Shown here: positions 1 to 64,000 of the stretch, piece after piece
How the letters are laid out: the number at the start of each line of letters is the position of its first letter
Numbering within the stretch: position 1 is the stretch's first letter
Assembly: GCF_003574735.1 (NCBI RefSeq)
Contig: NZ_QORW01000010.1
Span: forward strand, 1-64,000
Length of the DNA stretch: 64,000 nucleotides
DNA from: Dongia deserti
Lineage (GTDB): Bacteria; Pseudomonadota; Alphaproteobacteria; Dongiales; Dongiaceae
Direction: 5' to 3'
Position numbers and translations under genes: made by a program
The notes under the pieces: model-generated
What the model was told of the DNA's origin: nothing
Databases searched by the model: none
The model's input: the letters and a program-made list of their open reading frames with translations, nothing else

Positions 1-496
1 CGAAGCCCCATCATGCGGCGACTCTATTGTCGACCGCGAAGACAACACTGCTCCCGGCAAACGACCGCCTCGACGTCCAAACCGGGCTTGCATTTTGCCG
101 CGCGATTAGACAACAGCCGGGGTCAGGCTCTGCCTATGAACCAAGCCCGCCACAGTTCCGATTTAACTTCCCTTGCTTCACCTGTCCGGCGAACGCCTTC
201 GATCGCTCTAAGGTGAACTTTCGGCAACACCCGCTTCTTCCAGCAATCCTAGGACTTCACCGATCGAGCCGACTGTTCTCGGCGCTACAGATTGCCTTTG
301 GCAGGCCAGCTTGATTGGCCCCTAATACCATCCTCCGATTTAACTACTATCCGACCAGCCTCTCCGTTTCTATGATCATATGCGCCATGACCCGCGCGCA
401 GCCGTCCCGGAACCCTGGATAGTTGAAAGGCGGCTGGCAAATCGTCGCCAGACCATGAGCGATCCGTCTCTGCGATCAGAAGGGCGGCATGCCGAT
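1..496. other. Left-edge stretch with no recognisable gene
   Basis: No reading frame here resembles a protein family I recognise. Several short overlapping frames exist on both strands but none has a convincing ribosome binding site or domain. The stretch probably holds the promoter and leader of the GDP-fucose synthase gene. A longer in-frame start for that gene exists at 380, but the extra 39 residues are Arg-rich and precede the natural start of the Rossmann fold, so I treat them as untranslated. Confidence 0.5.
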
Positions 497-1450
497 ATGG
501 GTCGAGAGTTCGATTTGGCGGACAAGCGGGTTTGGGTTTCAGGGCATCGCGGCATGGTCGGAAGTGCGCTGGTTCGTCGCCTTCAGAGGGAGCCATGCAA
601 AGTCGTTACGGTCGACCGCGAGAAAGTCGACCTGACCCGTCAGTCGCAGACCGAAGACTGGATGAGGAGCACGAAGCCACAGGTGGTACTGCTTGCGGCT
701 GCGCGTGTTGGAGGCATTTACGCCAATAGTGCCTATCCGGCGGACTTTCTTTACGACAATCTGCTGATAGAGTCGAACATTGTGCGCGCCGCATGGCGGA
801 ATGGAGTCGAGAAGCTCCTGTTCCTCGGTTCCTCTTGCATCTATCCCCGCGAAGCAGCGCAACCAATGACCGAAGATGCATTGCTGACCGGCCGTCTGGA
901 GCCTACCAACGAGTGGTACGCCATCGCCAAGATTGCCGGCATAAAGTTGTGCATGGCTTTCAGACGCCAATACGGCTGCGATTTCATCTCGGCGATGCCA
1001 ACGAATCTATACGGCCCCGGAGATAACTTTCATCCTGAGAACAGCCATGTCCCTGCCGCACTGTTGCGTCGGTTGCATGAGGCAAAATGCACCGGGGCAC
1101 CTAACGTCGTGGTTTGGGGTACAGGCAGACCTCGACGTGAATTTCTTTATGTCGATGACATGGCTGACGCCTGCATCTTCCTCATCAAGCATTACTCCGG
1201 CGAACGACACGTGAACGTCGGCAGGGGATCTGATATCTCAATCCGCGACTTCGCAGAGACCCTTAGCCGCACGGTCGGATACAAGGGCCGGCTTGTTTTC
1301 GATCCGAGCCGACCGGATGGTATGCCGCGCAAGGTCTTGGACGTGTCGATCCTGAACAATATGGGCTGGAAGGCGCCGACAACACTTCAGGAAGGGTTGC
1401 AGCTGTACTACGACTGGTTCCTTTGCAACATCGCGGCCATTCGCCAATAG
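497..1450 (+). CDS. fcl: GDP-L-fucose synthase
   Basis: Converts GDP-4-keto-6-deoxy-D-mannose to GDP-L-fucose by NADPH-dependent 3,5-epimerisation and 4-reduction in the cytoplasm. The protein is a short-chain dehydrogenase of about 317 residues, the usual family length. Near the N-terminus is the nucleotide-binding motif GHRGMVGSAL. The active site shows the family's SSCIYP serine segment and the YAIAK Tyr-Lys pair, and the substrate loop NLYGPGDNF is intact. I chose the ATG at 497 because the fold begins a few residues later. Its partner GDP-mannose 4,6-dehydratase (gmd) lies about 36 kb away at 37030-38097, at the other end of the polysaccharide locus, so the two-step pathway is complete but split. 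No other enzyme reading fits as well. Confidence 0.93.
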   Translation: MGREFDLADKRVWVSGHRGMVGSALVRRLQREPCKVVTVDREKVDLTRQSQTEDWMRSTKPQVVLLAAARVGGIYANSAYPADFLYDNLLIESNIVRAAWRNGVEKLLFLGSSCIYPREAAQPMTEDALLTGRLEPTNEWYAIAKIAGIKLCMAFRRQYGCDFISAMPTNLYGPGDNFHPENSHVPAALLRRLHEAKCTGAPNVVVWGTGRPRREFLYVDDMADACIFLIKHYSGERHVNVGRGSDISIRDFAETLSRTVGYKGRLVFDPSRPDGMPRKVLDVSILNNMGWKAPTTLQEGLQLYYDWFLCNIAAIRQ

Positions 1451-1778
1451 GAAAAAAGCCATCGCGGCCGTCGAACCTCGTTGCCGCGCGGCTGCGAACC
1501 TCTCTGCGTGGACCTCGCCCTTCCCGCGGTTCCACCGTTCATCCCGCGTTCGGGTATCTTTATGTTCTAAGCGCGCCAATGCAGAGAGCACAGCTTTGCA
1601 ACATGTAAATCGCAGCGATTGAAGACGTCTCCTCATGCGAGCATTTCTTTTCGTGATCTAGCCGTGACATCGAGCGTCCGGCTAGGAAGATCGAGAAGAG
1701 ACTCTCGACCCCGCGCGACGAAAGAGTGCTAGAATAGTCCTATTGGGGGGCCCTATCTGCTAACTTCCGAGGGCCACT
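1451..1778. other. Intergenic region upstream of fused regulator
   Basis: A 328-base gap without a convincing gene. Small frames on both strands lack family resemblance. It probably holds the promoter of the regulator starting at 1779. I could not identify a clear terminator for the GDP-fucose synthase gene. Confidence 0.4.
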
Positions 1779-4013
1779 ATGAGCGAGAGTTCTGTCCCCC
1801 GCCGTGCGGGGAGCAGTGACGGTAGTGCCGAAGCCACTACTAAAGATCGTACTGAACCCGCCGCTTCCTTGGGGTCCGCAGTAGCCACTGACGGACTGCT
1901 CGACGCCTTGCATGAACCAGCCGTCGTCGTCAACCAACAGACTCAGGTTGTTTCCGTCAACGTCCTATTTGAGGAACTGATCTGTCAGTCACAGGAAATC
2001 GTAGTCGGCCGGCATCTACTCAAGGCAGCGCCTGCGCTCGACGTACCGCGGTTCCGTGAGTTCCTGCGTCGTTTGGCGACCGGAGAGATCGAGTCACACC
2101 GCGATCGGATTGAGGTCACCTACCCAAACGGAGAGTCGGAAGTCCTGTCGGTCAGAGGCCATAACCTCGCAAGTGGCGCCATGGGCGGAGTCCTGCTCAT
2201 TACAATCGGGAAGCCGCAGAGATATCTCGGTGCTGACGCTTCGGACGGGAGCGAACTCGGCGCTCGTGCCATCGCGACTACTCTCGCCAACCATGAAATC
2301 AGGCAACCTCTGCAGACCATAAGCCTGCTGCAAGGTCTGATGCTTATGGACGCGAAAGGCTCGAGGCTTGAGCAATGGATATCTCGAATTGGTGATGCCC
2401 TCGGCGCATTGACCGGAACGCTGGATGCGCTCGCATGCATGAATGAGATTGAGCGGCGCACGATCGAACCGGTCCTCGCTGGCTACGAGATGAACTCCGT
2501 TCTCGATCGCCTTAGACCATTGCTGGCATATTATGCCGAAGCAAACGGTCTTGAGTGGTACATCGCTTCATCCCACGCCCTCATTCGAACCGATGCTCGA
2601 CTTCTCGAGCAGCTGTTACGCGTTCTGATTCTCAGCGCTATGAAGCTCTTGCGGAGCGGTACAGTGCTGATCGGCTGCCGCCCTCGCCAGCGAACACTGC
2701 GCGTCGAGATCTGGGTCTCCGGCAAATGTGTCGGTGAACATGAACAGCGGGCCATACTGGATGATTTCCGCACAGACGTTGGGCAAGTCGACCGCACCAT
2801 GATACGCTCCTTCGCAAAGCCTCTCGCCAGAATGCTGGACGTTTCTCTTTGGGCGCGATCCCACCCCGGTCCAGGTCTTGCGATCGCAGCGGAAGTTCCG
2901 CTTCAAACTGAACGGACTACGTCGACGCCGCACGGCGAGGCGGACGCCGACTTCAAGAACGCTAACATGACTGCCGTTGTCCTCATCATCTCGGATGCCC
3001 CTTCCACCCGAGACATGATGGATACCTTGATCAAGGGGTTTGGACATAGGACGGTAACTGTTTCTAGCGCGGGCGCTCATCTTATAGCTCCGCAAAAGGA
3101 TGCAACACGCCTCGATCTCGTTGTTGCAGATCTCCCTAATCGCAACGACGAGGAGTGTCTCCGCTTCATCTGCAGTTTACGGAACGGACTGGATGCGCCA
3201 CCGCCAGCGATCGTCTTCAGCGACACAGAAGCGACGAGGCCCGCCTGCAACGCGATGAGCGGCCCCATCGTCTACTTGCGCAGGCCGGTCGATGCCGACG
3301 AGCTGAGGCTGAGTATTGCGAGACTGCTCACCAGCGAGAGCCAGACTCGTCATCAGGCGATAGGGCGTAGTCGGCATCAAGAAGCCGATCCATCGTCGGC
3401 GCAGACAATTTATGTCGTCGAAGACGATCACATCTTGCGAGAGACGCTGCAAAGGCTACTGCACGGAAAAAACGCGAAGTTCTTCGCCGGATGTGAAGAC
3501 TTTCTCGCACAATATGACCCTTCCCATTCTGGTTGTATCATCTTGGACAACGTGATGACCGGCATGCGGGGCGTCGAGCTACTCGAACACCTGGCCGCAC
3601 AAGGATCCCGCATGCCGGCGGTCATGATTACAGGTCATGCCGACGTTCCGACGGCCGTCCGCGCAATGAAGTCCGGCGCGATAGACTTCATACAAAAGCC
3701 CGTCGCCTACGATGTGCTGTTGGCGGCGATTCAGCGCGCGCTTGACATTGACCGTCAGGATCCGGAGCGTCACACCTATCGAGAGTCCCTAAGCGCCCAG
3801 ATAGCGGTGTTGACGGCCAGAGAGCGCCAAGTCATGGACTATGTGGTTTATGGCTTGTCCAACAAGGCAATTGCACATCGCCTCGGAATCAGCCGCCGAA
3901 CGGTTGAGAACCATCGTGCATCCGTCATGAGGAAGATGGGCGCCACCTCGCTGCCCGATCTGATGCGCATGTTGCTTGAGCTAAGCCCCGAGGAGGCGGA
4001 AGACGGCAATTGA
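1779..4013 (+). CDS. Fused PAS / degenerate histidine kinase / two receivers / LuxR-type HTH regulator
   Basis: Reads as a sensor kinase and a FixJ-type response regulator fused in one 744-residue soluble protein. Order: a PAS-like region (about 35-150), a dimerisation segment with a phospho-acceptor-like His (NHEIRQPLQ, H172), an ATPase-like domain (about 235-375), a first receiver-like domain (about 397-520), a complete receiver (about 543-655) and a LuxR/FixJ HTH (about 675-735, SNKAIAHRLGISRRTVENH). The second receiver keeps D549/D550, phospho-acceptor D590, T618 and K640. The ATPase domain looks dead: the N-box Asn is replaced (RVLILSAMKLL) and the G1 box lacks its Asp (VSGKCVG). The first receiver has D451 but Arg in place of the conserved Lys (LRRPVD). 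It probably controls the neighbouring polysaccharide genes. Domain assignment is firm; the signal and targets are inferred. Confidence 0.85.
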   Translation: MSESSVPRRAGSSDGSAEATTKDRTEPAASLGSAVATDGLLDALHEPAVVVNQQTQVVSVNVLFEELICQSQEIVVGRHLLKAAPALDVPRFREFLRRLATGEIESHRDRIEVTYPNGESEVLSVRGHNLASGAMGGVLLITIGKPQRYLGADASDGSELGARAIATTLANHEIRQPLQTISLLQGLMLMDAKGSRLEQWISRIGDALGALTGTLDALACMNEIERRTIEPVLAGYEMNSVLDRLRPLLAYYAEANGLEWYIASSHALIRTDARLLEQLLRVLILSAMKLLRSGTVLIGCRPRQRTLRVEIWVSGKCVGEHEQRAILDDFRTDVGQVDRTMIRSFAKPLARMLDVSLWARSHPGPGLAIAAEVPLQTERTTSTPHGEADADFKNANMTAVVLIISDAPSTRDMMDTLIKGFGHRTVTVSSAGAHLIAPQKDATRLDLVVADLPNRNDEECLRFICSLRNGLDAPPPAIVFSDTEATRPACNAMSGPIVYLRRPVDADELRLSIARLLTSESQTRHQAIGRSRHQEADPSSAQTIYVVEDDHILRETLQRLLHGKNAKFFAGCEDFLAQYDPSHSGCIILDNVMTGMRGVELLEHLAAQGSRMPAVMITGHADVPTAVRAMKSGAIDFIQKPVAYDVLLAAIQRALDIDRQDPERHTYRESLSAQIAVLTARERQVMDYVVYGLSNKAIAHRLGISRRTVENHRASVMRKMGATSLPDLMRMLLELSPEEAEDGN

Positions 4014-4032
4014 TGCGTGGTCGGTGCCTGCG

Positions 4033-4498
4033 CTAGATGCGGCCATAGTCATCTTGGAGGCGGACGATGTCGTCTTCGCCGAGGTAGAACGCTGGGCGAT
4101 CCTTTAAGCTATGGTCAGCCGGAAGCACGAGAAGAGGCGTACCTGGTCCTCTGCTGCTGACGAGGATCGCAGCCGACGCAATGGCCGCCGCATCGACCTG
4201 CCGACCGGCTCGACCAGAATGGCTTCGGGAGCCACGCCCGCCTCCGCCAACTGCTCAGCCACCAGAAAGCGGTGATCTTCATTGCAGATCACGATCAGAG
4301 GTAGATACCGGAAGGCATTCTCCACATCCAGCAATGCTTCCTTGAGCAGCGACTGCGGGCCCGCAAATGGAAGCAGTTGTTTCGGATGCATGCCGCGCGA
4401 CATTGGCCATAGTCGTGTACAAGTCCACCAGACAGGACAACAGGAACAATTCGCCTGGTGAATTTGGCGGCCTTACAGTCGATGGAATGTGATGTCAC
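4033..4498 (-). pseudogene. manC: Remnant of mannose-1-phosphate guanylyltransferase with the middle deleted
   Basis: Three frames on the minus strand together spell a ManC/CpsB-type enzyme. The first gives the start of the nucleotide-binding loop (IVPVVLSGG). After a frameshift comes TRLWPMSRGMHPKQLLPF and about 80 matching residues up to ILVEPVGR. A second shift gives AAAIASAAILVSSRGPGTP, LLVLPADHS, then AFYLGEDDIVRLQDDYGRI and a stop at 4033-4035. The last piece matches the extreme C-terminus of the family, so roughly 300 central residues are missing. Only about 140 of about 470 residues remain, in three frames, so no functional enzyme is made. GDP-mannose for the gmd/fcl pathway must come from another locus. 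It lies directly downstream of the co-polymerase gene and was probably once in its operon. Confidence 0.88.
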
Positions 4499-4565
4499 AG
4501 CCCCTCCTGCGGCCTGTTTCGCCTTCGCATCCGTGCCGCGCTGTTTCCGGCCGGCACTCTTACTT

Positions 4566-6860
4566 TCACTTGCCGTTGCCCGGGCCTGTCAGCTTGTGGA
4601 ACGCGCCGCGCGGCGTCATCTGCAAGTGCTGCATCAGCCCTATCGAACGCCTACGCGGCCCGTAGTATCCCTCGCCTAGCGCATACTGCGCATGTCGCCG
4701 GGTATTGACATGGCTCAAGACTATGCCGGTAACCGTCACTTTGTAGAGCTCAAGCTTGCGCACCGCATTAGCGACATAGTCGCGCGCCGTGCTGCCCCAC
4801 CGAACGAAGAACAGGCAGTGGTCCGCACACCTGGCGACGATGGCCGCATCAGCGGCCACCAGGATTGGCGGCGAGTCGATGATGACAAGGTCATACCGCG
4901 AGCGGGCCTCCTCGATGAGCATTTCCATGTGCCCTGAGTTCAAGAGATCTTGCGGATTAAGGCTCTCTTCACGCGAACTTATGTAATGGGCGCCCGACTT
5001 GTAGTCGATCTGCACGGTTTCCTGCAGATAGGCGGCCCCCGCCAGAAAATCCGCCAAGCCGCTTGCCGACGTGCAGCCAAGCGCCTTGGCAATGGAGGGC
5101 CGGCGAAGATCGGAATCGACCAACAAAACCTTGTGGCGATCGGTTGCCAGCAACCGTGCCAACGATACACAGAACGCCGTCTTGCCCTCTCCTGGGATGG
5201 AAGACGTCACGAGGATCACCTTGCCGCTCCGGTTACCTTGCGACAGCGTGATCGCTGCACGTGTGGTACGAAGTGCTTCGTTGAACAGCGAACCCGGCCT
5301 TCGGAGTACGTAGTTTTCCGGCTTGAACAGCTGCGGCCATCGCAGCGATGGCACCAAAGCGAGCACACGCAGGCCAGTCAATTGCTCCACTTCATCGACT
5401 GAGTAGAGCCGCTGCTCGAATAGTTCGCGAAGAAGCGCGAGCGTAATCCCTGCCAATCCACCGAACAGAGTCCCAAGCAGCAGGAGCGGCAGGCGCCTGG
5501 GATAGCTCGGCCAGTCCGGAGGCACGGCAGAAGAGATTATGTATGAGTCCGGCTCCTGAATTTTGCCCTGCTCCGTCGTCTCCTTCAGACGACTCAGATA
5601 GGCCTCGTACACGGCTCGGTTGGCATCCGATTCCCGCTGCAGCAGCTGCAATTTTACTTCTGCATCGCTGCCCTCGCCGAAGCGCCGTTGGAGGCGCCCG
5701 AGTTCATCTTCGAGTGCTCGCTCTTTGGCTCGAACGGTCTCCGCCTGCTTCACCAGGCCCTTGGCGACTAGAGCAATTTCGATGTCAATCTGTCGCTGCA
5801 CGGCAGCGAGATCGGCTTGCAGCGTCTTGTCGGCTGGATACAAGTTGGTGTAACGGCTCTCGCTCTCCGCCTGCTTGCGTTTCAAGTCGGCCTGCTTGTC
5901 TCGGAGGCTTTGTATCACGGGCGATGACATGACGTCCGGGATCGCTCCGATGTCGCCGCCGCTCGACACAGTGGACCGCAACGTAGCAAGGCGCGACTCC
6001 GCCTCCAGCCGTTCGCCGCGCGCACTCACCAATTGATCATTAGTCGCAGCCAGCTGTTGTGCGGTTACGGTTCCTTGTTTGCCTTGCAGAATATCTGCTT
6101 CGCGACGATGGGTCTGGACCGCTGTAGCGGACGTTTCCAGATCGTGGCGCAATTCCACCAAGCGCTCGCTGAGCCACGCGCTGGCGCGTTCGGCAGCTTC
6201 CGCCTTGGATTCAAGCTGATTGGCGATATAGGCTTCGGCATACAGATTGGCCATCTTCGCCGCCAGCTGTGCATCGGAAGACGAGTACCCGATGTGAATG
6301 GTATACGACTGGCCATCGTTGGTCGCGCTCACGCCGCGGCTTACGATCTGCACCAAATCTGACACCCGGGGAATAGAGGAAGGTGGATGAGTGCCCGGCT
6401 CCGGAGTGCTCGCGGCATCTGCAGGCATGTCTCTTGCGCCGAAGGCAAGCGGTTCCAGATCCCGCACGAGCGAGGACATTGCGCGTGTCATACGCTCCAG
6501 CGGTGATACGATCGCGCTGGCGGCGGCCAGCTGTTTCTGATCGATCGGAGACATATTGCTGAGCACCCGCTCTGCCATGCGGCGGGAGACAATAATGTCC
6601 ATCTCGGTGCGCAGGATGCCTGGCTGAGACGAAAAGTTCGAGAGCACGGAATCGAATTCGACAATTCTGGGACTGCGAATCCCCAGCACGACCTGCGCTT
6701 CCGCATCGTAACGCGGAACTGCTTGATCCAACACCAGCCAAGATATGCCGGTGCCGAGCAGCAAACATCCAACGACCATCGCTCTGTGTCGCGAAACCTT
6801 GTGCAGGACGCTGCGCAACTCGCCCTCGTCCCGTGTGCGATCTTCCTTCATGCCTATCAC
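4566..6860 (-). CDS. Wzc/GumC-type polysaccharide co-polymerase with tyrosine-kinase domain
   Basis: Inner-membrane protein controlling chain length and export of exopolysaccharide, with a fused cytoplasmic BY-kinase. The 764 residues show a first membrane segment (about 27-46), a Wzz-type periplasmic region with long coiled coils (about 215-430), a second membrane segment (about 457-477) after a Pro-rich stretch (PPDWPSYPRR), and a P-loop ATPase. That domain carries Walker A SSIPGEGKT (553-561), Walker A' VLLVDSDLRRP (578-588) and Walker B LVIIDSPP (658-665). The C-terminal tail has only a few tyrosines (YALGEGYYG), fewer than the Tyr cluster of E. coli Wzc. The gene starts 12 bases after the LuxR-type regulator gene, so they are probably one transcript. 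It should act with the Wza-like lipoprotein and beta-barrel encoded upstream. Confidence 0.92.
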   Translation of the reverse strand: MIGMKEDRTRDEGELRSVLHKVSRHRAMVVGCLLLGTGISWLVLDQAVPRYDAEAQVVLGIRSPRIVEFDSVLSNFSSQPGILRTEMDIIVSRRMAERVLSNMSPIDQKQLAAASAIVSPLERMTRAMSSLVRDLEPLAFGARDMPADAASTPEPGTHPPSSIPRVSDLVQIVSRGVSATNDGQSYTIHIGYSSSDAQLAAKMANLYAEAYIANQLESKAEAAERASAWLSERLVELRHDLETSATAVQTHRREADILQGKQGTVTAQQLAATNDQLVSARGERLEAESRLATLRSTVSSGGDIGAIPDVMSSPVIQSLRDKQADLKRKQAESESRYTNLYPADKTLQADLAAVQRQIDIEIALVAKGLVKQAETVRAKERALEDELGRLQRRFGEGSDAEVKLQLLQRESDANRAVYEAYLSRLKETTEQGKIQEPDSYIISSAVPPDWPSYPRRLPLLLLGTLFGGLAGITLALLRELFEQRLYSVDEVEQLTGLRVLALVPSLRWPQLFKPENYVLRRPGSLFNEALRTTRAAITLSQGNRSGKVILVTSSIPGEGKTAFCVSLARLLATDRHKVLLVDSDLRRPSIAKALGCTSASGLADFLAGAAYLQETVQIDYKSGAHYISSREESLNPQDLLNSGHMEMLIEEARSRYDLVIIDSPPILVAADAAIVARCADHCLFFVRWGSTARDYVANAVRKLELYKVTVTGIVLSHVNTRRHAQYALGEGYYGPRRRSIGLMQHLQMTPRGAFHKLTGPGNGK

Positions 6861-6872
6861 CTGCCGCCAGCT

Positions 6873-7796
6873 CTAGTGCGAGCCGTTCCGCCGGCTTCGG
6901 CTGTCCAAACTTTCGACGGCAGATCCGCCAGGCTGACGACCGCATACCTGGAATGGCGCAGGTGTGTCAGCCGCAGGGGAAGTCCTCAGCAGACCGACAA
7001 TGTCTCGGGCATTCGGCGTGGAGCTATCCTCGAGCAGCAACGGACGAGTGCGCAGGACAACCTGCGTCCGATTACTGACGTTGAGCTTTCTCATGATGTG
7101 CCGAATATGAACTTTTACTGTGCTTTCGCACATGTTGAGTTCATATGCGATCAGCTTGTTCGAGCTGCCGCGCCACAGTCTGCGCAAAACTTCGTTCTGT
7201 CGCGGGGAGAAGTTCGCCAGTATGGTCGATGGACTTGGCTGCGCCTCTTCCTTGATCGAAACCTCTTGACGAGCCGACAGCGACAGGAGGCTCGGCGGCA
7301 CGAAGGTGCCGCCCGCGATCACAAATCGGATCGCTTCGGCGACCTGCCTAATTGGCAAGGTCGTCGGAACGTAACCCTGGATCCTTCGCCGGAATGCGCG
7401 GACGATGTCCTCCGGCACCTCAACGTCTGACAGCAAGACCCGCGGCACGTCCGGGCCGAGTTGCTCCAGCCGCGACAGTTCACACGCAATTTTCTCGTCA
7501 TCGACCGTCTCTGGATGCTCACGCGCATCCGTACGGCTTGCATGAACGTAAAGCACGGCCACGAGAAATCTTTCCGATGAGAAGGCCTCGTCAGCGATCT
7601 CTTGAGCCGTTGCATGATCGACGACTTTCAGCCCTGGCAGATGTCTTTCGAGCTCTCGGCTTACGCAATCGCGCGTAAGATTGTGTTCGTCTATGTAGAG
7701 GAGTTCTCCCCTACCGGCCCCAATTTCCTCGACTCTCACGCTGTTGGTCGTTTCGCGGCAATTGGGACGAGAAGTCCAACAGTTCCGCATGACCAT
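6873..7796 (-). CDS. LuxR-family regulator with atypical receiver lacking phosphorylation residues
   Basis: A 307-residue DNA-binding protein: receiver-like N-terminal domain (about 30-170) and LuxR/FixJ HTH (about 195-250, SPRQNEVLRRLWRGSSNKLI then STVKVHIRHIMRKL). The receiver starts with an acidic pair (YIDEHN) but the phospho-acceptor strand reads VAVLYVHAS, with Tyr or His where Asp is expected, and the conserved Lys is replaced (GYVPTT). It therefore probably works without phosphotransfer, through a ligand, dimerisation or protein contacts. The C-terminal 55 residues after the HTH are low-complexity. It lies just upstream of the co-polymerase gene and probably regulates the locus. The start is uncertain because the first 25 residues precede the fold. 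Confidence 0.82.
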   Translation of the reverse strand: MVMRNCWTSRPNCRETTNSVRVEEIGAGRGELLYIDEHNLTRDCVSRELERHLPGLKVVDHATAQEIADEAFSSERFLVAVLYVHASRTDAREHPETVDDEKIACELSRLEQLGPDVPRVLLSDVEVPEDIVRAFRRRIQGYVPTTLPIRQVAEAIRFVIAGGTFVPPSLLSLSARQEVSIKEEAQPSPSTILANFSPRQNEVLRRLWRGSSNKLIAYELNMCESTVKVHIRHIMRKLNVSNRTQVVLRTRPLLLEDSSTPNARDIVGLLRTSPAADTPAPFQVCGRQPGGSAVESLDSRSRRNGSH

Positions 7797-7995
7797 CGTC
7801 CTTCTGGGAATATGCTGTATTAGACCCTTACCTCCCCCGATATGAATATTGCCCCTTCTTTATTGCCTACAATTATTATACGAGCCGATGGCCTCGGAAT
7901 AGACTCGGAGATTACTCATGGTCTGAAGTCTTACCCGGAGCATGGGTCGAAAGTGGTATATGGAAGGACGCAGGGCCACAGGTAGGGGGCTCGAT

Positions 7996-9576
7996 TCAGA
8001 AGTGCTTCAGGAGACCCATCGACACTACGGCCTCGACAAATTCGTCATCTGAGTCATCAGCGAATTGTCGCGCGAAATTCACGGTGAACACCGCATCGAG
8101 GGTTTCGCTCAAGTTCCGGACCATGGACACCGCGGCTCCCACCAGGTGCTGGTGTTCCGTACCGGAGGGTCTGTCAAAGCTCTCATAGCGAAACCGAGCG
8201 GTCAGATTTAGGGTCGCGACGGGCGACAGACGATGGCCCCAGTTCGCGCTGCCCCCGATTGCCGTGTCCTGTTCGTCTAGGGCGTCGATGTCGCGGCGTT
8301 CATGATAGGCGATGGCGTCCCAGGTGTTTCGACCGCGGACCAAATGAAGTGACGCATTGAAGGCACGCAGCCGGAATGCGTTGTCTTCGAGGCTGAAAGT
8401 GTCATCCCCAAGCCGAAACAACCGCTCCGTCCGGGCGTCGACAAAATTGCCAAACTCATCTCGCCGCAAGAAGCCGAGGTTTTCAGAAAACGCGGATTGT
8501 GACGTCTGCAGCTGCTCTGTGTAGCTGAAGTCGATGCGAGAATCCGGACCAAGGAGATAGCTTGCCCTTCCTGTAACGAAGTCTGATTCAAAGCGATGGT
8601 TGTACAAGACCTCTATTACAGACCGCGGGCCGGGAGACAATCGCACTCCCGCACTGCCGATTGGGCCGTCCGGCTCCTCGTCCAGAGAAGAGTCGGAGAT
8701 TTGTTCGTAGCCGGCACTTCCGAACAAACTGATGGTTCCATTGATAGGATACTCCGCGCTCGCTGCAGCAAATACACTTTCAACATCTCGAGATCCGCTG
8801 CCATGTTGCGCATTGGCATTGAGTGCCCAGAGAAATCGGCTAAACCTGCTGCCGCTCAGCAGCGATCCTTCGACCGTGTGTATGGTGGTATCCGGCAGTT
8901 CATCGGAGAAGACCTGGCTGAAGGCGTATCCGAGGCCGGAATCGGCGAACGTCCCGAAATGGTTATGGATCGACGGGCTAATTCTATAGGTGTAGATCGT
9001 GTCAAGGTTGGTGGAGGCGGTCAGCAGTGAGCTCGAGGTCGGACGCTCATTTGACTCGGGCACTTGAGTGATCGCCGCGCTTGCGTCCAGGAACAGCATT
9101 TCGGGGACAAGGGTAGCATTGCTGTGGAGAGCAAGACGATTCCTCAACTCGCTCAGTTCCTGTTCCTCAACATAACCAACCGCATCCAGCGCGTAGTTCA
9201 GATCTATCGTGAGGCGGGGCCCTTCTCGGTGAACGTCCAGGGCCGGCGAGACCGTAGTCACAAAGTCGGCCTTCTCCTCGCCTGGGGGATCGAGGCGGGC
9301 GTTCGAGGTAAAGGACTCGAACGCCGATACGGATGGCTTTATCTCCCAGTCATTCGCCATTGCGAAGTCATAGGGTAAACAACCGAGAGCGAGCAACGCT
9401 ATGATGAGCCCGCGCCAGTGCGCAGGGTGGCCGCCTCTGATGCGGCTAGTTGATGAGGATAGGAGGACGGGCCATGGTGCCGACAAGCTGCTCTTTCGCC
9501 TCTGTTGAGAATCCAGCCCCGACAACCTTGGGCGATTGCCGCTAGAACCAGCTTTGCGGGATGACCAGGACGTCAC
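7996..9576 (-). CDS. Outer-membrane beta-barrel protein of exopolysaccharide export
   Basis: Predicted large outer-membrane barrel of about 450 mature residues. A signal peptide is seen at about residues 54-74 (LIIALLALGCLP, cleavage near AMA-ND). The rest is rich in alternating polar/hydrophobic strands with acidic turns, and the protein ends in Phe (GLLKHF), a typical outer-membrane assembly signal. Its position next to a Wza-like lipoprotein matches barrel proteins of exosortase (PEP-CTERM)-type exopolysaccharide loci. The first ATG at 9576 overlaps the upstream gene by 35 bases and leaves an unusually long n-region, so an in-frame TTG further in may be the true start. Family assignment rests on architecture and context, not on a catalytic motif. 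Confidence 0.75.
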   Translation of the reverse strand: MTSWSSRKAGSSGNRPRLSGLDSQQRRKSSLSAPWPVLLSSSTSRIRGGHPAHWRGLIIALLALGCLPYDFAMANDWEIKPSVSAFESFTSNARLDPPGEEKADFVTTVSPALDVHREGPRLTIDLNYALDAVGYVEEQELSELRNRLALHSNATLVPEMLFLDASAAITQVPESNERPTSSSLLTASTNLDTIYTYRISPSIHNHFGTFADSGLGYAFSQVFSDELPDTTIHTVEGSLLSGSRFSRFLWALNANAQHGSGSRDVESVFAAASAEYPINGTISLFGSAGYEQISDSSLDEEPDGPIGSAGVRLSPGPRSVIEVLYNHRFESDFVTGRASYLLGPDSRIDFSYTEQLQTSQSAFSENLGFLRRDEFGNFVDARTERLFRLGDDTFSLEDNAFRLRAFNASLHLVRGRNTWDAIAYHERRDIDALDEQDTAIGGSANWGHRLSPVATLNLTARFRYESFDRPSGTEHQHLVGAAVSMVRNLSETLDAVFTVNFARQFADDSDDEFVEAVVSMGLLKHF

Positions 9577-10177
9577 CTGGCATGATAAAGACGTTTGCCG
9601 ACATGTCGCCGTCCTTCAAAAGGTCATCGAGCCTGACTGCAAGTTGCTGTTTTTGATCAGGTGTCCTGCGCACGATAACGGCGCGATTGCCGGCAGCGAA
9701 TTGCGTCAGGCCGCCGACCGCAATCATGACGTCCAGCACCGACATGTCGGTGCGGTACGGAATCGCCTTTGGTTCGACCGCCTCCCCGATCACGCGAACC
9801 TGTTGCGAGTACGGGCCGACGAAATCCGTGACAATGACGGTAACATGGGGCTCTCGCAGATACGCGGAAAGACCCTGCCTGACCTCGTCGGCGAGCTGCG
9901 CCGGCGTCTTCTGCGCCGCCTCCACATCCTGCAGCAGCGGAAGCGAGATCCGGCCGTCAGGGCGGACAGGCACGCTGACCGACAGATCCGGATTCTGCCA
10001 AACGAACACGCTGAGCTTGTCGCCAGGCCCAATAAGATAACTGGCCTCATCCGACCCGCGCGAAGTGCTCAATCCATCCTCGCCAGCAGGCCTAGCTGAA
10101 CAGCCAGATAAGACGATCCCAGCTGCGAGCGCAAGGAGCAGCCAGTCCCACGCGACCCTCAAACCTCGCGTTGCCAT
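9542..10177 (-). CDS. Wza-like polysaccharide export lipoprotein
   Basis: Periplasmic/outer-membrane lipoprotein that conducts polysaccharide out of the cell. The 211 residues begin with a lipoprotein signal (lipobox LSGC, Cys about residue 26). The Poly_export domain begins YLIGPGDKLSVFVWQNPDLS and continues with VRPDGRISLPL; an SLBB-like segment follows (VRVIGEAVEPKAIPY, VGGLTQFAAGNRAVIVRR). The sequence resembles the short export proteins of PEP-CTERM/exosortase loci more than the 380-residue E. coli Wza. It is the first gene of the minus-strand export operon (export protein, barrel, regulator, co-polymerase). The divergent gene at 10401 implies a shared promoter region at 10178-10400. Confidence 0.92.
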   Translation of the reverse strand: MATRGLRVAWDWLLLALAAGIVLSGCSARPAGEDGLSTSRGSDEASYLIGPGDKLSVFVWQNPDLSVSVPVRPDGRISLPLLQDVEAAQKTPAQLADEVRQGLSAYLREPHVTVIVTDFVGPYSQQVRVIGEAVEPKAIPYRTDMSVLDVMIAVGGLTQFAAGNRAVIVRRTPDQKQQLAVRLDDLLKDGDMSANVFIMPGDVLVIPQSWF

Positions 10178-10400
10178 AGCCGACCCCCGACTAAGACTGT
10201 CTATAAAAGCTTAGCAGGCCTGTAGGGCATGCGCCCATACCAAAAAGTTTAGTCGTTGCTCCCCTAATCCAGGCGTCAGCCCTCAACCGGCCCGCGATCA
10301 TCATCCATGATGCAGAGAGCCTTAGCGTAGCGTCTTTTGGTGAGCTTGCGAGCACCTGGTGATTCTTTTGAGATGCGCCGGTATCCACTCACCGGGACTG

Positions 10401-11810
10401 ATGGATTCAGGTCCCAGCCCCACTTGGAGGCCAACTCTGGCACGGCTCATCCTGATAAATCGCTACTTTCATCCCGATGAAGCAGCCACCAGCCAGGTAG
10501 CGACCACACTATCATCGGCTTTGGCCGAGCGCGGTTGGGCAGTGCACGTTGTTACGAGCCGCCAACTCTACGGCGATGCCGACGCCAATCTAGCCGCCGC
10601 TGACCGGCTCCGGGCGGTCCACATTCACCGCATCTGGACCACGCGCATGGGGCGAAGCCGGCTGCTCGGTCGCGCACTCGACTATACCACTTTCTATGCC
10701 AGCGCCTTTCTTTGGCTTCTCCGGTACGCGCGGCAGGGAGACGTGTTTGTCGCCTTGACTGACCCGCCGCTGATCTCGGTGGCATCTGCTCTGGCGGCGA
10801 GAATGCGAGGCTGTACACACGTCAACTGGCTCCACGACCTATTTCCTGAGATTGCGGGCGTACTCGGCATACTCCCTTGCAGGATCTGCCATTGGATGCT
10901 GACGCGCCTGCGAAACTGGTCATTGCGCTGCTCCCAGATGAACGTCGCGATCGGAGAAGGTATGGCGGACCGCCTAGCCAGCCAAGGCCTCCCTGCCAAC
11001 CGTATCGCCGTCATCCACAATTGGTCCGACGCATCCAACATCTCGCCGGTTGCCGCTATGAACAACCAGCTGCGCACCGCATGGGGTCTTTCCGATAAGT
11101 TCGTCGTTGGGTATTCGGGCAATCTCGGTCGTGCGCACGACCCCCAGACGATCCTCAAGGCCGCGGAGATACTACGCCACGATGAGGAGATCCGATTCCT
11201 GTTCATCGGCGGTGGTCATTTCTTCAAGGTTCTTGAAGCCGAAGCGCACCGACGCGGTCTTACCAATGTGATATTCAAGCCATATCAACCAAAAGATCAA
11301 CTGAGCGATAGTTTATCGGTGGCGGACCTGCACCTCATATCGCTGTTGCCTAAGCTCGAAGGTCTCATCGTCCCCAGCAAGTTCTACAGCGTTGCCGCTG
11401 CGGGCCGGCCCACTATTTTCATTGGCGATCGGTCTGGCGAAATCCCCCGACTCCTGTACGATGCCAAGTGCGGAGCTGCAGTCGCAGCCGGACAAGGGGC
11501 TTCCTTGGCGCATCAGATCGAGCGGCTGAAAGGAAACAGGGCTCTGCGTACTCTTTGGGGCCAAAACGCTCGCGCACTATTGGAGCACCGGTTCGATCAG
11601 CGCCTGGCGGTCACGAAATGGGTCGGCCTGCTCTATAGGATCGGCCCTTCACCGCGCGTGCCATACCCGACCGAGCTCCAGCGACCGGCTGCGACGGAGG
11701 GCCAGCTCCGCCGGCAGATGCCGACGCCCGTCTACGGCGGGTCGCAGATGACGGCACAAAAGGAGCCAAGGGTGGCTCCGGGGAACGACATTGCGAGAAT
11801 GAGTGAATGA
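10401..11810 (+). CDS. WcaI-like family 4 glycosyltransferase
   Basis: Cytoplasmic retaining glycosyltransferase of the GT4/GT-B fold, resembling colanic-acid enzyme WcaI. The N-terminal acceptor half begins ARLILINRYFHPDEAATSQ; the C-terminal donor half holds GYSGNLGRAHD and the terminal signature LEGLIVPSKFYSVAAAGRP. About 469 residues; the last 60 are Pro/Arg-rich and beyond the catalytic fold. I chose the ATG at 10401, preceded by GGGA; a GTG 42 bases earlier is possible. Its stop overlaps the start of the nucleotidyltransferase gene by four bases (ATGA), so the two are translationally coupled. That ties it physically to the possible peptide-modification module downstream. Confidence 0.9.
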   Translation: MDSGPSPTWRPTLARLILINRYFHPDEAATSQVATTLSSALAERGWAVHVVTSRQLYGDADANLAAADRLRAVHIHRIWTTRMGRSRLLGRALDYTTFYASAFLWLLRYARQGDVFVALTDPPLISVASALAARMRGCTHVNWLHDLFPEIAGVLGILPCRICHWMLTRLRNWSLRCSQMNVAIGEGMADRLASQGLPANRIAVIHNWSDASNISPVAAMNNQLRTAWGLSDKFVVGYSGNLGRAHDPQTILKAAEILRHDEEIRFLFIGGGHFFKVLEAEAHRRGLTNVIFKPYQPKDQLSDSLSVADLHLISLLPKLEGLIVPSKFYSVAAAGRPTIFIGDRSGEIPRLLYDAKCGAAVAAGQGASLAHQIERLKGNRALRTLWGQNARALLEHRFDQRLAVTKWVGLLYRIGPSPRVPYPTELQRPAATEGQLRRQMPTPVYGGSQMTAQKEPRVAPGNDIARMSE

Positions 11811-12997
11811 GCGGTCCGCGGACATCGCAGCCGTCAAACCTGCAGGGCGTGGCCCGGCAATCCGATGGCATCCGGTTGATCGCGAAGTGTCTCAGTTTCC
11901 GGGATACCGTCAATCTGCTCGAAAGTCTGCGTGCGCTGCTGTCGGACGCCGCTGCCGACTGGCTCACTGTGGTCCGCCTCGCGAATCACCACCTGGTGAC
12001 CCCGGCGCTTTGGTCGGCCATCGATCGCCGAGGCTTCACTGCGCTTCTTCCAAACGACTTAGACGCATATCTGCGCCTGCTCTACGAGACGAACCGGAAG
12101 AGAAATCGCCTGATTCGCGACGAAGCGCTAGCAGCACTTCAAGAACTCAATCGGCACTGTATTCAGCCAGTTGTCATGAAGAGTGCTCTCACGCTGTTTG
12201 ACCCCAGCTGCGACGAGGGCGCAAGCATTATGGCAGACGTCGATCTCCTGATTCGACGTCAGGAACTACCGGTGGCGATTTCGGCCCTGCGGTCGATCGG
12301 CTACGATCTCTTGGCGGTTCCACCAGCCCATGCGCACGCTTGGACATTCTATCGGCCCTTGTCGCTCGCCACCATCGACCTCCATTGCGACGTGGGTCCC
12401 CAACGCGCCCTGTTGTCGGCTGACGCGGTTCGCTCAGTTGCCAAGCCCGTCGCTAGAAACGATTTGGCAATGGATGCTCCCTCCATCAACCACCGCGTCC
12501 TCATGCTGGTCATGAATTTCGGAGTGTTCGAGCGCCACTACTTCCGCGGCCACATTCCGTTGAGGGGACTGCGGGACTTGGGGGAGATATGCCAGCGCAA
12601 CGGCAGCGACATCGACTGGGATTACCTGTGTCACTCCATGAGCGAGCCTACCTTGAGCGCTCAAGCGGCCGCCATGTTTCATATGGCTCGGGAACTCATG
12701 AACATCCCCATTCCGATCTTCATCCGGCGAACTGCGGCGGCCGACCGACATCTGCGCCGGTGCTTCCTGCAGCTCGCTCATCCATCCCTCGACCGCGTTG
12801 CGCGCGCTTACGCTGCTGTTGCCTGGCCTTTCAATCGAGCGAGAATGGACTATCGGCACCATTGCGGAACGCACGGTCGATCGCTCGCGGTAGCGCGGCT
12901 TCGGCACGCACTCGACATCCTGAGCCGTCGGAGCCCGTTGCGCTCCTGGCGCGCCGCATCCTTGGGCAGCGGGCAAGACAAGGTAAGCACCCTATGA
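11807..12997 (+). CDS. NTP_transf_5-type nucleotidyltransferase-like protein
   Basis: A 396-residue protein of the uncharacterised nucleotidyltransferase family (polymerase-beta-like fold). The core shows the conserved Lys segment VVMKSALTL (K125), the metal-binding pair MADVDLLI (D144, D146) and a third acidic site in TIDLHCD (D191). Relatives occur in polysaccharide loci and in some lasso-peptide clusters, where one (pseudomycoidin PsmN) is reported to add sugar to the peptide. ATGA overlaps at both ends couple it to the glycosyltransferase before it and the PqqD-HprK fusion after it. The likely role is modification of a peptide or sugar in this operon; substrate unknown. The canonical KG of the Lys motif is KS here. 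Confidence 0.8.
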   Translation: MSGPRTSQPSNLQGVARQSDGIRLIAKCLSFRDTVNLLESLRALLSDAAADWLTVVRLANHHLVTPALWSAIDRRGFTALLPNDLDAYLRLLYETNRKRNRLIRDEALAALQELNRHCIQPVVMKSALTLFDPSCDEGASIMADVDLLIRRQELPVAISALRSIGYDLLAVPPAHAHAWTFYRPLSLATIDLHCDVGPQRALLSADAVRSVAKPVARNDLAMDAPSINHRVLMLVMNFGVFERHYFRGHIPLRGLRDLGEICQRNGSDIDWDYLCHSMSEPTLSAQAAAMFHMARELMNIPIPIFIRRTAAADRHLRRCFLQLAHPSLDRVARAYAAVAWPFNRARMDYRHHCGTHGRSLAVARLRHALDILSRRSPLRSWRAASLGSGQDKVSTL

Positions 12998-14244
12998 ACC
13001 AGATGGCGTTTCGACCCGCCCCGGGGGTTGAGCTGTTTCCGATTCACGACGAGGCCCTGCTATTCGATCAGAATGGTCAACGGCTTTTTCATCTGAACGC
13101 TATAGCGACGCACATTTGGTCGCGGCTCGACAGTGAGATGGATGTCAAGAGCATCGCGAATGCAACTGCGGAAGCAATGTGCCTCGATCCCGCCAAAGCA
13201 CGCCTATTTGTGCTCGAAATGCTGAAGATCTGGCGCGGAGCAGGTCTGCTGCAGGATGGATGCACATTTCTGTCGCCCCAGCGGACGGCTAGCCCACCTC
13301 ATGAAGCGTTGCTGAATACAAGTGATAAGGAGATCAAAAGGACAATTCTTCCGACGCGCCAGCTCTATCGGCTGCTTGATACCGTGTTCTCCGTGGGATT
13401 CTCCAACGCCTCGTTGGCGGATTCTACCATCTCGATCTTTCGTCACTTGAGAACCGCGCTTGATCCGGTGAACGCAGTGTCTATCGACATTATCGAGCAT
13501 GAATGCGGCATCCAGATCCTTCACGGCAACCAGATACTCCGTGAATGCCTAAGCACACGGGAGATTATCCCATTGCTTCAGGGGCTGCTCGGCCTAATGG
13601 CAATCCGGGCTTATGGATATCTGCTTGCCGTGCATGCATCGTGCCTCGCGAGATCGGATGATGTTCTGCTGTTGGCCGGCAAGAGTGGAAGCGGGAAAAC
13701 CACCATGGCTGCGGCGCTGATGGCCGCAGGATGGGCGTACATGTCAGACGACACGGCACTTCTGCTACCACAGACGCTCGACTGTGTCGGCGTTCCCTAT
13801 CCCTTGACGGTCAAGGAACCCTCCTGGCGGACTCTCGATCGTTACTTTCCGATCATCGATCAGGCCCCGACCCATTTGCGACGGGACGACCAGTTGGTCC
13901 GATATCTTTCGCCTCCATATCATGTCTCCCGTAGGCCGCGCCGCGTGCGCTGGATCGGGTTCCCACACCACTCGGCAAATTCGTCCAGCATGCGGATGCT
14001 CGATCAAGTCGAAGGCCTCTACCGGCTCCTGGAGCATTGCTGCGCAATTCCGCATTTCCTCAACTCGGGAGACATTCAGCAACTGGTGCGATGGAGCGCA
14101 AGCATTCGCTTCTTCGAGTTTGCGATCGCGGACATCGATGACTCAGTCGCGCAGGTCGCCGCTGTGACAGGTGCAAATGCCGGCCGAGCTACCCGTATAC
14201 CTATTTCGGATGACTCGTATAAATCCTCAACCGCATGTACATGA
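12994..14244 (+). CDS. PqqD-like domain fused to HPr-kinase-like P-loop kinase
   Basis: A 416-residue fusion. Residues about 8-90 resemble PqqD/RRE peptide-binding domains (ALLFDQNGQRLFHLNAIATH, then IWSRLD). Residues about 170-400 resemble the HPr kinase core, with HAS at 214, Walker A LAGKSGSGKT (227-236) and the following SDDTALL (251-257). HprK-related kinases with PqqD partners are known from exopolysaccharide loci, and similar kinases phosphorylate lasso peptides. I chose the ATG at 12994, which overlaps the upstream stop as ATGA; a longer frame starting inside the upstream gene is an artefact. The obvious candidate substrate is the 74-residue peptide encoded 36 bases downstream. Kinase fold and RRE-like domain are well supported; substrate and role are inferred. 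Confidence 0.85.
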   Translation: MNQMAFRPAPGVELFPIHDEALLFDQNGQRLFHLNAIATHIWSRLDSEMDVKSIANATAEAMCLDPAKARLFVLEMLKIWRGAGLLQDGCTFLSPQRTASPPHEALLNTSDKEIKRTILPTRQLYRLLDTVFSVGFSNASLADSTISIFRHLRTALDPVNAVSIDIIEHECGIQILHGNQILRECLSTREIIPLLQGLLGLMAIRAYGYLLAVHASCLARSDDVLLLAGKSGSGKTTMAAALMAAGWAYMSDDTALLLPQTLDCVGVPYPLTVKEPSWRTLDRYFPIIDQAPTHLRRDDQLVRYLSPPYHVSRRPRRVRWIGFPHHSANSSSMRMLDQVEGLYRLLEHCCAIPHFLNSGDIQQLVRWSASIRFFEFAIADIDDSVAQVAAVTGANAGRATRIPISDDSYKSSTACT

Positions 14245-14269
14245 GTAAGATGTTTTGTCGCCACGCAGT

Positions 14270-14274
14270 AGGAG
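14270..14274 (+). promoter_or_regulatory. Strong ribosome binding site of the small peptide gene
   Basis: AGGAG lies six bases upstream of the ATG at 14281. This is one of the clearest Shine-Dalgarno sequences in the locus and supports translation of the short downstream frame. Confidence 0.75.
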
Positions 14275-14280
14275 CCGGAA

Positions 14281-14505
14281 ATGAAGCGCCCGCCTCAAGT
14301 GCCAGGGAACTCAGCGGAAGCTGAAGCGCGTCGGCGCTTTCTGGCGCAATGCGGGCGGTTTGCGATTGTAACGCCTCCGACTATGACCATGCTCCTGAGC
14401 GTCTCTGCCAAGCCGACAGAGGCACATGCATCCAGCATTCTCGGGGGCGGATGGACGCCTCCGCCAAGTCCTCCAAATCGTCCGGTTAATCGGCGCAAAC
14501 GTTGA
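14281..14505 (+). CDS. Small peptide with twin-arginine-like segment and Gly/Pro-rich tail
   Basis: A 74-residue protein with a strong AGGAG site six bases upstream, 36 bases after the PqqD-HprK gene. It has a polar N-terminus, then ARRRFLAQCGRFAIVTPP (16-33), a short hydrophobic run (TMTMLLSVSA), a possible signal-peptidase site (AHA-SS, 48-52), GGGW (55-58) and a Pro/Arg tail (TPPPSPPNRP). RRRFL followed by a hydrophobic segment is Tat-signal-like. The RRxFLxxCGRFAxxTPP pattern also recalls short proteins I have seen near HprK/PqqD genes in other polysaccharide loci (from memory, not checked). Two readings: an exported mini-protein, or a modified precursor peptide with a leader bound by the PqqD domain. 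Function not established. Confidence 0.7.
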   Translation: MKRPPQVPGNSAEAEARRRFLAQCGRFAIVTPPTMTMLLSVSAKPTEAHASSILGGGWTPPPSPPNRPVNRRKR

Positions 14506-14575
14506 AAACGTCTTCATACGGCCGCCAGGATCGGAGGGCGCGGAGCTCACCGTGTCGGCCGGTTCCGAATCACGT

Positions 14576-15151
14576 TTAGCGCAGTTTGACGGGCACCGCC
14601 GGCACACCCTGGTAAATGTAACCCGGCAGCAGATCGCTGGTGGCGATGCTCCCAAGCGTCAGGACAGCACCGCGCCCCGCTTTGACTCCTGGTCCCACGG
14701 CAGATCGCGCCGCCAGCCAGACTTCGCCTTCCAGCACGATCGGCTGCACTTTCAAGTCGAAACCAAGCTTCCGCCAGTCGTGGCTACCCGTGCAAAGGTA
14801 AACAGCTTGCGACACGCAGCAATGATCGCCGAGGCAAATCTCTTCGAGATTATCGAACCACACGTCCTCTCCGACCCAGCAGTGGTCTCCAATCCGTAAG
14901 CGCCAGGGAAATTTAACACGCACGCCGGGTTTGATTTTGACACCCATTCCGATTCTTGCACCGAACAGCCTCAACGCCGCGATCCTAAGCGCGTTGCAGG
15001 AGAGCGGCGATCTCAGCAGTAGAAGCTGCGTCAGCTGCCAGATTGCCTCCAGCCATAGCGGCCCGCCGCGATCGAAGCCGGTCGCAGTATAGCCGTCGAG
15101 GCGCATGTAGCGTCGACTAGCCTGTTCCGACCTGTCGTTCAGCGCGAGCAT
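14576..15151 (-). CDS. WcaF-like acetyltransferase (left-handed beta-helix)
   Basis: Predicted to O-acetylate a sugar of the repeat unit using acetyl-CoA in the cytoplasm. The 191 residues contain hexapeptide-repeat turns (IGMGVKIKPGVRVKFP, IGDHCWVGEDVWF, LGDHCCVSQAVYL), the catalytic-His-type segment CTGSHDW, and the closing GYIYQGVPAVPVK typical of the WcaF/maltose-acetyltransferase group. It is the last gene of the long minus-strand operon, 9 bases after a glycosyltransferase stop codon. It converges with the small peptide gene, leaving 70 bases between stops without an obvious terminator. Confidence 0.9.
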   Translation of the reverse strand: MLALNDRSEQASRRYMRLDGYTATGFDRGGPLWLEAIWQLTQLLLLRSPLSCNALRIAALRLFGARIGMGVKIKPGVRVKFPWRLRIGDHCWVGEDVWFDNLEEICLGDHCCVSQAVYLCTGSHDWRKLGFDLKVQPIVLEGEVWLAARSAVGPGVKAGRGAVLTLGSIATSDLLPGYIYQGVPAVPVKLR

Positions 15152-15160
15152 GCGATCCTC

Positions 15161-16330
15161 CTAGCCACTGACAACACTCGCGGGTCGCGGGCCAGCCCGG
15201 TTCAGCCACCGATACACATCCTTCAGTGCTTCGCTGTTCACACTTTGCGAGAAGCGATGCTGCACAAGCTGCAACCCGCGCATACCCATTTGCTGGCGTT
15301 CGGGGTCGGTCATTGCGGCGAATGTTCTCAGTCCCTGCAGTATTCCGTCTCCGTCCGGCGCAATCGGCAAGGCCGCTCCCGCCACGAACCCCTCCGGGAT
15401 ATTGCACTGCTCAGTCATCAGCACGGGCAAGCCGTAGGACCAGGCCTCGAGCACGACCAGGGGGAGGCCTTCGCTGACCGATGGCAGCACAAAGCCCGCT
15501 GCTTTGCGGTAGATGGCATCCTTCGCGGCCCCGAACTGCGGGCCGGCAAAGCGAACGCTGTCCGTCACACCAAGCTGTGCGGCCAAGCTGTACAAGTCGC
15601 GCTCATGGCCGCCTTGGTCCCAGCCCGCCAGCACGAGCTGCCAGTTGCCCTCCCCAAGACCGCGGCGCCCATCAAACAGGCACCACGCCAGCAGCAGGTT
15701 CACAAGTCCCTTCTTCGGATGCAACCGACCAAGATATAGCAATGTCCGAGACGGTTCTTCCATGCGGTCTCCGCCGGGGATAGCGACGAGGTCCGGCCGG
15801 TCGACGTAGTTGGGAATGATACAGATTGGATTGCGGAGCCCCAGGGACCGGAACGACTCTGCCTCTGCTTCGCACAAGGCGTGAAGGCAAGCCGCTCCGT
15901 CCAGGTGACGCCTCTCATATGCAGACAGTGCCAGGCACTTCTTCCAGCGGCTGTTGCCAAGCGCCCATCCATCGAGCATGCCGTGGGCTGATATCATATA
16001 CGGCCGCCCTGTTCCATGCGACCAGAGCAGGCTAGCGACGGACGGATACATCCAGAGCCCGTGGACATGGAGAAGGTCTACCTTCGCTTTTGCCAAAACG
16101 CCGGCCAGCCGGGGCGCAAATCCGATCGACTGCGGCCCTAATACGGGAAGCGCGCAGACGTGCACGCCGTCCCAGTCGGTCGGCTGCACCGCCGGTCGTT
16201 CCTCGGCCAAGCCGAAGACCGCGATCTGAAATTCTGGTGGTGATTGCAACGCGGACGCAACGCGCCTGACGGCATCAAAAACGCCTCCGCCGCGATGCGA
16301 CATCCAGCTGGTTAAGAGCCCAATTCTCAT
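15161..16330 (-). CDS. Family 4 glycosyltransferase
   Basis: GT-B fold retaining glycosyltransferase of 389 residues. It starts MRIGLLTSWMSHRGGGV with the glycine-rich N-terminal loop. The donor half has LLYLGRLHPKKGLVNLL and the EX7E-type signature SVSEGLPLVVLEAWSYGLPV. The start overlaps the upstream gene's stop by four bases (ATGA). It probably adds one sugar of the repeat unit on the undecaprenyl carrier. Donor and linkage cannot be read from sequence. Confidence 0.92.
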   Translation of the reverse strand: MRIGLLTSWMSHRGGGVFDAVRRVASALQSPPEFQIAVFGLAEERPAVQPTDWDGVHVCALPVLGPQSIGFAPRLAGVLAKAKVDLLHVHGLWMYPSVASLLWSHGTGRPYMISAHGMLDGWALGNSRWKKCLALSAYERRHLDGAACLHALCEAEAESFRSLGLRNPICIIPNYVDRPDLVAIPGGDRMEEPSRTLLYLGRLHPKKGLVNLLLAWCLFDGRRGLGEGNWQLVLAGWDQGGHERDLYSLAAQLGVTDSVRFAGPQFGAAKDAIYRKAAGFVLPSVSEGLPLVVLEAWSYGLPVLMTEQCNIPEGFVAGAALPIAPDGDGILQGLRTFAAMTDPERQQMGMRGLQLVQHRFSQSVNSEALKDVYRWLNRAGPRPASVVSG

Positions 16331-17535
16331 CGTGTGCTCAGCACGCTCACCAGGGTTCGATCAAGAATGCTCGGTTTGGGCGGCGTAGCGGACAGCGCAG
16401 CAGTCGCAGCACGAGCAAGGTTCTTGGCAAAATTCTCCGGTGACCAGCGTGCAATAATCTCCCGACTTCTCCGTCCCATCTCATCAAGGGCTTGACCACG
16501 GGTGGCGATACGATGCAGCGCGGCTGCCATCGAACACGTATCGTAAGGGTCAAAGAGAAATCCATTGCAGCCTTCTTTGACCAGATCGCCTGCACATCCG
16601 CATCTTTTCGAGACCAGTACCGGCAAGCCGGATGCCATGGCTTCATTGACGACGAGCCCCCACTGTTCCGTGGTGCTAGCGTGCACGAACGCGCCCGCCA
16701 AGCCATAGTAGGCAGGCAACTCGCGATATGGCTTGGCGCCGGGCAAAAACGCGTGGTCTGCCAGCCCCAGCCGATCGCGTGCCGACATCAGCTCCAGTCG
16801 GAGCTCACCATCTCCCACTATCACGAGCGACCACGCTTCTGCGCCGTGCAACCCCCGATAGATCGCAAAGGCCTCCATCAAACGAAGCAGGTTCTTCTTG
16901 CTCGAGAACCGGGCACAGGCCAGGAAATATCTGACGGGCAATCCAAGAGCGGCTCTCAACTGTTCATCCTGACGGCGTGCGGCGGCGGCGCCGCTCGAGA
17001 AGTAGCCGTTGTCGACGGCATCATAGCCGGTGAAGACCTGCTCCGCTGCCGAGCCAAGGACCACCATATACTCGAGATGAGGCGTACCACCGACCAAAGC
17101 CGCAGAGCAAAGCGCAACAATGCGCCGCTTGACCGCTTCGAGCCACCATTGGCGCCGATCATCAATCTCCGTACTTTCCGACATGATGATCGTGGGAACT
17201 CTACGCGACAGGCTCCAACCAAGGGCAGCAATGGCACCGCCGAACGACCAACCGTTGAGGCAGACCACGTCCGGCTTGAGCTCGTCGAAGCAGCTCCACA
17301 CACGGCGTGCCATCGCGCGTCCGCGGATCTCTGCCAATGGGGTATTCGGAAACAGCGTTACACGGCGGAACGACTGCGACTCCTTCGGTTGCTGGAGAAC
17401 CCGGAAAGCGTCGACGTCCGTCAACTGGGCCATGCAGATTCGCAGATCGCCCGCGTCGGCCGCGGCGCGAGCGCGTGCGTCATGATACGGCACTGAATTG
17501 ACGACAAGCCAGCAGACCAGCGGAGCGAAGGTCAT
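16327..17535 (-). CDS. Family 4 glycosyltransferase
   Basis: Glycosyltransferase of about 402 residues. The donor domain shows FLACARFSSKKNLLRLMEAF, VIVGDGELR and the signature TTEQWGLVVNEAMASGLPVL. The ATG at 17535 overlaps the previous stop as ATGA, which argues for that start rather than one six codons earlier. It sits in the middle of three tightly coupled glycosyltransferase genes. Specificity unknown. Confidence 0.9.
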   Translation of the reverse strand: MTFAPLVCWLVVNSVPYHDARARAAADAGDLRICMAQLTDVDAFRVLQQPKESQSFRRVTLFPNTPLAEIRGRAMARRVWSCFDELKPDVVCLNGWSFGGAIAALGWSLSRRVPTIIMSESTEIDDRRQWWLEAVKRRIVALCSAALVGGTPHLEYMVVLGSAAEQVFTGYDAVDNGYFSSGAAAARRQDEQLRAALGLPVRYFLACARFSSKKNLLRLMEAFAIYRGLHGAEAWSLVIVGDGELRLELMSARDRLGLADHAFLPGAKPYRELPAYYGLAGAFVHASTTEQWGLVVNEAMASGLPVLVSKRCGCAGDLVKEGCNGFLFDPYDTCSMAAALHRIATRGQALDEMGRRSREIIARWSPENFAKNLARAATAALSATPPKPSILDRTLVSVLSTR

Positions 17536-18659
17536 TGTCTTCTCCGGCCGCATCCAGTCTTCCGCTCTTCGGCAAGAAAGGCGAATACACGGTCGGCGTA
17601 GCCCTCTGGAGATGCGACCTGCTCGAGCCGCCGCCGGCCGGCCGCCACCAGCCTGTTCGCAATTGCTCTGTTCCCGAGAGCGGAAAGCGCAACGTTCGTC
17701 ATCCGATCAATGTCGTGATCTGCATAAATCGGGCCATAGTTCTCCCCATTCAGAATCTCCGACAGACCTCCGTGCCGCACGGATGCAACAACGGGCACAC
17801 CTGCAGCAAGCGCCTCTAACGGGCTGCGCCCCAACGCCTCCCAATCGGCGTTGAAGAGCATTAGATCCAGGCTGCGAAAGAAATCCCTAAGATCGCGCTG
17901 CCAGCCCAACCAAGTCACCCGATCTGATATACCGAGCTCAACCGTCCGCAATCTCAATGCACCGGCTTCCGGTCCGTCTCCGGCGATGACGAACATGGCG
18001 TCAGCGTCCACCGTCGCGATTCTCCTGGCGATCTCAAGGAAGATATCGAACCGTTTTCGCGGGACGAGCCATCCAGCATTCCCGATCACGCGGGCTTGCA
18101 TCGGCAAGCCGAGACGCTGGCGCGACAACATGCGTTCGGCTTCGCTGGGAATGTCGGAGAGGGAGATTGGGCAACCCACCGTGTGGCTGATGGGTCGGAT
18201 TTCCGGATAAATGTCTTCCGCCTCCTGCCTGATGAAGTCCGATGGAAACACGATCGCAGAGAACCGGCGCCGCGCCGAACGATAGATGAGGCGCCACTGC
18301 CAGCGACGCTTTACTCCTGAATGATGAAAGTGAATGCTGAGGATGCGACGCGTGGCACAGAAACTCCCTAGTGCCTTCATCGCCAGCAGATTGTGGCCGG
18401 TCATGATGAGCGCATCGCTCTGCCTACCGGACAGTCGGCGCCTGAACTGCCCCACGCTACGCCATCCACCGACACCGCGGTAAGGTAATCCCTCTGCTGG
18501 AATAGCTTGCTCGGCAAGCTGCGCCCCCATCGCACCGAGTGGATTGAGGGACAACAGCTCAACTGCATGACCGCGCGCCTTCAAGACAAGCATAAGCGCC
18601 AACGTCGATTGCTCCATTCCTCCCAGATTCGCGCACTGAATGATGTTGACGATACGCAT
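17532..18659 (-). CDS. Family 4 glycosyltransferase
   Basis: A 375-residue GT-B enzyme. The N-terminus MRIVNIIQCANLGGMEQS carries the GGME/GGxE acceptor loop common in this family. The donor domain has GNAGWLVPRKRFDIFLEIA, FVIAGDGPEAG and the signature ADWEALGRSPLEALAAGVPVV. Only one base separates it from the end of the polymerase gene. It is expected to extend the repeat unit; donor sugar unknown. Confidence 0.92.
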   Translation of the reverse strand: MRIVNIIQCANLGGMEQSTLALMLVLKARGHAVELLSLNPLGAMGAQLAEQAIPAEGLPYRGVGGWRSVGQFRRRLSGRQSDALIMTGHNLLAMKALGSFCATRRILSIHFHHSGVKRRWQWRLIYRSARRRFSAIVFPSDFIRQEAEDIYPEIRPISHTVGCPISLSDIPSEAERMLSRQRLGLPMQARVIGNAGWLVPRKRFDIFLEIARRIATVDADAMFVIAGDGPEAGALRLRTVELGISDRVTWLGWQRDLRDFFRSLDLMLFNADWEALGRSPLEALAAGVPVVASVRHGGLSEILNGENYGPIYADHDIDRMTNVALSALGNRAIANRLVAAGRRRLEQVASPEGYADRVFAFLAEERKTGCGRRRQ

Positions 18660-18660
18660 G

Positions 18661-19944
18661 CTATGGCCGCTGGAGTGGCGCTGCTTCCGCCGGTGATCTT
18701 GCTAGGCTTGGTTCTCGCCGCCTGTTGCGCGCCCACATCAGTGCCGGCAGCAAAAATATCGCCATGTGGACCCAGGGATCGACGAAGTAGTGCGTTGTGT
18801 GGGTGATTGCCTCCATCGCGTAAGCCGGAATCAACATATAGATGATCTGCGCCATCTGGCTTCCGCTCGATGCCGCAAGCCAGAGCTTCTGCATGATGTA
18901 GGCGATCGCGAAGAACTTTAGCGCGCCAAAGTACCAGAAGGATTGGAACGAATCGCTGAGGCCGGTCCATGTACTTCCGACCGGAGAGCGGTAGAAGTAC
19001 TCTTCAAGAGCGGGCTGCGGCAGGTTGATAAAGAGGGACTGCTTGAACTCCTTGCCGACCAGCTGCGCCGGGACGTAGGAGAAGACCAGCGCATTCCAAT
19101 GGGCGAGGCCAAAGTCAAGCTTCATACTGCGCGATACTGCCGCAATGTTGTAGGCCGCATTCCGGACCTCCGCCCCGCCGCTTTCGGTGATGCGCGACAG
19201 GTTGCCGACGAAATCGATATCGCCGATCCTTTCCCAACTTGGCCCTCCGGCATTCATTGTGGCAGAGCGGTAGTCTCCTATGCTGTTTATGAAAAGCGCG
19301 CCCATGACGACACCAGCCAGCATCGCCGATCGTGGCAAGCACCAGCCGCGCTGGAACCAGACCGCGACCAGAATGATGACAGCGAACTCGACCAGGTCGT
19401 GCCGTCGGCCACCGATGATGATGCGGTCCAAACAGAAGAATGCCCCATATAGCGCGATCAGTAGGGCCCATTTTGATCGATTGCGCGCGTACAAGAACAC
19501 GGCAAGCGCGAACCCGTAGGTCAGCGCGCGCGCAAAGAACAGGTAGGCGACCGGCAGGCCCGTCCATTGGGTGTTGCTGAGCATCTCTGGCGGCAGGCGA
19601 CTGAGCGCAAAATAGAAGTATCCGCCCATGGCCGACAGTCCTGCACTTGCCAGCAGCAACCGGCCATCATCCAAGGTCACATCGGCCGGCGGTATGGGGC
19701 GCGCAACCGCGGCGCCCAGCCAGCACATGAACGCCGACAGGATCGCGAGAACCAGTGTTGATTCCAATGCCTCGACAGGCAGGAACCGGTCATGCGACAA
19801 GCCGAGAATCTGGGGCAAGATGAATGCCGCAAACACCGCCCCCGCTAGGAACGGATATTGATAGATCCTATTTCGTTCGAGCAATCCCCAGACAAGCAAG
19901 AGGGCGCACGCGGCGACGAAGGTGATTACAAGTGGGCCGCTCAA
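18661..19944 (-). CDS. Wzy-like O-antigen/exopolysaccharide polymerase
   Basis: A very hydrophobic 427-residue inner-membrane protein with about 10-12 predicted segments, for example VITFVAACALLLVWGLL at the start and FFAIAYIMQKLWLA near the end, and a larger polar loop in the middle (about 220-330). Topology, length and position between glycosyltransferase genes fit a Wzy polymerase joining repeat units in the periplasm. No motif is diagnostic because Wzy proteins diverge strongly; the GGRRHDLVE loop resembles the Arg-rich loops of that group. The start overlaps the upstream glycosyltransferase stop (ATGA). It is the only Wzy candidate in the locus. Confidence 0.78.
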   Translation of the reverse strand: MSGPLVITFVAACALLLVWGLLERNRIYQYPFLAGAVFAAFILPQILGLSHDRFLPVEALESTLVLAILSAFMCWLGAAVARPIPPADVTLDDGRLLLASAGLSAMGGYFYFALSRLPPEMLSNTQWTGLPVAYLFFARALTYGFALAVFLYARNRSKWALLIALYGAFFCLDRIIIGGRRHDLVEFAVIILVAVWFQRGWCLPRSAMLAGVVMGALFINSIGDYRSATMNAGGPSWERIGDIDFVGNLSRITESGGAEVRNAAYNIAAVSRSMKLDFGLAHWNALVFSYVPAQLVGKEFKQSLFINLPQPALEEYFYRSPVGSTWTGLSDSFQSFWYFGALKFFAIAYIMQKLWLAASSGSQMAQIIYMLIPAYAMEAITHTTHYFVDPWVHMAIFLLPALMWARNRRREPSLARSPAEAAPLQRP

Positions 19945-21170
19945 GACACCGCCTCCAGCTGCCCCTCCTCCAGTGCCGCAAGTAAGGAGAGGCTATAGGA
20001 CCTGAAGCCGTATTCAATGGCGCGAGCGCCCGCATTTCTGCTCATCTCGCGACGGAGGTCCGCATCGCCGGCAAGGCGTAGTACCGCGTCGACAATCGCT
20101 TCGCTGTCGCGGATGGGGACAATGAACCCGTCGAGCCCGTCGCGCACGACGCTGCCGCAATTCTTGGTGCAGATAACCGGTAGCGAGGCACCCAGGGCCT
20201 CGTAGATTGCCGTAACGGAACCCTCGCAGAGCGACGGCAGCAGGAAGACGTCGGCCCAGGCAAAGTGCTGCAACATGGCTGCGTGGGGTACAGAGCCGAC
20301 CAGCTCTACGGTTTCTCTAAGACGGTGGACCGCACCCGCTTCGCATTCCAGAGCCCCCACGAGGCGAAACGTGGCTTGGCGGCTGAGCATGTCTGCGGCC
20401 GCCAGAAGATAGGGTGTCCCTTTCCGCAGACCAACGCCGCCAACCGTGAGCACGCGCAGTGGTCCGCCGTGGTTGGGCCGTGGCGCCAGGCAGAACCGTT
20501 GATCCACGCCGTAGGGCACCACGATGCATCGCTCTTTCGGGCCGCCACAGGCGCCGATGCCATCGCGGACGAACGAAGAGCCGCATACAATCTTGTCGGC
20601 GAGCTGCCACTCACTTTCCTCGCGCTCGCGCAAGGTAGAGTATTCGGCGGCCGCCTCAAACGGCCGCTGCCAAGATGGAAAGCGCTCGCTTTCGGCTCGA
20701 ATCAAATCCTGCTCGATTCGTAGTGGCGCGATCGTCTGCTCCAGTATTGTCGTGCGCTGGTTGGCGCGGGCGGCTTGCAGCACTTCCAGTCCGGCCGTAT
20801 TGAACACATAGACGCCGGTCGCGTCGCCCAGGCCATGTCGCACGACCTTCTCGCAAAAGGATCTGCCAGCCCAGAGAAAGGCATCCGCAAAGTCCCGTCG
20901 TGACACCGCTCGACGGCGGCGCTGTGCGTAGCGCACGCCTAGCAAATTGAACGCCGTGATCCGGTCGGCTGGCACATCCTTCGGCGTGCGTCCACAGATG
21001 CGTCGAAAGCCCTGCGGCTGAAGGCACGTCGGAACTGATCCGCACAAGCGTGGCCACCCACTGCTCGCGCATAGGTCCGTAAAAAGTCGCGTAAGCCGGC
21101 CGGCACTATACAGGATGCGTGGCACCGCGTAGTGCATGCGCGCGCCAAGCTGAGCGACTGCATAGCTCAT
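19941..21170 (-). CDS. Family 4 glycosyltransferase
   Basis: A 409-residue glycosyltransferase. The donor half shows LRVLTVGGVGLRKGTPYLL and the signature LPSLCEGSVTAIYEALGASL. The N-terminal half, with FNLLGVRYAQRRRR and EQTIAPLRIEQDLIRAE, resembles the subgroup sometimes annotated as glycosyltransferase family 1 in Wzy loci. It overlaps the polymerase gene by four bases and follows the WecA-like gene by 112 bases. Sugar specificity unknown. Confidence 0.88.
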   Translation of the reverse strand: MSYAVAQLGARMHYAVPRILYSAGRLTRLFTDLCASSGWPRLCGSVPTCLQPQGFRRICGRTPKDVPADRITAFNLLGVRYAQRRRRAVSRRDFADAFLWAGRSFCEKVVRHGLGDATGVYVFNTAGLEVLQAARANQRTTILEQTIAPLRIEQDLIRAESERFPSWQRPFEAAAEYSTLREREESEWQLADKIVCGSSFVRDGIGACGGPKERCIVVPYGVDQRFCLAPRPNHGGPLRVLTVGGVGLRKGTPYLLAAADMLSRQATFRLVGALECEAGAVHRLRETVELVGSVPHAAMLQHFAWADVFLLPSLCEGSVTAIYEALGASLPVICTKNCGSVVRDGLDGFIVPIRDSEAIVDAVLRLAGDADLRREMSRNAGARAIEYGFRSYSLSLLAALEEGQLEAVS

Positions 21171-21282
21171 AGGTCGAACCGAACGACGCCACCTGACGGA
21201 AGTGATTGCCCCGTCGTCGGGTTCGCCACCTCATCTTGGCCGCGAATCCCACTTGGCGCCCTTTTCCCTCTCGAAGCATCAC

Positions 21283-22380
21283 TCACTTCAGCAAAGGCTC
21301 CGGCCGGCTAAGCACGCTTTTGGAACGCCCAATGGCGTTCCAGGTCGCACCCAGATGCGTTCTGCCATACCGCACAAACCAAATGTGCACGGCGACTGGC
21401 CCGGTGAGACCCAATAGGAGAATTGCGTCCGGGACACCCGCGTACCAGCCACCCAGACCGATGGCGCCCAGAAATGCCGCGATGGTCCCGAGCGTTGCGA
21501 CCACCTGACCGACCGATAAACCTGCATCCAACAGGAGGTGATGCAGGTGCTGGCGATCGCTGGAGAACGGGCTGCGTCCCGCGGCGATTCGACGGATGGC
21601 CAGGCTGAGCGTATCGATGACAGGGATCGCGCAGATCCACAGCGCGGCAGCGGGCGATAGGCTTGGGCCAGCGCTATGCTGCGACAGTCTGATTGCAAGA
21701 AAGCCAAGCACCGCACCGAGCATCATGCTGCCGCTGTCACCAAGAAATACAATAGCGCGCGCGCGCCATGGATGCCGCAGATTGAAGCCGAGGAAGGCAA
21801 CGATGCAGCATCCCGCGACCAAGGCGATGGAAAGTTCCGGATCCAGGCTCAAGATAGACGCAGCAATTGCGAACCACATCAATGCCGTGAGCGATAGAGA
21901 GCCAGCTAGGCCGTCCACCCCGTCTATCATGTTGACCGCATTGACCAAGCCAACGACTGCGATGATGGTAACCGGCACTGCGAACAGATGCAGTTCCACC
22001 GGACCGTCGCCAAAGATCGCACCCAAATTCCAAATCATTGTTTCGCCGGGCAGGAGCATCATCACAGCACAAGCGATCTGGGCAAGCAGCTTTATAAGCG
22101 GACGTATGTCGAATGCATCGTCTAGAGCGCCCACCACAACCAGGAGTGCCAATCCTGTCAGAAAACTGGCGAAGCCTTCCGGTTGCTCCTTGAGTAGAAG
22201 CGCAGATATCGCGAAAGCGGAGAATACCGCAAGCCCGACAAGCGGAATGTGGCCGTTGTGGTTCTTGCGCACCGTCGGAACATCTATCAGGCCAAGCGGC
22301 ACCGCAAGCCGCTGAAACATGGATATCAGCACCATCGACAGCAGGAAAGCATTGATGCAGCTCAGAGTCAGATCCCGCAT
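21283..22380 (-). CDS. WecA/MraY-type undecaprenyl-phosphate sugar-1-phosphate transferase
   Basis: Starts the repeat unit by moving a sugar-1-phosphate (often GlcNAc-1-P) from its UDP donor to undecaprenyl phosphate in the inner membrane. The 365-residue protein has about 10-11 membrane segments and the family motifs: VVGALDDAFDIRP, NAVNMIDGVDGLAG, FLGDSGSMMLG, and the His-rich loop HLHHLLLDAG. It begins with the typical short periplasmic N-terminus. The gene is within the glycosyltransferase operon, so it is the probable initiating enzyme of this polysaccharide. No PglC/WbaP-type initiator is present in the window. Confidence 0.93.
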   Translation of the reverse strand: MRDLTLSCINAFLLSMVLISMFQRLAVPLGLIDVPTVRKNHNGHIPLVGLAVFSAFAISALLLKEQPEGFASFLTGLALLVVVGALDDAFDIRPLIKLLAQIACAVMMLLPGETMIWNLGAIFGDGPVELHLFAVPVTIIAVVGLVNAVNMIDGVDGLAGSLSLTALMWFAIAASILSLDPELSIALVAGCCIVAFLGFNLRHPWRARAIVFLGDSGSMMLGAVLGFLAIRLSQHSAGPSLSPAAALWICAIPVIDTLSLAIRRIAAGRSPFSSDRQHLHHLLLDAGLSVGQVVATLGTIAAFLGAIGLGGWYAGVPDAILLLGLTGPVAVHIWFVRYGRTHLGATWNAIGRSKSVLSRPEPLLK

Positions 22381-22713
22381 GCCACGCGATCCTTCTTGAA
22401 GCCAGCGTCAGATGACATCATGCGGACTCGACCGCGCGCGACCTATTCACCCTTTTGGATACGGGCCAGTGTGGAAAGGTGTACGTCATATCGAGGTGAT
22501 GGATCGACCGCGTCGCACTTCCAAAATTGCCAGAATGTCAGCTTCTTTCCAGCACTCCGAGGCAATGCTCCGACGGGGGACGGTGGGGGTACATGAGCAT
22601 GAACTACGAAAGGCGTAGGCTGGCCGCTGCCACTGGCAGCAGCGTCTTTGGGCTACTGGTCCTTCAGCTTTGCCAGGCGCCAGTGCGGCCCCGATCACAC
22701 CTTGTTCGCCTAG
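22381..22713. other. Gap in the glycosyltransferase operon
   Basis: 333 bases between the WecA-like gene and the next upstream glycosyltransferase, with no recognisable gene. A plus-strand frame from 22592 begins with a hydrophobic run but continues as an antisense shadow of the glycosyltransferase. The gap is long for an otherwise tightly packed operon, so it may hold an internal promoter or a lost gene. Confidence 0.4.
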
Positions 22714-23829
22714 TTAGTGGTTCTGCAGCGCCTCGACCAAGCGATCGACGCACCGCTCCCAACGATACCGCTGTGCCCGTGCCTTTCCCAAGGAGCGGTA
22801 AGTTGCTCGAGCGCTCGCATCGGTCGATAACCACTTAATGGCCGAGACGATCTCGCCAGGATTGTCGGCATCCAGGAGCAAGCCTGCATCGCCCATGACC
22901 TCGGGTATGGCGCCCGCTCGGGAAGAGATAACCGGTGCGCCGCTCGCCATGGCTTCCAATACGGGTATGCCAAAGCCTTCGTAGCGCGACAGGAGCACGG
23001 CGGCGACAGCATTGCGCAGGATGCTGGCAAGCGTGCGCGATGGCACATATCGGAGAAGCACTATGTTGCTGACGGTCGCGGCTGCTGCCTGGAAATGCGG
23101 CTCGTTGTGACCTGCGACCAGCACGCGCATTGACGGCAGTTCCCGGCTCACCTCTTGCGCCACGCGCAAAACGCGGTCGCCGCCCTTCCGCCGAGTCAAT
23201 CCGCCCACGACCACAATATAGGGCTGATCCTGACGCGCGCCAGGCTCCGTCTCGCTCAAGTCCTCAAAATACAGCGGATCCACGCCGTTTCCGACGATCG
23301 CGACCCGTTCCGATGCAACCTGCAGCAAGTCCAACAGGCGATCCCGGGTAAACTCCGACACCGTCAATATGCACGACGCGTGCGCGACGATCCGTTTCAT
23401 CATTCGCGCCCATCGGTTACGAAATGCACGATGCTCCGCCGTTTGAGACCATGGCAGATTGGGCTCGAACGCATGCAGGTCGTGAACAGTGACAGCCAGT
23501 CGCGGCCTCCTGGTCGGTATGTAGACCTCCGTTGGAGAGTAGACCCAGTCTACCTCCCCACTCCAACGATCAACCTTGGGAAGATTCAGGTGCTCCCAGA
23601 TAAGTTCCAACCAACGCCTATCAAGTGGTAAACGCCGCGCGACCATCCCGGCCATAGGGCAGCTAGCCCGGCCGCGCCCCTGGTCATCCCACTGGTCGTG
23701 TGAAGCGAGGATGCGCAGATCGATTCCCGGCTTGCGCTGCAAGCCCATAATCATGTGAATCAGATGTTGCCCCACCCCGGTCGGCATTATCATGCCACGA
23801 TGCAGCTGGGCGTATGCCGCAATCCTCAT
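22714..23829 (-). CDS. Family 4 glycosyltransferase
   Basis: A GT4 enzyme of about 371 residues from the preferred start MRIAAYAQLHRG. The acceptor loop is MPTGVGQHL. The donor half has YIVVVGGLTRRKGGDRVLR and the signature SRYEGFGIPVLEAMASGAPV, typical of mannosyltransferase-like GT4 proteins. A start 19 codons upstream is possible but adds a run unlike the family N-terminus. It follows the secreted beta-helix gene on the same strand. Confidence 0.92.
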   Translation of the reverse strand: MRIAAYAQLHRGMIMPTGVGQHLIHMIMGLQRKPGIDLRILASHDQWDDQGRGRASCPMAGMVARRLPLDRRWLELIWEHLNLPKVDRWSGEVDWVYSPTEVYIPTRRPRLAVTVHDLHAFEPNLPWSQTAEHRAFRNRWARMMKRIVAHASCILTVSEFTRDRLLDLLQVASERVAIVGNGVDPLYFEDLSETEPGARQDQPYIVVVGGLTRRKGGDRVLRVAQEVSRELPSMRVLVAGHNEPHFQAAAATVSNIVLLRYVPSRTLASILRNAVAAVLLSRYEGFGIPVLEAMASGAPVISSRAGAIPEVMGDAGLLLDADNPGEIVSAIKWLSTDASARATYRSLGKARAQRYRWERCVDRLVEALQNH

Positions 23830-23982
23830 GGCGACACCTCTTTTCGGCGGCGTGAGCATGCGACCGCCCATGCCTACCAGAAGCACGCGGAAGGCAACTC
23901 TCCTGGAGAGTATCTACTCATTTCCGCATCATCTGATCTGCGCTTTCGGCTGTACTTCTTGAGGATGCTCGCTACGCGGAGT

Positions 23983-25980
23983 TCAACGGGGCTCCGCGCC
24001 AGGCCAAGAGTTCGTCGGGACTGCGGGTGGTACTGCGCCGAAGGAGGAAGGAAGGTACTGCCACATGAAGCCGCCGCTCAGTGCATCCCAGCTTGCTTTT
24101 CCGGTGAGCTTTGAACTGTCGTCTATTGCAAGTTTGTGACCTCGTCCGGCGACGAGCTTGCCCCGGGAAGGCCTGGGGCCGTTCTTCCAGTCAACTCGTG
24201 CCGAAATCGCGCTGCCATCCGGGCGGCTGCTGAGTTCGCCCACCACGCCCCAGCTGTCTGGATGCTCTTCAGAATAGACAATCATTCCTGCAAACACCCA
24301 GGCCTGCCAGTCTTCAAATGCCGGCGACGATCTTGGGATGATCAGGGCACCCATGCGCCAAGTCGCGTCGCTGCCAATCGTGAGAGAGGGTCGTTGGATG
24401 GCCGGCATGACACGTGTATCGCTGTTGCTGGGATTGATCCTGAACATCACTGATTCAAACTCGGCGGACAGAACGGGCCCATTGTAGGCAAAGGTGACCG
24501 GGTACCAGAGATTGGTGTCGGTGGTCCCGTCGATGGTGCTGTCGACGACGCGAAGATGGCGCGGCGAGACCTGAAAGGGCGCAACGCTTGAGTTTCGGAT
24601 CAACATGAAGTCAACACCAGTCGCTCCGCCAATCTCGCCACTCCGCACATTTTCGAGAAACAAGCTCGTGATCAGCTTATCCGGTTCACTGGATTCGATC
24701 GTCCCGCCGATAAAGTGCATGTTTTGGACGATCGTTGGTACCGGGCGCGGCATGACACAGTTCTCGAATATCGCATCGATTGCACCCGCGATATACAAAA
24801 CCACATTTGAGCCATCGTCGGTTGAAGGGTTCTTGAGGAACTCAATGTCCTTGACGGTGAGCCGAATTGTCAGGCGGGAGTCGGATGTCGGCAACAACCC
24901 ACCCTCGCCCCCCAGATCGAGCGGGATGATCCGCCCTATGCCCAATGAGTTCGCGTTTTCCGGCTCTTCGAAGTAGTCATCTCGATGATGGTTCTGCAGC
25001 CGGCGATCGAGAATGACTTCATCACCGGCGACCGCGACCACTTTGACGTAGTCGAAATAGCGCATGTTGGGCGGATAGCCCCCGAGTTGTTGATCATATG
25101 ATCCAATCAGGTGCCACCGCCCTGGCTTGACGAACGTCGCATCGGCACTTTTCTTCAACCGGACACGGTCCTGCCCCGGCTTTGCGCTGTAGATTGCCGG
25201 GGAGTAGGCTTTCAGCTTGTCCGCCAATAGATCGAACGCCGTGGCGCCGCCAGATCCCAGGATGGCAATCTCGCTGTCGAACCTGAATTCTTGCCGGGTG
25301 TTTCTGAGGCGTGGCCGCGGCCCGATGGGATCGTACCGCGGATCCGGCTCCACGGAGATGTACTGTAACCCCGAAAGCCAGTCATTGACTGTGTAGTCAT
25401 AAGTCTTGCCTCTTCTGAAATAGATCGTCGCTCGCAGATTCCCATCGCCTGCAGCCCGCTGATCGGCCATCACTGCGCGACGGATATTGAGCAGGACGTT
25501 CGTATAGTCCAGCCCATCGGGACGGCCGTAGCGGCCGGAGTCGACATCATAGATTTTGTGAAGGATCTGGCCGGCGGTGCGATCCAGGATTACGCCTTCC
25601 CGCACGTCCAGTCTGAGCGGAAAATGCGTGGTGCGGCTTGGATCGCTCCGACTGGTGACGACTGCCTTGAACTGATATCGACTGGCCTTGATCCGCGTTT
25701 TCAGGGAAAGAGCGCCGGTATCTCGATCAACCACCAGTTCGTTGGGCTGACCCTCAAGCGCATAGGAGTAGCCATGGGTAAATGCATCGGTGTCCCTCGC
25801 CTGCAGGTACCCGATGTTGCCCACTTCCAGCGAAGATGCGCCAAACTCCAACTGTGCTAACCAAGTGACTGGCTCTGGAAGTCGACCCGCTCCGTCCGAT
25901 TCAGCACCGGGATCGCCGGCGCACCAGGGCGATCCAAGCAGCACAAGCATGCCAGCCAGCAGGGTTCTGTACGCCATCAT
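23983..25980 (-). CDS. Secreted right-handed beta-helix protein, possible polysaccharide lyase or epimerase
   Basis: An exported protein of about 665 residues. A signal peptide opens it (MMAYRTLLAGMLVLLGSP, cleavage near CAG). A cadherin/Ig-like segment follows (about 45-125, SLEVGNIGYLQARDTD, VDRDTGALSLKTRI), then a long region (about 180-560) with beta-helix repeats such as LTIRLTVKDIEFLKNPS, IDAIFENCVM, LFLENVRSGEIGG and FMLIRNSSVA. The architecture suits a pectate-lyase-like fold acting on polysaccharide in the periplasm or outside the cell, perhaps trimming or modifying this polymer. I see no certain catalytic residues, so a structural or binding role is equally possible. Confidence 0.7.
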   Translation of the reverse strand: MMAYRTLLAGMLVLLGSPWCAGDPGAESDGAGRLPEPVTWLAQLEFGASSLEVGNIGYLQARDTDAFTHGYSYALEGQPNELVVDRDTGALSLKTRIKASRYQFKAVVTSRSDPSRTTHFPLRLDVREGVILDRTAGQILHKIYDVDSGRYGRPDGLDYTNVLLNIRRAVMADQRAAGDGNLRATIYFRRGKTYDYTVNDWLSGLQYISVEPDPRYDPIGPRPRLRNTRQEFRFDSEIAILGSGGATAFDLLADKLKAYSPAIYSAKPGQDRVRLKKSADATFVKPGRWHLIGSYDQQLGGYPPNMRYFDYVKVVAVAGDEVILDRRLQNHHRDDYFEEPENANSLGIGRIIPLDLGGEGGLLPTSDSRLTIRLTVKDIEFLKNPSTDDGSNVVLYIAGAIDAIFENCVMPRPVPTIVQNMHFIGGTIESSEPDKLITSLFLENVRSGEIGGATGVDFMLIRNSSVAPFQVSPRHLRVVDSTIDGTTDTNLWYPVTFAYNGPVLSAEFESVMFRINPSNSDTRVMPAIQRPSLTIGSDATWRMGALIIPRSSPAFEDWQAWVFAGMIVYSEEHPDSWGVVGELSSRPDGSAISARVDWKNGPRPSRGKLVAGRGHKLAIDDSSKLTGKASWDALSGGFMWQYLPSSFGAVPPAVPTNSWPGAEPR

Positions 25981-26016
25981 TGGAAGTTGGCCTCGCCGTG
26001 CGACCGTCACTTCATT

Positions 26017-26670
26017 CTACGCCAGGACGGCCTTGCGCACGACAAAGGCCTCCGCATACCGCTCCGGCGCGCGACATTCCATTCCCCGCAGGCGGGCAAG
26101 GCCACGGAACGTGTCGGCGTCGAACCAATCTTTGGACCGTTGCGTACCGAAGTGGGTGAGGAGGAGTTCGATCTTGCGTTCAAGGACGGCGGCCGTCATC
26201 GGCACGAAAACATTTGCCTTGTCGAGATCCCCATCCCATTTCGGGACTTCGTATTCGAGAATTAGATGATCACGGAATACAGTTGAGGTGAGATGGTAAA
26301 GCTCACGGTGATCTTGGTGTGCATCGCTGAGGCGATGGGTGAATATGATATCTGGACTGGACCTCGCTCGGAGATCGGTCATCCACTGTTTGATCTCCAC
26401 GCCTTGGTACGGGAAGTAGCTATCCCGGAACTGGGCAATGTCGATCTTCGCGCTCGCCGCATCCAGCAAGAAGGCAGTCGCCGATGCTTTAGCCTCCGCC
26501 GCACGGTCAGCCACGGCACTCAGCACGCACCAGTGAACATGCAAGTTCACGCCTGCGACGATCCAGCCCAGGATAGTACCGCCGACCCCAATTTCGACAT
26601 CGTCGGAATGCGCTCCGATGCACAGAACGGATATGCTGTCGCCGGGGCGGACGACGTGAAGCGCTTTCAT
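26017..26670 (-). CDS. PIG-L/LmbE-family deacetylase
   Basis: Zinc-dependent deacetylase-like protein of 217 residues. The motif AHSDDVEIGVGG (about 20-31) is the family's AHPDD metal and catalytic segment with Ser for Pro, and the third metal His is in DAHQDHREL. It probably deacetylates an N-acetyl sugar or sugar nucleotide. PIG-L genes of this type often travel with an rfbF-like cytidylyltransferase, a C-methyltransferase and a DUF4910 hydrolase, all present here. Its start overlaps the rfbF stop by one base (TGATG), a sign of coupling. Confidence 0.9.
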   Translation of the reverse strand: MKALHVVRPGDSISVLCIGAHSDDVEIGVGGTILGWIVAGVNLHVHWCVLSAVADRAAEAKASATAFLLDAASAKIDIAQFRDSYFPYQGVEIKQWMTDLRARSSPDIIFTHRLSDAHQDHRELYHLTSTVFRDHLILEYEVPKWDGDLDKANVFVPMTAAVLERKIELLLTHFGTQRSKDWFDADTFRGLARLRGMECRAPERYAEAFVVRKAVLA

Positions 26671-27482
26671 CAGATGGCCATCAACAGTTCCTTGGGACCG
26701 GCGCCAGATGTGCCTTGCACGCGCCAGGGCATGTCGCCCCGCTCCACCATATCTTCCAGCACCTGCCTGTCCTTCAATGTGTCCATGGCGCGCCAGAACC
26801 CGGCGTGCTTATAGGCCAGGAGCTGGTCCGCCGCGATAAGACGCTGAAACGGTTCAACGACGAGCTCCTCTCTGTCGCGCATGTAGTCAAAGACCTCTCG
26901 GCGGAACATGAAGAATCCGCCGTTGATCCATAGATCGGACCGGTCGGATCCACGAAACTCACGCACCCTTCCGTCTGACGCAATGTCAGCCAAGTGGTAC
27001 GTCAGCGGCGGCCTGATCGCGACAAAGCTCGCCACCTTTCCGCTCCGCTTGAAGCGCTCCGCCACGTCGTCGAGATTGACGTCCGAAAGGCCATCGCTGT
27101 AATTGGCGAGAAACATCTCCTCCCCGCGGAGATACTCTCTCACGGCCCACAGGCGTTCGCCAATGTTTCGCCAGATGCCCGTATCAATCAGCGATATACG
27201 CCAATCTGCGGCCGGCTCGTTCAACAGTTCGACATTGGCACCATAACCCGACACGACGCAGTCCGCGTACGCGTGAGCGCGATAATTAAGGAAGAAGTCC
27301 TTGATGATGTTCGCCTTATAGCCGAGGCACAGGATAAAGTTGGTATGGCCGTACTGAGCATAATAGTTCATCAGGTGCCATAGTATGGGCTGGTTTCCGA
27401 TCGGGATCATCGGCTTTGGTATGCTCTCCGAGTACTCCCGAATGCGTGTGCCAAGGCCACCGCAGAACAGTACAACTTTCAT
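26670..27482 (-). CDS. rfbF: Glucose-1-phosphate cytidylyltransferase
   Basis: Makes CDP-glucose from CTP and glucose-1-phosphate, the first step to CDP-linked 6-deoxy and branched sugars. The 270 residues show the nucleotidyltransferase start MKVVLFCGGLGTRI, the PKPMIPIG motif, and family landmarks NYSDGLSDV and INGGFFMF. Length matches RfbF (about 257). Overlaps both neighbours: four bases with the methyltransferase gene upstream and one with the deacetylase downstream. No CDP-glucose 4,6-dehydratase (rfbG) is in the window, so the pathway as seen here is incomplete. Confidence 0.95.
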   Translation of the reverse strand: MKVVLFCGGLGTRIREYSESIPKPMIPIGNQPILWHLMNYYAQYGHTNFILCLGYKANIIKDFFLNYRAHAYADCVVSGYGANVELLNEPAADWRISLIDTGIWRNIGERLWAVREYLRGEEMFLANYSDGLSDVNLDDVAERFKRSGKVASFVAIRPPLTYHLADIASDGRVREFRGSDRSDLWINGGFFMFRREVFDYMRDREELVVEPFQRLIAADQLLAYKHAGFWRAMDTLKDRQVLEDMVERGDMPWRVQGTSGAGPKELLMAI

Positions 27483-28771
27483 GCCTTCCGCTCCGCTGGA
27501 TCAATGATGGAAACATCGGGAATGGGCACGATGAACTTGCACCCCCAGGCGCGCACATGCCGCATTTGTTGGACTATCTCCTGCTTCAGATTCCAAGGCA
27601 GGATCAGGATATAGTCCGGCCGCCTTTTGTCGATCATCTCCGTTGGGTAAATGGGAATGTGCATCCCAGGGGTGAACCGCCCATGCTTATACGGATTGCG
27701 ATCGACGGTGAATTCCAGGAAGTCCGTACCGATACCGCAATAGTTGAGAAGCGTGTTCCCTTTGCCTGGAGCCCCGTAACCGCAGATCATCTTCCCCTCA
27801 TCCTTCGTTCCAATCAGGTACGCCAACAGGTTCCGCTTGATGCGCCGCACCCGTTTGGCAAAGGACATGTAGGTCGCCAACTCGAACATTCCGAATGTCT
27901 CCTCGCGATGGATCAGGTCTGCCACCCGCCCGCTTTCGCGCACGGGTGCATCCGAGTGTGTGAGATAGACTCGCAATGATCCGCCGTGAGTCGCCAGCTC
28001 CTCCACGTCGATGATTTTGACGCCGTGGCGCTTTGCCAAAAGCCGGACGGTTCCAAGGGAGAAGTACGAGAAGTGCTCGTGGTAAATGGTATCGAACTGC
28101 GTCTCCTCCATAAGTCGCTGGAGATGCGGAAACTCCAGTGTGGCGACACCGCTTGGTTTGAGCAGGACGGCGATACCCGCGACAAAGTCGTTGAGATCCG
28201 GCACGTGTGCGAGCACGTTGTTGGCAATGATCAGGTCGGCGCGGGTTCCATCCGCGGCCAGGCGCCTTGCCATCTCGGCACCAAAGAACTCGACGTGGGT
28301 TCGAATACCCCTTTCGATTGCGAGCTTTGCGACGTTTGCCGCCGGCTCAATCCCGATGACCGGTACGTCAAGCTGTGCGAAGTGCTGTAGCAAATAGCCA
28401 TCATTGCTAGCCAGCTCGACAACCAAGCTGTTTCGGCTAAGTGACAGCCGCTTGGTGATCATCTCGCAATACTTTCTTGCATGTTCGACCCACGACGTCG
28501 AGTAGGACGAGAAATAGGCATATTCTCGAAATATCTGTTCCGGCGGCACGTACTGCTTGAGCTGGACGAGAAAGCACCGCTCGCAGACCAGAGCATGAAG
28601 GGGATAGTAGGTTTCTGGTTGGTCGCACTGCTCCGCAGTCAGTATAGCCTCGCACAGCGGCGACATGCCGAGATCGACAAGCGGGTGACACAATGGCGCA
28701 CCGCAGATCCGGCACTCTCCAGACACCGGTGTCTGCGACGTCCCGCAATGCTGAACAGTCTGGATGTTCAC
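27479..28771 (-). CDS. NDP-hexose C-methyltransferase
   Basis: SAM-dependent methyltransferase of the TylC3 type that adds a methyl branch to a keto-sugar nucleotide. Three parts are visible: an N-terminal zinc-binding segment (CRICGAPL, CERCFLVQ), a central SAM-binding domain (VVELASNDGYLLQHF, IGIEPAANVA) and a C-terminal domain (KMICGYGAPGKGNTLLN). I chose the GTG at 28771, which has GGAGG five bases upstream, giving 430 residues; an upstream ATG would add 27 unrelated residues. First gene of the long minus-strand operon; ATGA overlap with rfbF. Substrate probably a CDP- or dTDP-4-keto-6-deoxyhexose. Confidence 0.9.
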   Translation of the reverse strand: MNIQTVQHCGTSQTPVSGECRICGAPLCHPLVDLGMSPLCEAILTAEQCDQPETYYPLHALVCERCFLVQLKQYVPPEQIFREYAYFSSYSTSWVEHARKYCEMITKRLSLSRNSLVVELASNDGYLLQHFAQLDVPVIGIEPAANVAKLAIERGIRTHVEFFGAEMARRLAADGTRADLIIANNVLAHVPDLNDFVAGIAVLLKPSGVATLEFPHLQRLMEETQFDTIYHEHFSYFSLGTVRLLAKRHGVKIIDVEELATHGGSLRVYLTHSDAPVRESGRVADLIHREETFGMFELATYMSFAKRVRRIKRNLLAYLIGTKDEGKMICGYGAPGKGNTLLNYCGIGTDFLEFTVDRNPYKHGRFTPGMHIPIYPTEMIDKRRPDYILILPWNLKQEIVQQMRHVRAWGCKFIVPIPDVSIIDPAERKA

Positions 28772-28968
28772 GTGACCCTCCGCTCGGCTCCGGAGGAACA
28801 GTAGCAGACCGTTAAACCTAGGGCAGAGGCCATTCCGGCTGAGTTTGCCCATTCACCTAAAGTGTTACGCTCAAGACGCGTCCCGAAGTGCTAGGGTCTT
28901 GGCGAGACCACTTCCGCCGATGAATTATCGCGCTCTCGCCGCAGTGCCGGTTTTCGGGGCTCATACGG

Positions 28969-29994
28969 ATGGCAAGCGTTGATGTCGTTGTGCCTTGCTA
29001 CCAATATGGCCGCTTCCTGCGCGGCTGCGTAGCAAGTGTCCTGCAGCAAGGCATCGAAGACGTTCGCGTTCTGATCGTCGACAATGCCTCAACCGATGAC
29101 ACATCGGAGGTGGCTCGCACGCTCGCTGTGGAGGACGCGCGGGTCGAAGTGGTCACGCACCGCACGAATCTGGGCCACTTGACCTCCTTTAACGAAGGAG
29201 TCGACTGGGCCGAGGCCGATTACTTCATGGTGCTATGCGCCGACGATCTACTCGCGCCAGGCGCCCTCGCGCGCGCGATCTCGGTCATGGACGATAGCCC
29301 GCGGGTCAATCTAACGTTCGGACGCGAGCTCATTATCACCCCTGAGTCGAGTAGCCAGGAGTTTGACCAGCTTCCGCGCAGCAGTGATTGGTGCCTCATC
29401 GAGGGAAGAGCCTTGCTCGATCGGCTGTGCAGATCTGGTCGCCCCGACGCTTCCCGTTTCATGATCCCCGGCACCACGGCCATCGTCAGGACGTCCGCTC
29501 AGAAGCGGGTGGGGCACTATCGCGTGCATCTGCCCCATACCGCCGACCTCGACATGTGGCTGAGATTCGCGTGCACCGGTGACGCGGTGCAGATCGATGC
29601 CATCCAGGGCATCCGACGAGTCCATCCGCGAAACAGGAGCGCCAGCGTTTATGACTGCCATAAATGGGATCTCGAGTGGGAGGCCGCGTTCGAAAGCTTC
29701 TTCCAGCACGAGGGTGCCCGGCTACCAAACGCACGACGCCTGCACCGGATCGCACGGCGAGCCCTTGCCGAGCGAGCCTATTGGGGTTGCTTCTCCAATC
29801 TACTTCGCGGGAACTTCGCTTTGAGTGGAGCCCTCTTGTGGTATGCGGTCACACGTTGCCCCGACGCTGCTATCTTTCCGCCCTTCGGTTATCTGCTGCG
29901 GAACGGCGATTCGGTAGTGCGGATTCAACGGGTCCTGTCGGAGATAGGCATCCGATGGCACGCCCCAGTCGAGGGGAACTCCGATGCGCACTGA
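28969..29994 (+). CDS. Family 2 glycosyltransferase
   Basis: Inverting GT-A glycosyltransferase of 341 residues. The N-terminus VDVVVPCYQYGRFL is the classic GT2 start, followed by VLIVDNASTDDTSEVA and the metal-binding region VLCADDLL. The last third has family-like LHRIARRALAERAYWG segments rather than membrane helices. It is divergent from the methyltransferase gene and overlaps the following epimerase gene by 11 bases. It probably transfers the special deoxysugar made by the neighbouring enzymes; that substrate is an inference. Confidence 0.92.
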   Translation: MASVDVVVPCYQYGRFLRGCVASVLQQGIEDVRVLIVDNASTDDTSEVARTLAVEDARVEVVTHRTNLGHLTSFNEGVDWAEADYFMVLCADDLLAPGALARAISVMDDSPRVNLTFGRELIITPESSSQEFDQLPRSSDWCLIEGRALLDRLCRSGRPDASRFMIPGTTAIVRTSAQKRVGHYRVHLPHTADLDMWLRFACTGDAVQIDAIQGIRRVHPRNRSASVYDCHKWDLEWEAAFESFFQHEGARLPNARRLHRIARRALAERAYWGCFSNLLRGNFALSGALLWYAVTRCPDAAIFPPFGYLLRNGDSVVRIQRVLSEIGIRWHAPVEGNSDAH

Positions 29995-30589
29995 GGTCGA
30001 CAAGAACGTCAAGAACACTGCGAACACGCTCTCGGACCGAGACGCTAACCAAACATACTTGCGGTTCACCAAGACTCATCTGCGTGACGCGTGGCTCATT
30101 GAGCCCGTGCCATTCAACGACGCACGGGGCTCCTTCACTCGAACTTTCTGTCAGCGCGAATTTGCTAAGCAAGGCGTACAGACGATATTTGTCCAGCACA
30201 GCTGCTCTCGTTCGCACTTGCGTGGAACGGTCCGCGGCATGCATTTCCAGCGAGCTCCACATACCGAGATAAAGATTGTGAGCTGCCGACGAGGTGCCAT
30301 CTGGGACGTGATTATTGACCTTCGCCCTAAATCCCCCACCTATGGCCGTTGGCAGGGTTTTGAGTTGACCGCCGACAATCATCACCAGGTGTACGTGCCG
30401 GCCGGCTTCGCGCATGGCTTTCAAAGTCTTAGCGGTGGCGCAGAAGTCAGCTACCTGATATCCGAGTTCTACGTACCGGAGGCCGCGGCCGGCGTGCGGT
30501 ACGACGACCCCGCGTTTCTCATAGATTGGCCGCTACCCGTCGCTGCCATTTCCGAAAGGGATCGATCCTGGCCGAACTTCGCTCGCTGA
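29984..30589 (+). CDS. rfbC: RfbC-like NDP-4-keto-6-deoxyhexose 3,5-epimerase
   Basis: Cupin-fold epimerase of 201 residues. Core motifs are intact: RGTVRGMHFQRAPH with the catalytic His, IWDVIIDLRPKSPTYG, VYVPAGFAHGF, and the tyrosine region SEFYVPEAAAGVRYDDP. The first 25 residues precede the usual fold start and overlap the upstream glycosyltransferase gene by 11 bases. In many loci this enzyme acts on dTDP-sugars, but beside rfbF and a C-methyltransferase it may work on a CDP-sugar. No rmlA, rmlB or rmlD is present. Confidence 0.92.
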   Translation: MRTEVDKNVKNTANTLSDRDANQTYLRFTKTHLRDAWLIEPVPFNDARGSFTRTFCQREFAKQGVQTIFVQHSCSRSHLRGTVRGMHFQRAPHTEIKIVSCRRGAIWDVIIDLRPKSPTYGRWQGFELTADNHHQVYVPAGFAHGFQSLSGGAEVSYLISEFYVPEAAAGVRYDDPAFLIDWPLPVAAISERDRSWPNFAR

Positions 30590-30598
30590 CGCAGTTTG

Positions 30599-31894
30599 CT
30601 AGCCGTTGATGATGCGGCCTCCGCATTCTGTCAGCAGCCCCTTCGTCCGCAGTGCTTGGGCTACCTCTACAATGAGATCAAACGGCAAGTCGGCGCGCTC
30701 GGCCATGTCCAACAGGCTGTGCCGGCCGTCGGCCAGGTTGGCAACCCAGAGGAGCGCCATGGTGTAGTCGGGCGTATGCGTCTGTCCCCCAACGGGCTCA
30801 TACAGCCCACGGCGGCCGAGTTGGGGTTCGCACTTTGGATTCGCGCTCACCGGCCGGTAATCCCGCTCCAGCATATGGAGCACCGCGGCGATCATGCGGT
30901 AGGATGAAGCCAGATGCTGCGGTCGGATGAACGCCAGATCGTCGGCCGATGTATGATATTCTTGAAACCTTCCGAACTGGCTGCGTTGGAACAGGCCGAC
31001 CGGCAGATCAAACCCCGGAGAACAAAATTGGCGCTCGTCGTAGCCGTATGGCGAAAAGTCCAGGATGTTTGGGGTGGTGGCGATCCGGCGCAGCACGTGG
31101 CAGAAAGCGCGATCGATCGGCGCATCGCCCCGGCGGCTCTTCTTGTATGTTGGACCGCCACCATCGCCGACACATGAAACGACCAGCCCATGCTTGATAT
31201 GTCCGACCTTGTGCTCGTTGCGGGCTAGCCAGGTGATCGCCCCAATCGTGCCTGGCGCAAACAAGAAGCGATAGGTATAGCGGGTGTTCTTGGCGCTCAG
31301 GTGCCTTGCGAGATACGTGAGGGTCGCCAGCCCCGAACAGTTGTCGTTGGCCAAGGAAGGATGACAGACGTGAGCCGTCAGCAGGATCTCGTCTTCGGAT
31401 GCCCCAGGGCACAGAAATTCCCCGTATGTCAAGTGTCCGTCTTCCAGGCTGGAATCGATGCAGACCTCGTAGGTTCCTTCCGGCAGCTGCAGCAGTTGAT
31501 TGTGTGAGAGGCAGAACCCCCATGCTTCGCGGTAGTACGACGTCCGATAGGGGATCAGGTCGGGCTGCTCCGGCAACGTGAAGAGATGCGGCTTGAGGTC
31601 GCTCAACGGCATTTCACCGTGAATGGGAGTGCTGTAGTTCAAGACGTGAAGGTTCGAAGAGCCGATGTCTATGATGCGTTCCCCCTGGGTGTTCTTTACG
31701 AACGCGTCCCGGATGTTCCATTCCTTGGGAACCGTCCAGTCGAAGACCTTGGTTCCGGTCGGCACCTCGCGCACCTGGAGATCGATATATCGCTTGAGGC
31801 ACCTGAGCGTCTCGCGCACCCCATCGCCGGTGATGCTGCGGCAAATTGGAAAGATCTCTTCCGCGAGCGCAAAGATCCGCTCTCCGAGATCCAT
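30599..31894 (-). CDS. DUF4910 aminopeptidase-like hydrolase
   Basis: A 431-residue protein with an M28-like peptidase fold interrupted by an inserted domain, plus a C-terminal winged helix (about 380-431, MALLWVANLADGRHSLLDMA). Metal-site segments are visible: TAHVCHPSLANDNCSG (His and Asp) and FLFAPGTIGAI. The N-terminus FPICRSITGDGVRETL is diagnostic of this family. Such proteins recur in nucleotide-sugar loci next to rfbF, PIG-L and methyltransferase genes; their reaction is not settled and may be on a sugar amide or peptide-like group. I chose the ATG at 31894; the longer frame adds 22 Pro-rich residues. Confidence 0.85.
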   Translation of the reverse strand: MDLGERIFALAEEIFPICRSITGDGVRETLRCLKRYIDLQVREVPTGTKVFDWTVPKEWNIRDAFVKNTQGERIIDIGSSNLHVLNYSTPIHGEMPLSDLKPHLFTLPEQPDLIPYRTSYYREAWGFCLSHNQLLQLPEGTYEVCIDSSLEDGHLTYGEFLCPGASEDEILLTAHVCHPSLANDNCSGLATLTYLARHLSAKNTRYTYRFLFAPGTIGAITWLARNEHKVGHIKHGLVVSCVGDGGGPTYKKSRRGDAPIDRAFCHVLRRIATTPNILDFSPYGYDERQFCSPGFDLPVGLFQRSQFGRFQEYHTSADDLAFIRPQHLASSYRMIAAVLHMLERDYRPVSANPKCEPQLGRRGLYEPVGGQTHTPDYTMALLWVANLADGRHSLLDMAERADLPFDLIVEVAQALRTKGLLTECGGRIING

Positions 31895-31972
31895 ATCGTC
31901 CGTCGGCTCGGGCCATGACGGTGGTCGGAAGAGGCAGTTCGGCTGGCGCGCGGCTGGCACGGCAACGACCCT

Positions 31973-32269
31973 TTAGCTCGCCGCCGCCAGATTCCGGGCT
32001 CGCTGCGACTCTCGGATGCGTCGCAGGTTTCGATCAACGATACCTTCAGATATGAGCTCCTTGATCTGCTGAATGCGCCGGAAGCGCAATCCCCCGAAGA
32101 CGTCATAGGTCAATCCCGACGCGCGGAACGCCGCACAAAGCTGCTCTGCTCCGCTCGCGACACTCCATTTCGGTTTGAAGGCTGGTATTGCCCGCACAAT
32201 GTTCTCGAAACTTACACGATACGACCGCTTATCCGGACCGGCGCCCTCTGCCATTCGAATGGCAGACAC
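31973..32269 (-). pseudogene. C-terminal remnant of NDP-sugar epimerase/dehydratase
   Basis: A 98-codon frame whose sequence (YRVSFENIVRAIPAFKP, TYDVFGGLRFRRIQQIKEL, VDRNLR) matches the last 80 or so residues of extended short-chain dehydrogenases acting on nucleotide sugars. The Rossmann fold and catalytic Tyr-x3-Lys are absent, and I found no matching frame just upstream. It lies between the flippase and DUF4910 genes on the same strand. It is probably the stub of the epimerase or reductase that once completed the deoxysugar pathway. Confidence 0.65.
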
Positions 32270-32400
32270 TCCCCTGTGAACGCGCCAAGCCTCGTACGCA
32301 AATTAGCATTCCGTCGGATGCCGCGCTCCGGTCATTTCGGCCACGCCTGTACCGCTTTGGATGTACGAGCGAGGTTCCGACCGGCCGCTCGGCGCACAGT

Positions 32401-33900
32401 CTACGGAACAACGGGTCTCTCGTGCGTCGCTGGACCGGCCGAACTCTTCAGTAATGTTCGAACGAGCTCAAAATAGACGTCCTTCTCGCCCAGGACGAAC
32501 AGCAGGATTCCGGCGTAGAGCGAGAACATGATCGCGCCGCCCAACGCCAGGTCCGCAATCGGCGGAAGGTGTGACCCAGCCGACAGGTGCACAGCCATTG
32601 CCGCCGCAGAGGCCGCTACGCCGGCCAGGAAGGGGCGGAGAAGGCAGCGAGCGACATCCAGAATCGAAATTGTCGTTCCTTTCAGGCACCAGAGCACGTG
32701 CGGGACAACCCATAACATCATCGCGGCGGAATAGGCGGCTGCCACGCCAGTCGGCCCATATGGTAAGCCCATCAGATATGCAGACATCACCAGTGGCGCG
32801 ATCACGAGTGCGATCCTCAGGCTGCGCCCCTGCAGTCCGATCGAAAGCAGCAACCAAGCCAGTGGATTGATGATCCCGAAGATCAGAACAGTGGGAGCGA
32901 GCAGCCGAAATATGGGGGCCGCTGCCGCCCAGGCCTGGCCAAACAGCACCAGAATTATCTCGTCCGCGAACACGACGCAGAAGATCGTAACCGGGAGCGT
33001 CATGGATATCGCAAGTCCATACCCCCTCAAAAAATATCTCTTAAACGTCGCTGGGTCACCCTGCAGCCGCGAGAGTGCGGAAAACGCCACCCCGCCGATC
33101 GCTCCGTTCAGGTAGTCAGTGGGCACGCTGATAAGCTGATAGGCCCGGCCATAAAGCCCAAGTACGTCGGCCCCCCAGACTCGCCCCAAGAGGACCTTCT
33201 CCAGGTTGTAGCCAATATAGACGACCAGTCCGTTCAAAGTGATGGTGCCACCATAGAGGAGCATGGAGCGGATATCGGCACTCCAGTCAGGCCTTCCCGG
33301 CCGCCACTTCGCCGCAAGCCATACGCAGGCTGTCGTGATTGCTGGTGAGGTGACTGCTGCCGCCACCAGGGACCAATAGCCATAGCCAAGAACTGCCAAA
33401 GTGATGCCGAGCGCGCTACTCGTCGATTGGGAGAGCGTTTCGATAAACGTCAGCACCGGATAGCGGAGATGCCTTTGAAGGAGCGCGGCATGCTGTACGC
33501 CTGCGCCAGTGACGAGGAAACCTGTCGCCAGGGCGATGGCGATCCAGAACAATCGAGGCTCGCGGTAGAAGGATACCAGGACCGGCGCAGTTGCGACGCA
33601 CAGGAGCGCAAACACCACGCCGATCGATACGTTGATCCAGAACAAGGTTGATATCTGTGCATCGGTGACGTGTTCCTTCTGCACGGTCGCGGACGACAGG
33701 CCCGCAGAAGTGAACATTCCATAGATCCCTGTCACCACCGTAACCATCGCAACAAGCCCGAAATCATGCGGACTGAGCAGCCGCACCAGTACGATCATGA
33801 AGCCGAGACGTAGGGCGAAATTGACCGCTTGACCGCAAAGCTTTGCAGCGCCGCCACGTATTGTGCGCCGCTTCAGTTCGCTGCTTCCCATACCTGTCAT
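32401..33900 (-). CDS. Wzx-like lipopolysaccharide/exopolysaccharide flippase
   Basis: Moves undecaprenyl-linked repeat units across the inner membrane. About 499 residues with 12-14 hydrophobic segments and MOP-superfamily (MviN/MATE-like) character: the opening GGAAKLCGQAVNFALRLGF, then VRLLSPHDFGLVAMV, and GRVWGADVLGLYGRAYQL in the central loop, typical of the WzxC/RfbX polysaccharide_synt_3 type. I chose the ATG at 33900 with GGAAA upstream. It is the only flippase in the window and partners the Wzy, WecA-like and Wzc proteins. Confidence 0.93.
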   Translation of the reverse strand: MTGMGSSELKRRTIRGGAAKLCGQAVNFALRLGFMIVLVRLLSPHDFGLVAMVTVVTGIYGMFTSAGLSSATVQKEHVTDAQISTLFWINVSIGVVFALLCVATAPVLVSFYREPRLFWIAIALATGFLVTGAGVQHAALLQRHLRYPVLTFIETLSQSTSSALGITLAVLGYGYWSLVAAAVTSPAITTACVWLAAKWRPGRPDWSADIRSMLLYGGTITLNGLVVYIGYNLEKVLLGRVWGADVLGLYGRAYQLISVPTDYLNGAIGGVAFSALSRLQGDPATFKRYFLRGYGLAISMTLPVTIFCVVFADEIILVLFGQAWAAAAPIFRLLAPTVLIFGIINPLAWLLLSIGLQGRSLRIALVIAPLVMSAYLMGLPYGPTGVAAAYSAAMMLWVVPHVLWCLKGTTISILDVARCLLRPFLAGVAASAAAMAVHLSAGSHLPPIADLALGGAIMFSLYAGILLFVLGEKDVYFELVRTLLKSSAGPATHERPVVP

Positions 33901-34262
33901 GTTTCCGGGCCGTCCGTGCAATGTGGCAGCGCATAGCGTCTGAACACGAGACGATACTGGCTGCGCTGCCAAGACCGTAGTACGTCGAAAGGCTGTGATG
34001 ACCAGTTGGGCCCTTGGCCCTCTAATGACGCGATGTTTGCTTCGCCCTCAAAGTCTGGGCGGGCGCCCGATGCTCAGGAGGATATCGGTAGATACGGACG
34101 GACGAGGCGGTGTCGGCATGTGAGGGACCTCGCGATCTGTGCAGACTCTGTCGCATGGGCATATCTCCAAGCTTGGCCGATAAGCTGCATGGTCGCGGGG
34201 ACTGCAGACTGAACGATCGCGGCAACTCCTTAACCGAACGCAGTTGCTCAAGAAGGACAGCG
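33901..34262. other. Divergent promoter region between flippase and cysteine-domain genes
   Basis: About 360 bases with no recognisable gene. It should hold back-to-back promoters for the minus-strand flippase and plus-strand cysteine-domain gene. A plus-strand frame runs through part of it in phase with the downstream gene, but its residues are not like the family and no ribosome site precedes its first ATG. Confidence 0.45.
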
Positions 34263-35423
34263 ATGACGCTGAAGACAGGCGATTGGGTCGAAGTCCGCAG
34301 TAAGCAGGAGATTCTGGTCTCCCTAGATTCCAAGGGTCGCTTGGATGGCCTGCCGTTCATGCCCGAGATGTTTCAATATTGTGGGCAACGTTTCAAGGTC
34401 TACAAGCGCGCACACAAGACGTGCGACACGGTGAATGGCACTGGCGGTCGGAGACTACCAGGTGGAATCCACCTGGACCTCCGATGCGACGGCAAGGCAC
34501 ATGGCAATTGCGACGCGGCATGCCTGTTGTTCTGGAAAGAGGCTTGGCTGAAGCCAGTTAAAGGACCGGAGCAACCCATTGAGTTGCAATCCTGCACGAC
34601 CGGTGATGAAAATGGCGAAAGCGCCTCTGGCGGAGGCTGCGCGGAGCAGGATGTCCGGAATGCTACGTCTCGCCAACTTCTCGGCGAGACGCGATATGTC
34701 TGCCAAGCGACCGAACTTCCGCACTACACCTCTCGGCTGAGATGGTGGAACATATTCCAATACGTCGAGGACTACCGTTCCGGGAACGTGAGCGCCGGCC
34801 GTTTGATCCGTGGCTTCGTGTACGCCTCCTTCAGCGAGCTGTGTCATCGGCTGAGCCGGCTGGCTCCGCTCCTTCAGTGGCTGTACGACCGAGTTCAGGC
34901 GCCCTGGGGCGGGATCCCTTATCCGCGGCGCAAAGGCACAATTCCCGTCGGCCAAGCGACCCTCAGCTCGACGCTGAATCTCCAACCTGGCGATCTTGTC
35001 CGTGTGAAGTCCTACAAGAGCATCCTTGAGACATTGGATTCCGCCAATAAGAACGCCGGGCTCTTTTTCGATGCCGAGCTGGTACCTTATTGTGGCGGGA
35101 CGTACAGAGTAAGAGCACGCATACGCCAGTTCGTCGATGAGAGGTCCGGCGAGATGTCGTTCCTGCGGACACCGGCCGTGATCCTGGAGCACGTCTGGTG
35201 TCAGTCCCGTTATAGCGCATGCCGCATGTTGTGTCCGAGGAGCATCTACTCCTGGTGGCGTGAAGCATGGCTCGAACGGGTCTCCGAAGAAGCCGGAGCG
35301 GTTGCGGTGAAACCTCCGCGCGCGGTTGAGGAAGCAGGGAGGTCGATGCCTGTTGGCAGGCCCACATCGCCGGTTGCAGCCCATCTTTCCTCTGAACCTC
35401 AGTCGGAAGCGAGACTAGACTAG
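34263..35423 (+). CDS. Duplicated cysteine-domain protein of unknown function
   Basis: A 386-residue soluble protein made of two copies of one domain joined by a conserved-looking linker. Copy 1 (about 5-99) and copy 2 (about 243-340) share GD-V-V-S---IL--LD, then F--E---YCG, then a cysteine cluster (C75-x7-C83-x3-C87; C313-x6-C320-x3-C324) and an end like WWREAWLERV/WKEAWLKPV. Each copy also has a Cys in YCG (C40, C277). Four cysteines per copy suggest a metal site or disulfides. The linker has ETRYVCQATELP and SGNVSAGR segments. I recall similar proteins near biosynthetic loci but know no function. The ATG at 34263 has AAGGA just upstream. It converges with the SDR gene, stops two bases apart. 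Confidence 0.8.
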   Translation: MTLKTGDWVEVRSKQEILVSLDSKGRLDGLPFMPEMFQYCGQRFKVYKRAHKTCDTVNGTGGRRLPGGIHLDLRCDGKAHGNCDAACLLFWKEAWLKPVKGPEQPIELQSCTTGDENGESASGGGCAEQDVRNATSRQLLGETRYVCQATELPHYTSRLRWWNIFQYVEDYRSGNVSAGRLIRGFVYASFSELCHRLSRLAPLLQWLYDRVQAPWGGIPYPRRKGTIPVGQATLSSTLNLQPGDLVRVKSYKSILETLDSANKNAGLFFDAELVPYCGGTYRVRARIRQFVDERSGEMSFLRTPAVILEHVWCQSRYSACRMLCPRSIYSWWREAWLERVSEEAGAVAVKPPRAVEEAGRSMPVGRPTSPVAAHLSSEPQSEARLD

Positions 35424-35425
35424 GC

Positions 35426-36169
35426 TTAGATAAAGGCCGCCCCCTCTGGAGCAATCATGGGTCTTATGTGAATATCGGTGACTTCAGCCGTGCGGGAAAG
35501 GCTGAGCGCGTTCAGCACCACCGAAGCCACGTCCTCCGGCTGTAGCAGCCGTTCCGGGTAATAGGGCTTGTTCTCCGACTTATGGATTTGCCTCTGCAGC
35601 TTGCTGGCCGTTCGACCCAGATACAGACTCAGGACCCTGATGCCCTGGGCGTTGACCTCACCGCGGAGACTATCAGCGAAGGCTCGTAGTGCATGCTTGG
35701 TCGCGTCATATTGGCTGGTCGAAGGCTTTGCCCCAATGGCGCTGCTCGAGTTGACAAATACGACCTGGCCTTGACTGGCCTCGAGCAGCGGCAGCAAAGC
35801 CCGGGTTAAAGCATAGGGCGCCCTCAAGTTGACTCGGTAATGCCGATCGAGATCGGCCATCGACGCCTGCGCAATCGGGCTTGCAATGTGCACGGCCGCA
35901 TTCTGCACGAGGATATCGAGACGAGCCAGGTCACGGGCAAGCCGATCGGTCAGTGCGCTAAGCTCGCACTCGTTGCCGAGATCGGTCACCAGATACTCAG
36001 CCTTTCCCCCAAACTTTTGCGCTCTTTGGGCGATGTCCTGCAAGGAATCCCGGGTTTTGCCCACCAGCCGGATCTCCGCTTTCGCAGCGGATAACGCGAG
36101 AGCGATGGCTGCACCGACGCCTGATCCGGCGCCGGTAATGAGCGCGACCTGCCCTTCGAACTCGCCCAC
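35426..36169 (-). CDS. Short-chain dehydrogenase/reductase
   Basis: Classical SDR of 247 residues. Cofactor loop VALITGAGSGVGAAIALAL (TGxxxGxG), the NNAG-like LVQNAAVH, catalytic Ser in FVNSSSAIG and Tyr-x3-Lys in SQYDATKHALRAF are all present. NADP(H) is the likely cofactor given Lys after the second strand (VGKTRD). Substrate unknown; neighbours suggest a sugar or lipid intermediate, but unrelated metabolism is possible. It ends two bases from the convergent cysteine-domain gene. Confidence 0.9.
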   Translation of the reverse strand: MGEFEGQVALITGAGSGVGAAIALALSAAKAEIRLVGKTRDSLQDIAQRAQKFGGKAEYLVTDLGNECELSALTDRLARDLARLDILVQNAAVHIASPIAQASMADLDRHYRVNLRAPYALTRALLPLLEASQGQVVFVNSSSAIGAKPSTSQYDATKHALRAFADSLRGEVNAQGIRVLSLYLGRTASKLQRQIHKSENKPYYPERLLQPEDVASVVLNALSLSRTAEVTDIHIRPMIAPEGAAFI

Positions 36170-36536
36170 TCACCCCTCCTCTCTCATTGCGCAACATCGG
36201 CTGCCCTGGCACAGCTGATCTTGGCAAGCTACCGCAGCCCGACCGAATGTGGCTCACCCTCTTCTGGCTGTTCGCATGCGGATGGATACCGCTTTTGCGG
36301 TACGCCGTTGAGCTTGCGTAGTGGACGGGAACGCCGTGATAAGAAGCGAGACGATCGGCGAGGCAGGGCTCTCGCAGGGCTCTCTATGTCAGGCTGAGCC
36401 CGTCATGGCTGCCGCAGGAACAGGTGAAATGCCGCCATTCCGACCTATTCCCAGGCACTTACCAAGTCGCCGAAGAATACAGCGATGACAGCGAATCGTG
36501 TCGCTACGCCGGCCTCAACACCACGGTTGACTGATC
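36170..36536. other. Divergent intergenic region
   Basis: 367 bases between the SDR start and the VanZ-like start. The only notable frame is a 24-codon hydrophobic one at 36247-36321 (MWLTLFWLFACGWIPLL) without a ribosome site, which I do not call. Otherwise nothing recognised; promoters for both flanking genes are expected here. Confidence 0.4.
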
Positions 36537-36971
36537 ATGCCCCGCGACGATCGATCCAGCGACGTGACAGCACAGCAGCAGGCGCACCCCAGCCGCCTTA
36601 TGGTCACTCGTGGCAAGTGGCGCTGGTCCAATCTTGTTCGACCGGTCGCCAGGATCAGTTTCGGTATCGGCGTCACAGCTATTGCCATCGGCAGTCTGCT
36701 GCCCGCGGAGAGCGTGCCTGCCATAGCAAACGACAGGATCGAACATTTCACGGCATATCTGGTGCTGAGCCTGCTGGGAACCTGGATGTTCCAAACCTGG
36801 CGGGCAATCTTCATGACTATCCTGTCTCTATGTGCGCTCGCTGTTGGCCTGGAGATCTGTCAAAGCTCTGTACCAGGCCGTTCGCCGGAGTTCGCTGACG
36901 CCGTCGCAGGTTGGCTCGGGGCCGTCTCGGCGTACACGCTGATGCTGGTGGCATGGCTTCGCGGGCGATAG
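36537..36971 (+). CDS. VanZ-like membrane protein
   Basis: Small membrane protein of 144 residues (or 123 from the ATG at 36600). About four hydrophobic segments and the family pattern IEHFTAYLVLSLLG, LEICQSSVPGRSPEFADAVA and GWLGAVSAY are visible. VanZ-like proteins are common at the ends of exopolysaccharide loci, including exosortase-type ones; their role is unclear. It is followed by the convergent gmd gene 58 bases on. Confidence 0.85.
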   Translation: MPRDDRSSDVTAQQQAHPSRLMVTRGKWRWSNLVRPVARISFGIGVTAIAIGSLLPAESVPAIANDRIEHFTAYLVLSLLGTWMFQTWRAIFMTILSLCALAVGLEICQSSVPGRSPEFADAVAGWLGAVSAYTLMLVAWLRGR

Positions 36972-37029
36972 GGGTGAACCTGCCGGCGTGCGTGTCCGTA
37001 ACTATGTCGTGAGCGGCTGCAGCGGTTGT

Positions 37030-38097
37030 TCAGTTGCGCAGACGCTTGGCTTGTTGTTCGAAGCGGACTGTTTCCAGGTCGGCATCCATCATCTCCGCCA
37101 CCAGTTCCCTGAATCCGGTGCGGTGATGCCAGCCGAGTTCTCGGCGTGCCTTGCTCGGGTCGCCGAGAAGCAGATGAACATCGGTCGGCCGAAAGTAGCA
37201 GGGGTCGACGCATATCAGCGTCTGCCCGGTCAGGCAGTCGATGCCCTTCTCCTCCACACCTTCGCCCCGCCAGCTCACGGCCCGGCCGACGTGATTGAAC
37301 GCCAATTCTACGAACTCTCGTACGCTGTGCGCCTCGCCGGTTGCCAGAACGTAGTCACCCGCACGCCATTGCTGAAGCATCAGCCACATGCCTTCGACAT
37401 AGTCTCGTGCATGCCCCCAGTCCCGTTTCGCATCGAGATTGCCGAGATGGAGCTTGTCGGACAGGCCAAGCTCGATGGCGGCGATCCCTCGCGTGATCTT
37501 GCGTGTGACAAACGTCTCGCCCCGAATGGGGCTTTCATGATTGAAAAGAATGCCATTGCTGGCGTGAATTCCGTATGACTCGCGATAATTCGCCGTTATC
37601 CAGAAGGCATAGAGCTTGGCGACGGCATATGGTGAGCACGGATGAAATGGCGTGGTCTCGCGCTGTGGAACCTCGTGCACCTTCCCATACAGCTCCGATG
37701 TCGAGGCCTGATAGAACCGCACTTGATCCTCAAGCCGCAAGATGCGAATCGCCTCCAGAAGATTGACCGCCCCTAGTGCATCGGCCATCCCAGTGTACTG
37801 CGGTGTCTCGAAGCTCACCTGCACATGGCTTTGCGCTGCCAAGTTGTAGACTTCATCCGGCTGGATCTCTTGCATCAGGCGGATCAAGCTGGGTGCATCG
37901 GTCATATCCCCATAGTGCAACTTGAGCTGCGCCGGACCGGCATGCGGGTCTACATATAGGTGATCGATTCGTGCAGTATTGAAGGATGACGAGCGCCGCT
38001 TTATGCCGTGAACTTCATAACCCTTGGCCAGAAGAAATTCGGCCAGGTATGCACCGTCCTGCCCCGTCACACCGGTAATGAGAGCCCGCCGCGTCAA
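37030..38097 (-). CDS. gmd: GDP-mannose 4,6-dehydratase
   Basis: Converts GDP-D-mannose to GDP-4-keto-6-deoxy-D-mannose, the precursor of GDP-L-fucose or GDP-rhamnose. The 355 residues are full length. NADP loop [18 protein letters not shown], specificity segment [17 protein letters not shown], catalytic STSELYGKV and [10 protein letters not shown], and [20 protein letters not shown] are all intact. Its product feeds the GDP-fucose synthase at 497-1450. GDP-mannose itself must be imported from metabolism elsewhere because manC at 4033-4498 is broken. Confidence 0.97.
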
Positions 38098-38202
38098 GGC
38101 TATATCGCTCCGGCAAAATGCTTCTGGGTCGCGACCGTCGGGGAGGCCGCGAGGCGGCAGGAGTCCAGCGGTGTCTGGGTCGGAAATGAGCTGGTCATCG
38201 CA

Positions 38203-38402
38203 TCATACTGCCGCCGCTACCCACAGTTGACACTGAACCTGCACTGAGGAATGACCCTTGAAATAGGATATCGTTTTCGCAAGCCCAAACGAGAGAGGTA
38301 CTTTGGGCTGCCACTCCAGCGCACTGCACGCTCACAGAGAGAGCTGCCGAGGAACCCGGCGCCGCCAGTGACGAGCACACGGGGTTGATCAGAGTATCTC
38401 AC
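38203..38402 (-). pseudogene. Remnant of UDP-glucuronate decarboxylase-like gene with the middle deleted
   Basis: The first 23 codons (MRYSDQPRVLVTGGAGFLG then SSLCERAV) are the Rossmann start of an extended SDR. After a frameshift the strand reads LEWQPKVPLSFGLAKTISYF, matching the extreme C-terminus of UDP-glucuronate decarboxylase-like enzymes, then stops at 38203-38205. Roughly 260 central residues are gone. This is the same decay pattern as the manC remnant. It lies just upstream of gmd on the same strand. Confidence 0.8.
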
Positions 38403-38905
38403 TGCCCGATCTCCAAAGCAGGATTCCGCCGACTATCACAGGAAGCATAGCTATTTCGAAGAGCAACCACGACGACGCAAGTTTGGTATGCGCCTCTTGC
38501 GCCTTCCATTACGTCTTTTGGATAAGCTCGATGCCGCTTGCCTCGGCTGCGATCTCGACGCGATCCGGGTCGCCATCACGCCGACTTCATGTGCTTCACC
38601 TCAGGCATGCCTGCTGATCCCGTCGCACGGCTGCCGAAGCCGCATCCGCGCAGCATCGACGAGGCGAGGAGTCCCCTTATCCGCCAGTTCATCCTGAGCG
38701 GCACGCTCCACAAGGAGCTCGTCCGGCAGAGCGGAGTCTCGATCGGCACGGTCAGCAAGATCCGTCAGCAGCTCAAGGCGAACGTGACGTTCTTCCGCAA
38801 CACAGAAGGCCAGATCTGCGTGCCCGTTGCGTGCCCAAACCGGAACATCGCGCCAACAAAAGCGCAGATGAGCGCAGAACGCGGTTCTTGTTTAATTGAA
38901 AAGAT
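38403..38905. other. Gene-poor junction between polysaccharide locus and core genome
   Basis: About 500 bases with no intact gene. On the minus strand, around 38400-38510, a frame reads SSWLLFEIAMLPVIVGG, which looks like the end of a lost membrane protein but has a stop just before it. On the plus strand is the helix-turn-helix-like frame listed separately. Confidence 0.45.
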
Positions 38906-38963
38906 TGGTGGGCCCGGCAGGACTCGAACCTGCGACAACACCGTTATGAGCGGCGCGTTCTAA
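38607..38963 (+). CDS. Doubtful small HTH-like frame running into the tRNA
   Basis: The first 60-70 residues look protein-like: PHPRSIDEARSPLIRQFILS, then KELVRQSGVSIGTVSKIRQQL, which reads as a helix-turn-helix. The rest is low quality and reads antisense through the tRNA gene, so the natural end has been lost or the frame is spurious. It may be a decayed phage- or plasmid-type regulator next to a tRNA. No convincing ribosome binding site was seen. Confidence 0.25.
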   Translation: MPADPVARLPKPHPRSIDEARSPLIRQFILSGTLHKELVRQSGVSIGTVSKIRQQLKANVTFFRNTEGQICVPVACPNRNIAPTKAQMSAERGSCLIEKIGGPGRTRTCDNTVMSGAF

Positions 38964-38982
38964 CCACCTGAACTACAGGCCC
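38906..38982 (-). tRNA. tRNA with CAU anticodon (Ile2 or elongator Met)
   Basis: The minus strand folds into a full cloverleaf: acceptor GGGCCTG/CGGGCCC with a G1-C72 pair, D stem GTTC/GAAC, anticodon stem CGCCG/CGGTG around loop CTCATAA (anticodon at 38946-38948), T stem GCAGG/CCTGC with loop TTCGAGT, discriminator A and encoded CCA. The G1-C72 pair rules out initiator tRNA. Ile2 (lysidine-modified) and elongator Met share this anticodon; I lean to Ile2 from the overall GGGCCTGTAG start but cannot decide by eye. It lies downstream of rpoD and marks the edge of the polysaccharide locus. Confidence 0.93.
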
Positions 38983-38987
38983 GATCC

Positions 38988-39060
38988 AGGGATCAGAATT
39001 CAGGAATCAGGTATCAGGAATCGATGGAGAACTCCATCTGATACCTGACCTCTGATCCCT
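38988..39060. repeat. Nested inverted repeat between rpoD and the tRNA
   Basis: Three nested stems: AGGGATCAGA (38988-38997) with TCTGATCCCT (39051-39060), CAGGTATCA (39008-39016) with TGATACCTG (39039-39047), and GATGGA (39023-39028) with TCCATC (39033-39038). The motif ATCAGG recurs as short direct copies inside. No T-run follows on either strand, so it is probably a repeat element or RNA-processing structure, not a classical terminator. Confidence 0.7.
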
Positions 39061-39069
39061 GATACCTGG

Positions 39070-41016
39070 TCACGTATCCAAGAAGCTCCTCAGCTTGCGC
39101 GAGCGGCTGGGGTGCTTGAGCTTGCGCAGGGCCTTGGCTTCGATCTGGCGGATACGCTCGCGCGTGACCGAGAATTGCTGGCCGACTTCCTCGAGCGTGT
39201 GATCGGTGTTCATGCCGATGCCGAAGCGCATGCGCAGCACGCGCTCCTCGCGCGCGGTGAGCGTTGCCAGCACCCGCGTCGTGGTCTCGCGCAGGTTCGC
39301 CTGGATCGCGGCATCCAAGGGCAGCACCGCGTTCTTGTCCTCGATGAAGTCGCCGAGATGGCTGTCCTCCTCGTCGCCGATCGGCGTCTCGAGGCTGATC
39401 GGCTCCTTGGCGATCTTCAGCACCTTGCGCACCTTCTCGAGCGGCATCATCAGCTTCTCCGCCAGCTCCTCCGGCGTCGGCTCGCGGCCGATCTCGTGCA
39501 GCATCTGGCGGCTGGTCCGCACCAGTTTGTTGATGGTCTCGATCATGTGCACCGGAATGCGGATGGTGCGCGCCTGGTCGGCGATCGAGCGCGTGATCGC
39601 CTGGCGGATCCACCACGTGGCGTAGGTCGAGAACTTGTAGCCGCGGCGATACTCGAACTTGTCGACCGCCTTCATCAGGCCGATATTGCCCTCCTGGATC
39701 AAATCCAGGAACTGCAAGCCGCGGTTCGTGTATTTCTTCGCGATCGAGATGACGAGGCGCAGGTTCGCCTCCACCATCTCCTTCTTGGCGCGCGAAGCCT
39801 CGCGCTCGCCCTTCTGGATCACGTTGACGATGCGGCGGAAATCGCCGACCGGCAGATGCACGCGGTCCGCTACCAGCGCAATGTCGCTGCGGATGGTCTT
39901 GGCCTCTTCCTTGTTGTTGGCGAGGAAGTTCTTCCAGCCCTTCGCGGTCAGCCGGCTCAAGCGCTGGAACCATTTCGGGTCCAGCTCCGCGCCGTAATAG
40001 TGCTTCAGGAAATCCTCCCGCGTGACGCCGGCCTTCTGGCAGATGCGCAACAGCTGTCCTTCGAGGCCGATCATCAAGCGGTTGAGGCCGTACATCTCGT
40101 CGACCAGCGCTTCGATCCGGTTGTTGTTGAGGCGGATCGCGCGCATCAGCTCGACCATCTCGAGCTTCAGCTTCTCGTAGTTCTTTTCCGAGCGCGGATT
40201 GAGGTCCTCGCCCCCCTTGATCTGCTCGAGGCGCTTCTGCTGGGCCTTTTCCAGCTTCTTGTAGAGCGCGGCGATCCTGTCGAAGGCCTCCAGCACGCCC
40301 GGCAGCAGCTGCGCTTCCATGGCGGCGAGCGACATGTTCACTTCGTCGGCTTCGTCCGGAGCGCCCTCGCCCTCGGGCCGCTCCTCGGCGCCCTCTTCCT
40401 TCTCTTCTTCCTCCTCGAAATCCTCGCCGGCCTCGACCTGAGCCATCTCGGCCTGGCCCGGACCGCCACCCATGGTGGCGTCGAGGTCGATGATGTCGCG
40501 CAGCAGGATCTCGCCCGCCTTCAGCTTGTCGCGCCATTCGATGATGTAGCGGTGGGTGATCGGGCTTTCGCCGATGCCGCCGATCATCATGTCGCGGCCG
40601 GCCTCGATGCGCTTGGCGATGGCGATCTCGCCCTCGCGCGACAGCAGCTCGACCGAGCCCATCTCGCGCAGATACATGCGCACGGGATCGTCGGTGCGGC
40701 CGACTTCCTCGTCATCCAGGTTGCCGACGGTCCGGGTCTCTTCCTCGACCGAATCCTCGGCTTCCTCGGTCTCCTCGTCGGAATCGACGACGTTGATGCC
40801 CATCTCGTTAAGCTGGGCCATGAAGTCTTCGATCTGATCGGTCGAGACCTGCTCCGAGGGAAGGACCGCATTGATCTCGTCGTTGGTGACGAAACCCTTC
40901 TCCTTGGCCTTGGCGAGCATCTTGCGCATGGCATTGTTCATGCCATCCATCAAGGGCTCGGCGCCTTCCTCGCGCGGCTTGTTCGCATCCTGCTTCGGCT
41001 GCGGCTTCACTGCCAT
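39070..41016 (-). CDS. rpoD: RNA polymerase primary sigma factor (sigma-70)
   Basis: Directs RNA polymerase to housekeeping promoters. The 648 residues show region 1.1 at the N-terminus, region 1.2 ([16 protein letters not shown]), an acidic non-conserved insert (about 190-230, rich in Glu), region 2 ([35 protein letters not shown]), region 3 ([10 protein letters not shown]) and region 4.2 ([17 protein letters not shown]). Length fits alphaproteobacterial RpoD. It follows dnaG on the same strand, the usual primase-sigma arrangement. Long frames on the opposite strand are codon-bias shadows. Confidence 0.98.
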
Positions 41017-41098
41017 CTCTACACCTGCTCCAAATTCCTAAGTCCGCGCGGCCTCAAAAACCCCCGATCCCGCGCGAAACAGTCCCCCTACTCTATGC

Positions 41099-42994
41099 TT
41101 AGTCCTCGCCGCCCCAGCCGGGCGCACGATCCAAGTCCCGGCGCTGGCTTTCGCCATCCAGCGTCATCTGCCGCGCCGCCTCGAAGCGGGATAAAGCGGT
41201 TGTTTCTGCCGTCGGGTCGCCCGGATTGGCCATCGCGTTTTCCAGGGCCTGAGCCGTCGCCGCCAGTTCCGGTTTCACGCTCAGTTTCTCCCGCAGCAGC
41301 CCAATCACGTGCAAAAGCCCCTCCTCAGCGGAATTCAAATCCGCCGATGGAAGGGTGAACTTCATATGACCCGTGCGCGCAACCAGGGCTTCCAGGGTCG
41401 CTGCAAAACCCAGGTTGTTCAAATGGTTTCGGAACCCCTTGGCGTCAAGATGCGGCTGGCCGGCTGCGAGGTCTATAACCGCCCGCTTCAAGGAGTCAAG
41501 GTCGCCACGGGGAAAGTCCACTTCTCCCACCGCTTCACAGTGCCGACTTATCAGGTCCGGATGGTTAACAAGTGCTATGAGGATGAGTTCGTAGGGGATG
41601 CGCTGCATGCTGGTAATCCCCCGCCTGGCCGCCTCACCGCCGATCGGCACCACGGGCTGTCGACCGCCGAATCTCCCTTTTTGCACGCCGAACTGGGCCG
41701 GAGCCTGGAATCCCGCTTTCCCCTGTGGCCGGAATAGCTCGTCCAGCCGCCGCTGAATTTCCTGCCGGTAGGCCTCCGCCACCGACTTATCCGCGATCCG
41801 CCCCACCGCCTCACCCAGATCCTTGCGGAACCCGGCCCGCCGTTCAGGCGTATCCAGGGGCCGGTCGGCCAGAACCTGCCGCCATAGGGCCTCGACCAGG
41901 GGCTCCATCCGGGACAGTGCCTCCCGGAAACCGGCAGCCCCCTTGGCTCGGACCAGGGAATCCGGATCTTCCCCCGCCGGCATCCACGCGAAACGCAGGG
42001 AGAGGCCGGGCTTGAGCAGCGGGATCGCCCGATCGGCTGCCCGCGCGGCCGCGCGCTGGCCCGCATTGTCGCCGTCGAAACAGAGGATCGGCTCCTGCGC
42101 CATGCGCCAGAGCAGGGCGATCTGCTCTTCAGTCAGGGCAGTGCCGAGCGGTGCCACCGCGTTGCTGATCCCTGCCTGGGCCAGGGCAATGACGTCCATG
42201 TAGCCTTCGACCACGATGATCTCGTTCGTCTCGCGCGCCGTCTTCTGCGCGTGGCTGAGGCCATAGAGCACACGGCCCTTATGGAAGAGTGGCGTCTCCG
42301 GGGAGTTCAGATATTTCGGCTCGCCCTGATCGAGGATGCGGCCGCCGAATGCGATGGCCTGCCCGCGCCGGTCGAGGATCGGGAACATGACCCGGCCGCG
42401 GAATCGGTCATAGGCATGGCCGCCATCCTCCGGCTTGATCAGCAGTCCGGCCTCGATCGCGATTGCTTCGGGAATGCCCGCCTTCTCCAGCGCCGCCTTC
42501 AATCCGGTCCGATTGTCCGGCGCGAAGCCCAGACGGAAACGCCGCATCGTGTCGTCGGTCAGCCCGCGGCGCTTCAGATACTCGAGCCCCAGCCGACCGG
42601 CCGAAGCCCGCAGTTGCTGCTCGAAATGCTTGGCCGCGAACTCGACAGCACCGCCGAGCGTGGCCTGCCGCTCCGCCCGCTCGCGTTCTTCCGGCGTCTC
42701 GCGCGGCACCTGCATGCCGGCCTCAGCTGCGAGCTTTTCCACTGCTTGCGGGAATTCAAGACCCTCCGACCGCATGACAAAGCCGATCACGTCGCCATGG
42801 GCCCCACAGCCAAAACAGTGAAAAAAGCCCTTGTCCTCAGTGACTGTGAAGGACGGCGTCTTCTCATTATGGAATGGGCAGAGGCCGGTCGACTCCCCCC
42901 GGCCTTTACGGATGAGGCGCACGCGCCTTCCGACGATATCGGTGATCGACACCCGGCCGCGCAGCTCATCCAAAAAACGCGGCGGTAACGCCAT
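41099..42994 (-). CDS. dnaG: DNA primase
   Basis: Makes RNA primers for replication at the fork. The 631 residues begin with the CHC2 zinc domain (GLCPFHNEKTPSFTV, FHCFGCGAHGDVIGF), followed by the primase core with its TOPRIM motifs (VVEGYMDVIAL and CFDGDNAGQRAAARA). The C-terminal third is the DnaB-contacting region and is less conserved. It ends 82 bases before rpoD on the same strand; YqeY lies upstream. No anomalies seen. Confidence 0.98.
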   Translation of the reverse strand: MALPPRFLDELRGRVSITDIVGRRVRLIRKGRGESTGLCPFHNEKTPSFTVTEDKGFFHCFGCGAHGDVIGFVMRSEGLEFPQAVEKLAAEAGMQVPRETPEERERAERQATLGGAVEFAAKHFEQQLRASAGRLGLEYLKRRGLTDDTMRRFRLGFAPDNRTGLKAALEKAGIPEAIAIEAGLLIKPEDGGHAYDRFRGRVMFPILDRRGQAIAFGGRILDQGEPKYLNSPETPLFHKGRVLYGLSHAQKTARETNEIIVVEGYMDVIALAQAGISNAVAPLGTALTEEQIALLWRMAQEPILCFDGDNAGQRAAARAADRAIPLLKPGLSLRFAWMPAGEDPDSLVRAKGAAGFREALSRMEPLVEALWRQVLADRPLDTPERRAGFRKDLGEAVGRIADKSVAEAYRQEIQRRLDELFRPQGKAGFQAPAQFGVQKGRFGGRQPVVPIGGEAARRGITSMQRIPYELILIALVNHPDLISRHCEAVGEVDFPRGDLDSLKRAVIDLAAGQPHLDAKGFRNHLNNLGFAATLEALVARTGHMKFTLPSADLNSAEEGLLHVIGLLREKLSVKPELAATAQALENAMANPGDPTAETTALSRFEAARQMTLDGESQRRDLDRAPGWGGED

Positions 42995-43104
42995 CCGTCA
43001 GCCCCAAGCGCTCAGAGAATCGGACCAGTTTAGCGGCGTATCGCCAAACTACGCGACATTGGATACCGGGGAAACTGTGGATAACTCGGGCCCCGGCCGG
43101 GCCT

Positions 43105-43560
43105 TCAGCCGAGCTTCTGTTTCACCTGTTGCCCGACCTTGGCGAAGTCCATGCGGCCGGCATAGCGCTCTTTCAGCGCCCCCATCACGCGCCCCATGTC
43201 CTTGATGTTGGAGGCGCCCAACTCGCCGATCACCCCGGCGATCGCGGCGTTGGCCTCGTCTTCGCTCATCTTCTTGGGCAGGAAGCGCTCGATGATCTCG
43301 ATCTCGCCCTGCTCCTGCTCCACCAGCTCCTGGCGCGCGGCCTTCTGGTACATCGCGATGCTCTCCTGGCGCTGGCGCACCATCTTCTGCAGCATGTCGA
43401 TGATTTCCGGCTCGTCTACGCCGTCGGTGATACCGCGGTCACGGGCGGCAATGTCGCGGTCCTTCAGCGCCGCCAAGATCAGTCGCAGGGCGGAGGTCGC
43501 GCGCTGGTCGCGCGATTTCATCGCCGCCTTCAGTTCGTCGTTGAGGCGATGCCGCAACAT
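43105..43560 (-). CDS. GatB/YqeY domain protein
   Basis: Free-standing YqeY protein of 151 residues, related to the tail domain of the GatB amidotransferase subunit and suspected to act in tRNA-related metabolism. Landmarks: MLRHRLNDELKAAMKSRD, TSALRLILAALKDRDI, LQKMVRQRQESIAMY and the ending MGRVMGALKERYAGRMDF. It precedes dnaG and rpoD, an arrangement common in bacteria, and is divergent from carA. Confidence 0.93.
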   Translation of the reverse strand: MLRHRLNDELKAAMKSRDQRATSALRLILAALKDRDIAARDRGITDGVDEPEIIDMLQKMVRQRQESIAMYQKAARQELVEQEQGEIEIIERFLPKKMSEDEANAAIAGVIGELGASNIKDMGRVMGALKERYAGRMDFAKVGQQVKQKLG

Positions 43561-43709
43561 GGAGACTCCAATAATGAAATGATATCAGCGAAAGGCGGGG
43601 AGACTACAGGATTTGAAAGGCCGAAGCAATTTTGCCGGCGGCTTAGGTCGTCCTGACTAAACGGTTGAAACATCTACTGTTTTCACGCCAAAAAAAGCAG
43701 GACATTCGC

Positions 43710-43738
43710 TTGACGCAGGGGGATTCGCAGCTTAGAAA
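43710..43738 (+). promoter_or_regulatory. Probable sigma-70 promoter of carA
   Basis: TTGACG (43710-43715) and TAGAAA (43733-43738) are 17 bases apart, close to the sigma-70 consensus. Transcription would start near 43745, giving a leader of about 110 bases. That leader contains two hairpins: GGCGA-TCT-TCGCC (43741-43753) and a GC-rich one at 43769-43799 capped by GGGG-TTCG-CCCC. No T-run follows the hairpins. Confidence 0.6.
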
Positions 43739-43854
43739 CCGGCGATCTTCGCCGATCGTCGAATGACCGCCCGCCTGGGGTTCGCCCCGGGGAGCGGGCT
43801 GGCGCGCCGAGCTGGCAAGGTCCAGCGACGGTTTTCCGCACAAAGGCCATCGGC

Positions 43855-45021
<1,167 letters not shown>

Positions 45022-45100
45022 TGACGCGGAAGAAGTCGAGCAGCGAGACGCGGCTTCTCAGATCGGGGCGCTATCGCACCGGCCTATGGACGTCGCATTT

Positions 45101-45140
45101 CTCCCTCCCCCAAGCTGGGGGAGGGTTGGGGTGGGGGTTG
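45101..45140 (+). repeat. GC-rich palindromic repeat, copy 1
   Basis: CCCTCCCCC-AAGCT-GGGGGAGGG (45103-45125) is a perfect 9-bp hairpin followed by the tail TTGGGGTGGGGGTTG. Two more versions lie at 45180-45216 (inverted) and 45303-45340 (decayed), so this is a short dispersed repeat of REP type. Confidence 0.8.
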
Positions 45141-45179
45141 TTCTCCCCGCCGCACGCCGTGGCCAAGCTGAACCGCCTC

Positions 45180-45216
45180 GCCCCCACCCTAACCCTCCCC
45201 CGCCTCGGGGGAGGGA
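45180..45216 (-). repeat. GC-rich palindromic repeat, copy 2 (inverted)
   Basis: Reverse-orientation copy: CCCTCCCCCG (45193-45202) and CGGGGGAGGG (45206-45215) form a perfect 10-bp stem with loop CCT. The tail CCCCCACCCTAA precedes it, the complement of the tail in copy 1. Copies 1 and 2 face each other about 40 bases apart. Confidence 0.8.
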
Positions 45217-45302
45217 ATCGCATCTCATGCTTCACCCGCCACATGCGATCGTCCTGCGGCCCACGTGAGGGAGTTCACTGTGCGAGACCACAAACGAACG
45301 CG

Positions 45303-45340
45303 TCCTCCTCTAAGTTGGGAGAAGGTTGGGATGGGGGTTG
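45303..45340 (+). repeat. GC-rich palindromic repeat, copy 3 (decayed)
   Basis: Same order of elements as copy 1 (TCCTC, AAGTTGGGAGAAGG, TTGGGATGGGGGTTG) but with an imperfect stem. It runs straight into the start of the DUF559 gene; the candidate TTG start at 45338 lies within the repeat and the GTG start is four bases past it. Confidence 0.6.
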
Positions 45341-45343
45341 TCG

Positions 45344-45719
45344 GTGACCGCAGAGGCGAAGACTCGTCGGACTCAGCCTCGATCGCTCGCGAGCGCACGC
45401 AAGTTGCGCCAGACCTTGACCGACGCTGAACGCAGACTGTGGCACTATCTGAGGCAAGGGCAGCTCGGTGGATTTCACTTTCGCAAGCAGTGCCCAATCG
45501 GCCCATACATTGCTGATTTCGCCTGCTTGAAAGCCAAGCTCATTGTGGAAGTGGATGGCGGCCAACACGCCGACAGCGCGACCGACGCCGCACGCGACGC
45601 CTGGTTCACCGCGCATGGCTGTCGCACGTTGCGCTTCTGGAATAACGATGTCCTCGCGAACACCGAAGGCGTCATTCTGAACATCACCGAGGCCTTGGGC
45701 CAACTGGAGAACATTCCGA

Positions 45720-45736
<17 letters not shown>
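45344..45736 (+). CDS. DUF559 endonuclease-like protein
   Basis: About 130 residues with the DUF559 (Vsr/PD-(D/E)xK-like) pattern: [38 protein letters not shown] with a catalytic-type Asp, and [12 protein letters not shown], followed by [13 protein letters not shown]. The start is GTG 45344 or TTG 45338. Its stop overlaps the carB start by 17 bases. It sits between carA and carB beside three palindromic repeats, which suggests insertion into an older carAB operon. Biological role unknown; nuclease activity is inferred from fold. Confidence 0.85.
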
Positions 45737-48986
<3,250 letters not shown>

Positions 48987-49083
48987 CTTTTAACCCCGCC
49001 GATCCAATACCCACCGGACGATGCCGTAGCCAAGAGAGCTAGGCCGCCCGCGGGGGTCTTTTTGCTGTTTGGGTATTAGAGCG

Positions 49084-49560
49084 ATGACCAAGATCCCAAT
49101 GACGGCGGACGGCTACGCCCGCCTGGAAGAGGAACTGAAGCACTTGAAGGCCGTGGCGCGCCCTGACGTTATTCGCGCCATTGCCGAAGCGCGCGAGCAT
49201 GGCGACATTTCAGAGAACGCCGAATACCTCGCAGCGCGCGAACGCCAGAGTTTCATCGAGGGCCGCTTGGCCGAGCTCGAGGACAAGATCAGCCGCGCGG
49301 AAGTCATCGACCCGGCGACGCTGTCCGGTAAGCAGGTCAAGTTCGGCGCCGTCGTGACCCTGATCGACGAGGACACCGAGGAAAAGTCCGTCTACCAGAT
49401 CGTCGGCGAGGACGAAGCCGACATCAAGGCGAAGCGCCTGGCGATCACCTCGCCGCTGGCGCGCGCGCTGGTCGGCAAGTCGGTCGGCGATTCCGTCGAG
49501 GTGACCACCCCCGGCGGCTCTCGCTCCTACGAGATCTCGAAGGTTGCGTTCAAGAAGTGA
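49084..49560 (+). CDS. greA: Transcription elongation factor GreA
   Basis: Rescues backtracked RNA polymerase by stimulating transcript cleavage. The 158 residues show the N-terminal coiled coil ([34 protein letters not shown] with the catalytic acidic tip) and the C-terminal FKBP-like domain ([33 protein letters not shown]). I prefer the ATG at 49084; an in-frame TTG lies 15 bases earlier. It follows carB by about 97 bases; a GC-rich stretch followed by five T at 49040-49066 could be a weak carB terminator. Confidence 0.97.
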
Positions 49561-49581
49561 CGATCTGAAATCTCGGCATGC

Positions 49582-50214
49582 TCACGCTGGCCGTTTCGTC
49601 AGCGCGAGCGTGACGCCCAGCGCGCACAGAATCCCGCCGGAGCTCTGACGCATACGACGGATGATGGCGGGCCGCGCGGCCAAGCGATCGCGCACGGCTG
49701 ACGCGGCGTAGGTCACCACCACATCGACGGCGGTATTCAGGAATACCGAGATCGTCCCCAGCACGATGAACTGCAGCGCCACATGGCCTTCTGCCGGCAC
49801 CACGAATTGCGGCAGGAAGGCGAGAAAGAAGGCCGCGGTTTTTGGATTGAGCGCTTCGACGATCACGCCTTCCTTGAAGGCGCGCCGCACGCCCATGGCC
49901 GGGCCGTTTCCCAGTTCCGGTGCTGCGCCGGCTTCACGCCAAGTCTTGATACCGAGATAGACGAGATAAAGCGCGCCGACGATCTTGAGCGCGGTGAAGG
50001 CCTCGGCACTCGCCATCACGATCGCGGACACGCCGATCGCGCCGCCGATGATGTGCACGAAACCGCCGAGCCCCGTACCGAAGCTGGACGCGAGCCCCTC
50101 CCCGCGCCCACCCGCGAGCGTGCGCGCCGCCACATAGAAGATGCCCGGCCCCGGCATGAGCGCCAGCACACCGGCGGCAGAGAGAAACAGAATGAAATGC
50201 CAAAGATCAAACAT
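49582..50214 (-). CDS. LysE/RhtB-family amino-acid exporter
   Basis: Inner-membrane exporter of 210 residues with about six hydrophobic segments. The N-terminus GVLALMPGPGIFYVAARTLAGG is the LysE signature; VEALNPKTAAFFLAFLPQFV is the second conserved block. AGGAG sits just before the ATG at 50214, which fixes the start; a longer frame is spurious. The FAD oxidoreductase gene ends 8 bases upstream on the same strand, so the pair may share a transcript. Substrate unknown. Confidence 0.92.
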   Translation of the reverse strand: MFDLWHFILFLSAAGVLALMPGPGIFYVAARTLAGGRGEGLASSFGTGLGGFVHIIGGAIGVSAIVMASAEAFTALKIVGALYLVYLGIKTWREAGAAPELGNGPAMGVRRAFKEGVIVEALNPKTAAFFLAFLPQFVVPAEGHVALQFIVLGTISVFLNTAVDVVVTYAASAVRDRLAARPAIIRRMRQSSGGILCALGVTLALTKRPA

Positions 50215-50222
50215 GCTCTCTC

Positions 50223-51338
50223 CTATTGATCCAACCCAGCCATATGCCGCGCCGCCTTGTCGAAGGGAACTTCCTCGGCCAGTGCCTTCGCCGCCCACGA
50301 TGCCGACCAGGCGCCGAACTTGAAGCCGTGGGCCGCACAGGCGCTCACCATCACCACGCGCCCGTCGCGCTTCAGCATGAAGCGCGAGTCCGGGGAATCG
50401 TGGTTCCAGCACACCATGCTGCGCTTCAGCCGGTAGCGGTCGAAATCCTTGAGCACGCCCGCCAAGTTCTGCCGGATGGTCGACAGTTCGCCGGCGCTGG
50501 CTTCCGCGCGCGACCCGGCTTCAGCACTGCCACGCACGCCGATATCGGCCAGCTTCAGCTCGGTACCACGGACCGGTGGCGCGCCCCATACCTCTTCCGG
50601 GCCACCGAAGTCGATGATCGCCGGCGCCTTCTTCCAGGCTTCGGCGAATTCCGCCGGCGGATCGAAATAGACCATGACGTTGCGGCACGGGCCGACCTCG
50701 CTGCCCAAGTCCGGCAGCACCTGCGGAATCCACGCACCGGTCGCCACCACCAACTTGTCAAACGTGAACTCGTCGCCTGTTTCCGTCACTGCAGTGCCGG
50801 TTTCCTTCTTCACGCTGGTCACGCGGGTGTTGGCCCTGACTTCGACATCCGCGTGCGCGCACAGCCGTGCGAGGTCCGTGGTGATTCGGTCCGCCAGCAG
50901 CACGCCGCCATCTGGTTCCAGCACCGCCCAGCGAATGCGGCCTGGCGTCAGAAAGGGATAGCGTTGTTCCACGTCCCTGCCGGACAGCAGCTCGTAACGG
51001 GCGCCGACCTCATCCAGCACCTTGCGGCCACGATCCGCCCAATCGCCGACGATGGCCGAGCACGACAAGGCACCGCAGCGTTCCAGGTGGTCCTCGCCCA
51101 TCGCCGCGAACAGATCGGCCCATGCCGCGTAGCACTCGTCCATCAGACGCGCATAATGCGGCTGCCCAGGGTACATGCGCCGGGTCAGGCGATGCTGATC
51201 GAACGAGGCGCTAATCGGATTGGGCACCGACCCTTGCTCCAGCAGGGTCACGCGATGGCCACGCTTCGCCAGATGCCACGCAATCCCGGCGCCGACCACG
51301 CCCGCTCCGATCACGCCGAAATGCTGCTTGTTCTGCAT
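50223..51338 (-). CDS. FAD-dependent amine/sarcosine oxidase-like oxidoreductase
   Basis: Flavoprotein of 371 residues in the DAO family. FAD loop FGVIGAGVVGAGIAWHLAKRG at the start, substrate-domain region FDKLVVATGAWIPQVLP, and MVSACAAHGFKFG near the C-terminus, as in sarcosine/N-methyltryptophan oxidases. I took the ATG at 51338 because the Rossmann fold starts six residues later. It probably oxidises an N-methylated or cyclic amino acid. Divergent from the FMN-oxidase gene. Confidence 0.88.
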   Translation of the reverse strand: MQNKQHFGVIGAGVVGAGIAWHLAKRGHRVTLLEQGSVPNPISASFDQHRLTRRMYPGQPHYARLMDECYAAWADLFAAMGEDHLERCGALSCSAIVGDWADRGRKVLDEVGARYELLSGRDVEQRYPFLTPGRIRWAVLEPDGGVLLADRITTDLARLCAHADVEVRANTRVTSVKKETGTAVTETGDEFTFDKLVVATGAWIPQVLPDLGSEVGPCRNVMVYFDPPAEFAEAWKKAPAIIDFGGPEEVWGAPPVRGTELKLADIGVRGSAEAGSRAEASAGELSTIRQNLAGVLKDFDRYRLKRSMVCWNHDSPDSRFMLKRDGRVVMVSACAAHGFKFGAWSASWAAKALAEEVPFDKAARHMAGLDQ

Positions 51339-51405
51339 AGTTCTGTTGCTATTCCGCTTTCTGTAAGCTCGCCTCGGCTGCAGACCATAACGACTGAGGC
51401 GCCCC

Positions 51406-52011
51406 ATGGCGATTCGCAACTTCACCGAGCTTGCCTATTCCAAATCGGTCAAGGCCATGCAACAGCGTCTGGGCACGCGTGAGCGCAATGCGGAGCTGGA
51501 ACGTGAGGCGCGCAACACCGAGGTGACCGATGGCCTCAGCGCCTATCTGGCGGAGCGCACCTCGATTCTGTTCGCCACCGCGGCGAAGTCCGGCTGGCCC
51601 TATGTGCAGCATCGCGGCGGGCCGAAAGGCTTCGTGCGCACGCTCGACCGGCACACAATCGCTTTCGCCGATTATCCGGGCAACAAGCAGTACATCACGC
51701 TCGGCAATCTCGCGGAGAACCCGAAGGCAACCATCCTTGCCATCAACTACGCCGAGCGACAGCGCGTGAAGATCTGGGGCGAGGCGGAGCTGGTCGAGGA
51801 CGATCGCGACCTGCTCGATTCTTTGATGCCGCCGAACAATGCCATCTACGTCTCGCGGGCTATCCGCTTCCACGTGGTCGCCTGGGACATCAATTGTCCG
51901 AGCCACATCCCGCAGCTCTTCACGCTCGAAGAGGTCGAGGCGGCGAGCGCCGCGATGCTCGCGCGGATCGCCGAGCTCGAAGCGCAGCTGACAGCACGCG
52001 AGTTGGCCTAG
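51406..52011 (+). CDS. Pyridoxamine 5'-phosphate oxidase-like FMN protein
   Basis: Flavin-binding split-barrel protein of 201 residues. Characteristic segments: TSILFATAAKSGWPYVQHRG, FADYPGNKQYITLGNL, and the end WDINCPSHIPQLFTLEEVEA. It resembles general-stress or pyridoxamine-oxidase-related proteins rather than PdxH itself. It converges with the Lrp-family gene, overlapping by four bases. Substrate unknown. Confidence 0.88.
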   Translation: MAIRNFTELAYSKSVKAMQQRLGTRERNAELEREARNTEVTDGLSAYLAERTSILFATAAKSGWPYVQHRGGPKGFVRTLDRHTIAFADYPGNKQYITLGNLAENPKATILAINYAERQRVKIWGEAELVEDDRDLLDSLMPPNNAIYVSRAIRFHVVAWDINCPSHIPQLFTLEEVEAASAAMLARIAELEAQLTARELA

Positions 52012-52514
52012 GCGCGCGCCTGCCGGCGAACCGGCTTCTCGTCCAGATCGATGGGCACGCCCGGCTCATGCTTGCTGCAGCGGATGGCGAGCGCGGACTT
52101 GACGTGGCTGACATTGGGCGCTGGTGTCAGCTGGGTGGTGAGGAACCGCTGATAATCATCCCAGTCGTGCGCGACGACTTTCAGGATGAAGTCGGTTTCC
52201 CCCGCCAACATGTGGCACTCGCGGACCTGCGGCCAGGAGCGCACGAGATCCTCGAATGCCTTGAGATCGTTCTCCGCTTGGCTGACCAGCCCGACATGGG
52301 CAAAAATGGTGACGCCAAAACCCATCGCCTCGGCATTGATCTCCGCATGATAGCCCTTTATGAACCCCGCCTGCTCCAGCGCGCGCACGCGTCGCAGGCA
52401 CGGCGGCGCCGAAATCCCGGCGCGTTCGGCCAGATCGACATTCGTCATCCGCCCGTCGGCTTGCAGATCAGCCAGGATATGAAGATCGATTCTGTCCAGT
52501 TTGGCGCGCCGCAT
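52008..52514 (-). CDS. Lrp/AsnC-family transcriptional regulator
   Basis: A 168-residue regulator. The N-terminal HTH is LDRIDLHILADLQADGRMT, then NVDLAERAGISAPPCLRRV. The C-terminal RAM (ligand-binding) domain is at about 70-150 (VECHMLAGETDFILKVVA-like). Such proteins sense amino acids. It may control the nearby LysE exporter and amine oxidase. It converges with the FMN-oxidase gene. Confidence 0.95.
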   Translation of the reverse strand: MRRAKLDRIDLHILADLQADGRMTNVDLAERAGISAPPCLRRVRALEQAGFIKGYHAEINAEAMGFGVTIFAHVGLVSQAENDLKAFEDLVRSWPQVRECHMLAGETDFILKVVAHDWDDYQRFLTTQLTPAPNVSHVKSALAIRCSKHEPGVPIDLDEKPVRRQARA

Positions 52515-52695
52515 AACCGATCTCCCCGAAATACTTTGAACCTTTTGTAATTATATTACCCGCGCAATATTTTTTCGCCAAGATGGTTTCGCAGATTATC
52601 CAGGGCCTATGCGGTGCCGGCATTAACTTGTGCCTGACCGCACCCCATCTTATGTTGGAGACTTGCTCGAAACGCATAGCTTCGGATTCGCGCCC

Positions 52696-53676
52696 ATGCC
52701 CACGTCTGCGCCAAAGGAATTTCTCACCAAGGTCTTGATCATCGGCTCCGGCCCGGCCGGCTATACCGCCGCCGTCTATGCCGCACGTGCGAGCCTGAAA
52801 CCGATCCTGGTCCAGGGGCTGACCCCGGGCGGCCAGATGACCATCACCACCGATGTCGAGAATTATCCCGGCTTCGCCGACGTCATCCAGGGCCCCTGGC
52901 TGATGGAGCAGATGGAGGCCCAGGCCCGCCATGTCGGGACCGAACTCATCTTTGACACGATCGTCGATGTCGACCTGAGCCGCCGGCCGTTCCGCGCCGT
53001 GGGCGATTCCGGTGATGTCTATATGGGCGAGACCCTGATCATCTGCACCGGCGCCCAGGCGCGCTGGCTCGGCCTGCCGTCGGAAAAGAAGTTCCAGGGC
53101 TTCGGCGTCTCCGCCTGCGCCACGTGCGACGGGTTCTTCTTCCGCGGCAAGGAGGTTGCGATCGTCGGCGGCGGCAACACTGCCGTCGAGGAAGCGATCT
53201 ACCTGACCCAGCACGCGACCAAGGTCACGCTGATCCACCGCCGCGATACCTTGCGCGCCGAACGCATCATGCAGGAGCGCATGTTCGCCAATCCCAAGAT
53301 CGACGTGGTCTGGGATAGCGTGGTGGAGGAAGTGCTGGGCGCCGGCGATCCGCCGGGCGTCACCGGTGTGCGTATCAAGAACGTGAAGACCGGCGATACG
53401 CGCGACCTCGCGGTCGACGGCCTGTTTGTCGCCATCGGCCACGATCCGGCAACCCAGCTCTTCAAGGGCAAGCTGCAGCTCGACAACGAGGGTTACATCA
53501 TCACCCAGCCAGACAGCACGGCCACTGCCGTACCCGGCGTGTTCGCCGCAGGCGACGTGAAGGACAAGGTGTTCCGTCAGGCCGTGACAGCCGCCGGCAT
53601 GGGCTGCATGGCGGCCCTGGAAGCCGACAAGTTCCTGGTGAAGAACGAGCTCCAGCCCGCCGCGGCGGCCGAGTAG
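52696..53676 (+). CDS. trxB: Thioredoxin reductase
   Basis: FAD enzyme reducing thioredoxin with NADPH. About 326 residues from the ATG at 52696. FAD loop VLIIGSGPAGYTAAVYAARA, redox-active CATCDGFFF, NADPH loop VAIVGGGNTAVEEAIYL and the C-terminal FAD segment GVFAAGDVKDKVFRQAVTAA are all present. A start 22 codons upstream is possible. The LysR gene follows by about 25 bases. Confidence 0.97.
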   Translation: MPTSAPKEFLTKVLIIGSGPAGYTAAVYAARASLKPILVQGLTPGGQMTITTDVENYPGFADVIQGPWLMEQMEAQARHVGTELIFDTIVDVDLSRRPFRAVGDSGDVYMGETLIICTGAQARWLGLPSEKKFQGFGVSACATCDGFFFRGKEVAIVGGGNTAVEEAIYLTQHATKVTLIHRRDTLRAERIMQERMFANPKIDVVWDSVVEEVLGAGDPPGVTGVRIKNVKTGDTRDLAVDGLFVAIGHDPATQLFKGKLQLDNEGYIITQPDSTATAVPGVFAAGDVKDKVFRQAVTAAGMGCMAALEADKFLVKNELQPAAAAE

Positions 53677-53700
53677 CATGAGCGCCGCGGCGGCATCATG

Positions 53701-54600
53701 ATGGATTGGGACAAGCTCAGGATCTTTCATGCGGTCGCCGAGGCTGGCAGTTTCACCCACGCCGGCGAAACGCTGAATCTCAGCCAATCGGCGGTCTCGC
53801 GCCAGATCAGCTCGCTCGAGGAGAGCCTCAACGTCTCCTTGTTCCATCGCCATGCGCGCGGCCTGATCCTGACGGAACAGGGCGAATTGCTCTATCGCAC
53901 CTCGCACGAGGTGTTCTCGAAGCTCGCCATGGCGGAAGCGCAGCTGGCGGAGAGCAAGGATAGGCCCAAGGGCCAGCTCAAGGTGACGGCGACCCAGGCA
54001 TTCGGTTCGTCATGGCTCACGCCGGTGCTGGGCGAGTTCATCGAGCACTACCCCGACGTCCAGGTCGACCTGGTGCTGGAGGATCGCGAGCTCGATCTGT
54101 CCATGCGCGAAGCCGATGTCGCCATCCGCATGCAGCCGCCGCGCCAGCCGGAGCTGATCCAGCGCCACCTGATGACGGTGCATCTCGGCTGCTACGCCTC
54201 GCCGACCTACATCAAGCGCCACGGCATCCCGAAGATGCCGGAGGAGCTGGATAGTCATCGCATCATCGTCTATGGCGAAGATACGACCAAGCCGCCGGTG
54301 CCGAATGTCGACTGGCTGCTGCGCGCCGGTACCAAGAAGGATCACCAGCGCAAGCCGATCCTGCGCGTCAACAGTACCTACGCCATCCTGCGCGCGGTGC
54401 AGAGCGGGCTCGGCTTGGCTTCGCTGCCGGAGTTCATGACCCTGGAATCGAGCGCCCTGGTGCGCGTGCTGCCGGAGCTGCAGGGCCCGCGCATCGACGC
54501 CTACTTCGTCTATCCGGAAGAGCTCCGGAACTCGAAGCGCATCCAGGTCTTCCGCGACTTCCTGCTGCGCAAAGTCGCCGAAAGCAAGATGACGACTTAG
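53701..54600 (+). CDS. LysR-family transcriptional regulator
   Basis: A 299-residue LTTR. HTH at the N-terminus: MDWDKLRIFHAVAEAGSFTH then LNLSQSAVSRQISSLEESL. The effector-binding domain follows (VTATQAFGSSWLTPVLGEF, VAIRMQPPRQPELI). Located right after trxB and may be co-transcribed; this trxB-LysR pair is frequent in alphaproteobacteria (from memory). Ligand unknown. Confidence 0.95.
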   Translation: MDWDKLRIFHAVAEAGSFTHAGETLNLSQSAVSRQISSLEESLNVSLFHRHARGLILTEQGELLYRTSHEVFSKLAMAEAQLAESKDRPKGQLKVTATQAFGSSWLTPVLGEFIEHYPDVQVDLVLEDRELDLSMREADVAIRMQPPRQPELIQRHLMTVHLGCYASPTYIKRHGIPKMPEELDSHRIIVYGEDTTKPPVPNVDWLLRAGTKKDHQRKPILRVNSTYAILRAVQSGLGLASLPEFMTLESSALVRVLPELQGPRIDAYFVYPEELRNSKRIQVFRDFLLRKVAESKMTT

Positions 54601-54618
54601 CGCGGCGGTGATGCCGTC

Positions 54619-55395
54619 TCAGGTGGGCTGCGCAATCAGCGCGCCTAACTCGCGGTCGTGGCGCCGACTCAGCAAAGCGAGCGCAACTATTGCCCCAATG
54701 AGGGCGCAGAGCATGTCTGCCTGGGTATCCCAGGGATCGCCCTGTGTCGCGAGATAGGCTGCCGCATCGGCGCCCAGGATGAGCGCGCTCGCCCACTCGA
54801 TCATCTCGAAGAATGCGCTGAAGGCCAGGCAGACCGAAACAACGAGGACCGGCAGCCATTTGCTCCGGGCGAGCGGCGAAAGGCGGAACAGGATCTCCCG
54901 CACCAGGATCGCCGGTATGAAGCCCTGCGCCAGGTGACCCAGGCGGTCATAGTGGTTGCGCGTCAGCCCGAACAAATCCCCGAACCAGAAGCCCAGCGGC
55001 ACCCGCGCATAGGTGTAATAGCCGCCGAGAATCAGGATCAGCGCATGCACGAACAGCAGGCGATAGAGCAGCGGCGTCAGCGGAAATGCCGGCCGCGTGG
55101 CGATCAGCAGCGGGATACCCACGACCACCCAGGAGACTTCCATGGCCCAGGTCAGCCGATCGTACGGCGTGATCCCGCTGTAGATCAGGGCAGCCAGCGT
55201 AAACGCCAGCAGCAGGCGTAGTTCCCATGCACTTCGCCGATCGCTGAGCAGCGTTATCCCCAGGTCATTGGACCCGCTGGCCGACAGCGACCGGGGCCCA
55301 TCGCAGGATGATACCCTAGCGCCGCCCCCGCATGGAATCCGCGACCTGACGCGCGCGCTCGTCCTGCTTGGCGGAATTGACCGCCAGCACGGCAT
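54619..55395 (-). CDS. DUF2238 (YjdF-like) membrane protein
   Basis: Inner-membrane protein with about six hydrophobic segments. Family motifs: NHYDRLGHLAQGFIPAILVR, FEMIEWASALILGADA, and DPWDTQADMLCALIGA. Function unknown in general. The only in-frame ATG (55395) overlaps the upstream YqaE-like gene by 80 bases, and the conserved sequence starts near 55260, so the true start may be a rarer codon further in. Convergent with the LysR gene. Confidence 0.85.
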   Translation of the reverse strand: MPCWRSIPPSRTSARVRSRIPCGGGARVSSCDGPRSLSASGSNDLGITLLSDRRSAWELRLLLAFTLAALIYSGITPYDRLTWAMEVSWVVVGIPLLIATRPAFPLTPLLYRLLFVHALILILGGYYTYARVPLGFWFGDLFGLTRNHYDRLGHLAQGFIPAILVREILFRLSPLARSKWLPVLVVSVCLAFSAFFEMIEWASALILGADAAAYLATQGDPWDTQADMLCALIGAIVALALLSRRHDRELGALIAQPT

Positions 55396-55567
55396 GCACG
55401 ACCGCGATGCCCCACAGCACGATAAAGGGTGCCCCGGGCAGCAGAATGAAGATCAGGCCCAGCACGATCGCGAGCACGCAGATCAGAAAATTGAAGATCG
55501 CTTGGAAGATCTTCCCATAGATCAGCAGCGCCAACGGGGGCAGGACGATCGCAACGAGATAGATCAT
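55316..55567 (-). CDS. YqaE/Pmp3-like small membrane protein
   Basis: An 83-residue membrane protein with three hydrophobic stretches (LVAIVLPPLALLIYG, FNFLICVLAIVLGLI, PFIVLWGIAVVHAVL) and a charged C-terminus. The LPPLA start resembles the Pmp3/YqaE stress-related family, though this copy is longer than the usual 52-60 residues. Upstream of and overlapping the DUF2238 frame. Function inferred only from family. Confidence 0.7.
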   Translation of the reverse strand: MIYLVAIVLPPLALLIYGKIFQAIFNFLICVLAIVLGLIFILLPGAPFIVLWGIAVVHAVLAVNSAKQDERARQVADSMRGRR

Positions 55568-55833
55568 GTGGACGCTCCGAGGCCTTCCCTGTGACCGAGT
55601 CGTGGTTAATCCCTACATAACAGCCGGCGGCGGCGGCCGCCAGAAGCGCTGCCGATTCGTCGGAGTCGCCGACGATTCGCCGGATTTTACACATCGACGC
55701 ATAGCTGCCTGGCTTAGCCTAAGCTCCTGTAACGGAATGATAAAACAGCTATGCAGCATCTGCATGCTTCATATGTGCATTTTTGGCTAGTGCTCGAGTC
55801 GGTTCATTCCATATTGTGTGTTTGTGTTGGTCA
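55568..55833. other. Intergenic region upstream of candidate small RNA
   Basis: 266 bases with no gene recognised, AT-richer than its surroundings near 55740-55830. It would contain the promoter of the YqaE-like gene on the minus strand and of the candidate RNA on the plus strand; I could not settle exact promoter boxes. Confidence 0.4.
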
Positions 55834-56007
55834 GCAACACTGTTGCCGGTTTGCAACGGCGCTGGCCCGAAGAGTTTCGGAGCTTGAATGCTCCAGTCAG
55901 AATACCTAGCTGCAACGGTTAGGTATGAGGGTCTTCGGATCCTACGTCTCCCAGACGTAAAGCCTCCCTGTTTAACTTGCCGGGTCTTCGGACCCGGCAT
56001 TTTTTTT
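55834..56007 (+). ncRNA. Candidate structured small RNA
   Basis: A chain of hairpins without a protein frame, ending in an intrinsic terminator: GCAAC/GTTGC (55834-55846), CCGAA/TTCGG (55867-55880) overlapping by two bases with GGAGC/GCTCC (55879-55894), ATACCTAGC/GGTTAGGTAT-type stem (55902-55926), GGGTC-TTCG-GATCC (55929-55942), TACGTCT-CCC-AGACGTA (55943-55959), and the terminator (55978-55999). Between the last two is an unpaired stretch AAGCCTCCCTG containing CCUCC, which can pair with Shine-Dalgarno sequences; anti-SD motifs are used by several alphaproteobacterial sRNAs. I do not recognise a known family; 5' end unknown. Confidence 0.6.
55978..56007 (+). terminator. Intrinsic terminator
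   Basis: TGCCGGGTC-TTCG-GACCCGGCA is a perfect 9-bp stem with a UUCG loop, followed by eight T. This is the clearest terminator in the window. It faces plus-strand transcription, although no plus-strand protein gene lies in the preceding 1.3 kb, which is the main argument for the small RNA. Confidence 0.9.
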
Positions 56008-56012
56008 GAGCG

Positions 56013-58205
56013 TCACCCAACCATCGAAATACCCTCGGCCGTCATGTTGCTGCCCGTGCCGCCGTCAGGCGTTTGCGCACCGGCAGCGCCAATTGCCGCA
56101 AATGCGATCTCGCACCAATCCTTCACGACCGGTCTGTAGACGTCAGCATCGGCGTGCAGGGAAAAGGCGCGGTCGACTGAGCGGATGTAAAGCGGCCGCC
56201 ACGCATCATCGGCCATCCCGGCTATCCGGGCAACGGCTTCGGCAGCGCTGTCCATATCGGTATAGGGGGTTCCCGCATCTTCGACGTAACCGCGCAGTTC
56301 CGGCAGGTCGCGGAACAGGACATGCGCCCCGGTCGCCATCGCCTCGGCAATTGATACCGGCATCCCAATGGCCGTTCCCTTCGGATGGCCCGGCGGATGG
56401 AGCGTATGCAGGTAGATGCCGGCCTGGCCAACGAGCTTGGCGATTTCCTCGCGCGGAACATCGAACATGAGCTCACAGGGCGTGCCCGAGTCGGCCCAGT
56501 CCTCCTTCAGTCGATCGACATATCCTTCAGCCTTTTTGCAGGTGACGGCGGCGACCACAAAGCGGACATCGGGAACCCGCTTCGCAAGCTCGAAGCAGAA
56601 CTGGAGATCCTTGCTCGGCAGAGCCGCGCCGGTCCGCACTGCAAGGTGCCGATTCTTCCTCGCGTTCGGCGCGAAAAGCCGGCTGTCGAATGCGCTTCTG
56701 ATCATGCGGATGCGCGGATCGGGTCGGTCAGCGGGCACCTGATGCGGGAAGAGGTAAAGCCGCCTGAGCCAGGGCCATTCCAGTATGCGGTTCATGGCGG
56801 CAGCACTGAATTCGAAGCCATGGGCGCGCGCGGTGATCGGCAGGCCGAACCGGGCGAACGTCTCGATCTGTTCTCGGCCGAAGGTAATCCAGTGAATGTG
56901 CAGGAGGTGCGGACGCACCTTCTCGATGGCCTCTGCCAAGCTGCCGCGATGCACCGGAACGCTCGGCGGATAGGATGCGGCAGGACCAGTCTCGCACCAC
57001 ACCTCCACCGTCACGCCCCAGCGAAGCATGCCCCTGATCTCGGTTTCGATGTAGGTCTCGCTGAGTTGCGGATAGTGCCAGATGACGTAGAGAACGCGCA
57101 GGTCCTTGGCTACTGCGGGAATGGTCTGCCACTTCTGCCTGATCTTGAATGCATTGTCTCCCAGGGTGGCAATCCGAGTGATCCGATCCTTCAGTCCGCC
57201 GCCATATTCGGCAGCGATAACCGGCAGTTCAAGGGGCGCGCGGTCAGCCGTGTAGCGGAGCAGCAGATCCCAATCCATCAGCCGGGTCAGGCTCTCGTCA
57301 AACCCGCCGTAGCGCCCAACCAGCACGCGCCGGTGCACGACCACATTCAGGTCGATGAAATTGCCGCGCAACAGACCGGCCCGATCGAAGCGGTCGAAGA
57401 GAGTCCGTCTCCCGTTCAATCCATGCTCGCTGGTAACGAGGGCACCATAGACGAGATCGACACTGTCGTCGGCGAACGCGTTCACCGCAGCGGCAAGGAA
57501 GCCCGGGAACCAAGCGCAGTCGGAATCAAGATAGGCGATCAATTCCCCGCGCGCCCGTTGCAGCCCGAAATTCCGTGCCGAAGCCGCACCCTCGAACGGC
57601 CGCGGATGGACGAAGATGCGCGGATCGGTGAACAGCGTGGCAAGCGACGGATCGCCATGATCATCGCTGCCGTCATCGACGATGATCAGTTCCCATTGGC
57701 GGAAGGTCTGAGACAGGACACTGCGTACCGCACGCCCCAACACGTGCGCCCGCTGCCGTGTCGGCATGATCACGGAAACGACCGGGTTTGAAGAGGACAC
57801 ATGAGATGTGCCCACAGCGGCGCCGGACACACCGATCAACAATCGTTCCAGCAATACGGATTGCTCGGATAGCCGCGCATTATCGCGGCGAAGCGACTTA
57901 GCCTCCTGCTGCAGCGCCAATAGACTTGCTTCAAGTTCGCGGCTCTTGCCTTGCATTGCGGAGGATACGCTTTGCAACTCAGCCTTCAGGCGTTGAACCT
58001 CGCCCGGCAAAGGAGCGATCCGTTGATCGAGACGTCTGACCTTGTCCCGCAATTTTTCGACTCGGCGCTTGATCCCGCCGATGATGGGGGCCAAGACGAG
58101 GGAGCGGAGGCGCCGGGCGACAGAGCGCAAGCGTGCCACGCAGCGCGCAAGCGCACCCGGCGCAAAAGGTGCACGAGACCCGGATTGGCCGGTCGGAAGG
58201 GTCAC
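56013..58205 (-). CDS. GT2-GT4 fusion glycosyltransferase with N-terminal coiled coil
   Basis: A 730-residue protein with two predicted glycosyltransferase domains. Residues about 45-120 form a coiled coil (EVQRLKAELQSVSSAMQGKS and following). Residues about 140-340 are a GT2 domain (VVSVIMPTRQRAHVLGRAV, LIIVDDGSDDHGD, AYLDSDCAWFPGF). Residues about 375-690 are GT4-like (LRVLYVIWHYPQLSETYIE; donor end HPPGHPKGTAIGMPVSIAEA). The coiled coil suggests oligomerisation or a partner. It probably assembles a surface glycan separate from the main locus. It stands alone, ending 5 bases from the small-RNA terminator. Confidence 0.85.
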   Translation of the reverse strand: MTLPTGQSGSRAPFAPGALARCVARLRSVARRLRSLVLAPIIGGIKRRVEKLRDKVRRLDQRIAPLPGEVQRLKAELQSVSSAMQGKSRELEASLLALQQEAKSLRRDNARLSEQSVLLERLLIGVSGAAVGTSHVSSSNPVVSVIMPTRQRAHVLGRAVRSVLSQTFRQWELIIVDDGSDDHGDPSLATLFTDPRIFVHPRPFEGAASARNFGLQRARGELIAYLDSDCAWFPGFLAAAVNAFADDSVDLVYGALVTSEHGLNGRRTLFDRFDRAGLLRGNFIDLNVVVHRRVLVGRYGGFDESLTRLMDWDLLLRYTADRAPLELPVIAAEYGGGLKDRITRIATLGDNAFKIRQKWQTIPAVAKDLRVLYVIWHYPQLSETYIETEIRGMLRWGVTVEVWCETGPAASYPPSVPVHRGSLAEAIEKVRPHLLHIHWITFGREQIETFARFGLPITARAHGFEFSAAAMNRILEWPWLRRLYLFPHQVPADRPDPRIRMIRSAFDSRLFAPNARKNRHLAVRTGAALPSKDLQFCFELAKRVPDVRFVVAAVTCKKAEGYVDRLKEDWADSGTPCELMFDVPREEIAKLVGQAGIYLHTLHPPGHPKGTAIGMPVSIAEAMATGAHVLFRDLPELRGYVEDAGTPYTDMDSAAEAVARIAGMADDAWRPLYIRSVDRAFSLHADADVYRPVVKDWCEIAFAAIGAAGAQTPDGGTGSNMTAEGISMVG

Positions 58206-58373
58206 GCAGCCATCCCCCTGTTGGATGCGTATCTACGATTATTAGTGGCTGGCGCGCTTCATGTCCATGTTCGGCCGAGCTTGCCCAATGTGTGGCGGAT
58301 ATCAGGGTACTGCCAGCGGGCTACCGCCCCGCTGGAGTTTACTTGCTGCTCTTCCAGCCCTGATAATTTCTTC
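58206..58373. other. Intergenic region upstream of the fusion glycosyltransferase
   Basis: Short stretch with no gene recognised; it probably contains the promoter of the minus-strand glycosyltransferase gene. Confidence 0.35.
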
Positions 58374-58499
58374 CTACTGGATCCCGATCGAATTGAAGAA
58401 CCGTACCACGCGGGCGAGCGCGTTGGTCACCTCCGGCGAATGGGTGATGTCGTCGAGCGCCTGGGTCGAGGAGCCCATGACCGCTTGGCCGGCTTTCTT
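58374..58499 (-). pseudogene. Partial duplicate of the DUF4404 gene end
   Basis: About 105 bases nearly identical to the end of the DUF4404 gene at 59251-59520, with only a handful of mismatches, encoding STQALDDITHSPEV then TNALARVVRFFNSIGIQ and a stop at 58374-58376. It begins right after the cyclase stop codon and is in the same frame, so read-through of that TGA would add 41 residues to the cyclase. It lacks the first half of the DUF4404 protein. Confidence 0.8.
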
Positions 58500-59225
58500 T
58501 CAGGCGGCATAGAGCGTAGGCCCCTCGAAACCCTTGAGCTCACGCTGCTGAGGCGGGCTGCCAGCCAATTCGGCCTGGGCGCGTTCATAGACCGCCTGCG
58601 TGACCAGGATTTCACCCGCTGCGGCCGCCGATTGCACTCGAGACGCGAGGTTCACGACGGTCCCGATTGCGGTCAGGTCGCGATGCGACCGGCCGAACTC
58701 CCCAAAGCTGAGTTCCCCGCAGTGGATTCCGATGCCGACCCCCAGCTCTGCGCGGGCGAGGCCGAGTTCCTCGCCGAGCCGCCTGGCGTTCCAGCGCCGT
58801 TGGATCTCCTGCGCTGCGAGCACGGCCTGCCTCGGATGGTCGCCCTGCCCGATGGGGAAGTTGAAGATCGCCATGACGGCGTCCCCGATCGTCTTGTTGA
58901 GCAGACCGTCGCGTTCCCAGATGGCGTGTGCGCATTCGTCGTAGAAGGCATCCAGCAGTCCTGAGACGGCTTCCGAAGACTGGGACTGGGAAAGGCTGGT
59001 GTAGCCTCTGAGATCAGCAAACAGGATGGTCGCATCGATCGTGATCTTCCGGGCCTTCATCACCTTCGTGAACATCAGCTCGCAGATCGTGCAGGTATTA
59101 GGGTTCATCCGGCTCGGACGAATGCCGAACAGGCGGAACGGCACCGAAAGCACACCCTTCAAGGGTACCGGCACGTGCATCTGCTGCCAGCAGCCCTTGC
59201 AGATTCTCGCTTGATGCGGCGTCAC
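58500..59225 (-). CDS. Class III adenylate/guanylate cyclase
   Basis: A 241-residue soluble protein. The N-terminus has a C9-x2-C12 and C45-x2-C48 pair, probably a zinc or iron site. The cyclase domain (about 62-235) holds metal-binding Asp in ILFADLRGYTSL (D71) and IGDAVMAIF (D115), substrate-type Lys (LLNKTIGD) and transition-state region LTAIGTVVNLASRVQ. It likely forms homodimers and makes cAMP. It lies between the DUF4404 gene and that gene's partial duplicate, 25 bases from the former. Cys-pair function is inferred. Confidence 0.9.
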   Translation of the reverse strand: MTPHQARICKGCWQQMHVPVPLKGVLSVPFRLFGIRPSRMNPNTCTICELMFTKVMKARKITIDATILFADLRGYTSLSQSQSSEAVSGLLDAFYDECAHAIWERDGLLNKTIGDAVMAIFNFPIGQGDHPRQAVLAAQEIQRRWNARRLGEELGLARAELGVGIGIHCGELSFGEFGRSHRDLTAIGTVVNLASRVQSAAAAGEILVTQAVYERAQAELAGSPPQQRELKGFEGPTLYAA

Positions 59226-59250
59226 GAGTACCTTTCTTGGCTGAGGGGGG

Positions 59251-59520
59251 TTACTGGATCCCGATCGAATTGAAGAACCGTACCACCCGGGCGAGCGCGT
59301 TGGTCACCTCCGGCGAATGGGTGATGTCGTCCAGCGCCTGGGTTGAGGACTTCATGGCCGCCGTGTCCGGCTGCGGCGCCCTCACCTCCTGCTCCAGGGC
59401 GGAGATGTGGCCCAGGATGTCGCTAAGTTCATCCTCCGAAAAGCCGGCCTCCCGCACTTCCTTACGGAAGCGCTCCAGCGCCATCCTGGCTTTTTCGCGG
59501 TGGTCTTCTTTCATGGGCAA
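59251..59520 (-). CDS. DUF4404 small protein
   Basis: An 89-residue, charged, mostly helical protein. The first half (REKARMALERFRKEVREAGF, DILGHISALEQEVR) looks like a coiled coil; the second half is STQALDDITHSPEV and TNALARVVRFFNSIGIQ. It resembles the DUF4404 family, function unknown. Upstream of the cyclase on the same strand and likely co-transcribed. Its end is duplicated at 58374-58499. Confidence 0.8.
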   Translation of the reverse strand: MPMKEDHREKARMALERFRKEVREAGFSEDELSDILGHISALEQEVRAPQPDTAAMKSSTQALDDITHSPEVTNALARVVRFFNSIGIQ

Positions 59521-59619
59521 GGGCTCCGCAGGTAGCCGGTCACAACCCTAGTTTACACCGGATTTGCCGCGGGCAAGAGCGGCCTTTGAGCACGCCATCC
59601 GCCACCCTATTTTTTTTCC

Positions 59620-60420
59620 ATGCACCAGGCCGGACTGACCGACGCCGATGTGCGCGACTTCATCGAGAACGGCTTCCTGCGGATCGAGCGCGCCTTTCCG
59701 CCGGCACTCGCGGCAGCCGCCCGCGCCATCTTGTGGCGAGATACCGGCTGCGATCCCGATGATACGCGCACCTGGACCAGGCCGGTGGTCCGGCTGGGCG
59801 AGTATGCCGGCCCGCCGTTCGCGGACGCGATCAACACGCCCGTCCTGCGCGACGCGTTCGACCAGCTCGTGGGAAAGGGCTGCTGGGTGCCGCGCTGGAG
59901 CCTGGGGACATTCCCCATCCGCTTTCCCTCCCCTGACGATCCGGGGGATACCGGCTGGCATATCGACGCGAGCTTCGCCGGCGAAGGCAGCAGTCCGACG
60001 GACTACCTGTCCTGGCATGCGAACGTATCATCCAGGGGACGCGCCCTGCTGATGCTGCTCCTGTTCTCCGACGTTGGCGACGACGATGCGCCGACCCGTA
60101 TCCGCGTCGGCTCGCACCGCGACATCGCGCGGCGCCTGACTCCGTTCGGCGAGCAGGGTGCTTCCTTGAAGGAGTTGGCAGGCAACGGCTTCGCCGAATC
60201 TGCCCAGCGACCGGAAGCGCTGGCGACCGGAGAGGCTGGCACCGTCTATCTCTGCCATCCGTTCCTTGTCCACGCCGCCCAGCCGCACCGCGGCACGCAG
60301 CCGCGTTTCATGGCGCAACCGCCGCTCTTTCCGGCAGAACCCTTGCGCCTCAATCGCCCCGACGGTGCCTACTCTCCCGTCGAGCAGGCAATCCGTCTCG
60401 CGCTGACAGAGGTCACATGA
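59620..60420 (+). CDS. Phytanoyl-CoA dioxygenase-family protein
   Basis: Fe(II)/2-oxoglutarate oxygenase-like protein of 266 residues. The iron triad is visible as GWHIDASF (HxD) and VHAAQPHRG (distal His); the Arg in TQPRFMAQP may bind 2-oxoglutarate. The N-terminus VRDFIENGFLRIERAFPP is typical of PhyH proteins. Substrate unknown. It converges with msrP, overlapping by eight bases. Confidence 0.88.
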   Translation: MHQAGLTDADVRDFIENGFLRIERAFPPALAAAARAILWRDTGCDPDDTRTWTRPVVRLGEYAGPPFADAINTPVLRDAFDQLVGKGCWVPRWSLGTFPIRFPSPDDPGDTGWHIDASFAGEGSSPTDYLSWHANVSSRGRALLMLLLFSDVGDDDAPTRIRVGSHRDIARRLTPFGEQGASLKELAGNGFAESAQRPEALATGEAGTVYLCHPFLVHAAQPHRGTQPRFMAQPPLFPAEPLRLNRPDGAYSPVEQAIRLALTEVT

Positions 60421-61402
60421 ACAGCTTTTCGTTCTGCAGGTTGGCGTAGAGCGGCGCCACGAACTCCGCGTAGCCGTTATAGAGCAGGGTCGGCCGCGGC
60501 TCGTCGCTACCGAGCACGCGTTCGGTCGCCTGGCTCCAGCGCGGATGCGGCACTTCCGGATTGACGTTGGCCCAGAAGCCGTATTCGTTGGCCTGCAGCG
60601 CCTGCCAGAAATTCACCGGCCGCTCGTCGGTGAAGGTGATCCTCACCAGCGCCTTGCCGGACTTGAAGCCGTATTTCCACGGCAGCGCAATGCGCAGCGG
60701 CGCGCCGTTTTGTTTCGGCGCCGGCTTGCCGTACATGCCGGTCACCATGAAAGCCAGATCGTTCTTCGCCTCTTCGATGGTGAGACCTTCGACATAGGGC
60801 CAGGGATAGAACGGGATCTTTTGTTCGCCCGCAACTTCCGGATTCATGAAGGTCTCGAGCCGCAGGTATTTCGCTTCGGCCTTGGGTTCGACCAGCTTCA
60901 CCAGCTCCTTCAGCGCGAAGCCGCTCCACGGCACCGCCATGGACCAGGTCTCGACGCAGCGATGGCGATAGAGCCGCTCTTCCAGCGGCATCTTCTTCAT
61001 AAGGTCGTCGATGCCGATCTGCATCGGCTTGTCGATCATGCCATCGATCGTCAGCACCCATGGCCGGATCGGCAGGGCCTGTGCTTCTTCGACCAGGCGC
61101 TTGCCCGAGCTGAATTCGTAGTAGTTGTTGTACGTCGTCGCCCACTGCTCGTCAGTGATGTCGCGGTCGAGCTTGTAGGTCTCGTTGCGCTTGAACGGAT
61201 AGAGCGAGGCCGATGGATCCTGCTCGGCCGGCGCGGCGCTCGATCCCGCCTGTGCCCCCTGCTTCTCCTCGCACGCGGACAGGATGGTCATCGCGCCGAT
61301 TGCGGCGCTGGTGGTCAGGAACTTGCGCCGATTGAAGAACACGTGCTCCGGCGTCGCCAGGTGCTCCGGAAGTTCCCAACCGCGCTTGATCTTGATGTAC
61401 AT
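60413..61402 (-). CDS. msrP: Periplasmic methionine-sulfoxide reductase catalytic subunit MsrP
   Basis: Molybdopterin enzyme that repairs oxidised methionines in periplasmic proteins. About 329 residues with a Tat signal (NRRKFLTTSAAIGAMTILSA, about 24-44) and the molybdenum-ligand Cys in YRHRCVETWSMAVPWSGF. MVTGMYGKPAPKQNGAPLRI and PLRIALPWKYGFK are also family blocks. I took the ATG at 61402, keeping the conserved MYIKIKRGWELPE start. Its usual haem partner MsrQ is not in this window. Confidence 0.95.
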   Translation of the reverse strand: MYIKIKRGWELPEHLATPEHVFFNRRKFLTTSAAIGAMTILSACEEKQGAQAGSSAAPAEQDPSASLYPFKRNETYKLDRDITDEQWATTYNNYYEFSSGKRLVEEAQALPIRPWVLTIDGMIDKPMQIGIDDLMKKMPLEERLYRHRCVETWSMAVPWSGFALKELVKLVEPKAEAKYLRLETFMNPEVAGEQKIPFYPWPYVEGLTIEEAKNDLAFMVTGMYGKPAPKQNGAPLRIALPWKYGFKSGKALVRITFTDERPVNFWQALQANEYGFWANVNPEVPHPRWSQATERVLGSDEPRPTLLYNGYAEFVAPLYANLQNEKLFM

Positions 61403-61492
61403 GCCAATGGCTCCTCGGAAGAGGATCGCAGCCACAAAAACAATGGGCGGCCTCGCCGCTCATCGCAAGTCACAATGGATTGAGAATTTGGG

Positions 61493-61963
61493 CTATTTGC
61501 TCAGCAGGGCGCGCAACATCCATGCCGTTTTTTCATGGATCTGCAGGCGCTGGGTCAGCAGGTCCGCCGTCGGCTCGTCACCCGCCTTCTCGGCAGCCGG
61601 AAACACGGCACGGGCCGTGCGGGCGACCGCTTCCTGCCCATCCACCAGTTGCCGAATCATCTCCTCGGCTCTGGGCTGGCCCGTCTCTTCCTTGATCGAG
61701 GAGAGCTTGGCATAGGCTGCGTAGGAGCCCGGCGCCGGATGGCCGAGGGCGCGGATGCGCTCGGCGATCGCGTCGACCGCCAGCGCCAGTTCGTTGTATT
61801 GCGTCTCGAACATCAGATGCAAAGTGTTGAACATCGGCCCTTCCACGTTCCAGTGGAAGTTATGGGTCTTCAGATACAGCGTGTAGGTATCCGCCAGCAG
61901 CTTGCTGAGACCGTCCGCGATCGCCTTGCGGTCCTTCTTCGAAATGCCGATGTCGATTTCCAT
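61493..61963 (-). CDS. dps: Dps-family ferritin-like protein
   Basis: DNA-binding/iron-storing stress protein of 156 residues. The ferroxidase-site region is intact: [18 protein letters not shown], then [20 protein letters not shown]. It oxidises and stores iron and protects DNA during starvation or peroxide stress. An inverted repeat lies 19 bases upstream (61982-62009), possibly regulatory. Confidence 0.95.
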
Positions 61964-61981
61964 GGCTCACCTGTCCGATTG

Positions 61982-62009
61982 AGGGGAAGCGCCATTATTG
62001 CGCTCCCCT
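61982..62009. repeat. Inverted repeat upstream of dps
   Basis: AGGGG-A-AGCGC and GCGCT-CCCCT form a 10-bp stem with one bulged A and loop CATTATT. Lying between the aminotransferase end and the dps start, it could be an operator for dps or an mRNA-stabilising stem; no T-run follows on the minus strand, so a terminator is unlikely. Confidence 0.5.
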
Positions 62010-62078
62010 ATTGTCGCCAGCAAGTGATTTAGAATTGTTACAAAGTGCTGCGGCCTCGCGACGCCGCAGCCGTCTTCG

Positions 62079-63320
<1,242 letters not shown>

Positions 63321-63414
63321 TTAATGGCCGTGGCCGTTCTACGCAACGCCGAATCCTGCATTTCAGGCCTGCCGCAGGCTGTGTACTGCTACATTTTCGG
63401 CCGGCACCTACGCT

Positions 63415-63999
63415 TTAGGCGACGCGCTTGGCCGCGAACACGCTCACCACCACGCCCGCCGCCACCGCCCAGGTGCCGACCCCGACCGGCTCTCCCAGCA
63501 GCAGCGCCGCGAGGCCGAGGCCGGCGAAGACTTGCAGCAATTGCACTTGCCCGACGCGCGCCGCCCCGCCAAGGGCAAGGCCGCGGTACCAGAACAGGAA
63601 CCCGACGAACATCGAGAACACCGAGACATAGGCGAAGCCCGCCCAGGCGCTGGCCGGGGCTGAGGCGATCGTTGCCGGCCAGAACAGCACCGATCCCACC
63701 ACTGCCAGCGGCAGCGAGACCACCAGGGCCCAGGAGATGACCGCGACGCTGCCGAGGCGCTTGGTCAGCCGGCTGCCATAGGCATAGCCCATGCCGCAGG
63801 TGACGATTGCCGCCAGCATGAAGAGGTCCGCCAGTTCGAACTCCAGTCCGCCGGAAACCCACGCGTAGCCCGCGACGAGGCCCGAACCCATCACCGCGAA
63901 CACCCAGAACAACGGGCGCGGCCGATCCTGCCCGATCAGCGCGGCAAAGCCGGCAGTCGCCAGCGGCAGTAGGCCGTTGAAGGGGATCACGTGGCTGGC
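63415..63999 (-). CDS. EamA/DMT-family transporter, cut by the window edge
   Basis: Hydrophobic C-terminal part (about 195 codons) of a drug/metabolite-type transporter, normally about 290 residues and ten helices. In-frame codons continue to the edge (ASHVIPFNGLLPLATAGFAA), and this is a mid-protein segment in the family, so the N-terminus lies beyond 64000. Second-repeat features: GYAWVSGGLEFELADLFMLA, SVFSMFVGFLFWYRGLAL, and GQVQLLQVFAGLGLAALLLG. The start must not be placed at the GTG near 63990. Substrate unknown. Confidence 0.85.
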   Translation of the reverse strand, partial: ASHVIPFNGLLPLATAGFAALIGQDRPRPLFWVFAVMGSGLVAGYAWVSGGLEFELADLFMLAAIVTCGMGYAYGSRLTKRLGSVAVISWALVVSLPLAVVGSVLFWPATIASAPASAWAGFAYVSVFSMFVGFLFWYRGLALGGAARVGQVQLLQVFAGLGLAALLLGEPVGVGTWAVAAGVVVSVFAAKRVA

Positions 64000-64000
64000 C

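Follow-up and report, generated by a model that had tools for sequence, protein, structure and literature searches.

The locus analysed here raises the question of whether a short peptide gene, lying directly downstream of a gene for a fused PqqD domain and HprK-like kinase, encodes the substrate of that kinase. The window, by which we mean the whole 64,000-nucleotide stretch of Dongia deserti contig NZ_QORW01000010.1 (positions 1 to 64,000), contains, according to the ORF list and the sequence, a three-gene run on the + strand encoding an NTP_transf_5 protein, the PqqD–HprK fusion and a 74-aa peptide. The relevant features are:

10359-11810, + strand: WcaI-like GT4 glycosyltransferase (domain matches; among the compared loci kept only in L046), regarded as context and not as core
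11807-12997, + strand: NTP_transf_5 nucleotidyltransferase-fold protein, 396 aa (PF14907, E 1.5e-32)
12994-14244, + strand: PqqD (RRE)–HprK-like kinase fusion, 416 aa (domain matches; model pLDDT 88.5)
13051-13251, + strand: PqqD/RRE domain of the fusion (PF05402; profile and fold matches)
13597-14157, + strand: HprK-like kinase domain (TIGR04352 match below cut-off; invariant residues; 1ko7 alignment)
14270-14274, + strand: AGGAG ribosome-binding site of the peptide gene
14281-14505, + strand: precursor peptide, 74 aa (ORF; family relatives)
14281-14430, + strand: peptide leader, residues 1-50 (alignments of 19 peptides and 86 distinct leaders)
14431-14433, + strand: Ser51, the residue following AHA, putative site of phosphorylation (81 of 86 leaders have Ser in this column)

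The gene run described by the sequence-only reading was recovered, with all ORFs in place on the + strand, ATGA overlaps at 11807-11810 (glycosyltransferase/nucleotidyltransferase) and 12994-12997 (nucleotidyltransferase/kinase), and the AGGAG site six bases before the peptide ATG, which itself lies 36 bases beyond the kinase stop. That reading had also counted the glycosyltransferase in the run; it does overlap the nucleotidyltransferase gene, but its own span ends where that of the module (11807-14505) begins.

The PqqD family PF05402 matches residues 20-86 of the fusion (E 4.6e-8), exceeding the family cut-off. The profile of this domain matches the lasso RREs TfuB1 and TbiB1, PbaB1 and LppB, the RRE of the Linear Polyphosphorylated Peptides (LPP), and its fold matches TbiB1 (TMt 0.85-0.90); solved RRE–leader complexes are among its matches in both sequence and fold. 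Residues 202-388 match TIGR04352 (HprK_rel_A; E 3.2e-19) at 69 bits where the cut-off is 200, and the kinase is therefore a relative of HprK_rel_A and not an equivalog. Alignments of 21 and 25 relatives show H214, G232, G234, K235, T237 and D252 to be invariant and D253 to be kept at 90% or more, and an alignment with HPr kinase 1ko7 shows that the HprK catalytic positions are retained. In the NTP_transf_5 protein, K125 and D144-x-D146 are invariant in alignments of 12 and 15 relatives. Its structure model (pLDDT 82) gave no fold match at E<=1e-3; the best reached E 1.2e-3, and the top ones, all weak, are nucleotidyltransferases.

Comparison of peptide sequences revealed a conserved leader (RRxFLxxCGxFAxxTPP, AxA, Ser) followed by a variable tail. 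Across 19 peptides and 86 distinct leaders, the residues kept are R17R18xF20L21, C24G25, T31P32P33 and A48-H-A50, and the alignment column directly after AxA holds Ser in 81 of the 86 (a regular-expression count gives 72, picking the wrong AxA in some). The 86 leaders had been pre-filtered by a motif over residues 17-28 and the family scan pattern spans residues 24-32, so conservation at those positions is partly built in; the Ser51 column is covered by neither. A genome scan with the family profile confirmed 119 relatives of the peptide, and the copy in the same genus is 53% identical over the alignment. Of nine main-family members searched, the window peptide included, none matched any Pfam or NCBIfam family above cut-off, and of two distant peptides searched in the same way, one (L043) matched TIGR01409. 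Viral contigs scanned for the single peptide yielded 33 pattern matches, none of which was confirmed.

The refutation named in the sequence-only reading, a lack of co-conservation of peptide and kinase across genomes, did not materialize. The peptide profile found 78 loci, of which 77 contain the peptide ORF (L102 being the exception) and 34 encode both enzymes, with gene order and strand differing among loci while the gene set stays constant. A further count concerned 42 orphan peptide loci: in 17 of the 18 genomes with orphan copies only, one full-length kinase is encoded elsewhere (E<=5e-97), and the remaining genome (L097) gave no kinase match. Within a family of 119 genomes, the kinase (E<=1e-40) was detected in nine and the peptide (E<=1e-6) in seven, all seven of which carry the kinase (Fisher p 6e-10, uncorrected for relatedness), and the other two kinase-bearing genomes, G791 and G732, gave no match to the peptide. 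At class level, a search for the peptide gave matches in 12 of 385 genomes, including two distant peptides (G079 and G294); a further member of this set, G269, was judged a false match, lying inside a 403-aa protein that we take to be DnaN. Three genomes of the class (G114, G122 and G294) have a peptide and no full-length kinase match. The kinase profile, A3, matched 110 of the 385 genomes at E<=1e-10, nine of them above 200 bits; the figure of 110 was dropped as a kinase count because many matches span little beyond the P-loop. A3 was derived from kinases encoded beside peptides, which favours it in the class, orphan-genome and family searches alike. On these sequence comparisons the peptide–kinase link is well supported, and their joint recurrence in many bacteria makes the peptide the probable target of the kinase.

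The extent of the module can be read from its neighbourhoods. A locus of the same genus (L046) keeps eight of ten compared flanking proteins, including the glycosyltransferase, and shares one exopolysaccharide locus with the window module. Matches in L045 (same family), L006 (Ensifer), L074 (Sinorhizobium) and L101 (Reyranella) are limited to the three core proteins; the ten flanking proteins, the glycosyltransferase among them, have no match there. Because only the three core genes match in these four loci outside the genus, we regard the glycosyltransferase as context. The earlier suggestion of a peptide-modification module thus holds for a peptide tied, by sequence association, to the PqqD–HprK fusion and NTP_transf_5, and is not supported where it counts the glycosyltransferase and the exopolysaccharide locus as parts of the module. 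The earlier reading mentioned neither the likeness of the leader to an export signal nor the parallel with the HPr-rel-A system described below. Beyond these three genes, no gene cluster occurs in more than nine of 40 fused-type loci, by BLAST clustering at E 1e-8, which may split diverged families.

A related arrangement exists in what NCBI labels the 'HPr-rel-A system', with a kinase (TIGR04352), an RRE (TIGR04353, PqqD family chaperone) and NTP_transf_5. Of 299 genomes sampled from the phylum, 50 encode such a kinase above the cut-off; 46 of these were taken in, five of them for training (G460, G413, G561 and G546 were left out). With a leader model trained on ten seeds, 26 of the 41 loci held out from training showed a leader ORF on the kinase strand, at most 1.5 kb upstream; of 3013 other ORFs one matched, and that one lies 177 bp from the kinase. 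This strict rule failed in 15 loci: one (L212) has its ORF on the opposite strand, six have weak matches (E 0.002-0.07) at the expected place and eight lack any convincing leader match. An ORF between leader ORF and kinase was the TIGR04353 RRE in all four cases tested. As in the window module, the precursor ORF carries a twin-arginine-like leader with AxA (28 of 31) and Ser (within +1..+4 in 28 of those 28). The RRE is separate there, whereas it is fused to the kinase in the window; the precursors exceed the window peptide in length (23 of 26 have 158-228 aa), and the leaders of the two types align weakly (probability 55 over 20 columns). The window module shares the NTP_transf_5 neighbour and a leader-bearing precursor with this system, but its kinase falls below the TIGR04352 cut-off, as given above, and its fused RRE scores 13.3 bits against a TIGR04353 cut-off of 35. 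The NCBI library holds no precursor model matching the leaders tested from either type.

We consider it reasonably probable, from sequence patterns and analogy, that the locus is a precursor-peptide module working as follows. The PqqD domain would bind the leader, probably via VxxPx[VMIL] (residues 30-35), which is akin to the established RRE motif [Y/W]xxPx[L/V/I], and the fused kinase would phosphorylate the near-invariant Ser51 directly after AHA. The NTP_transf_5 protein might then attach a sugar or nucleotide to the Ser51 phosphate. The twin-arginine-like leader would also drive export, with an ordinary signal peptidase cutting at AxA to release a short modified peptide to the envelope or the polysaccharide layer. 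A single kinase would, in many genomes, act in trans for several precursor genes. Both the phosphorylation and the transfer of a sugar or nucleotide are inferred by analogy with passages of PMC13381572 and PMC8498205: LppK phosphorylates Ser3, adjoining the cleavage site (PMC13381572), and in pseudomycoidin the nucleotidyltransferase adds hexoses to the phosphate (PMC8498205). Removing lppN had no detectable effect in the LPP study (PMC13381572), which leaves the decoration step weakly founded. Against this mechanism stands the missing aromatic residue of [Y/W]xxP, the residue three before P33 being V or A, not Y or W, in 85 of 86 leaders.

Of the alternatives, the one that survives best, which we still hold to be rather unlikely, makes the peptide a leader–core RiPP precursor that is recognised and phosphorylated inside the cell, in the cytoplasm, and whose leader is not an export signal, with an unlinked protease cutting it and an unlinked transporter exporting it. 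A Tat signal combines a twin arginine, a moderately hydrophobic stretch and AxA, and across the 86 leaders and their hydropathy all these elements are present, the RRxFL, a stretch of mean hydropathy 1.5 and the AxA standing in export-signal order, which speaks against this alternative, as does the rarity, within that clustering, of any further gene cluster in the fused-type loci. In its favour, curated Tat models matched neither the window peptide nor any of six HPr-rel-A leaders, and only one of ten other peptides, the distant L043 (TIGR01409). A PP inside the hydrophobic stretch is atypical of an export signal, and the conserved CG and TPP exceed what a Tat signal requires. The leader profile A8 finds this peptide alone in the 6.1 Mb genome (next match at E 0.19), and LPP and lasso leaders act as RRE baits (passages of PMC13381572).

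It is improbable that the peptide is instead a plain small exported protein and that the RRE-kinase acts elsewhere, for example on an exopolysaccharide enzyme: the shared exopolysaccharide locus of the window module and its same-genus copy and the frequent XrtA/PEP-CTERM-type genes of HPr-rel-A loci would fit this, but peptide and kinase are also associated in trans and away from any such locus.

That the genes form a degenerate or unusual lasso cluster is very improbable, and for this genome would call for a cyclase and a protease of unknown families. Lasso clusters likewise use an RRE, an HprK-like kinase and a nucleotidyltransferase (PMC13381572, PMC8498205), as for paeninodin, the S. yanoikuyae lasso peptide and pseudomycoidin in passages of PMC8498205, but a genome-wide search for the B2 protease family PF13471 gave nothing at E<=0.01, which bears out the earlier statement that this is not a standard lasso cluster, and no asparagine-synthase-like cyclase was found among the neighbouring proteins scanned. 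The kinase site known there is a C-terminal Ser (PMC8498205), whereas the window peptide ends in Arg. That the peptide is a chance ORF beside unrelated genes has practically nothing left to recommend it beyond its shortness and the 82 mechanical ORFs that overlap 8000-19000, given its 119 relatives, its same-genus copy, its conserved leader residues and its own ribosome-binding site.

The closest known system is that of the LPP of Bacillota (Popov et al. 2026, PMC13381572). According to passages of that paper, it too combines an RRE, an HprK-like kinase and an NTP transferase without a cyclase, its precursors have a conserved N-terminus and a variable C-terminus, and its loci are often polysaccharide loci. 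The window genes supply the same set, with a precursor, an RRE, an HprK-like kinase and an NTP transferase; the scanned neighbours include no cyclase, and the genome has no B2 protease match. The phosphorylated Ser of LPP follows the leader cleavage site directly, and the conserved Ser of our leaders stands at the matching, predicted place. The RRE of LPP is a separate protein, whereas that of the window is fused to the kinase, and the LPP leader, YxxPxVLxHQxIxFETxxS, differs from RRxFLxxCGxFAxxTPP, which has V or A at the Y position. The LPP core also includes a SipW-like peptidase and an MsbA-like transporter (PMC13381572), which were not seen as constant neighbours in the clustering of the 40 loci, an indirect measure. 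In the DUF2063/DUF2282 system, too, an RRE is paired with precursors bearing an export (Sec) signal, but the enzymes are others, and the passages of PMC12710340 mention no kinase. Literature searches on HprK, PqqD, nucleotidyltransferase and precursor peptide together, on PqqD with exosortase, and on HPr-rel-A or HprK-related kinase found no paper; one on HPr kinase with PqqD returned lasso papers.

These results name a probable substrate for an enzyme set that NCBI labels a peptide system, and the prediction is specific as to site and partner. LPP and paeninodin are described as confined to Bacillota (PMC13381572), and the module would extend this phosphopeptide RiPP logic to Pseudomonadota, in a form where kinase and leader-reading domain make up one protein. 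Should the leader also act as an export signal, one sequence would be read for both modification and secretion. More speculatively, and as a possibility we hold only tentatively, twin-arginine signals of Pseudomonadota may double as RiPP leaders, with the RRE recognising the signal peptide, the HprK-like kinase phosphorylating the Ser at the N-terminus of the mature peptide and NTP_transf_5 linking a sugar or glycan to that phosphate, to yield a secreted phosphoglycopeptide that would be incorporated into, or prime, extracellular polysaccharide.

The gene layout proposed in the sequence-only reading is borne out in the sequence, with ATGA overlaps at 11807 and 12994:

10359-11810, + strand: ORF of a GT4 glycosyltransferase
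11807-12997, + strand: NTP_transf_5 protein (NTase; PF14907, E 1.5e-32)
12994-14244, + strand: PqqD-HprK fusion, the kinase (PF05402, E 4.6e-8; TIGR04352, E 3.2e-19, well below cut-off)
14270-14274, + strand: AGGAG, read in the sequence
14281-14505, + strand: ORF of the 74-residue peptide

The module sits in an exopolysaccharide locus that also encodes an export protein and an outer-membrane protein of XrtA/PEP-CTERM type (TIGR03027, TIGR03016), additional glycosyltransferases and a protein with a below-cut-off match to a WecA-like phosphotransferase. Thirteen window proteins were compared with six fetched stretches, two of which (L044 and L046) cover one and the same location. The stretch from the same genus matched the three core proteins and, in conserved order, eight of the ten flanking proteins (the GT4 glycosyltransferase, an acetyltransferase, four further glycosyltransferases, a membrane protein and the WecA-like protein), with no match to the window's export or outer-membrane protein. 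Matches in the stretches from the same family, Ensifer, Sinorhizobium and Reyranella were limited to the NTase, the kinase and the peptide, which argues, at the level of sequence comparison, that the polysaccharide locus is the context of the module. In six Bradyrhizobium loci (L071, L077, L078, L081, L086 and L093), dTDP-rhamnose genes adjoin the module; of 40 fused-type loci, 9 had an RmlC-like cluster and 9 an RmlD-like one, with a single example of each type identified.

The same three genes are carried by Ensifer canadensis, in one of the first five regions opened. A translated search of plasmids returned 98 records at the loose limit of E≤10 (best 4e-7), 71 of them from Sinorhizobium. 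A profile of five peptides gave hits in 12 of 385 genomes of the class at E≤1e-3, one judged false and two distant, and in 3 of 61 relatives. In a scan that used 19 peptides and took a single genome for each species, the pattern matched 168 times; 119 matches were confirmed as relatives and 78 loci were kept; hosts include Bradyrhizobium, Sinorhizobium, Ensifer, Tardiphaga, Afipia, Rhodopseudomonas, Reyranella, Vineibacter, Tistlia, Microvirga and other Alphaproteobacteria. The leader, some 50 residues long, is common to the members; the tail varies and is Gly/Asn-rich, His-rich or Pro/Lys-rich, or has an amphipathic end (for example NWLERFLDWLF). Ends of this amphipathic type, which contrast with the Gly-rich tails found elsewhere in the family, were seen in L047, L048, L052, L063, L071, L084 and L110, and many loci (by eye, uncounted; among them L033, L034, L035, L036, L049 and L101) have Arg-terminated tails with a GNNGxGNGxxDGxPG-like stretch. 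No Pfam or NCBIfam family scored above cut-off for nine main-family peptides tested. At one locus (L041:7430-8266), three Cys-rich peptides with a similar leader lie in tandem; the one tested weakly matched the radical SAM target TIGR04117, below cut-off.

Both enzymes were present in 34 of the 78 peptide loci, and in 29 of these 34 no more than 250 bases separated the peptide ORF from the nearest enzyme ORF, gene order and strand varying. A peptide ORF was present at 77 loci, and 42 of these were orphans, whose fetched stretch lacks the kinase. When 18 orphan genomes in which no module had been seen were searched, 17 encoded one full-length PqqD-HprK elsewhere, L097 being the sole exception. 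Across the 119 genomes of one family (that of G361), the kinase was detected in nine and the peptide, from five genera, in seven, all of which also had the kinase (Fisher p 6e-10, kinship ignored); these co-occurrence counts are biased by a kinase profile built from kinases adjoining peptides. Given the orphan loci, the kinases elsewhere and the family overlap, a single kinase probably acts in trans for several precursor genes.

The predicted structure of the fusion (pLDDT 88.5) has an N-terminal part matching the leader-bound lasso RRE (leader-binding PqqD domain) TbiB1 (TMt 0.85-0.90, predicted model). Overall, phosphoenolpyruvate carboxykinases match its fold best (E 6.6e-7; TMq 0.40, hence partial), followed by HPr kinase 1kkl (E 1e-3, TMt 0.50); these enzymes belong to one superfamily. 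Sequence profiles matched HPr kinase 1ko7 (4.4e-7), TfuB1 (1.3e-6), TbiB1 (2.9e-6), PbaB1 (3.6e-4) and LppB (1.5e-3), a protein of the linear polyphosphorylated peptides (LPP) of Bacillota. In alignment with HPr kinase, the fusion has the His, the P-loop Lys and the two Asp in matching positions, and these residues show little or no variation among relatives. The NTase model, of fair quality (pLDDT 82), has only weak fold matches, with nucleotidyltransferases on top and FKRP, which we take to be a sugar-phosphate transferase, lower (E 0.23).

The window module is not an equivalog of the HPr-rel-A system by curated cut-offs. Among 299 genomes of the phylum, 50 exceeded the cut-off for TIGR04352 (HprK_rel_A), the kinase of that system, and several of the first regions fetched had a twin-arginine-like leader ORF directly upstream of it. 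A leader model with ten seeds (five from HPr-rel-A loci, five from stretches found with a PqqD-HprK kinase profile) was tested on 41 other over-cut-off loci, which, drawn from related genera, do not count as 41 independent events; 26 had a match (E<1e-3, within 1.5 kb upstream, same strand), compared with 1 of 3013 other ORFs, itself lying 177 bases away from a kinase and on the opposite strand. The rule failed in 15 loci, six of them with weak matches at the expected place. In 9 of 12 loci inspected by eye, a PqqD-like ORF separated the leader ORF from the kinase, and all four tested exceeded the TIGR04353 cut-off. Ten leader proteins had no Pfam match at E≤0.1, and six had nothing above NCBIfam cut-offs, with one weak match far below. 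Glycosyltransferase and amidotransferase clusters occurred in 20 and 17 of 46 HPr-rel-A loci (L186-L197, L202-L235); the single tested example of each is XrtA/PEP-CTERM-type.

The window's own genome holds a second, HPr-rel-A-like module (G000:C7, L168:6446-8370), in which a peptide with a DRRKMLKRLG leader and Ser/Gly repeats precedes an HprK-PqqD fusion of reversed domain order, adjoining a polysaccharide pyruvyl transferase. At a further locus (G000:C8, L169:5358-9866), an HprK-like ORF without a Pfam match (profile E 9e-12) accompanies PqqD and NTP_transf_5, with a GT2 and a second glycosyltransferase (by eye); despite this set, no lasso B2 family member was found in the genome.

Ser occupies the column directly after the putative cleavage site AxA in 81 of 86 distinct leaders, the preceding column being variable (commonest residue 20/86). 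Among 31 HPr-rel-A leaders with E<1e-5, five from training loci, AxA was present in 28, each of which has Ser at one of the four following positions (19 at +3 from the first AxA). In the LPP pathway, phosphorylation by the kinase is confined to core residue Ser3, and the NTase showed no effect (PMC13381572); for pseudomycoidin, one or two hexoses are described as put on the phosphate by an NTase (PMC8498205). What is observed here is the gene association; the Ser next to AxA and these precedents lead us to propose that the RRE would bind the leader, the kinase would phosphorylate Ser, the NTase would decorate the phosphorylated peptide and the product would be exported. The leader's export role is proposed from its motif, and curated Tat models did not match the leaders tested.

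The likeness to LPP lies in the working logic of the module. The discrete RRE and the YxxP motif of LPP are absent from the window module and its leaders, so the module is not assigned to LPP. LPP also includes a dedicated peptidase and transporter; here, BLAST clustering at E 1e-8, which can split diverged families, showed no gene cluster beyond NTase, kinase and peptide in more than 9 of 40 fused-type loci. The word 'kinase' is absent from the searched text of two RRE surveys (PMC12710340, PMC7470986), and no earlier description of these peptides was found in the literature searched, whose scope excluded subscription journals and preprints. The assignment of the peptide as the substrate of the kinase is strong and testable.
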